Shown here: positions 1-38,904 of the stretch, one piece after another
Layout: each line of letters opens with the position of its first letter
How positions within the stretch are numbered: the stretch's first letter is position 1
NCBI GenBank assembly: GCA_027459625.1
Contig: DAIDHP010000039.1
Location: 1-38,904, forward strand
Origin: Chthonomonadales bacterium
GTDB taxonomy: Bacteria; Armatimonadota; Chthonomonadetes; Chthonomonadales; CAJBBX01
DNA: 38,904 bases
Reading direction: 5' to 3'
Program-made: the position numbers and the translations under genes
Notes under the pieces: model-generated
Databases searched by the model: none
What the model saw: only the letters and a program-made list of their open reading frames with translations
Told to the model about the DNA's origin: nothing

Positions 1-75
1 GTGAACCGCCCGGTGCGGACCCGCATGCCGGGTGGTGTGGGAGGCGGGATCAGTAATGACCCCGCCTACCCGATT
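1..75 (+). mobile_element. 3' end of a group IIC intron (domains V and VI)
   Basis: Positions 3-37 fold as a domain V hairpin: ACCGCCCGG pairs with CCGGGTGGT, capped by a TGCG/CGCA stem, with the two-base TG bulge region following. The CGC triad is the form used by bacterial class C introns. Positions 41-66 form a domain VI stem (GGCGGG/CCCGCC), followed by TACCCGATT, the usual IIC 3' end with its unpaired A. The intron body and any reverse transcriptase would lie upstream of the window. An ATG/GTG reading frame across this segment is not a gene. Class C introns usually insert downstream of intrinsic terminators, so the gene before the window probably ends just ahead of the intron. Confidence 0.82.
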
Positions 76-193
76 ATGTTCATGGTTGCATCAGGGAGAG
101 CGTTATGTCGCGGCGTTATTCGGGTATGGGAGCGGGGTCTCTCATGCAGTATACTAAATGTTAGCGATAATGCAGCATCCGCATGAGGAAGAG

Positions 194-1066
194 ATGACGC
201 CATACGTTGCATTAACCTATTCATTTTTATTTGGTTTGCTTCACGGAATTTTACCGGACGAGCATACTTGGCCGATCACCTTCAGTTACGCGGTTGGCGG
301 AGCGAGCGGCAAGGAGGGGATGAAGGCGGGGCTCTATTTTTCCGCCGCTTTCGCCGTTCAACGCGCCATTGTGTCGGAACTGGCGTATTTGGCTCTCGCC
401 CCATTTCTCCTCCGCCCGGTGGTGAATGGAATCGCCTATCTCGCCGTGGGCGCAGCCATGTCGGTGGCTGGCGGAATCGTTCTTCGAAAAAATCGTTATG
501 TTCATATGCATATTCTCGGTCATCACCATGAACCGGGCGGGGCGATGGAGAGGTCAAGCCATCTCTTTGATCGACATCATACGACCGACACCGGACATCC
601 CGCTCATCCGCCGGTGCATTGGACGATTATCCATGGTTTCATCGCGGGGTTCGGTTTCGGAGGTTTCTCGATTTTCATCAACACCGTTGCATCCCCCGCC
701 ATGCGCAGTCCCTGGCTGGGGTTTTTGCCTGGTCTTCTCTTCGGACTTGGCACAATGGTGATGCTGGTGATCGTCGGCGGGGTTTTCGGGGCTTCTCTCA
801 AGATGATGCATGGGCTAAACGAACCGGAGATCAAACGCATCGGAACTCAGACCGGCGGGCGAACGCTGCTCTTCGGGGGCGGATTGTTCGGGATCGCAGG
901 TGTCGCCGCATTAACAGGCTGGGATCGATATTCGCCGATGGATCCGGGCAACTTGCTCATCATCATTTTTATGCTCTGTGTGGCGATTCCGGCGTTTGTC
1001 TTTTCGCTCCATGAGGTTCTCTCCAGGAGGAAATCCGATTCGCTGGAAAGTGAATCCAAGGAGTAG
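194..1066 (+). CDS. NicO/UreH-like Ni/Co-type membrane transporter
   Basis: A polytopic inner-membrane protein of 290 aa, probably moving a divalent transition metal. TM1 carries HGILPDEH (His17, Asp22, His24), a variant of the His/Asp signature in TM helices of the NiCoT/NicO/UreH group. A second motif, HGFIAGFGFGG, starts a later helix. The cytosolic or periplasmic loop between them is rich in His (HMHILGHHH and a second run ending HPPVH), consistent with metal capture. About seven hydrophobic segments are visible. The ATG at 194 has GAGGA just upstream; an in-frame ATG at 158 has no such site. It faces a CDF exporter gene, which supports a role in metal homeostasis. The metal is not identifiable from sequence, and the protein could be an exporter or an importer. 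Confidence 0.72.
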   Translation: MTPYVALTYSFLFGLLHGILPDEHTWPITFSYAVGGASGKEGMKAGLYFSAAFAVQRAIVSELAYLALAPFLLRPVVNGIAYLAVGAAMSVAGGIVLRKNRYVHMHILGHHHEPGGAMERSSHLFDRHHTTDTGHPAHPPVHWTIIHGFIAGFGFGGFSIFINTVASPAMRSPWLGFLPGLLFGLGTMVMLVIVGGVFGASLKMMHGLNEPEIKRIGTQTGGRTLLFGGGLFGIAGVAALTGWDRYSPMDPGNLLIIIFMLCVAIPAFVFSLHEVLSRRKSDSLESESKE

Positions 1067-1127
1067 TTTGGCACGCCATACGAGAATCCCATCCTCCACG
1101 GACATTGCAAAGATCCGATGTATGACA

Positions 1128-2093
1128 TTAACCATGGGAATGGGATTCGGAGGAATTGCCTCTTGACGAGGAGAGGCACGTTTCATCCTTGCACAATCCG
1201 TCCTCGCATGAACTGGTCGGTTCATCTCCCGCCACCTCGATCTGAATGGTGGTGTGTGCGAAATCAAACTTCTTTTCGAGCATTTCAATCACGGAATGCA
1301 GAATTCTCTGGCTTGAGTTTTCGAACTCCGGCTCTATGGTGACATGGCTGCTGCATGCCAAAACTTCCGATCCCACCCTCCAGACGTGCAGGCAGTGAAG
1401 ATCCCGTACGCCGGGAATCTTACGAATCTCCCCGTCAATTGTTCGGACGTCAATCTCCGAGGGAGTCGCCTCCATTAATGTGTCTATCGCCTCCTGCAGT
1501 ATCTCCTTGGAACTGTAGAGAATCAATGCGCCTATTAGGATGGAGACGATCGGGTCTGCAATGGTCTCTCCGGTCAGCCAGACAACAAACCCAGCAATCA
1601 CCACACCAACCCCCGCCAATGCGTCCCCCAACATGTGCAGATAGGCGCTGCGCATGTTCAGATCGTGCTGTGCGCCTTTGTGAAGCCATATGCTGATCAA
1701 CGAGTTCAATAGAACCGCGACAATCGCTACGACAATCATGACTCCGCCCATGATCGGTTGAGGATGGCGGATACGCTCCACCGCCTCCACAAGGATGAAT
1801 ATCGCGATTACAACGAGCGATACGGCGTTTACGAGCGCTGTTAGTGTCCCCGCCCGGTGATAGCCGAAGGTTTTGCGAGAATCGTGCGGCTTTAATGTCA
1901 CGTTCAAGGCGTACCATGAAAGCGCCAGGGCGATGGCGTCCGCCAAATTGTGTCCCGAATCTGAGATCAGAGCCAGGCTATGAGAGAGATATCCTGCGAC
2001 GGATTCGCCTAAAACGAAAAGGAGGGTCAGAATAATGGCGAACGTCAAATGGCGTTGTCCGGAAGCGCCAACTGGCGGATGAGTGTGCGTCAT
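1128..2093 (-). CDS. cation diffusion facilitator (CzcD/ZitB-like) exporter
   Basis: A 321-aa inner-membrane CDF antiporter that exports Zn2+, Co2+ or a similar ion against H+. Six TM segments occupy about residues 15-200. The transport site is formed by Asp45 and His48 (DSGHNLAD) in TM2 and His153 and Asp157 (HMLGD) in TM5, the HxxxD arrangement typical of zinc transporters. A cytoplasmic ferredoxin-like domain follows (about 205-295, with HCLHVWRVG). The C-terminal tail is Cys/His-rich (CEDGLCKDETC and HSHG), and the N-terminus starts MTHTHPP; both may bind metal. AAGGA lies 5 nt before the ATG. The gene is convergent with the NicO-like gene (61-bp gap). The exact ion is unknown. Confidence 0.93.
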   Translation of the reverse strand: MTHTHPPVGASGQRHLTFAIILTLLFVLGESVAGYLSHSLALISDSGHNLADAIALALSWYALNVTLKPHDSRKTFGYHRAGTLTALVNAVSLVVIAIFILVEAVERIRHPQPIMGGVMIVVAIVAVLLNSLISIWLHKGAQHDLNMRSAYLHMLGDALAGVGVVIAGFVVWLTGETIADPIVSILIGALILYSSKEILQEAIDTLMEATPSEIDVRTIDGEIRKIPGVRDLHCLHVWRVGSEVLACSSHVTIEPEFENSSQRILHSVIEMLEKKFDFAHTTIQIEVAGDEPTSSCEDGLCKDETCLSSSRGNSSESHSHG

Positions 2094-2229
2094 GATATCC
2101 TTCTATTCACATGTGTTTCCCATCTTGGAACATTGGCGGCGTTAATTCGCACATCTGTATGTCTTCTCATGTCGGTGCGGACGAACAACGCCGTTTGGCT
2201 ACGACTATATATATTATGATACGAATCTT

Positions 2230-2770
2230 TCACCTTCCGCTCGCCGTTAGGATAAGATAAAACCCTCCAAGAATGACAAGAACACCGCATATTTTTTTCA
2301 GAGCGCAGACGCCCTTGGATCGTTCATTCCAGTTGAGAAAGCGTTGAACCGCCTCGGTCGAAGCCCCCGCCACCACAATGACGGAGCAGTGCCCCGATCC
2401 ATACGCCGTCAGCAAAAGAACCGCGAACAGCGCGTCCGCCGAGGCGACTTTCTATGACATGGTGAAAACCGGAGCCACGTATGCGAACGTGCAGGGCCTA
2501 AGGCGATCCCGAAGATTAAACCCAAGAGAAACGCTGCAAAAAACCCCTTTTTCAGGGAATTGATATTGCCCGGACCGGAAAACGAAAGAGAGACGATATC
2601 CATCAGATACAAACCCACTAAAAAAAACATAGCCGCTGCAGCGTAATTGCCATATCATCCCTGATTGCTGATGAATCCAATGATCAGGAGATGCTTGAAA
2701 GATGGCAGGGACTGAGCAAACGCTCAGCGCCTACCACGCAACGGATGCCCCTAACGCCCTCCAAGAGGAC
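2230..2770 (-). pseudogene. decayed CcdA/DsbD-like membrane thiol transporter
   Basis: Pieces of a CcdA-type protein appear in alternating minus-strand frames. About 2410-2630 reads GLYLMDIVSLSF followed by GLIFGIALGP. The continuation RPCTFAYVAPVFTM (with the conserved Pro-Cys) is in a second frame near 2455-2480. 2230-2415 reads YGSGHCSVIVVAG and ends ICGVLVILGGFYLIL, the last TM of the family. Upstream, about 2640-2770, further fragments (FQESSWRALGAS, HLLIIGFISNQG) are interrupted by stops. At least two frameshifts and a stop make it non-functional. CcdA proteins carry electrons across the membrane to periplasmic thioredoxins. A thioredoxin remnant directly upstream supports the identification. 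Confidence 0.72.
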
Positions 2771-2860
2771 TCTTGGAACGCATTGGTATGAATGACGAAG
2801 ATTTTTTACACGAAGAGCATTCCTTTCCCAAAACGGAAGGATGGTTCGCAAGGGTGTCTC

Positions 2861-3185
2861 TTATTTGGTGAGATTCACGCCATAGGATTGGAACGCTTGG
2901 ATAACATCCTCCTTCGGAAAATAACCGACATGGCGATATATTTCATTGCCATTTGCGTCATTCAAAATCTGTGTCGGTATGCTCAGGATGCCGTATTTTT
3001 GCCCCGCCGGAGGATGGAATCTGTGATGTTGCAGGCGCCGGACTTTTTTGCGCCATGGGTGGCATGCTGGCGGGCTGCGCCTGAGTGGCATTGGCGGTTT
3101 CGGGGATCGGACCGGGTGTATGTCGCGAGTCATGCCGTTGAGAGGTGCACCCGGACATCATAATTGTTCGGATTGCGCCTGTCAA
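2861..3185 (-). pseudogene. remnant of a secreted thioredoxin-family lipoprotein
   Basis: The C-terminal 45 codons (about 2861-2998) read KYGILSIPTQILNDANGN and end EDVIQAFQSYGVNLTK. This is the cis-Pro strand (IPTQ) and last helix of a thioredoxin fold. In another frame, 3000-3185 reads MSGCTSQRHDSRHTPG, resembling a lipoprotein signal with Cys, followed by an Ala/Pro linker. No CxxC active site lies between them, so the first half of the fold has been deleted and the frames are broken. Its position upstream of the ccdA remnant matches the common thioredoxin-CcdA pair. Non-functional. Confidence 0.66.
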
Positions 3186-3316
3186 GATGATCCCGAATGT
3201 TTTTTCATAACAAATGTCCCTCTTTCTCTACTTCCATGCACCGAGAATTGGCGAATACAATAGCCCTCGGATAAGACATGTGAAGCGTAAATTCGTTTGT
3301 GAATGGAATGGCGATG

Positions 3317-4096
3317 TCATTTTTTCAATTTGTCGTATAGAGCCGTCAATTTGGATTTTAATATCCCGCGAATGCTTGGCTCATCCTCGCCGATGGGTTT
3401 GAGCGGGATGAGATCCAGCATCCGAGCCTCCGTCAAACCGGAGGAGAACATGGTTTCCATCGCTCCGCCAAGCATTTTGGATATCCCAATGTTTGCCTCC
3501 CGTTCGCTTAAGCCGAACTCCATCGCCAACGCTTTCAACTCGGACCATTGGAACCAAAAATAAGTCGGACCCATGGCGGTTACGATGGCGTACGCCTCTA
3601 ATAGATTTTCCGGTGTCTCGGGAAACTCGCCTAACGGATGGAGAATGGAGTGCAACGATTGTCGATCGCTTTCGGAAAGCGTTTCGGAGAATGCAATGGG
3701 ATTGAATCCATATCCTATGATTGACGGAGCGTTTGGGATAATCCGCGCGATACGGGAATATCCGTTTAATCCTTGCGCGAGTTTGGCGATTGTGAATTTC
3801 GGCGCCAAGGAGACGAAAATCGCTTGAGGCATCAAAAACGAAGATATCTCCGGCAAAACTCCGCCAATCGCGGGCGGATGCAAGGCGAGGAAAACACAAT
3901 CGCATTTGGATGGTGCGGCATTGTCATTGAGGTGCACGGTGATATCATGGAACCTTGTTTTCAATGCATCCAGCGCCGCCTGGTTCGTGTCACTGACGAC
4001 AATGGGGACGTTCAAGCCTTCGGAACGTATCATGCCTTCGATGAGGATTTGGGTAATCCTACCTCCGCCGATGAATCCAACGTTTTTGATTTCCAT
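3317..4096 (-). CDS. pyrroline-5-carboxylate reductase-like protein (ProC family)
   Basis: Predicted cytosolic NAD(P)H-dependent reductase of 259 aa; ProC catalyses the last step of proline synthesis. The N-terminal Rossmann motif is VGFIGGGRI (residues 6-14). A strand/Pro motif FLALHPPAI, the conserved segment RIIPNAPSIIG, and a C-terminal all-helical dimerisation domain (about 160-259, with AIVTAMGPTYFWF) follow in family order. The Ser-Gly-rich end of the family motif is altered here to MLGGAMETMFSSG. The start at 4096 is chosen because AGGAGG lies 8 nt upstream; an upstream in-frame start would read through the promoter. It could be a ProC-like paralog acting on another imine, so no symbol is given. 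Confidence 0.78.
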   Translation of the reverse strand: MEIKNVGFIGGGRITQILIEGMIRSEGLNVPIVVSDTNQAALDALKTRFHDITVHLNDNAAPSKCDCVFLALHPPAIGGVLPEISSFLMPQAIFVSLAPKFTIAKLAQGLNGYSRIARIIPNAPSIIGYGFNPIAFSETLSESDRQSLHSILHPLGEFPETPENLLEAYAIVTAMGPTYFWFQWSELKALAMEFGLSEREANIGISKMLGGAMETMFSSGLTEARMLDLIPLKPIGEDEPSIRGILKSKLTALYDKLKK

Positions 4097-4166
4097 GGTA
4101 AGTCCCTCCTCGTATAATAAAAGTGATTCGGTTGCATGGTGAGTTTCGGACTGAGATTGAACATAC

Positions 4167-4195
4167 AGTATACTGCTATTGGGTAAAAATGCCAA
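4167..4195 (-). promoter_or_regulatory. sigma70-type promoter of the ProC-like gene
   Basis: On the minus strand TTGGCA (4195-4190) and TATACT (4172-4167) are separated by exactly 17 nt. The predicted start of transcription falls near 4160, leaving a leader of about 60 nt before the ATG at 4096. Confidence 0.62.
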
Positions 4196-4339
4196 ATATT
4201 ATGTTATCCCAAAACCTTCGAATTGTCAAGGGATTGGTGAAACAACTCTTTCCATTCTTCAACCGGCTTGATTCATAGTGGAGTTGGAATGGTCAACAAC
4301 TTCTGTTTACGAAGCAGAGATGGAAGGACATGTGGAATC

Positions 4340-4389
4340 GCGTAAGAGACGCTCTCTCCTTGATTCAGGAAGAGTCGCGTCTCTTACGC
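4340..4389. repeat. perfect 13-bp inverted repeat downstream of the glycosidase gene
   Basis: GCGTAAGAGACGC (4340-4352) and GCGTCTCTTACGC (4377-4389) are perfect complements with a 24-nt loop that adds a few further pairs. It lies 19 bp after the glycosidase stop. No T-tract follows on the minus strand, so it is either a 3'-end stabilising or factor-dependent stem, or a protein-binding palindrome, rather than a classical intrinsic terminator. Confidence 0.6.
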
Positions 4390-4407
4390 AAAGAGCAAAC
4401 AGGGATG

Positions 4408-7400
4408 TTACCGAACAATCAAAGGTTGGGTGCACTGCAGCGTTACAGGTCCCAACAATCCGGATTTTTGCAGAGGAGAGGATGGATTGTACGGATTATT
4501 GGTTGTGAACGTGAAACGCTTGTCCGCAGGCAATCCGCTGTCTCCAATGAGCCGGTTCGCCCACTGATTGGTCACACGGATCTCTATTTCGTTCCCGCCA
4601 GGTTTGAGAGACTTAGTGACATCCACGCGGAACGGCGGAAGCCAGAGAATACCCATGTCGTGTCCGTTGACTGTGACGCTCGCGAGATCACGCAAATCGC
4701 CGAGGTCTAAATCCACCCTTTTTCCACTGGCGAACCACTCCTTGGGGATTGCAAACTCCTTCACATAGGTCGCCGTGCCGGAATAGTATTTCACACCGGC
4801 TTCGGAACGCGTTGACCAATCCTGAAGCTTCTTGAAAACGATATTCGCGGGTCCGCCCCATCTTGGGTCGAAATGGATAAGCCATGGGCCGGATAATCGT
4901 ACCGTCGGTACGATTTTCACGGCTCGTCTCACGGTTCCGCCCGAGGCGTATTTTATAACGAATTCACCGGGGACCCACGCCTTGATTATTGCGCCCTTGT
5001 GATTCGCGGAAATATCGTACGACGGTTTCATGTCCCCCATGGGCGCGGCGGGAATTCGCAATATTCCATTCTCAGGAATCGTCACCATGCCCGGTTTGCC
5101 ATCGAAAGTGTAGTACACATCCAAATGTTTCACATGGAGCGGAGCGGGGTCGATTCCAAAGAAAATATTCGTGGCGTAAGCCTTGATTGCTCCGTCTCGC
5201 ACCTGCGATTGAAGTTTCGCCGTTACGTCCAACGCCATTCCAGGATTGTCATTCGCCGCGTAAACACCCTTGGTGATTACCAGGGTGTGACGGGGCTCCT
5301 TTTTCGCATGGGTTGGAGTGAATTTCAAGGCGACGATATGATTTTCTCTTGGAGCCGTTTTATCAAATACGACGAAAAGCGATTCGGCTGGGCCAAGGTT
5401 TAACGGCACCGTTGTTCTCCCATCCTTGGTGGATCTCCAGACGGGCGCGGGTGACGTGACGCCTGATTCCGGATTCCATATCTCCGGAAACTTACCATGG
5501 ACTCGGAAGGTGCATAGCGCGTTTACGCGATCCGGCTCCTGATTGCTCACAAAATAGACGTCTCCGCCATCAACACGGCGATGAATATAGCGCACCTGTG
5601 AATCCGGAGCCACATAGGAGAAATCCGGTTTGATATTCAATGCACTGAGAACGGGTTGGATATCTGTGAAATCGCCCGTCCAAAAAACACGCCCCTTGCC
5701 GAACTTATGAGAGATGACTTTCTTGCCGTCAATCGGTCCCCATAATTCGTTGGCAATTTGATGCACGACCTCATCACTTTGAGGATAACCATCAAGACCG
5801 AAGGACCGCACAGGTTTCGGTCCGAATACCTGTGCTCCATCGCGCACGAGGTCCCTGATTCGTCTGATGACGGCGGGGGACATCATCGTCTGATTGGGCA
5901 GGGCGAGAAGGCGATAACGCATGCCCGATGGCAAGGTTAAAACGCCATTCCGAACGGAAAGCGCATGAAGGAGGAGTTGCACATCGAGACCGTCGTAATC
6001 GTATCCTTTGGGCAGGTCTTTCATAGGGCGGGGATCCCCGTCGAAATGCTGCACTCCCTCGCCTTCGAAGGAGAGCACATCCGCCACGAACCGCCCTTTT
6101 TGCAGCATGAACTCGCATCTGGCGATGTACTTCAGCCATGAACCGGCTTGATCCCACCACGTCAAATTGCGTGTGAGATGGACGCCATTGCTCCACACCA
6201 CGCCCGGTTTCCTCCCGTCCGTGTACATCTGCTGACAGTAGCTATGGAAGTAATAGCGTTGAACTCCGTTGGTGAAAATCCAGTCACCCTCGATTTTCAT
6301 ATTCGCCGGATAAAAATTAAACAGGTCTCCCGATGTGAACGACTCAGCACCCACGATAGGTCTGCCGTAAGTATGCGCGGCGGAGGATGCCTGCTTGGCG
6401 CAGTTTCCGTCGCTGGAATTGCCGAACCAGAACTCGCTCATCGGCATGTCGTTCAAGCCCGCCGATTCCAAGTTATCAAAACCGCCGTTGCCATACGCCT
6501 CCACCGATCCCTTCAAACCCTTTTCATGAAGGAGGCGGGCGAAATAGCCATAGTAATTTTCGCTCCAGAGATCTGCGATGGTCTGGTTGAAATCCTCCTG
6601 GAACCGTTGTGTCTCGCTTTGGCTCTGCACAATCTCTCCTGCAAGGGTCGGCAACCAAGGGATTATGGAGTACCTATTTCTTTGGTTGAACTCCTCGGGC
6701 ATTAATTCGGTCCAGTTCTGATCTCCGCACTCATAGCTATCAATTGTTGAATATGCGAGTGTTTTGCCCGCTAAAGGTCCTGTGGTGTCGATAACTTTGT
6801 CCACAAAAGCCTTGAAATGATCCTTCAGAGCGGCTTTGCTCAGCTTGTCGCACTCCAAGCCGTCGCCGTATTTCGTGACAGGATGGTTGTGCACCCCAAC
6901 CGGAGTGTATCCGAAGCGCATTATTGTCCAGTATCCGTCAGGAACGTTCCAGTTCAGATCGCCGTTTGCGTCCATGCGAGTGGTAAGGTTTACGATACCA
7001 TTTGAGGGGATGGGCGAGGGAGTGGCTGATTCCGCACCGCCTAGGCTGAGTTCCGCCACGGTCATGGTTCCGGAGCCGTTGAACACCAGTCGGAAATAAC
7101 GAGCGGTCACAGGAGCGAATGTTCCGGTGGTCAGCCACTGCGTCCCCATGCCGTCCGTCAGATTTCCGGGTAAGCCGAATGTTTGCACCGTTCGGTAATT
7201 TTGACCGTCGTCCGACGCCATCAAGGTGAAATCCCTTCCAACCCAAGAGGGCCCAGGCAATAGTTTCAGGGAGGCGGCGGTGAAGGGCTGAGCGCATTCA
7301 AACTGGAGGTACGGGCTGCCGTTTGGGTTGGACGGGACGGTGAGGAAGGTGTTCGCGTCGCCATCGAACATGGGGGCGCCATCCAACCGAGATCCGTTCC

Positions 7401-7983
7401 CAACGGTGATGACGGGCTTGGCACCCGCAATCGTGGCTGCCAATTCAGATTGCGGGGTGGGGAAAGCCACAACCGCGATATCGCGATAATAGCCCAGCTT
7501 GGTGTATGGTTGTGAAAGCTTGATCGACACTTCGCCTGGACCCTGAACCCGCGTTTGGCTCCAAACCACCATCTGCATGGCGATATTCGGCGTGATCCAC
7601 GGGCCTCCGCTTGAACTCCATCCCTCGCAATTGAAGAAGCCGAGTTGAAGTCCCAAGCGATGCGCCTCCGTTACGGCGTGTTTGACGGATCCCCACCATT
7701 GCGGCGAGAGAAAAGGCTCGGGACCTTCGGGAAGGACACCGATATTGGAGATGGTTCCGCCGCCAATCCCTTCCTTTTTCCACGCCTTCAAGTCGTCGGT
7801 TATGCCTCCGTTGGAGACGTTTCCGGACGCCCAATGCCACCATACCTGCGGGCGCGCCCAGTCCGGCGGGCTTGAGAACCCTTTCGCCAGTCCGTTTTCC
7901 CCGGCCAAGGCTCCCAGCGCCAACATCAGGTTAAAGGTACCGATTAGAAGTGTTAGAGAGGCAAGTCGCGTGAAGCGGTTCAT
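4408..7983 (-). CDS. secreted GH106-type glycosidase (alpha-L-rhamnosidase-like)
   Basis: A large exported glycosidase of 1191 aa, expected to remove terminal L-rhamnose from plant or bacterial polysaccharide. A signal peptide covers residues 1-27. Family hallmarks begin at about residue 40: PQVWWHWASGNVSNGGI, then LQLGFFNCEGWSSSGGPW. A discoidin (F5/8 type C)-like module is inserted at about 205-315 (FDGDANTFLTVP ... ARYFRLVFNGSG). The catalytic barrel resumes with SYECGDQNW and YGNGGFDN and ends near 840 (WNPESGVTSP ... ESLFVVFDK). The C-terminus (about 1020-1190) is a GH2-type sugar-binding jelly roll with the motif VTVNGHDMGILWLPPFRVD. AGGAGG lies 8 nt before the ATG. It stands alone, with no transporter or lipobox. 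Specificity cannot be proved from sequence. Confidence 0.85.
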   Translation of the reverse strand: MNRFTRLASLTLLIGTFNLMLALGALAGENGLAKGFSSPPDWARPQVWWHWASGNVSNGGITDDLKAWKKEGIGGGTISNIGVLPEGPEPFLSPQWWGSVKHAVTEAHRLGLQLGFFNCEGWSSSGGPWITPNIAMQMVVWSQTRVQGPGEVSIKLSQPYTKLGYYRDIAVVAFPTPQSELAATIAGAKPVITVGNGSRLDGAPMFDGDANTFLTVPSNPNGSPYLQFECAQPFTAASLKLLPGPSWVGRDFTLMASDDGQNYRTVQTFGLPGNLTDGMGTQWLTTGTFAPVTARYFRLVFNGSGTMTVAELSLGGAESATPSPIPSNGIVNLTTRMDANGDLNWNVPDGYWTIMRFGYTPVGVHNHPVTKYGDGLECDKLSKAALKDHFKAFVDKVIDTTGPLAGKTLAYSTIDSYECGDQNWTELMPEEFNQRNRYSIIPWLPTLAGEIVQSQSETQRFQEDFNQTIADLWSENYYGYFARLLHEKGLKGSVEAYGNGGFDNLESAGLNDMPMSEFWFGNSSDGNCAKQASSAAHTYGRPIVGAESFTSGDLFNFYPANMKIEGDWIFTNGVQRYYFHSYCQQMYTDGRKPGVVWSNGVHLTRNLTWWDQAGSWLKYIARCEFMLQKGRFVADVLSFEGEGVQHFDGDPRPMKDLPKGYDYDGLDVQLLLHALSVRNGVLTLPSGMRYRLLALPNQTMMSPAVIRRIRDLVRDGAQVFGPKPVRSFGLDGYPQSDEVVHQIANELWGPIDGKKVISHKFGKGRVFWTGDFTDIQPVLSALNIKPDFSYVAPDSQVRYIHRRVDGGDVYFVSNQEPDRVNALCTFRVHGKFPEIWNPESGVTSPAPVWRSTKDGRTTVPLNLGPAESLFVVFDKTAPRENHIVALKFTPTHAKKEPRHTLVITKGVYAANDNPGMALDVTAKLQSQVRDGAIKAYATNIFFGIDPAPLHVKHLDVYYTFDGKPGMVTIPENGILRIPAAPMGDMKPSYDISANHKGAIIKAWVPGEFVIKYASGGTVRRAVKIVPTVRLSGPWLIHFDPRWGGPANIVFKKLQDWSTRSEAGVKYYSGTATYVKEFAIPKEWFASGKRVDLDLGDLRDLASVTVNGHDMGILWLPPFRVDVTKSLKPGGNEIEIRVTNQWANRLIGDSGLPADKRFTFTTNNPYNPSSPLQKSGLLGPVTLQCTQPLIVR

Positions 7984-8020
7984 GAATGCTATCCTCCTAT
8001 GGTTGTATGAACGCTTAGTG

Positions 8021-8083
8021 AAAAGTTATAGTTAATGAGGCATTATATGCAAATAATAACGTCATCTTGGGAAAAAAGTTATA
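8021..8083. repeat. direct repeat AAAAGTTATA in the glycosidase promoter region
   Basis: AAAAGTTATA occurs at 8021-8030 and 8074-8083, 53 bp apart (about five helical turns), 38 and 91 bp upstream of the glycosidase ATG. A minus-strand TATAAT lies between them (about 8043-8048). The spacing is suggestive of an operator pair but could be chance in AT-rich DNA. Confidence 0.3.
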
Positions 8084-8354
8084 ATTGGCGAATCGCCTGA
8101 ACAGATCATATGCGAATCGTCGTATTTCATAGCGGTGTTTTATTAGTTGATGCAAGTATTCATGTAATCGGCATCATCCCATCGAATCACTTACAAACTG
8201 GAGGGAATATGCGCTTTCCAGGGGGATGGCATCCCTGCACCTATGAAATTCTAACACATATCCATGTCACCTTGCGACGGAATGATGAAATATCATATCA
8301 TCCGCCTGGCGGCATGGTTTACTCATCCGGTTTAAGGCATGACGGTCGTTCATT

Positions 8355-8383
8355 CCATGTGCTACGGAAAAAGGTGTTATAAT
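8355..8383 (+). promoter_or_regulatory. extended -10 promoter of the nucleotidyltransferase gene
   Basis: TGTTATAAT (8375-8383) is a perfect extended -10. The -35 is weak (CCATGT, 8355-8360, 17-nt spacing). Transcription would begin near 8390, giving a leader of about 75 nt. The rest of 7984-8463, between the two divergent genes, holds no coding region that I can support; the 90-codon plus-strand frame at 8110-8382 has no RBS and contains this promoter. Confidence 0.5.
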
Positions 8384-8463
8384 TCGATATCGGAACCCTC
8401 GTGATGGAGGGAAGATGTCAGAATGCGGAACACTCAATCACCCATAAGAGAGGGAAAAGAGGA

Positions 8464-9237
8464 ATGGATATGCCATGCGACGCCGTCCTCCCCGCAGGGG
8501 GACGAATAACTGGCGCTTTCGAGCAAATGGCGGGCGTTTCACTCAAGGCTCTTATCCCGCACGAACACGGAACCGTACTGGAGCACACCATATCCGTCCT
8601 GAGAGAGACGAATAGGGTAGGGCGTATTGTCGTGGTGGGACCGGAGAATCTCTCGGGACATCCCTCCGTAAAACGGGCGGATATGGTTCTGCCTGAAGGG
8701 GAATCCGGCGCGGAAAACTGCCTCATCGGGCTGAAATGGCTGGCGAAAAGCGACACTTCGCGTAAAGCCTTGATTGTCACCACTGATCTTCCCTTTCTCT
8801 CTTTCGAATCCATTAACGCTTTTCTGGATGCGTGTCCTCAAGACGGCGATATCTGTATCCCGATTCTCACCGAGGAGGAGTTGGAGTCTCGTTTCCCGGG
8901 GAGCGAGAACACATACGTTCCTCTGAAGGACGGACATTGGACCATAGGGGGCGTCTTCCTAGTCCATCCTGATACTCTCTTGGGGCGCCGTACAAGGCTG
9001 GAGGATGTTTTCGCTGCGCGGAAAAGTCAGTTCAAGATGGCATGTCTTCTCGGGCCGAAGTTCATAACTCGCTTTCTCACGAAGCGTTTGACAGTGGCGG
9101 ATATAGAAAGCAAATGCAGCGGTCTATTTCGTTGCCACGGATATGCGATTAGACACTCTCCGCCCGAATTGGCGTTCGATATGGATGAACTGAATGAGTA
9201 TGAATATTTTATGCGATGGAGCCGATTTGGAAAATAA
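8464..9237 (+). CDS. MobA-like NTP transferase family protein
   Basis: Cytosolic nucleotidyltransferase-fold protein, 257 aa. The N-terminus has DAVLPAGGRI, the P-loop-like strand-loop of GT-A type nucleotidyltransferases (usually LAGGxGxRM), but lacks the usual second Gly-x-x-Arg-Met. KALIPHEHGTVLEHTISVL matches the 'KPLIPVxGKPLLEHvi' helix. ALIVTTDLPFLS supplies the metal-binding Asp (TTDLPF) as in MobA/IspD relatives. A later FDMDELNEYEYF resembles the C-terminal 'DiDTPeDy' motif. Either ATG 8464 or ATG 8470 could be the start: AGAGGA touches the first and is 6 nt from the second. The substrate is unknown; MobA (molybdopterin guanylyltransferase) itself is unlikely because no moa/moe genes are nearby. 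Confidence 0.72.
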   Translation: MDMPCDAVLPAGGRITGAFEQMAGVSLKALIPHEHGTVLEHTISVLRETNRVGRIVVVGPENLSGHPSVKRADMVLPEGESGAENCLIGLKWLAKSDTSRKALIVTTDLPFLSFESINAFLDACPQDGDICIPILTEEELESRFPGSENTYVPLKDGHWTIGGVFLVHPDTLLGRRTRLEDVFAARKSQFKMACLLGPKFITRFLTKRLTVADIESKCSGLFRCHGYAIRHSPPELAFDMDELNEYEYFMRWSRFGK

Positions 9238-9344
9238 AAAAAGGGGGTAATGGCGAAATTCGAGTTTATGGAGTTACATTAAACGTGCGAAATAAACGGT
9301 CGGAATGATTCCCTGAATTTCTCCTGCATATTCAAAGAAGAAGC

Positions 9345-9829
9345 TTATTCCACGAGCATCCAGTCTTCCACGAATCGCCCCAAAAGCTCATTTTGTCTTT
9401 GCAGCCTTTGCACCTCAGCCTCCACCGCCTCCTTGCCTTCGTCGCGCATCTTGCGTGCGTTCTCCATGCCGCGTTCCGCCGCCTTTAGAGCCTCCCTCAG
9501 AGTGTAACGAATCTCGCTCTCCATCCGGAGCCTGCTGTCCTGAAGTTGCTGCTTCAGGCTGTTTTCCACGCGCACGGCGTTCACCTCCATGAGTTTTTTC
9601 AGGAACTGGTTGGCGTTTCGCTCCATGGATTTCAAGGTGAGTGAACGCGGAAGAATGGCGTCCGCTGCCCATTGCAGGAGAGGCACAAACCCCGCAGGCG
9701 AGGCGATATTATGAAAATCATTGAAAACGAAACTCTTTTCGGTTCTCAAACCGGCATCCCGTCCGTCACTGCGTCCGCGCCAATCTCGCGCGCAAGGGTT
9801 TCCAATTGTCGAAGGGATTCTTGTCCCAT
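9345..9829 (-). pseudogene. dynamin-like GTPase gene with the GTPase domain deleted
   Basis: ATG at 9829 overlaps the eno stop as TAATG. It opens a 27-codon frame ([17 protein letters not shown] ... DGMPV) ending in TGA at 9746. In another frame, about 120 codons continue to 9345: SPAGFVPLLQWAADAILP, an amphipathic region, then long coiled coil ending AEVQRLQRQNELLGRF. The N-terminal stub resembles the helical start of bacterial dynamin-family proteins, and the second part their C-terminal neck/stalk. About 500 residues including the whole GTPase domain are missing and the junction is out of frame. The family assignment is by recognition of the stalk pattern, so it is moderate; coiled-coil pieces are poorly specific. 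A separate small coiled-coil protein started at TTG 9749 is the alternative. Confidence 0.5.
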
Positions 9830-11115
9830 TATTTTCTTATCAACCGAGAGCCGCCAAATCGCGCGATGTCGCCTAGTTCCTGTTCGATCTCCATCAATCG
9901 GTTATATTTCGCAATGCGCTCGCTTCGGCATGCGGAACCCGTTTTGATCTGACCGCCACCCATCGCCACTGCGAAGTCCGCCATGAAGGTGTCCTCCGTC
10001 TCGCCTGAGCGGTGCGATATTACACAGCCCCATCCGGCTTTGCGGCAAAGCTCAATCGCCTCAATCGTTTCCGTCACCGTTCCTATCTGGTTTAATTTGA
10101 TCAGCACGGCGTTCGCGGTTTTCTCCTTGATTCCTCGGGAGATGAACTTTTTGTTGGTTACGAAGATATCGTCACCGACAATCTGAATGCGATCGCCGAG
10201 CTTCGCGGTATGGCGCTGAAAACCGTCCCAGTCATCCTCCGCCAAGCCATCCTCTATCGAAACAATGGGGTATTTGTCGATCCATTCCCCGTAGAGTTTT
10301 GTCAATTCATCGTTGGTCTTCATGCCGCCTCCGGATTTGGCGAGATTATAGGAGCCATTTTCGAAGATGGAGCTTGCTGCCGGATCCAACGCCAGAGCCA
10401 CATCCTTTCCAGGCTCGTACCCCGCTGCGCGAATCGCCTCCACAATCACCTCGCATGCTTCGTCATTGCTCTTCAGGTTTGGCGCGAAACCTCCCTCGTC
10501 ACCCACGGCGGTGGCGTATCCTTTCTTTTTCAGAATGGATTTCAACGCGTGGAATGTCTCCGCTCCGTAGCGCAGCGCTTCTGTGAAATTAGGAGCCCCC
10601 AGAGGCATCACCATGAACTCCTGGAAATCCACGCTGTTGTCGGCGTGCTTGCCACCGTTCAGAATATTCATCATGGGGACAGGTATTACCGTCGCCCCAG
10701 TGCCGCCCAGGTAAGCGTAGAGCGGTAAATCCGCCTGCGCCGAAGCCGCTTTGGCTGCCGCCATCGATACGCCAAGGATCGCATTCGCTCCTAGTTTCCC
10801 TTTGTTTGGCGTGGCGTCCAGGGCTATCATTAGGTAGTCAATCTCCGACTGCTTGGCGGGGTCCATCCCTTTGATTTTGGGTGCGATGATATTGTTGACG
10901 TTTCTGACGGCGTTCAGCACCCCCTTGCCCTCGTATCTCTTTTTGTCACCATCCCTCAGTTCCACCGCCTCGTTCTCGCCTGTGGAAGCCCCCGATGGCA
11001 CAGAGGAGGAAACGGAGATACTATTGCTAAGCTTAAGGAACACTCTCACGGTTGGATTTCCTCTGGAGTCCAAAATCTCCATGGCGCGAATGTCCTCGAT
11101 AACCCCTTTTTTCAT
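9829..11115 (-). CDS. eno: enolase (phosphopyruvate hydratase)
   Basis: Glycolytic enzyme interconverting 2-phosphoglycerate and phosphoenolpyruvate; 428 aa, the normal length. Visible hallmarks: [13 protein letters not shown] near the N-terminus, the mobile loop [20 protein letters not shown], catalytic segment [12 protein letters not shown], metal ligands in ALDPAAS and [24 protein letters not shown], catalytic Lys in [13 protein letters not shown], and the signature [18 protein letters not shown]. The start is ATG 11115, with AAGGAG 7 nt upstream. Enolase is the classic fluoride-inhibited glycolytic enzyme. Here it sits behind a fluoride riboswitch and terminator, downstream of crcB, so extra enolase is made when fluoride is present. 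The stop overlaps the ATG of the next, broken, gene. Confidence 0.98.
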
Positions 11116-11142
11116 CTGTTTCTCCTTGGTTGTTTTTATATG

Positions 11143-11181
11143 AAAAAACTCCCGCAAGGGTTGGATAACCTTTGCAGGAGT
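11143..11181 (-). terminator. intrinsic terminator controlled by the fluoride riboswitch
   Basis: Minus-strand stem ACTCCTGCAAAGGTT (11181-11167), loop ATCC, and arm AACCCTTGCGGGAGT (11162-11148), with one G-U pair, followed by TTTTTT. Its 5' arm contains the ACTCC needed for the aptamer pseudoknot, so ligand-bound aptamer and terminator exclude each other. Fluoride should therefore allow read-through into eno. Confidence 0.9.
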
Positions 11182-11224
11182 CATCAGCATGTCAAATGCG
11201 GTTCGGGCGAACTCCATCTCCCTG
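11175..11224 (-). promoter_or_regulatory. fluoride riboswitch (crcB motif) upstream of eno
   Basis: Read on the minus strand from 11224, the segment matches the crcB-motif aptamer: stem GGG...CCC around AGATGGAGTTCG, then GAAC, a short hairpin GCAT/ATGC, and TGATGACTCCTGC. The loop GGAGT can pair with ACTCC to form the family's pseudoknot. One base pair of the first stem is an A-G mismatch compared with the usual C-G. The aptamer begins only 29 nt after the DUF190 stop, so it works as an internal switch within a polycistronic transcript or is driven by a promoter inside DUF190. Confidence 0.88.
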
Positions 11225-11252
11225 TTAATTGTCGTTTGATGCTATCATTTTA

Positions 11253-11609
11253 TCATTTGCCACGCTCTTTCGGAGTATGGACATACTTGAAAACATCGCA
11301 GTCCTGCACCGTGATAAGCCCTTCCGTCACCATCTCATCCAGCAACGGCAGGAATAGTTCCACTCTCTCCACCGTGTCAATAATTTCAATGATAATGGGC
11401 AGATCTTCGGAGAGGCGCAGGATCGAAGCGGTGTGGATTCGGCTGTTGGCTCCAAATCCCTCAATCCCTCGCATCACGGTTACTCCCGCCATTCCCTCCT
11501 TGCGCGCTCTCTCCACGATCGCGTTGGCAAGCGACTTCCCATGCCAGCTATCCGAATCCCCGATGTAAATGCAGATTTTTTCCGCCGGCCCCTGTATTTT
11601 CATGATCAT
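11253..11609 (-). CDS. DUF190 family protein
   Basis: Small soluble 118-aa protein of the DUF190 family, which has a ferredoxin-like, P-II-related fold and is very often encoded beside crcB. Features include the N-terminal strand EKICIYIGDSDSWHGKSL, then AGVTVMRGIEGFGANSRIH (the conserved core), a strand LPIIIEIIDTVERVE, and a C-terminal GLITVQDCDVFKY. The start ATG 11609 has AAGGA 6 nt upstream; ATG 11603 is the alternative. It follows the permease by 21 bp. By neighbourhood and analogy with P-II proteins it probably modulates a transporter, here CrcB or the permease, but this is inference. Confidence 0.88.
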   Translation of the reverse strand: MIMKIQGPAEKICIYIGDSDSWHGKSLANAIVERARKEGMAGVTVMRGIEGFGANSRIHTASILRLSEDLPIIIEIIDTVERVELFLPLLDEMVTEGLITVQDCDVFKYVHTPKERGK

Positions 11610-11630
11610 CCAATCCTTCCAATCAATGGA

Positions 11631-12890
11631 TTACGCCCATCCCAATCTGCCATACAGCCACAGCATTATAACGCTGGCGAGCACTGTTAAGGGCGTTGTA
11701 AGAACTCCCACCTTTATGAATTTCCAAAAGGAGAGCGGACACTCTGCGTTCGCCCTTTGCGCCACAATCAGATTCGCCACGCTTCCCACCAGCGTCAGGT
11801 TGCCGGCCAAGGTGCTGGACGCCGCCAGCATAAGCCATAACAACGGCGCGTGTCGCATATGGCTCACCCATCCCCGCAGTATCATCACAAACGGCACGTT
11901 GCTGAACAGGTTGCTGCCTATTACCGAGAAAATCGAAAAATCCGTCAACCCCTCAGCGCTAGCGGTATGGTGATTAATCATAGGAAGCAGGTGCGTTATC
12001 ACCCCGCTCTCCATCTTCGTCACTCCGCCAACTACGATGAACAAACCGGCGAAAAATACAAGTAGCGACCAATCCACTGCGGCGAAAGTCTCCGCCGGAG
12101 GCTTGTTTGCCCACACAAGCAGCGCCGCGCCAGCCGTAATAGCGGCAAGGTCCATGGGTGCTCCGAACAGGAAGGCGATCAGCAACCCCGCCATCACAAT
12201 TAGAGTTCTTCTCGCCAGCTTTCGGTTATAAGGTCGCTCCCAACTGCGATCCGGGCTTTGAATAGTGGCGGTTGCCCTCTTCAACTGGCGGGAATAGATC
12301 CTGTCCAGAACCGCCCAGTTAATGATCAGACAGACGATCCCCACGGGGATCATCCGTATTGCGAACGCCGACCACATCCATCCGGAGGACTGGCCGATCA
12401 GCATGTTCTGCGGATTGCCGGTGATAGTCATGAGCGAGCCGACGTTGGCGCTCGTGGCCAGCGCCAACAGATACGGTTCTGCGGGAAGCCTTTCGGATCG
12501 CGCCGCTGCAAGTATCATCGGTGTCATAATTAGGCAGATTGTGTCGTTTACAAATAGAGCGGAAAGACATCCCGCCGCAAGGCATACCATCAGGAGCAAC
12601 CCCCTGGCGTTTCCGCTACGCTCCGTTAGCCTTATCGCCATTCTATCAAGTAATCCGGATGCGGTGGCGGGCACGGTGACAATCATCATGCCTAGCAAAA
12701 GCGTCAAGGTTCCGAAATCTATCGCGTTTAACGCCTGGGAGCGGTTTAATACGCCGCAGAGCACCATCAGCACGCCCCCGAGCAATCCGGCTGCGGGACG
12801 GTCCAGTTTTCTCGGGGAGTTCTCCCCCGCAAGAATAATCAGGTAGACAAGGGAAAAAATTGCGATCGCCAAGACCTGTTTGCTGTCCAT
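11631..12890 (-). CDS. ArsB/NhaD (IT superfamily) anion or Na+/H+ permease
   Basis: An inner-membrane ion transporter of 419 aa with about ten TM segments. Hairpin motifs of the ion-transporter superfamily are clear: LFVNDTICLIMTPMI in the first half, GSLMTITGNPQNMLIG after it, and GSNLFSNVPFVMIL with GNLTLVGSVANLIVA in the second half. This inverted repeat of N-x-P/GN elements is shared by ArsB, NhaD, CitM and SLC13 types. AAGGAG precedes the ATG. It lies 14 bp after crcB and 21 bp before DUF190, so it belongs to the fluoride-related operon. No ars genes are nearby, so arsenite export is unsupported. A role in fluoride or pH/ion balance is an inference. Confidence 0.8.
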   Translation of the reverse strand: MDSKQVLAIAIFSLVYLIILAGENSPRKLDRPAAGLLGGVLMVLCGVLNRSQALNAIDFGTLTLLLGMMIVTVPATASGLLDRMAIRLTERSGNARGLLLMVCLAAGCLSALFVNDTICLIMTPMILAAARSERLPAEPYLLALATSANVGSLMTITGNPQNMLIGQSSGWMWSAFAIRMIPVGIVCLIINWAVLDRIYSRQLKRATATIQSPDRSWERPYNRKLARRTLIVMAGLLIAFLFGAPMDLAAITAGAALLVWANKPPAETFAAVDWSLLVFFAGLFIVVGGVTKMESGVITHLLPMINHHTASAEGLTDFSIFSVIGSNLFSNVPFVMILRGWVSHMRHAPLLWLMLAASSTLAGNLTLVGSVANLIVAQRANAECPLSFWKFIKVGVLTTPLTVLASVIMLWLYGRLGWA

Positions 12891-12904
12891 TTCGCTCCTT
12901 ACGC

Positions 12905-13291
12905 TTAAATTCTACCGCGCATTAGGATGCGAGCCGCAATCACGCCGAGATACGCCGCGAAAAGACCGACCACCACACTCCCAAGAATGTTGATAGCTGC
13001 GTCCCAATAGCGACCGCCTTCGGCGATAAGGAGCAAAGTTTCATACTCGAAAGTTGAAAAGGTCGTATAAGCCCCCACAAACCCTATGGCGATGAGCAAT
13101 CTCCAGTAATCATTCCATGCGTAGCGTAAAGCCAATGTGGCGAACATGCCCAATATAAAACAACCGGTCACATTGATTACGAATGTGCCGTAGGGGTACG
13201 ATGGACCCATTCGCTCCTGCACCCAGCCTCCTATCACATATCTCGCGTTCGCACCGATAAATCCTCCCAATCCAACCACCAGATACTTCAT
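12905..13291 (-). CDS. crcB: fluoride ion channel CrcB/Fluc
   Basis: Small dual-topology fluoride exporter channel in the inner membrane, 128 aa with four TM helices. Recognisable elements are GLGGFIGANARY in TM1, YPYGTFVINVTGCFILG in TM2 (the Asn-containing pore motif), and GFVGAYTTFSTFEYE in TM3 (the G-x-TTFSTF hallmark that lines the pore and holds the central Na+). The ATG at 13291 has AAGGA four nt upstream and matches the usual MKYL start; an in-frame ATG at 13303 has no clear site. One gene copy is present, as expected for a homodimer. No riboswitch lies directly upstream (57 bp to cfa). Confidence 0.95.
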   Translation of the reverse strand: MKYLVVGLGGFIGANARYVIGGWVQERMGPSYPYGTFVINVTGCFILGMFATLALRYAWNDYWRLLIAIGFVGAYTTFSTFEYETLLLIAEGGRYWDAAINILGSVVVGLFAAYLGVIAARILMRGRI

Positions 13292-13348
13292 CATGTCCTT
13301 CATCTATCCGTTAGCTCTTTCTATCATATATTATATTTGTCTGTGACC

Positions 13349-14554
13349 TCACGCTAAATGGTAAACATCCTCGCGAGTTAGAGGCAGACCTACGGGTTTT
13401 CCCTTGGATACAAGGATTTGATGCACCTCCAAACTGTCTTCCCGGAAGGAGGCCGAGGCGCCCCTCAAATAGAGCCGCCACATGCGTACAAACCGCTCGT
13501 CGAACATTTTGCGCACCGTCTCCGCGCATTTTTCAAATCTTTCCGACCAATGGTCTAGCGTTAACCGGTAATGCGGTCCTATGTTTTCCACATCCCATAT
13601 GCGAAAGTCCTGTGCGTGGAGATGGTTGAGCAACTCCGTGAGGGTTGGAATGTACCCGTTCGGGAAGATGTATTTATTGACCCATCCTCCCGTTGGTCCC
13701 TCGATTGGAGAGGTGATGAGATGCAGCAACGCCAATCCACCGGGCTTGAGCATCGTCTTCACGCATTGACAGAACTCGGAGAGATGCGCCTTTCCGACGT
13801 GCTCGATCATCCCGATGCTTACGATTTTATCGAAGTTGACTCCCTCATTGGCCAGGATGTCATAGTGCTCCGATCGAAAACTCGCCTTTCCCTCCAACCC
13901 GCGCTCGCTAACCGCTTTGCACGACGCCTTATATTGCTCCTCGCTCAGGGTGATGCCAAGAGCGGACACACTATACGTCTCCGCGGCTTGCATTGCCAGC
14001 TCCCCCCAGCCGCTGCCGATGTCAAGCAATGTGTTGCCAGGCTGCAACCGAAGTTTGTGAAGAGTGTGGTCCATCTTTTGCCGCTGCGCCTGTTCGAGCG
14101 TGTCCTGCGGAGAGCGGAAGTAGGCGCAGGAGTAGGTCATGGTGTCATCCAGCCAAAGACGGAAGAAATCGTTTCCCAAATCGTAATGATGAACGATATC
14201 CGCTTTCTGCTGTTTAATGGATCGCCTCCCTCCATGGATTACTCCGCGTATCATCTTGGATACCCCGTTGGTTGTCTCCGGTGTGTCCCATAAATGATTT
14301 CTTATCGCTAGAGCGATGACTTCGCTCACGTCGCCTTCCAGATCGATGGCCCCATCCATATACGCCTCTCCGAGGCTAAGTTCAGCGTCATCAGCCATAC
14401 ATTGAAGGATCTTCGGGTCTTTAAGATGAATATTGAAAAGGCTATCTCCGTCGCCGTAATGATGTTTGGTTCCATCCCAATAGGTTATTGTGAACGACCC
14501 GTCTTTGACTCTCGAAAAAAGAGCATGGACCATTTGCTTGTTGAATACCCCCAT
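13349..14554 (-). CDS. cfa: cyclopropane-fatty-acyl-phospholipid synthase
   Basis: SAM-dependent enzyme that adds a methylene bridge to unsaturated acyl chains of membrane phospholipids; 401 aa. An N-terminal lipid-binding domain (about 1-110) precedes the methyltransferase domain. HHYDLGNDFFRLWLDDTMTYSCAYF is the family-defining stretch, followed by SAM motif LLDIGSGWGELAM, LGITLSEEQ, VSIGMIEHVG, and the C-terminal NIGPHYRLTLDHWSERF. The active-site bicarbonate ligands (Cys in TYSCAYF, His and Glu in MIEHVG) are present. AAGGAG lies 7 nt before ATG 14554. The gene is directly upstream of crcB and may be co-transcribed with it. Confidence 0.95.
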   Translation of the reverse strand: MGVFNKQMVHALFSRVKDGSFTITYWDGTKHHYGDGDSLFNIHLKDPKILQCMADDAELSLGEAYMDGAIDLEGDVSEVIALAIRNHLWDTPETTNGVSKMIRGVIHGGRRSIKQQKADIVHHYDLGNDFFRLWLDDTMTYSCAYFRSPQDTLEQAQRQKMDHTLHKLRLQPGNTLLDIGSGWGELAMQAAETYSVSALGITLSEEQYKASCKAVSERGLEGKASFRSEHYDILANEGVNFDKIVSIGMIEHVGKAHLSEFCQCVKTMLKPGGLALLHLITSPIEGPTGGWVNKYIFPNGYIPTLTELLNHLHAQDFRIWDVENIGPHYRLTLDHWSERFEKCAETVRKMFDERFVRMWRLYLRGASASFREDSLEVHQILVSKGKPVGLPLTREDVYHLA

Positions 14555-14745
14555 CACATTCTCCTTTCTCCTTAAGTGTCCGGTTGGATTTATGCGAGAT
14601 AACTGTTTCAGCGTTCCGTTGGAGCGTTGATTTAGGGTATCAGTCGTCTTACTGAGGTAACCGCAAAATTCAAGAAATCAGGCTCTTATTGCGTCTCTAA
14701 CTCTTTCCGAAATTACCGCGAATCTAAATTTACAATCATACGTTC

Positions 14746-15315
14746 TTATAAGCTCCAATGCGACTTCGCCGCCGCGACGATCCTTTCGATCACCGTATCC
14801 AAGCCCAGCTTGGAGGTGTTTAACACGGCGTGGTAATGGACGGGATCCTCCCAATCCGCTTGGAAGTAGCGTCGGATGAAAGAGGCTCGATCCTTGTCGT
14901 TTTGTTCAATGATGTAACGCGCCGGCCCCTCGTTCACCCACCGCGTTTCCATCACCCTCCGGATACGATAGGGAAGATCGGCGATGAGTCGGTAATGCAG
15001 GGCGTCGTAATCCTTCAAGATGAAATTCGCGCCTCGTCCCACAATCACCACATTCCCTTTGTCAGCGTATTCCATGATAATTGTCTGCAACGCCTTGAAA
15101 TATATCTCATGATCATTTATGTTAGGTGGCGCTTCTCCCTTTTCAGGGAGTCGTTCGTCGAAATGGATGACGTATGGAAGCTTGACCCCGGTATTCTCAA
15201 CCTCCTTGTTCAGAATCTGCTTGTCCGCGCATTCCCAGCCTAGCTCCTCCGCCACGGCTCTCGCCACTGCGGACTCCCCCGCGCCAATTTGACGCGAAAT
15301 GGTGATGATTCCCAT
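14746..15315 (-). CDS. cytidylate kinase-like family protein
   Basis: 189-aa P-loop kinase-like protein of the cytidylate kinase-like family. The N-terminus IITISRQIGAGESAVAR contains a Walker A variant in which Gly-Glu-Ser replaces the usual Gly-Lys-Ser/Thr. VVIVGRGANFIL matches the conserved Gly-Arg-Gly-Ala segment, and YRIRRVMETRW resembles the LID-region arginine helix. YIIEQNDKDRASFIRRYF and DWEDPVHYHAVLNTSKLG are typical C-terminal motifs. The missing Walker Lys is normal in this family and makes true CMP kinase activity uncertain. The physiological substrate is unknown. Confidence 0.83.
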   Translation of the reverse strand: MGIITISRQIGAGESAVARAVAEELGWECADKQILNKEVENTGVKLPYVIHFDERLPEKGEAPPNINDHEIYFKALQTIIMEYADKGNVVIVGRGANFILKDYDALHYRLIADLPYRIRRVMETRWVNEGPARYIIEQNDKDRASFIRRYFQADWEDPVHYHAVLNTSKLGLDTVIERIVAAAKSHWSL

Positions 15316-16010
15316 CGATTGACCCCCTACTGATTCACGCGTGCGTTCTCAGGATACTCTTTTTGATCTTATTAATATCATACGCTAACTCGTCATGAAG
15401 GTTCTGAAAAAAACGTTTCCATCTTCGATACGAGCAAGGTTCGCCTGTATCGCAGTCGAGGAGAGATCAAGAAGCGGTTGATTCTCCAACTCATTCGTCA
15501 AAACGGATAGATGAAAGAGCTAAAATGAGTGCATGCAACAAAAAACCCCCGCCTCGAAGCGCGCGCTTCGAAACAGGAGCCATTATCTCGTCAAGAGCGG
15601 TTCAGACGACGCGTATCGTCTCGGCGGTCCCCATCGCCAGGAAGTTAAGTCGGATATATTATACACTATTCATGCCATTGCGACATCGGCTTTGAGGGAT
15701 TCACGGAGCTTGAGATCAGGGAGATTAGCCTCGCTGGTCTGCCTTATCCTTGTAAACAACGTAGTAGTTCCGTTCGGATTATGCGCATCTTATAACATGA
15801 ATAAGATGATTAGATATTCAAATTGTAATTAAACAATATTTTATTAAAGATAAATCAAATTTATTAAAGATTATAATGGAACCTATCGTTAAAAAAAGCG
15901 GGCAATTAACATTTTAAGGATTACAAATGGAACAAATATGAAATATAAAATAAGTTAAGAGGAATTTATTCATTATTTCATGTCCATGCAATTCTTAACA
16001 GGACGGAACG
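15316..16010. other. non-coding stretch before the insertion sequence
   Basis: No supportable gene. 15388-15512 (plus) has a protein-like frame without a start, containing FDTSKVRLYRSRGEIKKRL and ending in TAG at 15510, perhaps a gene remnant. TCGAAGCGCGCGCTTCGA at 15554-15571 is a perfect 18-bp palindrome. From about 15800 the DNA becomes very AT-rich, with a repeated TTATTAAAGAT. This matches the composition on the other side of the insertion sequence. Confidence 0.5.
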
Positions 16011-16040
16011 TGTCAATAGAAATGAGACAGTCCCGTCATT

Positions 16041-17120
16041 TTATTTATCTAGCATTTTGATGTTATCGAAGTTGCCAACAGGTCTGTTGATCCAGACGGC
16101 TTCCGGAAGAACGGACTGCCTTGGAACTCCCCGGACAAATCTTTCAGGATGTCTCTCATAGGCAAGTTTCAGCGTTTCGGCGCGTTGACACTGGATGTCC
16201 TCCGAGCGATTGTAGTGGACATCCTCCGGAGTCATCATGGCGACTCCGGAATGATGATGCCTACGGTTATACCAGTTGAAAAATCCCTTGCAGTGCTCCC
16301 TCGCATCCTCGATGCATCCAAACCTCTCGGGAAAGTCCGATGCGTACTTCAGCGTTTTAAACTGACTTTCCGAATAAGGGTTGTCGTTCGAGACGTGAGG
16401 GCGACTGTGAGTTTTAGACACGCCAAAGTCGGACAGGAGCATCGAGACGCTTCGAGATTTCATGGAGGCACCCCTGTCCGCGTGTATGGTCAGGCGCCCC
16501 GGCTCCACTCCCTGCCTCATTATCGTCTCCGATATCAGATCGCACGCAAGATCGGCGCTCTCCGAATAGGCGATCATCCAGCCAACCACGTAGCGACTGA
16601 AAACGTCAAGTATCACGTAGAGATAGTAATACGTCCATTTCCTCGGCCCCTTTAACTTGGTTATGTCCCAGCTCCATAATTCGTTTGGGCGCGTTGCGAG
16701 AAGCTCGGGCCTGGCGTATTTCACATGCTTCGCCTGCATTCCGCGAGGCGCGTTTTCCCTTTCCGAAGCCAGTATCCGATAATATGTCCGCGGCGAGCAA
16801 ATGTATCGCCCTTCGTCCGGGAGAGTGGTGTAAACCTCGGCGGGGGATTTGTCAACAAACCGTTCCGAGTGAAGCGTCTCAATCGCATGGTTTCTCTCCC
16901 GGACGGAAAGTGCGCGATGAGAGCCGTGTCCCCTCGGGCGACGGGGTGGCGCCGCCTTGCCGGTGAAACCCATTCTCTTACGGTACAGGGTCGCGCGCGA
17001 AACGCCAAGGGATCGGCACGCCTTGCATACGCCAACCTCCTCCGAAAGGCCAAGCGTGGCTTCAATCATCCCCTTTCCTCCGTCCCGATGCCCGCCGGGG
17101 TTATATCGAGCATCTCGCAC
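16041..17120 (-). CDS. IS3-family transposase OrfB (DDE integrase domain)
   Basis: DDE recombinase half of the transposase, with about 359 codons open. An HTH_21-like region (about residues 75-125) is followed by the rve integrase core. Catalytic residues are Asp in WSWDITKL, Asp in TIHADRGASMKSRS and Glu in NDNPYSESQFKTLKY. The core ends with FNWYNRRHHHSGVAMMTP, the typical IS3 tail. The frame has only a GTG at 17120, inside the orfA overlap. The natural product is an OrfAB fusion made by -1 frameshifting at 17123-17129. The reading frame is intact, so the element may still be active. Confidence 0.93.
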   Translation of the reverse strand: MRDARYNPGGHRDGGKGMIEATLGLSEEVGVCKACRSLGVSRATLYRKRMGFTGKAAPPRRPRGHGSHRALSVRERNHAIETLHSERFVDKSPAEVYTTLPDEGRYICSPRTYYRILASERENAPRGMQAKHVKYARPELLATRPNELWSWDITKLKGPRKWTYYYLYVILDVFSRYVVGWMIAYSESADLACDLISETIMRQGVEPGRLTIHADRGASMKSRSVSMLLSDFGVSKTHSRPHVSNDNPYSESQFKTLKYASDFPERFGCIEDAREHCKGFFNWYNRRHHHSGVAMMTPEDVHYNRSEDIQCQRAETLKLAYERHPERFVRGVPRQSVLPEAVWINRPVGNFDNIKMLDK

Positions 17121-17578
17121 AAGTTTTTTTGGAACTCAATTATTATCTCGGCCTGATGAAGTTTGTGTTTCGCGCGCTCCAGTTCAACTCTCAGCCTCTC
17201 GTTCTCCTCCTCGAGCGGGGTTTTAAGTGGCTTTCGCCCGCGCTTGCGGGACTCCAAGGCCGATTCACCGCCCCGCGCGTACTCCCGACGCCATTGACAC
17301 AGCTGAGACGAGTAAAGTCCCTCTTGTCTTAATAGCGCTCCCAACTCACCCTGGGAGGAGCACAACGCAGCCTCCCTCACAATGCGGGCCTTGTATGATG
17401 GTGTGAAGCGACGGCGGGCGCTTCGAGCCCTAACCTCGTTGTCGGACGAAGAAGGGGAGGAGGAGGGGCGGCCCGAATTTGACGGACGCTCGCATGGCTT
17501 GGCTTCGCTTCGCTCAGCCGCGCCAAGCGCCCGTCCGTCAAATTCATTCCTTGTTGATACGACTTGTTTGTGATTCAT
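17066..17578 (-). CDS. IS3-family OrfA (helix-turn-helix)
   Basis: 170-aa DNA-binding subunit. The HTH_Tnp_1-type domain spans about residues 57-110 (RRFTPSYKARIVREA ... LLRQEGLYSSQLCQWRREY), followed by a leucine-zipper-like coiled coil (EEENERLRVELERAKHKL). The N-terminal 50 residues are unusual: they read through a palindromic repeat (17475-17545) and a Ser-rich tract. ATG 17578 is the first in-frame start. The last 55 nt overlap orfB. Confidence 0.88.
   Translation of the reverse strand: MNHKQVVSTRNEFDGRALGAAERSEAKPCERPSNSGRPSSSPSSSDNEVRARSARRRFTPSYKARIVREAALCSSQGELGALLRQEGLYSSQLCQWRREYARGGESALESRKRGRKPLKTPLEEENERLRVELERAKHKLHQAEIIIEFQKNLCEMLDITPAGIGTEERG
17123..17129 (-). promoter_or_regulatory. 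programmed -1 frameshift site A AAA AAC
   Basis: In the OrfA frame the codons are CAA AAA AAC, giving the classic slippery heptamer A_AAA_AAC. A -1 slip continues as KLVRDARYNPGG in the OrfB frame. This explains why OrfB lacks a good start codon. Confidence 0.85.
17475..17545. repeat. palindromic (REP/MITE-like) element inside orfA
   Basis: GAATTTGACGGACG (17475-17488) and CGTCCGTCAAATTC (17532-17545) are perfect inverted repeats; GCTTGGC (17497-17503) and GCCAAGC (17522-17528) pair inside. The 71-bp unit keeps the orfA reading frame open and encodes part of its N-terminal tail (ERSEAKPCERP). Confidence 0.65.
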
Positions 17579-18260
17579 GATGTAAGTCTCCCTGTCTTGT
17601 AGTGTAATTTTGACATGAAGGCTGTCTCATTTTATATTGGCACATAGGGGAACTTTGGACATCATATTGTCGACTTATTGAAAACAAGGAAAGATATTCA
17701 TCCACTTCCTCTTTGCTTAAATCCATATGCTCCAATAGAAAACGTAAGCGTTTGCGCGCGCGATGGAGAATTACCTTTATAGCTCCAACGGACTTGCCAG
17801 TTGTCATTGACAGTGATTCAAACGAATCACCATTAAAGTGATGTTGTACTATAACCATCTGTTGAATTGGAGATAGGTTGCGAATGGCAAATATAAGTTT
17901 CTCGCGATAATACATAAATATTAAGGTATCTTCCGGGGTAAATTTTGAATCGGAATGATCCCATTCGTATTCATTAGCATAAGGTAGCGATGAAATATTT
18001 ACTTCGTAGTGATTTTTTCTTTTTTGAATCAGATAAAAACGAAATACAAAATTCTTAAAACATTTTTTAATACATGCTTCACAATTGCTGTTTTGTTTGC
18101 AGGATTTAAGGATTCTCCCGCCGCGAAAAAGTGACCATTCCACGAAACCAATCGTGCAATCTTCAGCGATTTGATGTAATAGTTTCATCTTAATGGCATA
18201 GCCCCTTGTTTTTTTATATATTTCTGTCGACACAGGGCAACTTGAGTCTGAAATACTCAC
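17544..18260 (-). CDS. ECF-like RNA polymerase sigma factor, 3' end replaced by the IS
   Basis: Sigma-70-family regulator, 238 codons as the frame now reads. Region 4 is clear: LSPIQQMVIVQHHFNGDSFE ... TGKSVGAIKVILHRARKRLRFLL, an HTH that recognises the -35. The region-2 equivalent (about residues 25-90) is divergent and Cys-rich (CKQNSNCEACIKKC), with no close match to a known ECF group. GTG 18260 has AAGGAG 9 nt upstream. From about codon 206 the frame enters the insertion sequence (ending MCQYKMRQ...), so the native C-terminus is lost, but both DNA-binding regions survive. No anti-sigma gene is adjacent. The very AT-rich composition differs from most of the window. Confidence 0.75.
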   Translation of the reverse strand: MSISDSSCPVSTEIYKKTRGYAIKMKLLHQIAEDCTIGFVEWSLFRGGRILKSCKQNSNCEACIKKCFKNFVFRFYLIQKRKNHYEVNISSLPYANEYEWDHSDSKFTPEDTLIFMYYREKLIFAIRNLSPIQQMVIVQHHFNGDSFESLSMTTGKSVGAIKVILHRARKRLRFLLEHMDLSKEEVDEYLSLFSISRQYDVQSSPMCQYKMRQPSCQNYTTRQGDLHHESQTSRINKE

Positions 18261-18388
18261 TGCTATATTCTCCTTTCCAATTCGTAAGGTACATATGTAT
18301 ATTAATTTAACATGTTATGGATTTATAAAGCATAATTGATTTATTAAGAGTTGCAATATAGAATAAGTGATTCATATATAAATGACGC

Positions 18389-19992
18389 TCAATCATTTTT
18401 CAACCAAATATCCATGGCATGTGATAGATCTCTTCTTGACCTGATCGGGAATTGCATTTCATGAGAAAGAAGCTGCATCCCATGATTATAATCCGCTCCG
18501 CGTTTAAATACCAGAACATTATTATTTATATTAATAATTCCATATTTAGGGCTGAAAAGTATTCTTCTTATGCAATATTTGTATAGAGTGCGGCTGAGAG
18601 GAAAGATAGTCCCATGTACGGAAAGTATAATATACTGAATCGATGAATTAGTGATCGCATAATCCAACTTATTTGGCGAACAAGGACTATAATCTTCCCC
18701 ATCTTCCTGTTGTAAAGCTTGAAAGGTGTTACCCCAAGCCACATGATAAAATGGATTGGGAAATGTGTAAATATTTACGCGATGGGACAAATGAGGAATT
18801 AAATCGGACTGGGCCGAAACAGATGCCGTTTTAGGCAGAATAGATAATGCAAGAAATATCTGCCGGCTGGCTTGGGATGATAAGGTTGGAGCGAGGGGGT
18901 ATGGTTCGTTTGCCAAGGGACTTAAGGGGATCATCTTCATTATACAGACACCCCATAAAACTATGATTATAGCCGAGGTAATATGATTTCCCCAACATCG
19001 TAATCGGTGGAAAGCAGTTATTGCGGAGAGAAATACGAATGGCGTTATCATTGCAGTATATTGGTAAGTGATTGTGTGCATAGATTCACGATCACTTAAA
19101 AGGTCGGCTAATAGATTTGGAATAGTTAGAAGAAAAATATCAGGGGCAATAAATGAAGAAAAACCACAGGTTGCAGTAAATTTAATATAAAAATTCTGCA
19201 AGAATCATTCTGCAATCTATCGAATATTACGATTGGATGCTTTAATATATCAATAATGATTGACTTAAGATTATCTCCGTAATTAGCATAATAAGATATA
19301 TATGCAGATGGTTCTCCATGATTAAAATAATGAATTGTTGAAAAAGCAATGCAGATCGATATGATCCCTAGTCCAATAGTTGCGATTCCTATTCTCTTGT
19401 TTAAAAATAAAGCGTATATCCCTATCATTGCAATAGTAAAACCGGCGGTTTCCTTGGAAAGGGATGTAAATACAAGAAATAAAAAATACCAAAACCATTT
19501 TTTGTTATAAAGAAAATAAAATATTGAAATAAGAACTGATGTTATTAATACCTCCGGATGAAAATCAAAAGTGTTCGTCCACTGAAGTGAAGGATATAAT
19601 AAGTATGCGAAACCAAATAAAAGAGCAATAATAGAAGAACTAAGCCTTTGTTTCGCTATAAGATAGACGGGCAAAGCGCCTATCCCAAGTGAAATTGTTT
19701 GAACAATGAGTAATATTTTAGGGTTATCCCATAGCCAATATAATGGAGCTAATAAATAGAGAATCGCGCTAAAGTGATCAGCCATAAGATGCATTCCTCG
19801 CACTGTCACAAACGCACTATGTCCATGGCTTATTAGCCATACAGCTTGATCGAAAATGCCCATATCATAAGCGGTCAATGCAAAATGGTCAAAAAGAAAA
19901 AATGATTGTTTTGTAAATATAAATATATATAAACAAATCCCAATCAATAATAATATATCACATATATTATCTAAATACTTTTTGTTTTGCAT
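18389..19992 (-). pseudogene. DUF2079 membrane protein, single-base frameshift
   Basis: Two adjacent frames make up one DUF2079 protein. 19992 to about 19164 encodes the N-terminal half (FALTAYDMGIFDQAVW, RGMHLMADHFSAILYLLAP), and about 19164 to 18389 the C-terminal half (GFSSFIAPDIFLLTIPNLL, then FPNPFYHVAWGN). Restoring one G to the GTGG at 19164-19167 joins them as LLQPVGFSSFIAP, as expected for the family, whose members are GT-C-like polytopic membrane proteins of unknown substrate. ATG 19992 is 3 nt after the prepilin stop. It is paralogous to the intact gene at 20778-22439 but is AT-rich where that one is GC-rich. A sequencing error cannot be excluded. Confidence 0.85.
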
Positions 19993-19995
19993 TAT

Positions 19996-20781
19996 TTAAT
20001 TTAAATCCCTCATTGTTTGCCAATCCACTCTAGGCCAGTGTTCATCATATCCTTGGCCGCAGTCCCACGGAGCTTTTTCTAATATTTGACTTACAGGCAT
20101 GGATTTTGCATGACCATCCATAAATGCGAAATTCATCCTGTCACTTGGATCCCATCCTAGTTGTCCTTGAGGACAATCCGTTTCCAACCAAGGTAACTGA
20201 GTTTCACGATTGTCATGCCAAACCCAAAGATCATTAAAAACAAATGTCTGTGAAGGATAGGGAAAATCATCTTCTCTCCAAACTTTACCGGAAATACCCC
20301 CGCAAGCTTTTGGTGTAAAACCCGCATACAAATACATTCTGTAATGATATGACGACCAATGTGTTCCTCCACCTAAAAATGAAGCTTGAGCTCCTCCATC
20401 ACTCGGACAATGCCATACCTGTTTGTTTTTAACGTATGGGTCCAACTGGCTACCAATACTATCGTATTGAATATAAAATTGTTGATTTGGATTACTAACT
20501 CCAAAATGACCACCGTATAACTCACCGCAATCATCCCCTACCGCCTGTGCAGCCTGAAAATATAATACTGGATAACATGAATCATAATCTTGAAGATATA
20601 ATTGAAGGGACGTATTCAATTGTCTAAGATTAGATATGCATGAAATTGAATTTGCCACTTCTCTTACATGATTGAAAACAGGGAAGAGAATTGCTGCAAG
20701 TACGGCGATAATGCTTATGACAACTAATAATTCAACCAAGGTGAATGCATTATTGGAATATATTTTAATGTGCATTTTCAT
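19996..20781 (-). CDS. DUF1559-type prepilin/pseudopilin
   Basis: 261-aa protein with a type IV prepilin N-terminus: cleavage motif NNA|FTLVELLVVISIIAVLAA with Glu5, processed by a prepilin peptidase. It then has CISNLRQLNTSLQLYLQDYD, a globular Cys-rich region, and the C-terminal MNFAFMDGHAKSMP motif (the H-x9-DG region of Planctomycetes and Armatimonadota pseudopilins). Such proteins are usually numerous in their genomes and their role is unclear. The ATG overlaps the TGA of the upstream DUF2079 gene (ATGA), so translation is coupled. Base composition is AT-rich. Confidence 0.92.
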   Translation of the reverse strand: MKMHIKIYSNNAFTLVELLVVISIIAVLAAILFPVFNHVREVANSISCISNLRQLNTSLQLYLQDYDSCYPVLYFQAAQAVGDDCGELYGGHFGVSNPNQQFYIQYDSIGSQLDPYVKNKQVWHCPSDGGAQASFLGGGTHWSSYHYRMYLYAGFTPKACGGISGKVWREDDFPYPSQTFVFNDLWVWHDNRETQLPWLETDCPQGQLGWDPSDRMNFAFMDGHAKSMPVSQILEKAPWDCGQGYDEHWPRVDWQTMRDLN

Positions 20782-22439
20782 TCTTTCATGCCTTTATCAC
20801 GCTTGAATATTGTCACTCCGCCGCCGTGTGCAACCACTTGGTAATATCCCGAGGAAACCGCCTTGGTTAATAATCGCCGGTACGGGCCGGGATCGGTAAT
20901 CACAAGATAATCCACGGGATTATCGCGGATCAGAGGCGTCAATCTGGCTGGCATCGGAGTATGGGCGTTCATTACCTCCGCCTCGATCACCTCTTTTCCC
21001 GGACCGTACCACGCCTTGATGAAAGGGTTGGGGAACATGTAAATCCGATTTCGGTGATCGAAGGAAACGACCATGCCCCACGAGGCGGATACGGACGCGG
21101 ATCGGGGAATTGGATTATTCGCAAGCAACGCCCGGCGTTCACGCACCACGCTTGCTGGAAGAAACCCTCGCCATATGTGCGTCATATTGTCTCCAGGGCC
21201 ATAGCTCCAAAAACAGAACGCCGATATCCCCGCCAGAACGACGCCAGCCATATTTTCACCGAACCGAGGTAGCAGGTCGAACCGCCGCGTAAAGCCAAAA
21301 AGGCGTCCAAGCCCGATGGCGGCGGAGGCGAATACGAACGGCGTGATGGCGGGCGTGTATTGCGCCCAGATCGTCTGCATGATGATTTTATCGCTTAGCA
21401 GGTTCAGCGCAAGCTCCGGCAACGCCGCGATCAGCAGTTCGGGGCACAGCAGGCAGATCAATCCGCAGGGCATTAATAGTTGCAGGATGTAGTTCCCGTT
21501 CCCGTAAACGGCGTAGGAGAAGGAGCTTATCGGGTGGAGCAGCACATTTGCGGCTATGCGTCCGGATGTTGACCCGAAATGACGGTATAGCTCCGCGTAC
21601 CCAGTTCCGCCGCCAGAGAGCGCTCGCATGACGGCGAGCGAGAGGAAAAGCCAGCCAATTCCGGCAAGCGTCGTTATAACGCCCGCCCATATGCGTATTC
21701 TTCTTCGGCGTTGCAAGGTTATTCCGTCCGCTGAAGGGGGCGATTTAATGGCGAATGCTCGCAATACGATCGCCAAGCCTAAAACCGCCACGCTCGGAGC
21801 CAAATCCTGGCGGCATAAAAGCGTGAGCGCGGTCCACGCGGCGAAAGTCTTGTACCGCTCCCTCTCCATGGCGTCGATGGCGAAAAGGAGAAGCGGAATG
21901 GCGAGCATGTTCGGGTGAAAATCGTAGAGGATCGGGTACGCCAGGGTCGGCGCGATGAGATAGGCGAAACACAATCCGGTTGCGGCGAATGGGGGGGAGG
22001 AATGATGTCGAGCGAGACGGTATAACGGAACCGCGCCGATAGCCACCGCCGCCGATTGAAATAACACGAGAGCCTGAGGCTCTGGAAAAAGCCGATAGAA
22101 AGGGGCGAGTAAAAAAAGGATAGGAGTGAAATGGTCCCCGAAAAGGTTCATCCCGCGAACGGTGTTGAACAGAGACTGGAAATGGGAAATCCGCCAGAGC
22201 GTCTGATCAAATATGCCCAGGTCAAAGGCGTCCGCCTGGAAGGTGTTCACGCGTATGACGGACAACGTTCCGTATATCGCGGTGAACGCCGGAATGCCAG
22301 CCCACAGCAGGATAACCGCCGCCTTCTCAACGCGGTCGCGAGGAAGGCGGCTGGAGGCGTAATCAAGATATCTTCGAAGTGAAATCCTTTTCGCTTTTGT
22401 TGGCTCTTGGGTATCCATTGGGGCGGGAACCGGCTTCAT
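20778..22439 (-). CDS. DUF2079 polytopic membrane protein
   Basis: Intact 553-aa member of DUF2079, a GT-C-like inner-membrane family. The N-terminal loop after TM1 has FQADAFDLGIFDQTLWRIS and RGMNLFGDHFTPILFLLAP, with the acidic and His residues conserved in the family. About ten TM helices follow, and a C-terminal soluble part includes RIYMFPNPFIKAWYGP and DNPVDYLVITDPGPYRR. Glycosyl transfer is inferred for the superfamily, not shown. It lies 25 bp after the ATP-grasp gene and overlaps the prepilin gene by 4 bp, so it may be on the graspetide operon, though a functional link is unproven. It is GC-rich, unlike the two genes after it. Confidence 0.9.
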   Translation of the reverse strand: MKPVPAPMDTQEPTKAKRISLRRYLDYASSRLPRDRVEKAAVILLWAGIPAFTAIYGTLSVIRVNTFQADAFDLGIFDQTLWRISHFQSLFNTVRGMNLFGDHFTPILFLLAPFYRLFPEPQALVLFQSAAVAIGAVPLYRLARHHSSPPFAATGLCFAYLIAPTLAYPILYDFHPNMLAIPLLLFAIDAMERERYKTFAAWTALTLLCRQDLAPSVAVLGLAIVLRAFAIKSPPSADGITLQRRRRIRIWAGVITTLAGIGWLFLSLAVMRALSGGGTGYAELYRHFGSTSGRIAANVLLHPISSFSYAVYGNGNYILQLLMPCGLICLLCPELLIAALPELALNLLSDKIIMQTIWAQYTPAITPFVFASAAIGLGRLFGFTRRFDLLPRFGENMAGVVLAGISAFCFWSYGPGDNMTHIWRGFLPASVVRERRALLANNPIPRSASVSASWGMVVSFDHRNRIYMFPNPFIKAWYGPGKEVIEAEVMNAHTPMPARLTPLIRDNPVDYLVITDPGPYRRLLTKAVSSGYYQVVAHGGGVTIFKRDKGMKE

Positions 22440-22464
22440 GGAAAGAATTCCTTCCTGGCAAGAC

Positions 22465-23541
22465 TTAATTCACGGTTCCGCGTACAAGTAAATTCACAAG
22501 GGAATCGGTTATCGGCATTCCAGTTAAATGTTCAACCCATTGCCATTGTCCCGCAGTATTCACCTCCAAAAACACATAGTCCCCCTCCGGGGTTAAAATC
22601 ATATCCACGCAACCGAATACAATCTTCAGCTCGCGCATTAAAGCGAGTAATTTTTCGCAGATATCATCCGGAAGCTTGTGTTTTGCATGATGAAGAAAAC
22701 CGGAAATATCATGTTGTGATGAGAGTAATTGCGTTCTAAAATCCGTTTTGGTGTCCTCGCGTTCCTGGGAATGGATCTCCGCCGCGAAAATATCCTCGCC
22801 GATGATCGTTATTCTTATCTCAACGCGTTTTTCGATATATTCCTGAAATATCGCGGGGCATCCCGAGAGATTTTTTAATCCGTTCCTTTTTTCCTGCGTG
22901 AGAATTTGAGAGAAAATCGCTTTCGCTTCCGGATTACGCGGCTCCGGGGTTGCGGGGGTGAGATGGAATTGGCCCTCGTACGCCGCCTCAACCTCCGCGG
23001 AGAAATCGGGGGGACCGCCCGTGGTTAATCCGATGACCGGTTTGAACAGGACGGGACACGCCATGGATTCCGCGAATTCCTCGACGGCTTCCGGATCATT
23101 GGTGATAAGCGTTCGAGGAATGGATAATCCGATTTTACGAGCCACTTCAAATTGGTACGCTTTCACGTTGGCTCTGTAATCGCTTACAAAAGGATTAACC
23201 CACAAGCAGTTCATGCTTTCAAATGCTCCGTGAAGCATGCTGGCGCACTCATGTCGGATAAAACCGCGTTCGTTTTGTGTGGTTCCGTCCGGGAAAACAA
23301 ATTCTCCTATTCTTCTTCGCCACACGGATGTTACATCACGGGTATCCATGCGGGTCCCATTCAGTGAGAAAACGGCGTATAATTCATTTTCGCCAACATA
23401 GAGGTTGGTATTTGTAATGAGGGGAATGGTTTCGGTGTTCAACCGAAAATAGGGAACGTCCAGTTTTTCCAATTTGGCGGATATAGCGTCAACGTTTGGC
23501 TCGTAAAATTGCGAAATAATGAATACAAAAGGCTTTTTCAT
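22465..23541 (-). CDS. MvdD/MvdC-type ATP-grasp graspetide maturase
   Basis: 358-aa ATP-grasp ligase of the type that cyclises RiPP precursors by joining Asp/Glu side chains to Ser/Thr or Lys (omega-ester/amide, 'graspetides' such as microviridin). The N-terminal MvdD-like domain contains FRLNTETIPL and VTSVWRRRIGEFVFPD, the family's W-x-R-R-x motif. The ATP-grasp core has CPVLFKPVIGLTTGG, FQEYIEKRVEIRITIIGED, FAAEIHSQ and the Mg/ATP-binding FGCVDMILTPEG with YVFLEVNTAGQWQWVE. ATG 23541 has AAGGA 8 nt upstream and lies 13 nt after HEAT-like protein 1; a GTG at 23565 is inside that gene. The two upstream peptides are the likely substrates. Confidence 0.92.
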   Translation of the reverse strand: MKKPFVFIISQFYEPNVDAISAKLEKLDVPYFRLNTETIPLITNTNLYVGENELYAVFSLNGTRMDTRDVTSVWRRRIGEFVFPDGTTQNERGFIRHECASMLHGAFESMNCLWVNPFVSDYRANVKAYQFEVARKIGLSIPRTLITNDPEAVEEFAESMACPVLFKPVIGLTTGGPPDFSAEVEAAYEGQFHLTPATPEPRNPEAKAIFSQILTQEKRNGLKNLSGCPAIFQEYIEKRVEIRITIIGEDIFAAEIHSQEREDTKTDFRTQLLSSQHDISGFLHHAKHKLPDDICEKLLALMRELKIVFGCVDMILTPEGDYVFLEVNTAGQWQWVEHLTGMPITDSLVNLLVRGTVN

Positions 23542-23554
23542 AACTGTTTTCCTT

Positions 23555-24121
23555 TTATTTTCCACAAGCTTTTAATGCAGTCTGCATCTCCTGAATAACC
23601 AGAGGATTTTTCTCCGTCTTCAGCGCCTCCGCCACCTTCGGCGCGGCGCCTTGCAAATGCTGTTGCAATACTAATCGCGCGGCTTCCCAGCGAATCCCTC
23701 TTTGCGGGTAGTTCATGAAATCATTCGCCGCTTTTGTCATTCCTTCGATTTCGTATTCTCTCAAAGCAGGATCATTGAAGGGCAAGACTATATGACACAT
23801 TGCGCTTATTCCGATTCCATTTATTAGCCAATCATATTGTTTCCTGGCAGTGTGGAATGTGTATTTGAGAAGTTCATCAAATTCCTGACGGTCGTAGTAT
23901 TGCTTCCAAGGTTTCTTCATACCATTTGGAGCAACAAATGCATACAACTGATTCATTATTTCCATCGTTTCAGGTGTCGGATACATTTTTGAGGGGAGAA
24001 GTTTATCGATAGGATATTGTTTATTGTGTCTTCCAATGAAACCTGTTAGATACAAAGCACCACCAACGCACCATAGGATCACCACACCAAAAGCAATGCG
24101 TTTGACTAACTTGTTCCTCAT
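23555..24121 (-). CDS. membrane-anchored HEAT-like protein 1
   Basis: 188-aa protein not matching any named family I know. A single N-terminal TM or signal anchor (RIAFGVVILWCVGGALYLTG) leaves a soluble domain outside the cytoplasm. The domain has conserved PTPETMEIMNQLYAFVAPNG, a central Trp/Tyr-rich part, and a C-terminal HEAT-like helical pair (GIRWEAARLVLQQHLQG, then AALKACGK in the paralogs). Its paralogs lie at 24579-25145 and 25612-26178; the last is nearly identical in the soluble part. ATG 24121 has GAGGA upstream. It sits between precursor A and the maturase, so it may help processing, export or immunity of the peptide; this is inference. Confidence 0.8.
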   Translation of the reverse strand: MRNKLVKRIAFGVVILWCVGGALYLTGFIGRHNKQYPIDKLLPSKMYPTPETMEIMNQLYAFVAPNGMKKPWKQYYDRQEFDELLKYTFHTARKQYDWLINGIGISAMCHIVLPFNDPALREYEIEGMTKAANDFMNYPQRGIRWEAARLVLQQHLQGAAPKVAEALKTEKNPLVIQEMQTALKACGK

Positions 24122-24200
24122 CGATTCCTCGCTTTCCGAAGAATGACCAGATTGTCTCCGAGTAAGCCATAAAGACAAACTGGTCACTCATGCGGCAAAA

Positions 24201-24428
24201 TCATGCAAATGTATAAGTGGCAGATGAATCTACATCCGGTCCTGTGCCTTCATTATTACTCTCTGCATCCGTGTCATTGGGATGAATGCGCGTATTTCCG
24301 TATGATTCGGAGAAGACGCTGTTAGGACCATATAATATTGACGTAGGCACGCTTTTCGCCCACATCATCACGAAGGGGACAAAGGCTCCATCCTTCCCGA
24401 TCGTCCCCGCAGTCGCCGAATTTTCCAA
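24201..24428 (-). CDS. graspetide precursor peptide A (predicted)
   Basis: 75-aa peptide starting at TTG 24428 with AAGGAGG nine nt upstream. The leader (1-42) contains FVPFVMMWAKSVP, reminiscent of the PFxxR-type recognition helix of graspetide leaders, then YGPNSVFSES. The C-terminal core (about 43-75) is rich in acceptors (Asp52, Asp54, Glu56, Glu60, Asp65, Asp67) and donors (Thr53, Thr62, Ser68, Thr71, Thr73). Against precursor B the leader is almost invariant and the core variable, with H49-P50, D52, D54, E56, E60, T62-G63, D65 and T71-Y-T73 kept. No Cys or Lys in the core, so ester links are expected. Ring positions and any cleavage site are unknown. Confidence 0.75.
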   Translation of the reverse strand: MENSATAGTIGKDGAFVPFVMMWAKSVPTSILYGPNSVFSESYGNTRIHPNDTDAESNNEGTGPDVDSSATYTFA

Positions 24429-24687
24429 CTTTTTAAACCTCCTTCTTTATAATCTGCAGAGGAATTTTCATTCCCCTACTATAATAAGGGCTCGAACTCA
24501 TCAAAAGGTTACGGTTGTTTTTCGATTTTTTTCGTAAAATGTAAATAATTTTCAAGGCGCCACCTGGGATCGTGGGGGTTACTCCCCGCAAGCCTTCAAC
24601 GCAGCCTGCATCTCCTGAATAACCAGAGGATTTTTCTCCGTCTTCAGCTCCTCAGCCACCTTCGGCGCCGCTCCCTGCAAATGCTGT
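24350..24687. repeat. duplicated block, copy 1 (HEAT-like 3' end, promoter, precursor leader)
   Basis: Almost identical to 25382-25722, offset 1032 bp. It covers the start of the precursor gene, its promoter and leader, the intergenic DNA and the last 35 codons of the HEAT-like gene upstream. It shows that precursor plus HEAT-like protein spread as a unit by tandem duplication. Confidence 0.9.
24478..24506 (-). promoter_or_regulatory. promoter of precursor A
   Basis: Minus strand TTTTGA (24506-24501) and TATAGT (24483-24478), 17-nt spacing; leader of about 45 nt to the TTG at 24428. Conserved base for base in front of precursor B. Confidence 0.55.
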
Positions 24688-25145
24688 ACCGCCACAAGGT
24701 GTGCCGCTTCCCATCTGATGCCCTCCTGCGGATCTTTTAAAAAAGCGGTTGCTGCGTCAGTCATTCCGGTTAGTTCATATGAACTTAGAGTGGGATCGTT
24801 CGTGGGCAATTTAATACGAAGCATGGCACTCAACGCCCCTCCATTTACTAGCCAGTCATACGGTTTTGTATCTTTGAAATAGACATAATGAAGTAATTGA
24901 TCGAATTGGGACTTAGTGTAATTATCTCTGGAGGACCTATGCATTCCATTCGGCATTATAAGAGCATACATTTTATTGCATGTCTCAATTGTTTGTGGAG
25001 TGGGTTTCCAAGGTAATGGGAATAGTACATCCAGAGGTTTCTTGTTAAATCTATTGCCTATCATGCCTGTCTCGTAAATAACTACGAAGATACAGAATAA
25101 AATTACTATAAAAGATCCAATCCGTTTTAAGAGTTTATTCCTCAT
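24579..25145 (-). CDS. membrane-anchored HEAT-like protein 2
   Basis: 188-aa paralog of HEAT-like proteins 1 and 3 with the same plan: a TM anchor (IGSFIVILFCIFVVIYETG), KKPLDVLFPLPWKPTPQTIE, a Tyr-rich middle, and a C-terminal GIRWEAAHLVAVQHLQGAAP repeat. It is the most diverged of the three through residues 20-150, but its last 35 codons are nearly identical at the DNA level to those of copy 3. That points to gene conversion or a duplication breakpoint within the gene. It follows precursor B, separated from it by a stem-loop. Function unknown. Confidence 0.78.
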   Translation of the reverse strand: MRNKLLKRIGSFIVILFCIFVVIYETGMIGNRFNKKPLDVLFPLPWKPTPQTIETCNKMYALIMPNGMHRSSRDNYTKSQFDQLLHYVYFKDTKPYDWLVNGGALSAMLRIKLPTNDPTLSSYELTGMTDAATAFLKDPQEGIRWEAAHLVAVQHLQGAAPKVAEELKTEKNPLVIQEMQAALKACGE

Positions 25146-25170
25146 ATTTTCGAAACCTTTATCGAACAAA

Positions 25171-25212
25171 TATCCAACATATCATTAAATGTTATTTATA
25201 ATATGTTGGATA
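25171..25212 (-). repeat. perfect 12-bp stem-loop between precursor B and HEAT-like protein 2
   Basis: TATCCAACATAT (25171-25182) and ATATGTTGGATA (25201-25212) are exact complements with an 18-nt loop. It lies just after the precursor stop and 25 nt before the next ATG. It could attenuate or stabilise the transcript so that more precursor than downstream protein is made. There is only a short T-run, so it is not a clear intrinsic terminator. Confidence 0.6.
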
Positions 25213-25235
25213 TAATATAAATCCAAAAACAAAAC

Positions 25236-25460
25236 TTAGCCTGTGTAAGTTACTGATGTTTCCGGATCTAGTCCTGTGTGCTCATTGGATCCTTCATTAT
25301 CCATATCATCGGGATGGATCGGAGAAGTTGCATTGGATTCGGAAAAAACGCTGTTGGCGCCGTAGAACATCTCCGCTGGCACGCTTTTCGCCCACATCAT
25401 CACGAAGGGGACAAAGGTTCCATCCTTACCGACCGTCCCCGCAGTCGCCGAATTTTCCAA
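25236..25460 (-). CDS. graspetide precursor peptide B (predicted)
   Basis: 74-aa paralog of precursor A, also with a TTG start behind AAGGAGG. Its leader shares the first nine residues and FVPFVMMWAKSVP with A; YGANSVFSES follows. The core has Asp51, Asp52, Asp54, Glu56, Glu60, Asp65 and Glu67 as possible acceptors, and Ser58, Thr62, Thr68, Ser69, Thr71 and Thr73 as donors, ending TYTG. The core differs from A at many positions while length and acid spacing stay constant. This is the pattern of a modified, diversifying core behind a recognition leader. Confidence 0.74.
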   Translation of the reverse strand: MENSATAGTVGKDGTFVPFVMMWAKSVPAEMFYGANSVFSESNATSPIHPDDMDNEGSNEHTGLDPETSVTYTG

Positions 25461-25722
25461 CTTTTTAAACCTCCTTCTTTATAATCTGTAGAGGAATTTT
25501 CATTCCCCTACTATAATAAAGGCTCGAACTCATCAAAAGGTTACGGTTGTTTTTCGATTTTTTTCGTAAAATGTAAAAAAATTTTCAAGGCGCCACCTGG
25601 GATCGCGGGGGTCACTCCCCGCAAGCCTTCAACGCAGCCTGCATCTCCTGAATTACCAGAGGATTTTTCTCCGTCTTCAGCGCCTCCGCCACCTTCGGCG
25701 CGGCGCCTTGCAAATGCTGTTG
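25382..25722. repeat. duplicated block, copy 2
   Basis: Second copy of the block at 24350-24687, covering precursor B's leader region, its promoter and the 3' end of HEAT-like gene 3. Differences are scattered single bases and a few small indels. Confidence 0.9.
25510..25538 (-). promoter_or_regulatory. promoter of precursor B
   Basis: TTTTGA (25538-25533), 17 nt, TATAGT (25515-25510) on the minus strand, identical in layout to the precursor A promoter. Confidence 0.55.
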
Positions 25723-26178
25723 CAATACTAATCGAGCGGCTTCCCACCGAATACCTCTTTGCGGGTAGTTCATAAAATCATTCGCCGCTTTTGTCACTCC
25801 TTCGATTTCGTATTCTCTCAAAGCAGGATCATTGAAGGGCAAGACTATATGACACATTGCGCTTATTCCGATACCATTTATTAGCCAATCATATTGTTTC
25901 CTGGCAGTGTGGAATGTGTATTTGAGAAGTTTGTCAAATTCCTGACGGTCGTAGTATTGCTTCCAAGGCTTCTTCATGCCATTTGGAGCAACAAATGCAT
26001 ACAACTGATTCATTGTTTCCATCGTTTCAGGTGTCGGATACATTTTTGAAGGGAGGAGTTTATCGATAGGATATTGCTTATATCCGCCGCCGCTCACGCC
26101 GGTCCAATGGAGAATCCCTCCAATGGCTAGGATAACCCCAACCCCGAAAGCGATGCGTTTCGCCAATTTCCCTCTCAT
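25612..26178 (-). CDS. membrane-anchored HEAT-like protein 3
   Basis: 188-aa paralog, almost identical to protein 1 from residue 30 on, but with a different anchor and linker (IAFGVGVILAIGGILHWTG, SGGGYKQYPIDKLL). ATG 26178 is chosen because the other two paralogs start at the equivalent Met-Arg; an upstream in-frame start (26373) would add 65 residues with no homology. No precursor gene lies upstream of it, so it is the outermost gene of the cluster, divergent from the gene at 26500. Confidence 0.78.
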   Translation of the reverse strand: MRGKLAKRIAFGVGVILAIGGILHWTGVSGGGYKQYPIDKLLPSKMYPTPETMETMNQLYAFVAPNGMKKPWKQYYDRQEFDKLLKYTFHTARKQYDWLINGIGISAMCHIVLPFNDPALREYEIEGVTKAANDFMNYPQRGIRWEAARLVLQQHLQGAAPKVAEALKTEKNPLVIQEMQAALKACGE

Positions 26179-26356
26179 ATGGCAAGCGCCTCTAGGCGAA
26201 AAGAACAGGTAATAGGAATCGGATGTCTTATGGTTCCAAACAGGATTGCAATTGGAAATGAATTGAAAGGAGTCTAACACAGCCTCTTTTATATATAGAT
26301 GATGCATCCCTGTAAAAAGTTGCAGGTATTTTAGAGGGAACGTGGAAAAATTTTCA

Positions 26357-26385
26357 TTGCGAGATGGCGCCAATCATGCTATGAT
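26357..26385 (+). promoter_or_regulatory. promoter of the gene at 26500
   Basis: TTGCGA (26357-26362), 17 nt, TATGAT (26380-26385). It lies in the 321-bp divergent region between HEAT-like gene 3 and the gene at 26500. I see no other feature there. Confidence 0.45.
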
Positions 26386-26499
26386 ATCAATGGAGACACC
26401 TCCGTCATGGAGCGTCATCGCGGCGCTTGGAGTCGAATACTCTCCGTTGTTTCGCCTGATAGAATAATCAGCGTAAAAGTCGAATAGGAGGATCAAAAA

Positions 26500-27036
26500 A
26501 TGAGCGTGAATCCAAACGCGCCTCGCATGCACGGTCCGTACAATTCCTCGTCCGGAAATCACGGCGCGCTTGCCGGGGTGATTGCCGCCGTCGTTGTCAT
26601 CGCGGCGACGGCGATCATCGTTGGAATGGTGTTGCGGAGTAATGGTCAAAAATCGAAAGCGGAGGAAGCAGCCAAAGCGGACCCGGGCTCAGTGGTGACC
26701 TCGTTTTTCACCTCCATTCAATCCAAAAACTGGAACGCCCTGAGCGGCCTCATCTATTTGAAGCCCAACTCCTCCAACCCCGATGAATCCAATCCGGATT
26801 ACATCGTCCGGCATGATATCCGTCCGCTGTTTGAATCCACCAATATCACGAATTTCACCGTGAAAAAGTGGAAAATCGATGGCGACAAGGCGACCGTGTG
26901 GACCACTTTGACCGCCGCTCCGGTAAACGCGCCCCCTTCCATCAAGCCCGTGCAATCAAGCCCGACATTCGGGCTGACGCTGGTAAATGGCCAATGGAAA
27001 ATCAGCACATATTACTTGCCACAAAACAGTAAATAA
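26500..27036 (+). CDS. single-TM protein with an NTF2/DUF4878-like domain
   Basis: 178-aa protein with a short cytosolic N-terminus, one TM segment (LAGVIAAVVVIAATAIIVGMV, about 24-44) and an extracytoplasmic domain. The domain begins PGSVVTSFFTSIQSKNWNAL and ends TFGLTLVNGQWKISTYYL. That start and end are typical of small NTF2-like (DUF4878/SnoaL-like) domains, which form cone-shaped folds that bind lipids or peptides. AGGAGG precedes the ATG. It is divergent from the graspetide cluster, so a shared role is possible but unsupported. Confidence 0.7.
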   Translation: MSVNPNAPRMHGPYNSSSGNHGALAGVIAAVVVIAATAIIVGMVLRSNGQKSKAEEAAKADPGSVVTSFFTSIQSKNWNALSGLIYLKPNSSNPDESNPDYIVRHDIRPLFESTNITNFTVKKWKIDGDKATVWTTLTAAPVNAPPSIKPVQSSPTFGLTLVNGQWKISTYYLPQNSK

Positions 27037-27109
27037 ATCTATCCGAGCATGCAAAGATACAATTTTTCTGCCAAGGAAGCAGATGGAGGAGCGACGGATA
27101 ATCTCCCGT

Positions 27110-28141
27110 TTAGTGCGACATTCGGATATCCAGTTTGGCGGACACATCCTCGTAATCGGGCGATTCAGCGTAGATTTTTTCGTAATCGGCTCGCGCCATA
27201 TCCTTACTTCCCAACTCCACGTATGTTTGCGCCCTCTCGTATCGCAACCCAAGGAGGACGTGTTGTGAGCGGTCCTTTGTCCGCCTTAGCGCGACGGTGA
27301 GAATATCCAAGGCGGCTTGAGGCATGTTAAGTCGTCGCAAAGCCTTCGCCTTGTACAGCAACATCGTGGCGTGCACCTCCGTTTCATTCCCCACCCCTTC
27401 ACCCAATTGAACCACCTCCTGCATGCTTCGGAGATCGTTGGAGCGGGTGTCCACAAGAAGTTCGCATAGGGAGACCTTAACGACAAGGTCGTTAGGATCG
27501 TGACTGAGTATATGGCGTAATTGATTTATCGCGAAATCCCACTCGTGTAAATCCTGGAAGACCTCCGCAAGCATCAGATTGGCGCCGTGGGCGCTTGGAG
27601 TGATGTGTATGGTCAGTTCCTGCGTAATGGGGAGATTGATCTGCGTGGTGATGTGGAAGGTGTGGAATGAAACGCCGATCTCGTTGGGATATTGGAGCGC
27701 ATGAAGAAGATAGCTCTTCGCATCTTCGTAACGATGTAACGTCATCGCAAGCGAACCGGCGAGAAAGGCGGCGTCCGGCAACTCCAACGCTCCCTGCAGA
27801 TGCCTCATGGCGGAGTCGCTGTCACCGTGCTCCATATCTTTGGCGCCGTCGATGAACGCCTGTTCCAATGGGTTGGGAGTCGGAGTGGGGGGTATTGGCG
27901 CTAAGTTGGGCACGGCTCTCGATTGCTGTTTCAACGCTCTATTGAGAGCGCGTGTTCCGCTCGGTACTTTATACGAGTAGGAAAGCCCCGTTCCCGGCAA
28001 GCCAAGGGTCATTCTCGTTCCGGTGGGGCCGATCGTCATCTTCGCCCCTCTTGGCCCGAGACTGAGCGAGGCGCCCGATTTGCTAAAGTTCACGGAAACG
28101 CCGGGGGCGATCCGAATTCTTCTCCAAAAGCGAAATCCCAT
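27110..28141 (-). CDS. DUF4236 domain protein with TPR repeats
   Basis: 343-aa protein. Residues 1-60 are a DUF4236 domain: GFRFWRRIRIAPGVSVNFSK, then LSLGPRGAKMTIGPTGTRMT and GTGLSYSYK, with its typical glycine turns. A Pro-rich linker (PIPPTPTPNP) leads to TPR-like helices from about 95 to 335 (AMRHLQGALELPDAAFLAG, ARADYEKIYAESPDYEDV). GAGGAGG lies upstream of ATG 28141. TPRs suggest a scaffold; the function of DUF4236 is unknown. Confidence 0.82.
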   Translation of the reverse strand: MGFRFWRRIRIAPGVSVNFSKSGASLSLGPRGAKMTIGPTGTRMTLGLPGTGLSYSYKVPSGTRALNRALKQQSRAVPNLAPIPPTPTPNPLEQAFIDGAKDMEHGDSDSAMRHLQGALELPDAAFLAGSLAMTLHRYEDAKSYLLHALQYPNEIGVSFHTFHITTQINLPITQELTIHITPSAHGANLMLAEVFQDLHEWDFAINQLRHILSHDPNDLVVKVSLCELLVDTRSNDLRSMQEVVQLGEGVGNETEVHATMLLYKAKALRRLNMPQAALDILTVALRRTKDRSQHVLLGLRYERAQTYVELGSKDMARADYEKIYAESPDYEDVSAKLDIRMSH

Positions 28142-28185
28142 CCTTCCAGTCCTCCTCTAGTTATTAAAATCGTATAATAACTCTT

Positions 28186-28977
28186 CTACTGCGTCACCAC
28201 CTGCACGCTCCAGTAAACCATGTCTATGCCGGGATCGTATTTCCCGTCCGTATTAAAGGTGTCATTGGCGGTCTCGGGGATGCCGCCGGGATCCGTGCTG
28301 CTATACATCCGAGGCTGTGATACGTCTATGGTCAAATACTCGTTGAAAGTCGAAGTGTTTTCGTTGGACTGGTTTCCGAAGGCGTCGGTGATCTTGTAGG
28401 GATCGTCCGAAGCCGTGCTCACCGGAGTCGTTGTGGTGGTGATGATGTTAATCTGCAGATAACGCGGAGGATTGCCGTTGTTCGGATCGGGATCGCCTTG
28501 GGATGTCACCGGGGCGATCTGGGAAAGGCTCAAGGTGAACTGCAGCGTGTTCCCGCCGTTTGGCGGATTGGTGGCGACGGGTTGTCCGCGCGGGATGAAG
28601 GCGTTCTGGGATGGATCGCCGTTCATACCGTTCAGAACGTGGTATAGTGTATAACCGGAGGCGTTCACGAAGGGTTGATTTTGACCGTATTCCACGAAAT
28701 CGGTGAAGCATCCCGGAGAGCCGTGCAACCCCGTGGCGAAGCCGTTGCCGCCGTAAGGCACGTGCACCGTGGGAATGGGGCCGTTCTCGCCGTTCGGGTC
28801 CGCGGCGTTTCGTAGGATGAAGAAATAGTGATAGTTTGGGTTCACGGGACCGTTCATCTGCATGGTCACAATTAGTTGCGTTCCGCTGGTTAGCCCCGCC
28901 GGGGAGCGAGCGCACCCCACCAATCCGATGGGGGATAGAACGGTCAAAATCGCCAACAACGCAACGTTTTTATTCAT
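28186..28977 (-). CDS. putative lipoprotein of unknown function
   Basis: 263-aa exported protein. The signal peptide ends in the lipobox LVGC (Cys at about residue 22), so it is lipid-modified. The rest is Asn/Pro/Gly/Thr-rich beta-type sequence with no motif I recognise, for example VHVPYGGNGFATGLHGSPG and ITTTTTPVS. The start is ATG 28977, with AAGGAG 8 nt upstream; an ATG at 28983 is too close to that site. It is 44 bp upstream of the DUF4236 gene on the same strand and divergent from lnt, whose product would complete lipoprotein maturation. Confidence 0.75.
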   Translation of the reverse strand: MNKNVALLAILTVLSPIGLVGCARSPAGLTSGTQLIVTMQMNGPVNPNYHYFFILRNAADPNGENGPIPTVHVPYGGNGFATGLHGSPGCFTDFVEYGQNQPFVNASGYTLYHVLNGMNGDPSQNAFIPRGQPVATNPPNGGNTLQFTLSLSQIAPVTSQGDPDPNNGNPPRYLQINIITTTTTPVSTASDDPYKITDAFGNQSNENTSTFNEYLTIDVSQPRMYSSTDPGGIPETANDTFNTDGKYDPGIDMVYWSVQVVTQ

Positions 28978-29063
28978 GCACATCTCTCCTTGTCAAATCC
29001 CATGCCGGCGGGGGAGCGTCCCTTCGAATTGAAAGATGACGTATGTATAATATATCCCATCTT

Positions 29064-30595
29064 ATGCGAAAATACTCCGTGCTCCTCCTCGTTGTTCTCT
29101 CCGCTGTTGGATTGACCCTCGCATTTCCAACACCCAACCTCGAACCGTTGGCGTGGGTCGCATTGATACCCTTTTTTATCGCCTTATACCGATGTCACAA
29201 ATTTCGTTGCGCATTGGGGGCGGGATATCTTTTCGGGCTGATCCACTGGGGATGGACAACTAGTTGGATTGGAGCCACCGTGGTGCGCTGGGCGGGTGGC
29301 TCCGTGGGATGGTTCGCATGGGTGGGGCTTACGTTGATAGAATCCTGGTGGTACGCGCTTTTCGCCGTCCTCGCTTGGTGGATGATCCGTCGCGCATCTC
29401 CGTCCCTGCAACCGCTCGGCGTCGCCGCCATTTGGGTGTCGGTGGAATGGCTGCGAGGGTTGGGCGATCTCTCCATGCCCTGGGCGTTGATAGGCTACAC
29501 GCAGTTCCGTCTCTTGCCCGTAATCCAGATGGCGAACCTTCTTGGGGTTTACGGGGTCTCCTTCCTGATTGTGTATTTCAACGCCTCCGTCGCCCGCTGG
29601 CTGCAAATATGCGCGGACGGTGGAAGAGAATTGTATCGTAGGGAGGCGAGAACGCTTCTTCCAACGGCAATCCTCATCGCTCTGGCGCTAATTTACGGGT
29701 GGGTTCAACTGTCTCGTAGCGTTCAGGGCGAGAGGATGGCGGTTGCGGTGATGCAGCCAAATATCCATAGCGAACGCCACTGGGTTCCCAACCCCCCGCG
29801 AGACCTCTCTCTTTTCAAGCGTATGATGGATGGCGTTGTCGGGAACCCCGTTTGGAGGAATGCGTCCAATCGCCTAGTCATCTGGCCGGAGAGCATCGCT
29901 CCCGGTGACGCTATTAACGACTACGACCTTCGCTCCTACTACACGGACATGTCCTATCGCGACAAGATGTGGCAGGTGGTCGGCACCGAATACGAGGACG
30001 ATCAGGGGCGTCCCTATAACTCCGCCGCACTTTTCAGCCCGCAGGGAACGTTGGCGGCTCGGTACGACAAGAACTGGCTTGTGCCGTTCGGAGAGTGGAT
30101 CCCGTGGCGAAAACAGTTAGCGCCGTTTGGATCGACGTTCCACTTCTTCAGCGTGGATGATGTGGCGGGGCATGACAACACCCCTGTCGCGGCAAACCCC
30201 GCAAAGCTCTGCATTCTGATATGCTACGAAACGGCGTTTCCCGAATTATCCCGCGATCGGGTGGCGATGGGAGCGAACCTTCTGGTCTCCATCACCAATG
30301 ACTCCTGGGCGGGGCGCTCCAAGGTGCAGTGGCAGCACGCCGCAATGGGGGTCTTTCGGGCGGTGGAGACGGGGAGATGGTTTGCCGCGTCCTCCACAAC
30401 CGGCGTAACGTTCCTCTCCGATCCCCGAGGGAGAGTGACCAGCCTGCCGCGATACGAGGTCGGGTCGCTTGTGAGGGAAGTGACATTGCCTTCCGGCGAG
30501 ACGCCATACGTGCGCTGGGGGAAGTGGGAGCCGTATCTCTTCATACTGATAGCGATCGTTTGTCTAGGAGTTGTAAGAGGGGAGAGCGCAAAAAA

Positions 30596-30614
<19 letters not shown>
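29064..30614 (+). CDS. lnt: apolipoprotein N-acyltransferase
   Basis: Inner-membrane enzyme that transfers the third acyl chain to lipoproteins. An N-terminal group of TM helices precedes a nitrilase-fold domain and a last TM. With the start at 29064 (516 aa), the catalytic triad is Glu276 (IWPES), Lys336 (YDKNWLVPFGEW) and Cys387 (ILICYETAFPE), close to E. coli Glu267-Lys335-Cys387. An in-frame ATG at 29043 is possible, but neither start has a good RBS, and a TATAAT lies at 29047-29052, so a near-leaderless message from 29064 fits better. The last codons and the TGA lie inside the tRNA-Phe gene on the opposite strand. Confidence 0.94.
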
Positions 30615-30668
<54 letters not shown>

Positions 30669-30863
30669 ATGAGATTGAAATCAATCACAAATACATTTTA
30701 CATCGCGTTCGGCGGGGATGTCAATAGCGCGATGCCTGAACAAGATTAAGGGATTAAAGGAGCGACAGGATAGGGGGATCGGGGTTCGGCTGTATCGTCC
30801 CGCATATCGCCGTTCCAATCTAAACGGAAGCGTCATTCCCTGTTTCGATTCGGATACCCCATC

Positions 30864-31036
30864 GTAGGGGCGATCCCTTGTGGTCGCCCGCAATCCCGGC
30901 AAATGAAACAGCCATCGAATCACCGAAAACGCTGGAATACCGGTACACCCAACACCCGGCAACGAAACATCCGCCCGTGATTCGATCCATTTCTGATACC
31001 GCCACGTTGCGGGCGACCACAAGGGATCGCCCCTAC
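30864..31036. repeat. inverted-repeat element, copy 1
   Basis: 173 bp bounded by GTAGGGGCGATCCCTTGTGG (continuing to 30893) and its near-perfect reverse complement ending at 31036, about 30 bp each. It has no coding capacity that I can support. It looks like a miniature mobile or palindromic repeat. Similar GGGCGACCACAAGGG-type repeats are known from several deep bacterial phyla. Confidence 0.8.
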
Positions 31037-31117
31037 ATTGGTTATTCAGACGGATGTCAAAATTCCCAATCATCGGTTGGTTATCACTGGTGGCATAAAC
31101 CGAACGCCATAAAAACC

Positions 31118-31213
31118 GCGACTCCGCAGCTCTGCGTGAGAATCACCCGCGAAACCGACCGCGTCCGTCAGGACGTTCGTCCGAAAGGACCCCCTGCCGG
31201 TTATTTTATATGA
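31118..31213. repeat. associated repeat block, copy 1
   Basis: About 95 bp containing CTCTGCGTGAGAATC and ending GGTTATTTTATATGACCG, repeated with changes at 31561-31661. Together with the inverted-repeat element it shows a tandem duplication of about 440 bp. 30670-31943 has no gene I can support. Confidence 0.65.
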
Positions 31214-31305
31214 CCGGAACCCGGTACCACACACCCGGCACCCGATACCCGGCACTTCGCAATCGATCATCCGTCCTCCAAACCGCACAACGTTCCGTCA
31301 CAATC

Positions 31306-31477
31306 GTAGGGGCGACCCTTGTGGTCGCCCGCAATCCCGGCAAATGAAACAGCCATCGAATCACCGAAAACGCTGGAATACCGGTACACCCAACACCCGG
31401 CAACGAAACATCCGCCCGTGATTCGATCCATTTCTGATACCGCCACGTTGCGGGCGACCACAAGGGATCGCCCCTAC
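31306..31477. repeat. inverted-repeat element, copy 2
   Basis: 172-bp copy, virtually identical to copy 1 across the interior. The left end lacks one base (GGCGACCC in place of GGCGATCCC). Confidence 0.8.
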
Positions 31478-31560
31478 ATTGGTTGTTCATACGGAAATCA
31501 AAATTCTAAATGGCTGGTTGGTCATCGCGGTAACTTAAAATTGGAAGATCAAACACAACC

Positions 31561-31661
31561 GCGACTCTGCGGCTCTGCGTGAGAATCCCCCGCGAAACAC
31601 ACGTCGCGTCCGGCGGGACGCTTGTCCGTAAGGACCCCCCGCTGGTTATTTTATATGACCG
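31561..31661. repeat. associated repeat block, copy 2
   Basis: Second copy of the block at 31118-31213, with about 85 percent matching bases by eye, ending in the same GGTTATTTTATATGACCG. Confidence 0.6.
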
Positions 31662-31672
31662 TCACCCCGGAA

Positions 31673-31758
31673 CCCAACACCCGGCAACGAAACATCCGCC
31701 CGTGATTCGATCCATTTCGGATACCGCCACGTTGCGGGTGACCACAAGGGTCGCCCGC
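31673..31758. repeat. inverted-repeat element, truncated copy 3
   Basis: Only the right half is present: AACACCCGGCAACGAAACAT through GCGGGTGACCACAAGGGTCG. The final CCCCTAC is lost. Confidence 0.7.
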
Positions 31759-31943
31759 TGAAGTTTGGCCATTTTAACCTCGTTATCTCCGATTTTCCAT
31801 CCTAATCTCCTCATTGGATTTATTCGTTTCCTCTTCCGCGTCAATTGAAAAAACTCCGCATGATTCAAATAAAATATCTTATATGTTTACTTACCTACGT
31901 TATATCATGAATAATGACTCCGTCACCCCAAGGAGGTGGGAAC

Positions 31944-32279
31944 ATGTATGAAGAGTTGCGCGATCTCATACTCGATATCACTGAAGCCTCGCTGGAGGCG
32001 CAATTAAGAGCCGTGCGAAGGATGAGAAAGGGAAGCGAAAACCAACCTCAGGAAACGGTTAACGGTGTGTCACAGATAGATATGGCTTATAACGTACTCA
32101 GTTGCGCCGAGGAGCCGGAACTGCACATATCGCAAATCATCGAACGAATACGAACCAAATTCGGAGCGTTGCTGGACCGGGACACCCTGGTATCCGCCCT
32201 GACCAAGAAGGTCAGCAAGGGGCAGCAATTTTGAAGAACCGGGCGCAACATCTTCGCGATCGTCGGAAGGAGGGACTGA
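31944..32279 (+). pseudogene. small winged-helix-like protein gene with an in-frame TGA
   Basis: ATG 31944 with AAGGAGG upstream. 96 codons run to TGA 32232: MYEELRDLILDITEASLEAQ, a charged linker, then IDMAYNVLSCAEEPELHISQ and IRTKFGALLDRDTLVSALTK, which resembles HARE-HTH-type winged helices. After the TGA the frame continues RTGRNIFAIVGRRD to a second TGA at 32277. That fits the expected beta-wing ending, so the first TGA looks like a nonsense mutation. Relatives, as I recall them, often sit near transposons or repeats. The truncated protein may be unfolded. Confidence 0.6.
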
Positions 32280-32350
32280 GATTGCTTTCGTAGAAGTTCA
32301 ACCTCGTCATAAGGGAATGGGCGAGCCTCTTCGCCCAGGCTCGAACCGCG

Positions 32351-32555
32351 CGTCTGGTTGGTGGAGGCGTTCGCTTCCGCTATCAGGGCGTCGCCGTCGT
32401 ACAGATAGTAAGTCGTACCTGAGCCGACGGTCTTGGACATCCGCCGCCCGAAGGCGTCGTACGCACGGGTCACGGTTCGACAGACCCACCGCCCGGGATT
32501 CTCCATCACCCCCCGCTCAGCTCGCCCCACGCGTCCCGGGAGAGCGTCTCGCATA
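32351..32555 (-). pseudogene. decayed RHS core fragment
   Basis: Minus-strand 32467-32351 encodes RAYDAFGRRMSKTVGSGTTY and DGDALIAEANASTNQT, almost the same as the RHS core of the large gene at 36660-36780. In another frame, about 32555-32515 reads ETLSRDAWGELSG, the preceding part of that core. Frameshifts and loss of both ends leave it non-functional. It marks where an older RHS tip once sat. Confidence 0.8.
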
Positions 32556-32649
32556 GGTACCCGAGGTATTATCTCTCCTTTATATTTGGGGTAAATACCA
32601 TACGAATGCATTTTATATTCCTTTATATAGGAAAATAAAATGAAAAATA

Positions 32650-33441
32650 CTATTTCTGTTCCATAGCAATCTTTAAATATGATATTATTTTTGGATTATT
32701 TCCGAATTTTGCTTCCTGTATCAGATTATTTCCATCAATATCTTTTATGTTCGGATTCGCTTTGCTCTTAATTAATAATTTAATAATCTCAAAATTTGAA
32801 TCATGGATTGAAGACTCAACGAATCTGGATAACGCCGTTTCCCCCTGGAAATTCACGTCATTGACGGTGGCTCCATACTTTAACAACAATTTACATATAT
32901 TGGTTCTATTTACGGCTCTGCTGCCCGTATCACTGTCCTCTGCGATTAGCATCAGCGCCGTCTCCTCCATGCTGTCTTTTTGATTTACTTTTGCTCCGTG
33001 CTCCAACAGCGTTTTTATCATTGACAAATTCAAGGAATCCGCGGCCCGCAATAATGGCGCATTATCCCCGTAAGGATTGTTCACCTTCGCTCCGCGGTCG
33101 ACAAGGGTTTTCACCATTTCAGATGTTCCTTCCGAGCATGCATAGGATATTAAGGGTTGCAATATGTCGGAGGAAGACGAACCATTCCGTATAAGGCTCC
33201 ATGTGGTTCTATTGCAAAGTATCGCATTGGGATTCAAGCCGTGATCCAACTCGGAATTCAACGATTTCAGATCGTGTTTGTCAATTATATTTATAATCCT
33301 GATACTTTCCCTTACGGATAGCTCATTCGGCGACGGGGTGAAAAACCATACGGCGTACCATCCCGCGCCCGCGAGAAGGACAAGCGTGGCGATGATCCTG
33401 ATCTTTCTTTTATAATTCTTTTTTCTCGAATCATCTTTCAT
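32650..33441 (-). CDS. membrane-anchored ankyrin-repeat protein (putative immunity protein)
   Basis: 263 aa with a TM helix (IIATLVLLAGAGWYAVWFF, about 15-33) and four or more ankyrin repeats: SEMVKTLVDRGAKVNNPYG, LSMIKTLLEHGAKVNQKDS, NICKLLLKYGATVNDVNFQG and FEIIKLLIKSKANPNIKDID. Its ATG overlaps the end of the RHS tip gene by 11 nt (ATGAAAGATGA), so the two are translated together. Ankyrin proteins are established immunity partners of polymorphic toxins. An extracytoplasmic or membrane-proximal immunity role against the coupled tip is therefore inferred. Confidence 0.8.
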   Translation of the reverse strand: MKDDSRKKNYKRKIRIIATLVLLAGAGWYAVWFFTPSPNELSVRESIRIINIIDKHDLKSLNSELDHGLNPNAILCNRTTWSLIRNGSSSSDILQPLISYACSEGTSEMVKTLVDRGAKVNNPYGDNAPLLRAADSLNLSMIKTLLEHGAKVNQKDSMEETALMLIAEDSDTGSRAVNRTNICKLLLKYGATVNDVNFQGETALSRFVESSIHDSNFEIIKLLIKSKANPNIKDIDGNNLIQEAKFGNNPKIISYLKIAMEQK

Positions 33442-34435
33442 CCGGCAAGTCCCATGGATATATGGTTACAAGATTCGAATGATAATACATATCGGGAGTC
33501 GTCCCGTTGGGAATATACCATTGAAGTCCCTTGGTGGGTCTTAGCATCCACGGAAAAGGATCAAATCTTGCGTTGTGGTTTTTGTCCTCCAACAATGGGT
33601 ATCCCAACGATAATTTCCCGTTCACGCCCTCAACCGGAACGTGATAACGATTGGCGAAAGCTTGCGCCATGTTAATTTTTTTACGCCTTCCCCTGTCCCC
33701 CGTCTCGCACCCGAACAGGCAAATATATTTCAGATTGCGCATATTAGGCCCGTTCGGCAACTGACTGACCCGCATGAGACTCAAATTCCTGTCATACGTG
33801 TCATGACCGAGATATAATGAATCATTCCCCGCATGTCCGAAGTAATATATACACGTTATGTTCTTGGTATGCGACAGCCAATATTCCATGTCCCCTACGG
33901 TATGAGAGCTTCGAATAACAACGGGTTCACTTATTGGAATATTACCGAAACACTTATTATAGGTTACGTAAGCTTCCGCATGTTGATAAAAATAACCCGG
34001 ATCCTTGTGATTCCCGCCACATATAACTAGAACGGTCGTGCCATTCGGATCACCGAAATTCACCGGATCCCCGCCGCAGTAAGCGTAAAGGTTTATCCCG
34101 CCGTCGAAGCCGATCGGATCCCTGCTTACGAACCTCCCCAGCGCGGGGGAGTAATACCGCGCCTCCATGAAGACCAGCCCGGTCTCGGCGTCAGAATAGC
34201 ATCCCGCCTGGCCCTGCCACCCGAAGGGGGTTGACGGGAGCGGAGCGCCGACGGGAGTCCCGTAGGCGGTGTACGCTGCGGACGCCATAAGGTTCCCGTT
34301 GGGGTCCAGCAGGCTCCGCGCGTTCCCGAGCGCGTCGAAGAGATAAAACCGGCTCTGCGTCCCGGCATGGTCGCTCACCAAGCCGTCCGCGCCCCAGGTG
34401 TAGGCGGTGGTGACCTGGTTCGCGGAGGCGTCCAC
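33431..34435 (-). CDS. displaced RHS C-terminal tip with caspase/CHAT-like domain
   Basis: 334 codons from GTG 34435; the frame is open to a stop near 34507 with further RHS-like residues (YLHPNDALIAEV). Residues 1-130 are RHS core ending in the hallmark GRFVSRDPIGFDGGINLYAY. The variable domain after NFGDPNG has strand-then-motif pairs CIYYFGHAGNDS (His201) and YICLFGCETGDRG (Cys243), the His/Cys dyad layout of caspase-like (clan CD, CHAT or C11) peptidases. It lacks the N-terminal RHS shell and a normal start, so it is an orphan tip that could become active by recombination with the upstream RHS gene. Confidence 0.8.
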   Translation of the reverse strand: MDASANQVTTAYTWGADGLVSDHAGTQSRFYLFDALGNARSLLDPNGNLMASAAYTAYGTPVGAPLPSTPFGWQGQAGCYSDAETGLVFMEARYYSPALGRFVSRDPIGFDGGINLYAYCGGDPVNFGDPNGTTVLVICGGNHKDPGYFYQHAEAYVTYNKCFGNIPISEPVVIRSSHTVGDMEYWLSHTKNITCIYYFGHAGNDSLYLGHDTYDRNLSLMRVSQLPNGPNMRNLKYICLFGCETGDRGRRKKINMAQAFANRYHVPVEGVNGKLSLGYPLLEDKNHNARFDPFPWMLRPTKGLQWYIPNGTTPDMYYHSNLVTIYPWDLPDER

Positions 34436-34511
34436 CTCCGCTATCAGGGCGTCGTTAGGATGGAGATAATCCTGAGTCTCAGAACCGTCTGTTACGTAAT
34501 ACTATTATAAT

Positions 34512-35594
34512 CTACCTATCCCATTCCCTGGGATCGAATCCATCCGGCCAAATGGTGGTTTTGTCGTGTTTGGCGTTTTTGAGAGTAAACTCATGTTTTT
34601 CGTCTGTACATGAATGAAAATGCTTTATATCAAATCTCATGTCGGCCCCTCTTAAATCCGCATTGCTGAAATTACATCTTGCAATCTTCGCATTTAAAAA
34701 AGAAGCCTCGTTTAATATGGCATTTTCAAACGTGGAATCGAGTAAATAACAGGAACTAAAATTTGCTTCTTTTAAATTCGAATCTGAAAAAATTGAATAT
34801 CTTAAATAAGCATCGCGAAAATTTACTTTTATAGCATTTATTTTTTTTAGCATCACACATTCCAAATGAATTTCGCTTAGATCCATGTTTGAGATATTCA
34901 TTCCAGGATAAAGTAAAATAGCCCCGCATGCTTCCGGATTCACATCTTTAGGAAATTTTGTATTGGAGTCATAAAATGAGCTTTCAATATTAATCTTTTC
35001 GTAAATCGTATTGGTTAAATCCAATCCTCTTAAATCGGATTTATAAAAAGTTGATTCGGTGATATCAGCTTTTTGAAAAATCGCTGGTTTATCCTTATTT
35101 CCTTCAAACAAATATGGTTTGTTGAACCATGAATAATCGAAAGTTGTTCCTTGAGCTAACGAAAATATAAATTTCGTTCCGTAAAGATTGGTGTGCTTTA
35201 TTATTGATTTAGAAAGATCGCATCGCGTAAAATTACTTCCTCCAAAATTGCTGTTATTCATGCAAGCCTCGGTCATAATTGAATCGCTGAAATCAGCGCT
35301 AACACCAAGCACCTTATCCATGATCGCATGATTTGCCTTAACCTGTCTCATTTTTGCAAATACCAAATTGGAATCCGTCATGTCCGCTCCGTTCAATACG
35401 GAACCGGAAAGATCCGCCTGACGCCAGTGCGTCCATCTCAGATTGGCGTTGGTGAAGTCACATCGCAGTGCGCTTTGAAATGTCAGCAGACCCCCCTCAA
35501 GATTTATATCAGCAAGAATCAAATCGTTAAGATTATCATCTGGCGTTTCAAGCAATATTATATTTCGATAGTCTCTTCTAGGTATGAGTGTCAT
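34512..35594 (-). CDS. pentapeptide-repeat protein (putative immunity protein)
   Basis: 360-aa cytosolic protein built mostly of A(D/N)LxX pentapeptide repeats, such as LILADINLEGG, SVLNGADMTDSNLVFAKM, DSNLKEANFSSCYLLDS and ARCNFSNADLRGADM, which fold as a right-handed beta-helix. There are no TM segments or signal. It follows the large RHS gene by 39 bp, where the immunity gene for the tip toxin is expected, and pentapeptide proteins occur among known immunity families. AT-rich relative to the RHS core, as is usual for tip/immunity cassettes. Confidence 0.82.
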   Translation of the reverse strand: MTLIPRRDYRNIILLETPDDNLNDLILADINLEGGLLTFQSALRCDFTNANLRWTHWRQADLSGSVLNGADMTDSNLVFAKMRQVKANHAIMDKVLGVSADFSDSIMTEACMNNSNFGGSNFTRCDLSKSIIKHTNLYGTKFIFSLAQGTTFDYSWFNKPYLFEGNKDKPAIFQKADITESTFYKSDLRGLDLTNTIYEKINIESSFYDSNTKFPKDVNPEACGAILLYPGMNISNMDLSEIHLECVMLKKINAIKVNFRDAYLRYSIFSDSNLKEANFSSCYLLDSTFENAILNEASFLNAKIARCNFSNADLRGADMRFDIKHFHSCTDEKHEFTLKNAKHDKTTIWPDGFDPREWDR

Positions 35595-35633
35595 TCCAAA
35601 TTTCCTTATTAATACATCATAAATGAATTTAAT

Positions 35634-38600
35634 TCAAGGAGCAAAAATGGTTTTGTTAAATAGCAATGGATTTTTCATTATTGTCATATATTCCCAGTTA
35701 GTAGTACATCCCGAATAATCTCCTTTCATTAGATACGTTCCGTATTCGTTTAAATCAAAGTGTGGCAAGTCAAAATATATTTCATTCGCATGATTCATCA
35801 GCTTGATAATTCCCTCCTGGGTCTGCATGGCTGGATCTTCACTAAAATCCAAATAGCTTGCCGCATGATTCTTCGAAGCGAAATCTTCCAAGTATTCACC
35901 TACACCCAAAGCCAGTCTGCCGTTGTAATTTGGTCCGTAAAATTCCTCGAGCGTTTTAGGGCATAAATCGAGTTTATTGAGATCAGTCGCCGCCCGGGCC
36001 GGTGTTGACGCCGCTAAATCAGGCACTTTAGCCAAAATGGGAGCAACTATTAACACATCCCCCATAAAAGATTGACCTGACGCATACATCCCCTTCTGGT
36101 TCCAAAACTTCATGCCCGAAAGAATGTTACCGCCAACCACCTTCAAAGGATGCATACTGATACCGTTGTCATACCAGTCATCCGCAATATAAGTTACCGT
36201 GTTAACGGCGCCTGTCACCCATGAAACAGGATTCAGAGCGGAACATTCCCCTCTAAGAAAATCCCATGAATCTTTCAAGCATCCTGAGGAACCGTCGGAG
36301 TCCCAATAATTTATCGGGTCGTCATAGCAGTACGCGTAGAGGTTTATCCCGCCGTCGAAGCCGATCGGATCCCTGCTCAGGAACCTCCCCAGGGTCGGAG
36401 CGTAATACCGCGCCTGCATGAAGACCAGCCCGGTCTCGGCGTCCGTGTAACATCCCGCCTGGCCCTGCCACCCGAAGGGGGTTGACGGGAGCGGAGCGCC
36501 GATGGGAGTCCCGTAGGCGGTGTACGCGGCCGTGGCGAGAGGGCTCCCGTTCGGGTCCAGCAGGCTCCGCGCGTTCCCGAGCGCGTCGAAGAGATAAAAC
36601 CGGCTCTGCGTCCCCGCATGGTCGCTCACCAGACCGTCCGCGCCCCAGGTGTACGACTTGATTACCTGATCGGTGGAGGCGTCCACCTCCGCTATCAGGG
36701 CGTCGCCGTCGTACAGATAGTAGGTCGTACTTGAGCCTACGGTCTTGGACATCCGCCTGCCGAGGGCGTCGTACGCGTAGCTCGCGTTTCCGGAGGGCGT
36801 CCCCGTCACCCCGCTCAGCTCGCCCCACGCGTCCCATGAGAGCGTCTCCCCGTTCAGCGAGGTCAGGTTCCCTGAGGCGTCGTAGCCTAGGCCCGTCCCG
36901 CCGGCGAGACCTGCGACCGCCGGGGCGTTCGTCACCTGATCGTTGTTATTATAGCCCCATCCGCCGCCTCCCGCCTCCAGATTGTTCGCGAGGTCGAAAG
37001 TGAAGGACGCCGAGTTCGCCACGGGCTGCCCGTTCACCTGGAGATTCTCGGATTCCGAGGAGAGACGTCCCCGGGGATCATACTGGTAGGAGTCCGTCCC
37101 GGAGGAGGGGCCGGTCTCGCTCTGACCCGTCACCTGATCCAGGTAGGAGTGCGTGAGAGCGTAGCTCTCGAACGGAGCGCCGTTCACCGTCTCGCTCGCC
37201 CCGCTCAGGTAGAAGGGCGCGGAGGATGTGTCTCCTTGTTGCCCGCTCGAACCGTAGGAATAATTCGTGCCTATGGTCGCCCCGGCCGAGGTCGCGACGG
37301 ACTGCGAGGTCATTCTTCCCGAGTGATCATACGCCCATGTCGTCGTTTCGCCGAAGGGGTTTGTCATTGAGACGAGCCTGCCGTCCGAGTCGTAGCCGTA
37401 GGTGGTCACGCCGACCGGCGAGGTCATGGAGGCCACGCGCCCGTCGCCCGTGTACGCGTAGGATACGGTGTAGGAGTAATTTCCGATGACGGTGGTGACG
37501 CTCGTCAGCCGCTTGAGCACGGGGTCGTACCGCATCGTCTCGGAGTTCCCGGTCGAGGCGACGACCAGCGGCCGCCCTGCGGCGTCGTAGGATATCTGAA
37601 CGTCCCCCATCGCCGTGAGCCGGTTCGCGTTGTCGTACTGGAAGGGGATTACGTCCCCTCTCTCGTCCGTGGAGGAGACCACCCTCCCTCCGAGGTCGTA
37701 CCGGAGCGTTGAGAACTGACCGCCGGGCCACGTGATCTGCAACGGCTCGTCATTCTCACCGTAAGCCACCTTCGTCACATTTCCGTCGCCGTCCCACACT
37801 TGGGTTATATTATCATTTCGGTCATAACGGAATTGGGCCACAGCACCATCCAAATCAGTGGCATAGTATAGTCTGCCCCTACTATCATAATTGAAAATAA
37901 TTTGGGAAAGAAGGTTCCCCCCCGAGGCGGCTGGGGCAAACGTTTGAGTTTCCATAACGAGATGATCCAGCCACGTGTTCGCCGTCTGCAACCCGTTTGG
38001 TTGAATGATTTGCGTCAATTCCTGAGCAGGATTCCATGTAAGATAACTTTTTAAAGGTGTTTGTGAGCTTGCCTGGTTCCCCGTGTCGGGATAGGTCGTC
38101 GCGCTCAGAGGGTCCCCCAGCCCGTCGTAGGAGTCAACCGTCAGTTCGTCCCCCGTCGGCGATGTCAGGCTTGTCAGGTCCCCGGTCGTGGCGTCGTACG
38201 CCATGGAGACCGTCCTGTTCGCGCCGGTGCAGCTAACCGCCGCCGGAACGGTGAGGGACGTCGGCTGGCCGAATCCGTTGTATTGCAGCGTCTCCCGGAT
38301 ATTTCCCGAGGGGTCCTGAACGCCGGTCAGAAGCGACCCGTTCCAGTCGAGCGTCCACGTCAGGCCGGTGGGGTCCGTCGCGGCGTTCAGGAATATCCCC
38401 GCGTACGCGTACTGCCAAAGGTCCCCCAGGGGGTCCTTTTCGCTCGTCACGCTCCCGTTTGCGTTGAGCGTCTCTACCCAGGACCGCCCGAACGGGTTCA
38501 CGTACGTGATTTGAGACGGATAGTCCATGTCCGGCGCGAAGTCGATCACGGAGGAGTTGGACCCCGCCGCCGCCCCCTGGTAGCTCGGCGCGATGACGTT

Positions 38601-38904
38601 GACCGAGGTGATCGCGGTGTCCGTGAAGGGGTCGGGAAGGGTGTTGTCCGCGGGATTATTTGAGTACCCGTAGACGACGCTGGTCGCGTTGCCCCTCGGG
38701 TCGGTGATCGTGTCGGTGCGGCTTCCCACGCCCCACGAGTCGTACCCGAGTTCGTAGCCGTAGGAGTAGGTTGTCGTTCCCGCCACCGCTCCGCCGTCGT
38801 CCGAACTGGAGAAGTCATTGGCGCTTCCGTCCGTCTCGCTGCTGATTCTGGCGATGAGGTTTCCAAAAAGATCCTTCACCCCCTGATCGTATTGATAGGC
38901 GTAG
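35634..38904 (-). CDS. RHS/YD-repeat polymorphic toxin (5' end outside the window)
   Basis: At least 1089 codons; the frame is still open at the window edge, so the start lies beyond 38904. YD repeats run throughout (YDSRGRLYYATDLDG, YDNANRLTAMGDV, YDPRGRLSSESENL, YDALGRRMSKTVGSS), forming the shell that encloses the toxin. The core ends LGRFLSRDPIGFDGGINLYA, the autoproteolysis/hypervariable boundary. The last about 225 residues are the tip, containing a hydrophobic stretch (GDVLIVAPILAKVPDLA) and EEFYGPNYNGRLALGVGEYL; I recognise no known toxin family. The pentapeptide protein is the probable immunity partner. Substrate delivery system not visible. Confidence 0.93.
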   Translation of the reverse strand, partial: YAYQYDQGVKDLFGNLIARISSETDGSANDFSSSDDGGAVAGTTTYSYGYELGYDSWGVGSRTDTITDPRGNATSVVYGYSNNPADNTLPDPFTDTAITSVNVIAPSYQGAAAGSNSSVIDFAPDMDYPSQITYVNPFGRSWVETLNANGSVTSEKDPLGDLWQYAYAGIFLNAATDPTGLTWTLDWNGSLLTGVQDPSGNIRETLQYNGFGQPTSLTVPAAVSCTGANRTVSMAYDATTGDLTSLTSPTGDELTVDSYDGLGDPLSATTYPDTGNQASSQTPLKSYLTWNPAQELTQIIQPNGLQTANTWLDHLVMETQTFAPAASGGNLLSQIIFNYDSRGRLYYATDLDGAVAQFRYDRNDNITQVWDGDGNVTKVAYGENDEPLQITWPGGQFSTLRYDLGGRVVSSTDERGDVIPFQYDNANRLTAMGDVQISYDAAGRPLVVASTGNSETMRYDPVLKRLTSVTTVIGNYSYTVSYAYTGDGRVASMTSPVGVTTYGYDSDGRLVSMTNPFGETTTWAYDHSGRMTSQSVATSAGATIGTNYSYGSSGQQGDTSSAPFYLSGASETVNGAPFESYALTHSYLDQVTGQSETGPSSGTDSYQYDPRGRLSSESENLQVNGQPVANSASFTFDLANNLEAGGGGWGYNNNDQVTNAPAVAGLAGGTGLGYDASGNLTSLNGETLSWDAWGELSGVTGTPSGNASYAYDALGRRMSKTVGSSTTYYLYDGDALIAEVDASTDQVIKSYTWGADGLVSDHAGTQSRFYLFDALGNARSLLDPNGSPLATAAYTAYGTPIGAPLPSTPFGWQGQAGCYTDAETGLVFMQARYYAPTLGRFLSRDPIGFDGGINLYAYCYDDPINYWDSDGSSGCLKDSWDFLRGECSALNPVSWVTGAVNTVTYIADDWYDNGISMHPLKVVGGNILSGMKFWNQKGMYASGQSFMGDVLIVAPILAKVPDLAASTPARAATDLNKLDLCPKTLEEFYGPNYNGRLALGVGEYLEDFASKNHAASYLDFSEDPAMQTQEGIIKLMNHANEIYFDLPHFDLNEYGTYLMKGDYSGCTTNWEYMTIMKNPLLFNKTIFAP

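Follow-up and report, generated by a model that had tools for sequence, protein, structure and literature searches.

A putative graspetide cluster of Armatimonadota with anchored HEAT-like proteins and a DUF2079 membrane protein

Described graspetide systems and the Armatimonadota locus

The microviridin and marinostatin systems (MvdC/MvdD, MdnB/MdnC) share their ligase family and catalytic residues with the cluster described here, and supply the best solved-structure matches to its ligase. Microviridin clusters have two ligases, a PFFARFL leader, and a TxKxPSD core, whereas the cluster in our window, a stretch of 38,904 nucleotides from an uncultured Chthonomonadales bacterium (contig DAIDHP010000039.1), has one ligase, a PFVMMWAK leader, and cores with neither TxKxPSD nor lysine; the single ligase, the leader, and the absence of a TxKxPSD core rule out a microviridin identity. 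The two leaders do have a Pro-hydrophobic-hydrophobic-x-x-aromatic pattern in common (PFFARFL and PFVMMW), however the present cluster lacks PCAT/HlyD, carries HEAT-like and DUF2079 genes, and has a ligase outside the Mvd clade.

A second comparison is offered by the TIGR04187/tgmA-tgmB type, including the graspimiditides (group 13) and rosaritide (group 21), with TIGR04187 being the best NCBIfam model of the ligase at 208.6 bits, although this lies under the cut-off of 350 and the tgmB sequences form a separate clade. The acceptors of rosaritide form a DxDxD block, and the cores here contain DxDx(D/E). In contrast to this type, the cluster has no O-methyltransferase, PpiC partner, or PCAT, and the conserved hydroxyls of its cores lie mainly C-terminal of the acids, not N-terminal. 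CPR and thuringinin graspetide loci place TPR or uncharacterised membrane proteins, of likewise obscure role, beside precursor and ligase (PMC8939145), whereas here the repeat protein is HEAT-like, anchored, and encoded once behind each precursor. The graspetide surveys consulted assign roles to few accessory proteins and describe hardly any secondary modifications, and DUF2079 is not among the graspetide-associated families listed in PMC8939145. What is apparently new is two partner proteins unreported in these surveys, an anchored HEAT-like protein and a sugar-transferase-like membrane enzyme, the ligase and leader type being already known. The first-pass annotation had called the cluster apparently undescribed, which agrees with the main text of the openly accessible graspetide papers and with the libraries covered here, where the HEAT-like partner and DUF2079 are unlisted.

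Read 5' to 3' on the minus strand, the genes run HEAT-like, precursor, HEAT-like, precursor, HEAT-like, MvdC/D-type ATP-grasp ligase, and every feature of the layout first proposed is present where it was placed. The boundary at 22465 proved too narrow, with the conserved cluster extending into the DUF2079 gene; the first layout had passed over this gene as well as the stem-loops between genes and the cluster's mobility. The features are as follows, with their basis in brackets.

20778..22439, minus strand: DUF2079 polytopic membrane protein, 553 aa, with a predicted GT-C-like fold (PF09852 E=2e-56, synteny, private clade, AF2/Foldseek)
22465..23541, minus strand: graspetide-synthetase-type ATP-grasp ligase, 358 aa (PF21068/PF08443, TIGR04187/04184/04185, PDB 5ig9/5ig8/7mgv/7m4s, tree, residue table)
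23555..24121, minus strand: membrane-anchored HEAT-like protein 1, 188 aa (TM segment, AF2 model, Foldseek ARM/HEAT matches, L011/L012 orthologs)
24141..24189, minus strand: stem-loop between precursor 1 and HEAT 1 (z -4.0)
24201..24428, minus strand: precursor peptide 1, 75 aa, TTG start, AAGGAGG upstream (conserved in L011 and L012, purifying selection, conserved D/E and S/T columns)
24346..24687, minus strand: near-identical recombination block covering the C-terminus of HEAT 2, the intergenic region and the precursor 1 leader (pair of 25378..25720)
24456..24479, minus strand: hairpin upstream of the precursor 1 ribosome-binding site (region z -1.9)
24579..25145, minus strand: membrane-anchored HEAT-like protein 2, 188 aa (orthologs)
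25170..25213, minus strand: stem-loop between precursor 2 and HEAT 2 (z -4.3, 0/200 shuffles equally stable)
25236..25460, minus strand: precursor peptide 2, 74 aa, TTG start, AAGGAGG upstream (leader as in precursor 1, core diverged)
25378..25720, minus strand: near-identical recombination block covering the C-terminus of HEAT 3, the intergenic region and the precursor 2 leader (95.6% over 343 columns against 24346-24687)
25488..25511, minus strand: hairpin upstream of the precursor 2 ribosome-binding site (region z -2.0)
25612..26178, minus strand: membrane-anchored HEAT-like protein 3, 188 aa, without a precursor in front (sequence comparison)

The ligase and its candidate precursors

Graspetide maturase models run on 22465-23541, as the first-pass annotation had proposed, place the protein above the cut-off of PF21068 (the MvdD pre-ATP-grasp domain; E=7e-12, 46 bits against 27) and of PF08443 (the RimK-type ATP-grasp domain; 28.1 bits against 21). 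The matches to TIGR04187/04184/04185 are strong (E=1e-61 to 1e-56) but below the curated cut-offs, with the NCBIfam MvdD, MvdC, and SAV_5884 models scoring 206, 192, and 209 bits against 475, 425, and 350. Its closest solved structures are graspetide synthetases (MdnB, MdnC, and CdnC in the PDB), and the catalytic and ATP-Mg residues K167, R243, D313, E326, and N328 are invariant in 20/20 compared sequences. An insertion of ~25 residues (~178-203) is private, being missing from the 17 other sequences compared, and in the tree the ligase takes a clade of its own rather than grouping with non-RiPP ATP-grasp enzymes. Sequence comparison therefore assigns it to the graspetide synthetase superfamily, and side-chain macrolactone or macrolactam formation is its predicted activity. 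The other Armatimonadota ATP-grasp enzymes considered (L072-L075) fall elsewhere in the tree, with neither a precursor of this family nor a HEAT partner adjoining them.

Both small frames are conserved beside orthologous ligases in two further Armatimonadota genomes (L011 and L012), giving four precursors in all. Precursor 1 consists of a leader (residues 1-28) carrying PFVMMW and a core (29-75), with the PFVMMW/PFVMLW motif present in 4/4 precursors. Whilst the leader type had been noted as unfamiliar, and its exact sequence is indeed private to this family, it obeys the published graspetide leader rule Phhx(1,2)h (PMC8939145), and this motif is a candidate site of ligase recognition. Core acids at positions 41, 52, 54, 56, and 67 and core hydroxyls at 40, 68, 69, 71, and 73 occur in 4/4 precursors. 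Substitution is of the coding type both between the cores of precursors 1 and 2 (dN 0.34, dS 2.1) and between L011 and L012 (dN 0.50, dS 2.2). The proposal of a graspetide cluster with two precursors is hence backed by the ligase family, the catalytic residues, the Phhx leader, and the co-conservation of precursor and ligase across three genomes, and this small mobile Armatimonadota cluster very probably makes peptides with ester bridges, as known graspetides have.

Partner proteins, repeated units and mobility

Each HEAT-like protein has a single N-terminal hydrophobic segment preceded by a KR-rich start. The AF2 model is all-helical (pLDDT 87) and, among the Foldseek matches listed in the PDB, most are ARM/HEAT-type solenoids, the best at E=0.017 and none at E<=0.001, with the C-terminal third matching HEAT_2 below cut-off (E 0.03-0.24); the HEAT assignment is accordingly a prediction from modelled fold and sub-threshold HMM. 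A search for a precursor before HEAT 3 found none. The two near-identical blocks stop exactly at precursor residue 28, beyond which the core and the following HEAT body diverge, and this pattern points to a leader/core partition and to cognate pairing of each core with its HEAT-like protein. With leader blocks almost the same and the adjoining core-plus-HEAT blocks diverged, the locus is also a natural swap system.

L011 and L012 hold the simpler 1:1 form of precursor, HEAT-like protein, and ligase, with the three HEAT-like proteins and two precursors of the window being a lineage-specific tandem expansion of this unit. In each of the three genomes the DUF2079 gene comes immediately after that of the ligase, and precursor, anchored HEAT-like protein, ligase, and DUF2079 protein are, as judged by sequence, a four-component set kept as a unit. 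Of 291 genomes of the phylum, exactly the same three give strong matches to the precursor, to the HEAT-like protein, and to an intact ligase, and in these PFVMMW/PFVMLW precursors adjoin orthologous ligases. Intact clusters number only three, the two named ones coming from MAGs, and one scan of genome contigs used near-exact peptide patterns, so distant clusters may exist in other phyla. Synteny extends to L011 and L012, where the remaining surroundings are unrelated, and a sister species retains only a relic, in which ligase and DUF2079 have decayed together. The relic has a dS of 0.04-0.11, compared with 0.8-1.6 for flanking genes, and for this reason the cluster is called mobile, making graspetides a recently mobile trait within Armatimonadota. 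HEAT-like relatives were found on no plasmid and precursor relatives nowhere in IMG/VR. A phage origin was rejected, PHROGs matches arising solely via the general RimK family, as was a defence system, PADLOC matching 0 components.

The DUF2079 protein carries a Pfam label of unknown function, and DUF2079 received no mention within the literature searched. Its AF2 model (pLDDT 80, pTM 0.84) is matched by Foldseek to OST/STT3, DPY19, PglB, ArnT, and AftA (GT-C matches at E 2e-6 to 3e-4), with 18/18 PDB matches at E<=0.001 being either GT-C enzymes or OST/translocon complexes that include such an enzyme. The predicted structure thus shares the GT-C transmembrane fold of these enzymes, at a sequence identity of 11-14%. 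An Asp immediately past the first long helix, D73, is strictly invariant, a second feature in common with GT-C enzymes. Its putative activity is to transfer sugar from a polyprenyl phosphate donor, suggesting a possible function for the DUF2079 family.

Proposed pathway and competing explanations

We give a probability of roughly three in four to the explanation as a whole, a horizontally moving graspetide biosynthetic cluster with partner steps, of which the chemistry, export, immunity, and glycosylation are what we infer. The stem-loop behind each precursor gene would hold precursor mRNA above enzyme mRNA. The ligase would bind the PFVMMW leader helix and, driven by ATP, join core Asp/Glu carboxylates to Ser/Thr hydroxyls as side-chain esters; lactams are unexpected since Lys is missing from every core. 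An unlinked transporter would export the peptide, with the leader cut off in trans; the cluster contains no exporter, protease, or C39/PCAT processing gene, and the genome's sole C39 peptidase match is stand-alone on a different contig. Outside, the HEAT-like protein, held by its N-terminal helix, would bind the core that is cognate to it, self-protection or a docking chaperone being the likeliest role, and HEAT body and core would diversify together because of this binding. The GT-C-type DUF2079 protein would work at the outer membrane face, possibly moving a lipid-linked sugar onto the peptide. The four-gene cluster accordingly offers candidates for producer self-protection or extracellular graspetide presentation, and its GT-C-type enzyme a candidate for graspetide glycosylation. 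A more specific proposal, a new graspetide group in which acceptors D52xD54x(D/E)56 precede donors S69x(S/T)71xT73 in a three-rung ester ladder, with cognate binding by the anchored HEAT-like protein and GT-C glycosylation outside, is rather improbable; donors precede acceptors in the characterised examples consulted, the opposite order to this ladder.

That the HEAT-like protein is instead a biosynthetic partner in docking or maturation, comparable with MirC of rosaritide and amplified via a shared transcription unit, rather than an immunity protein or receptor, is a reading with a sizeable though minority chance. Partner-protein-dependent graspetide synthetases exist (PMC13097080), and HEAT 1 and HEAT 3 share 96% identity in their bodies, yet just one of the two is paired with a precursor. 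The HEAT-like protein also co-occurs obligatorily with ligase and precursor. Immunity genes often have orphan copies, and the absence of any such copy, or of any strong HEAT-like match, from the other 288 phylum genomes counts against our explanation, as do the small number of intact clusters, the missing exporter and protease genes, and a HEAT assignment based on predicted fold and sub-threshold HMM. Set against a biosynthetic partner, the hydrophobic helix after the KR-rich start would put the HEAT-like domain on the outer side of the membrane and the ligase, in the cytosol, on the other, and a body that diverges alongside the core is unexpected of a protein serving one shared ligase.

It is unlikely that DUF2079 is a mere neighbour travelling with the mobile island. 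The family is multicopy in the genus, this genome having 13 matches to it, and a further paralog, broken into two frames (18389-19992), adjoins the cluster; the substrate may also be something other than the peptide. However, the cluster-linked copies form one private clade (support 100/100) spanning two families of the order and score 638-645 bits against the window copy, compared with <=219 for all other paralogs. Furthermore, the gene sits directly behind the ligase in 3/3 clusters whose remaining surroundings differ, and in the sister species it decayed jointly with the ligase. Very improbable is a RimK-like enzyme adding side-chain or C-terminal amino acids to a small acidic protein without macrocyclisation. 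The ATP-grasp domain does match RimK and phrog_2599, but models of the RimK family trail well behind (53 bits against 209), the MvdD pre-ATP-grasp domain is present, the best NCBIfam and PDB matches are all graspetide synthetases, and the leader bears Phhx(1,2)h.

Around the core set, LuxR-like HTH genes lie upstream in L011 and L012 as weak Pfam matches and are absent beside the window cluster, and are for both reasons left outside it. Across the window, neither sigma-70 promoters nor terminators are more numerous than in shuffles, so no promoter is claimed. No counterpart of the hairpin upstream of precursor 2 is evident in L011 or L012. A strong stem-loop follows all four precursors, with the L011 and L012 versions analogous to those of the window and unrelated in sequence.

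Cluster organisation and ligase

A conserved, mobile graspetide cluster is, with high confidence, real, and there is good confidence that its partner set and precursor/ligase clade are new within the data searched. The first-pass annotation placed a cluster of HEAT-like proteins, precursors, and maturase at 22465-26178; the same-strand gene series was found, however this extent overlooked a DUF2079 gene (22439-20778). In transcription order, the genes are as follows:

26178-25612, minus: HEAT-like 3
25460-25236, minus: precursor 2 (TTG start, AAGGAGG ribosome-binding site ahead)
25145-24579, minus: HEAT-like 2
24428-24201, minus: precursor 1 (TTG start, AAGGAGG ribosome-binding site ahead)
24121-23555, minus: HEAT-like 1
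23541-22465, minus: ATP-grasp ligase
22439-20778, minus: DUF2079 membrane protein

The ligase scores above the Pfam cut-offs of both PF21068, the MvdD pre-ATP-grasp domain, and RimK-type ATP-grasp, and has the PDB relatives 5ig9, 5ig8, CdnC, and AMdnB. Consistent with the MvdD/MvdC-type maturase proposed at first pass, three graspetide maturase models rank highest in NCBIfam for 22465-23541 (TIGR04187, TIGR04184, and TIGR04185), though with scores of about half the curated cut-offs. Across 20 sequences, the ATP-grasp catalytic residues are invariant, with the three Armatimonadota ligases forming their own clade (100/99) apart from MvdC/D and tgmB, and alone carrying an insertion of ~25 residues C-terminal to K167 (GLTTGGPPDFSAE...). 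By sequence, the ligase is placed in the graspetide-synthetase superfamily, outside the named equivalog families.

Precursors and their HEAT-like partners

The precursor leader, MENSATAG..GKDG.FVPFVMMWAKSVP, contains PFVMMW, matching Phhx(1,2)h, a motif that PMC8939145 ascribes to roughly half of the known graspetide precursors. Precursor orthologs next to the ligases of two further Armatimonadota loci, L011 and L012, keep PFVMLWAK. Precursor substitutions are of the coding type, with class-conserved core acids at positions 41, 52, 54, 56, and 67, and hydroxyls at 40, 68, 69, 71, and 73. Lys is absent from all precursor cores, and thus only ester links would be expected. The alternation of D52xD54x(D/E)56 and S69x(S/T)71xT73 suggests a hypothetical ladder with acceptors before donors, in contrast to the examples compared (fuscimiditide, rosaritide, corallotide KxxxD, and TxxKxxDD), where donors precede acceptors. 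A stem-loop lies behind all four precursor genes (two in the window, one each in L011 and L012; z-scores -4.3, -4.0, -2.9, and -4.8), the sequences being unrelated, and an extra hairpin with weak statistics (z ~ -2) lies just upstream of both window precursor ribosome-binding sites.

Between the two window precursor-HEAT units, a block of 343 columns is 95.6% identical, spanning the HEAT C-terminus, intergenic region, and precursor to residue 28, where the leader/core boundary is proposed. The core and the HEAT body behind it, ~40–67% identical at the DNA level between units, diverge together as one block, as would be expected for cognate pairs. The HEAT-like 1 and HEAT-like 3 bodies are 96% identical. 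These proteins have a single N-terminal hydrophobic segment behind a positively charged start, a charge pattern suggesting that the body sits outside the membrane, followed by about seven longer helices in the AF2 model (pLDDT 87) and an invariant near-C-terminal Cys. Most Foldseek matches are to HEAT-type solenoids and designed armadillo proteins, the best at E=0.017.

Distribution and mobility

L011 (JAKBZR010000005, genome G012) and L012 (JAMCWF010000035, genome G014) each carry single copies of precursor, HEAT-like, ligase, and DUF2079 genes, in that order, with surroundings outside these four genes unrelated between the three loci. Among 291 Armatimonadota genomes, strong precursor matches (E<=1e-37), strong HEAT-like matches (E<=1e-92), and full-length ligases of the clade all fall in the same three genomes and in no others. 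Small LuxR-like HTH genes lie directly upstream of the precursor in L011 (6526-6879) and L012 (6635-6940), with none beside the window cluster. Distant MvdC/D-type ATP-grasps lacking this partner set occur elsewhere in Armatimonadota (G018:C1:384820-385725, G022:C54:27824-28228, G080:C401:12602-13471, G089:C180:1591-1908).

In the sister species G001 (locus L014), flanking genes are kept and the ligase is reduced to its last 40 codons, fused in frame to a truncated, internally deleted DUF2079 gene (8001-9180). The dS between relics and window (0.04-0.11) is far below that of flanking genes (0.8-1.6); hence the cluster passed between these lineages long after their split, later decaying in one. 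Just past the left side of the window's cluster island lies a two-frame transposase (16041-17578; HTH_Tnp_1 and rve integrase core), and short repeated frames at 30700-31750, with several copies of a common stretch (ETAIESPKTLEYRYTQHPATKHPPVIRSISDTATLRATTRD), look like an intergenic repeat family.

The DUF2079 protein

The window DUF2079 protein matches the L011 and L012 copies at 638-645 bits, compared with <=219 for every other paralog, with the three forming a long-stemmed 100/100 clade. Its AF2 model (pLDDT 80, pTM 0.84) resembles the GT-C enzymes OST/STT3, DPY19, PglB, ArnT, and AftA; each of the 18 structural matches with E<=0.001 is either a GT-C enzyme or a complex that includes one. 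Just behind the first long helix, Asp73 is kept in all of 16 sequences. Since GT-C enzymes take polyprenyl-phosphate sugars at the outer membrane face, glycosylation there by the modelled protein is plausible. For the HEAT-like and DUF2079 proteins we infer putative roles, as we do ring topology and bioactivity.

DUF2079 has no mention in the literature searched, and neither HEAT nor DUF2079 is among associated families or groups in the covered sections of the broad surveys PMC8939145 and PMC13097080, whose supplementary tables may already hold an unnamed cluster with these genes.

Adjoining the cluster is a second DUF2079 gene (18389-19992; two overlapping frames, an apparent frameshift); the L011 and L012 copies are much closer to the cluster copy than this neighbour is. 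A prepilin-like gene with an N-terminal methylation motif (19996-20781), absent from the L011 and L012 clusters, overlaps the cluster DUF2079 3' end by 4 bases. Elsewhere in the window's genome, L088 6741-10802 (G000:C3:26740-30801) holds the genome's only C39-type peptidase match, a stand-alone frame with an N-terminal hydrophobic segment and two DUF2079 genes directly behind; it is a candidate leader peptidase acting in trans, and its neighbourhood offers a second hint linking DUF2079 with exported peptides.
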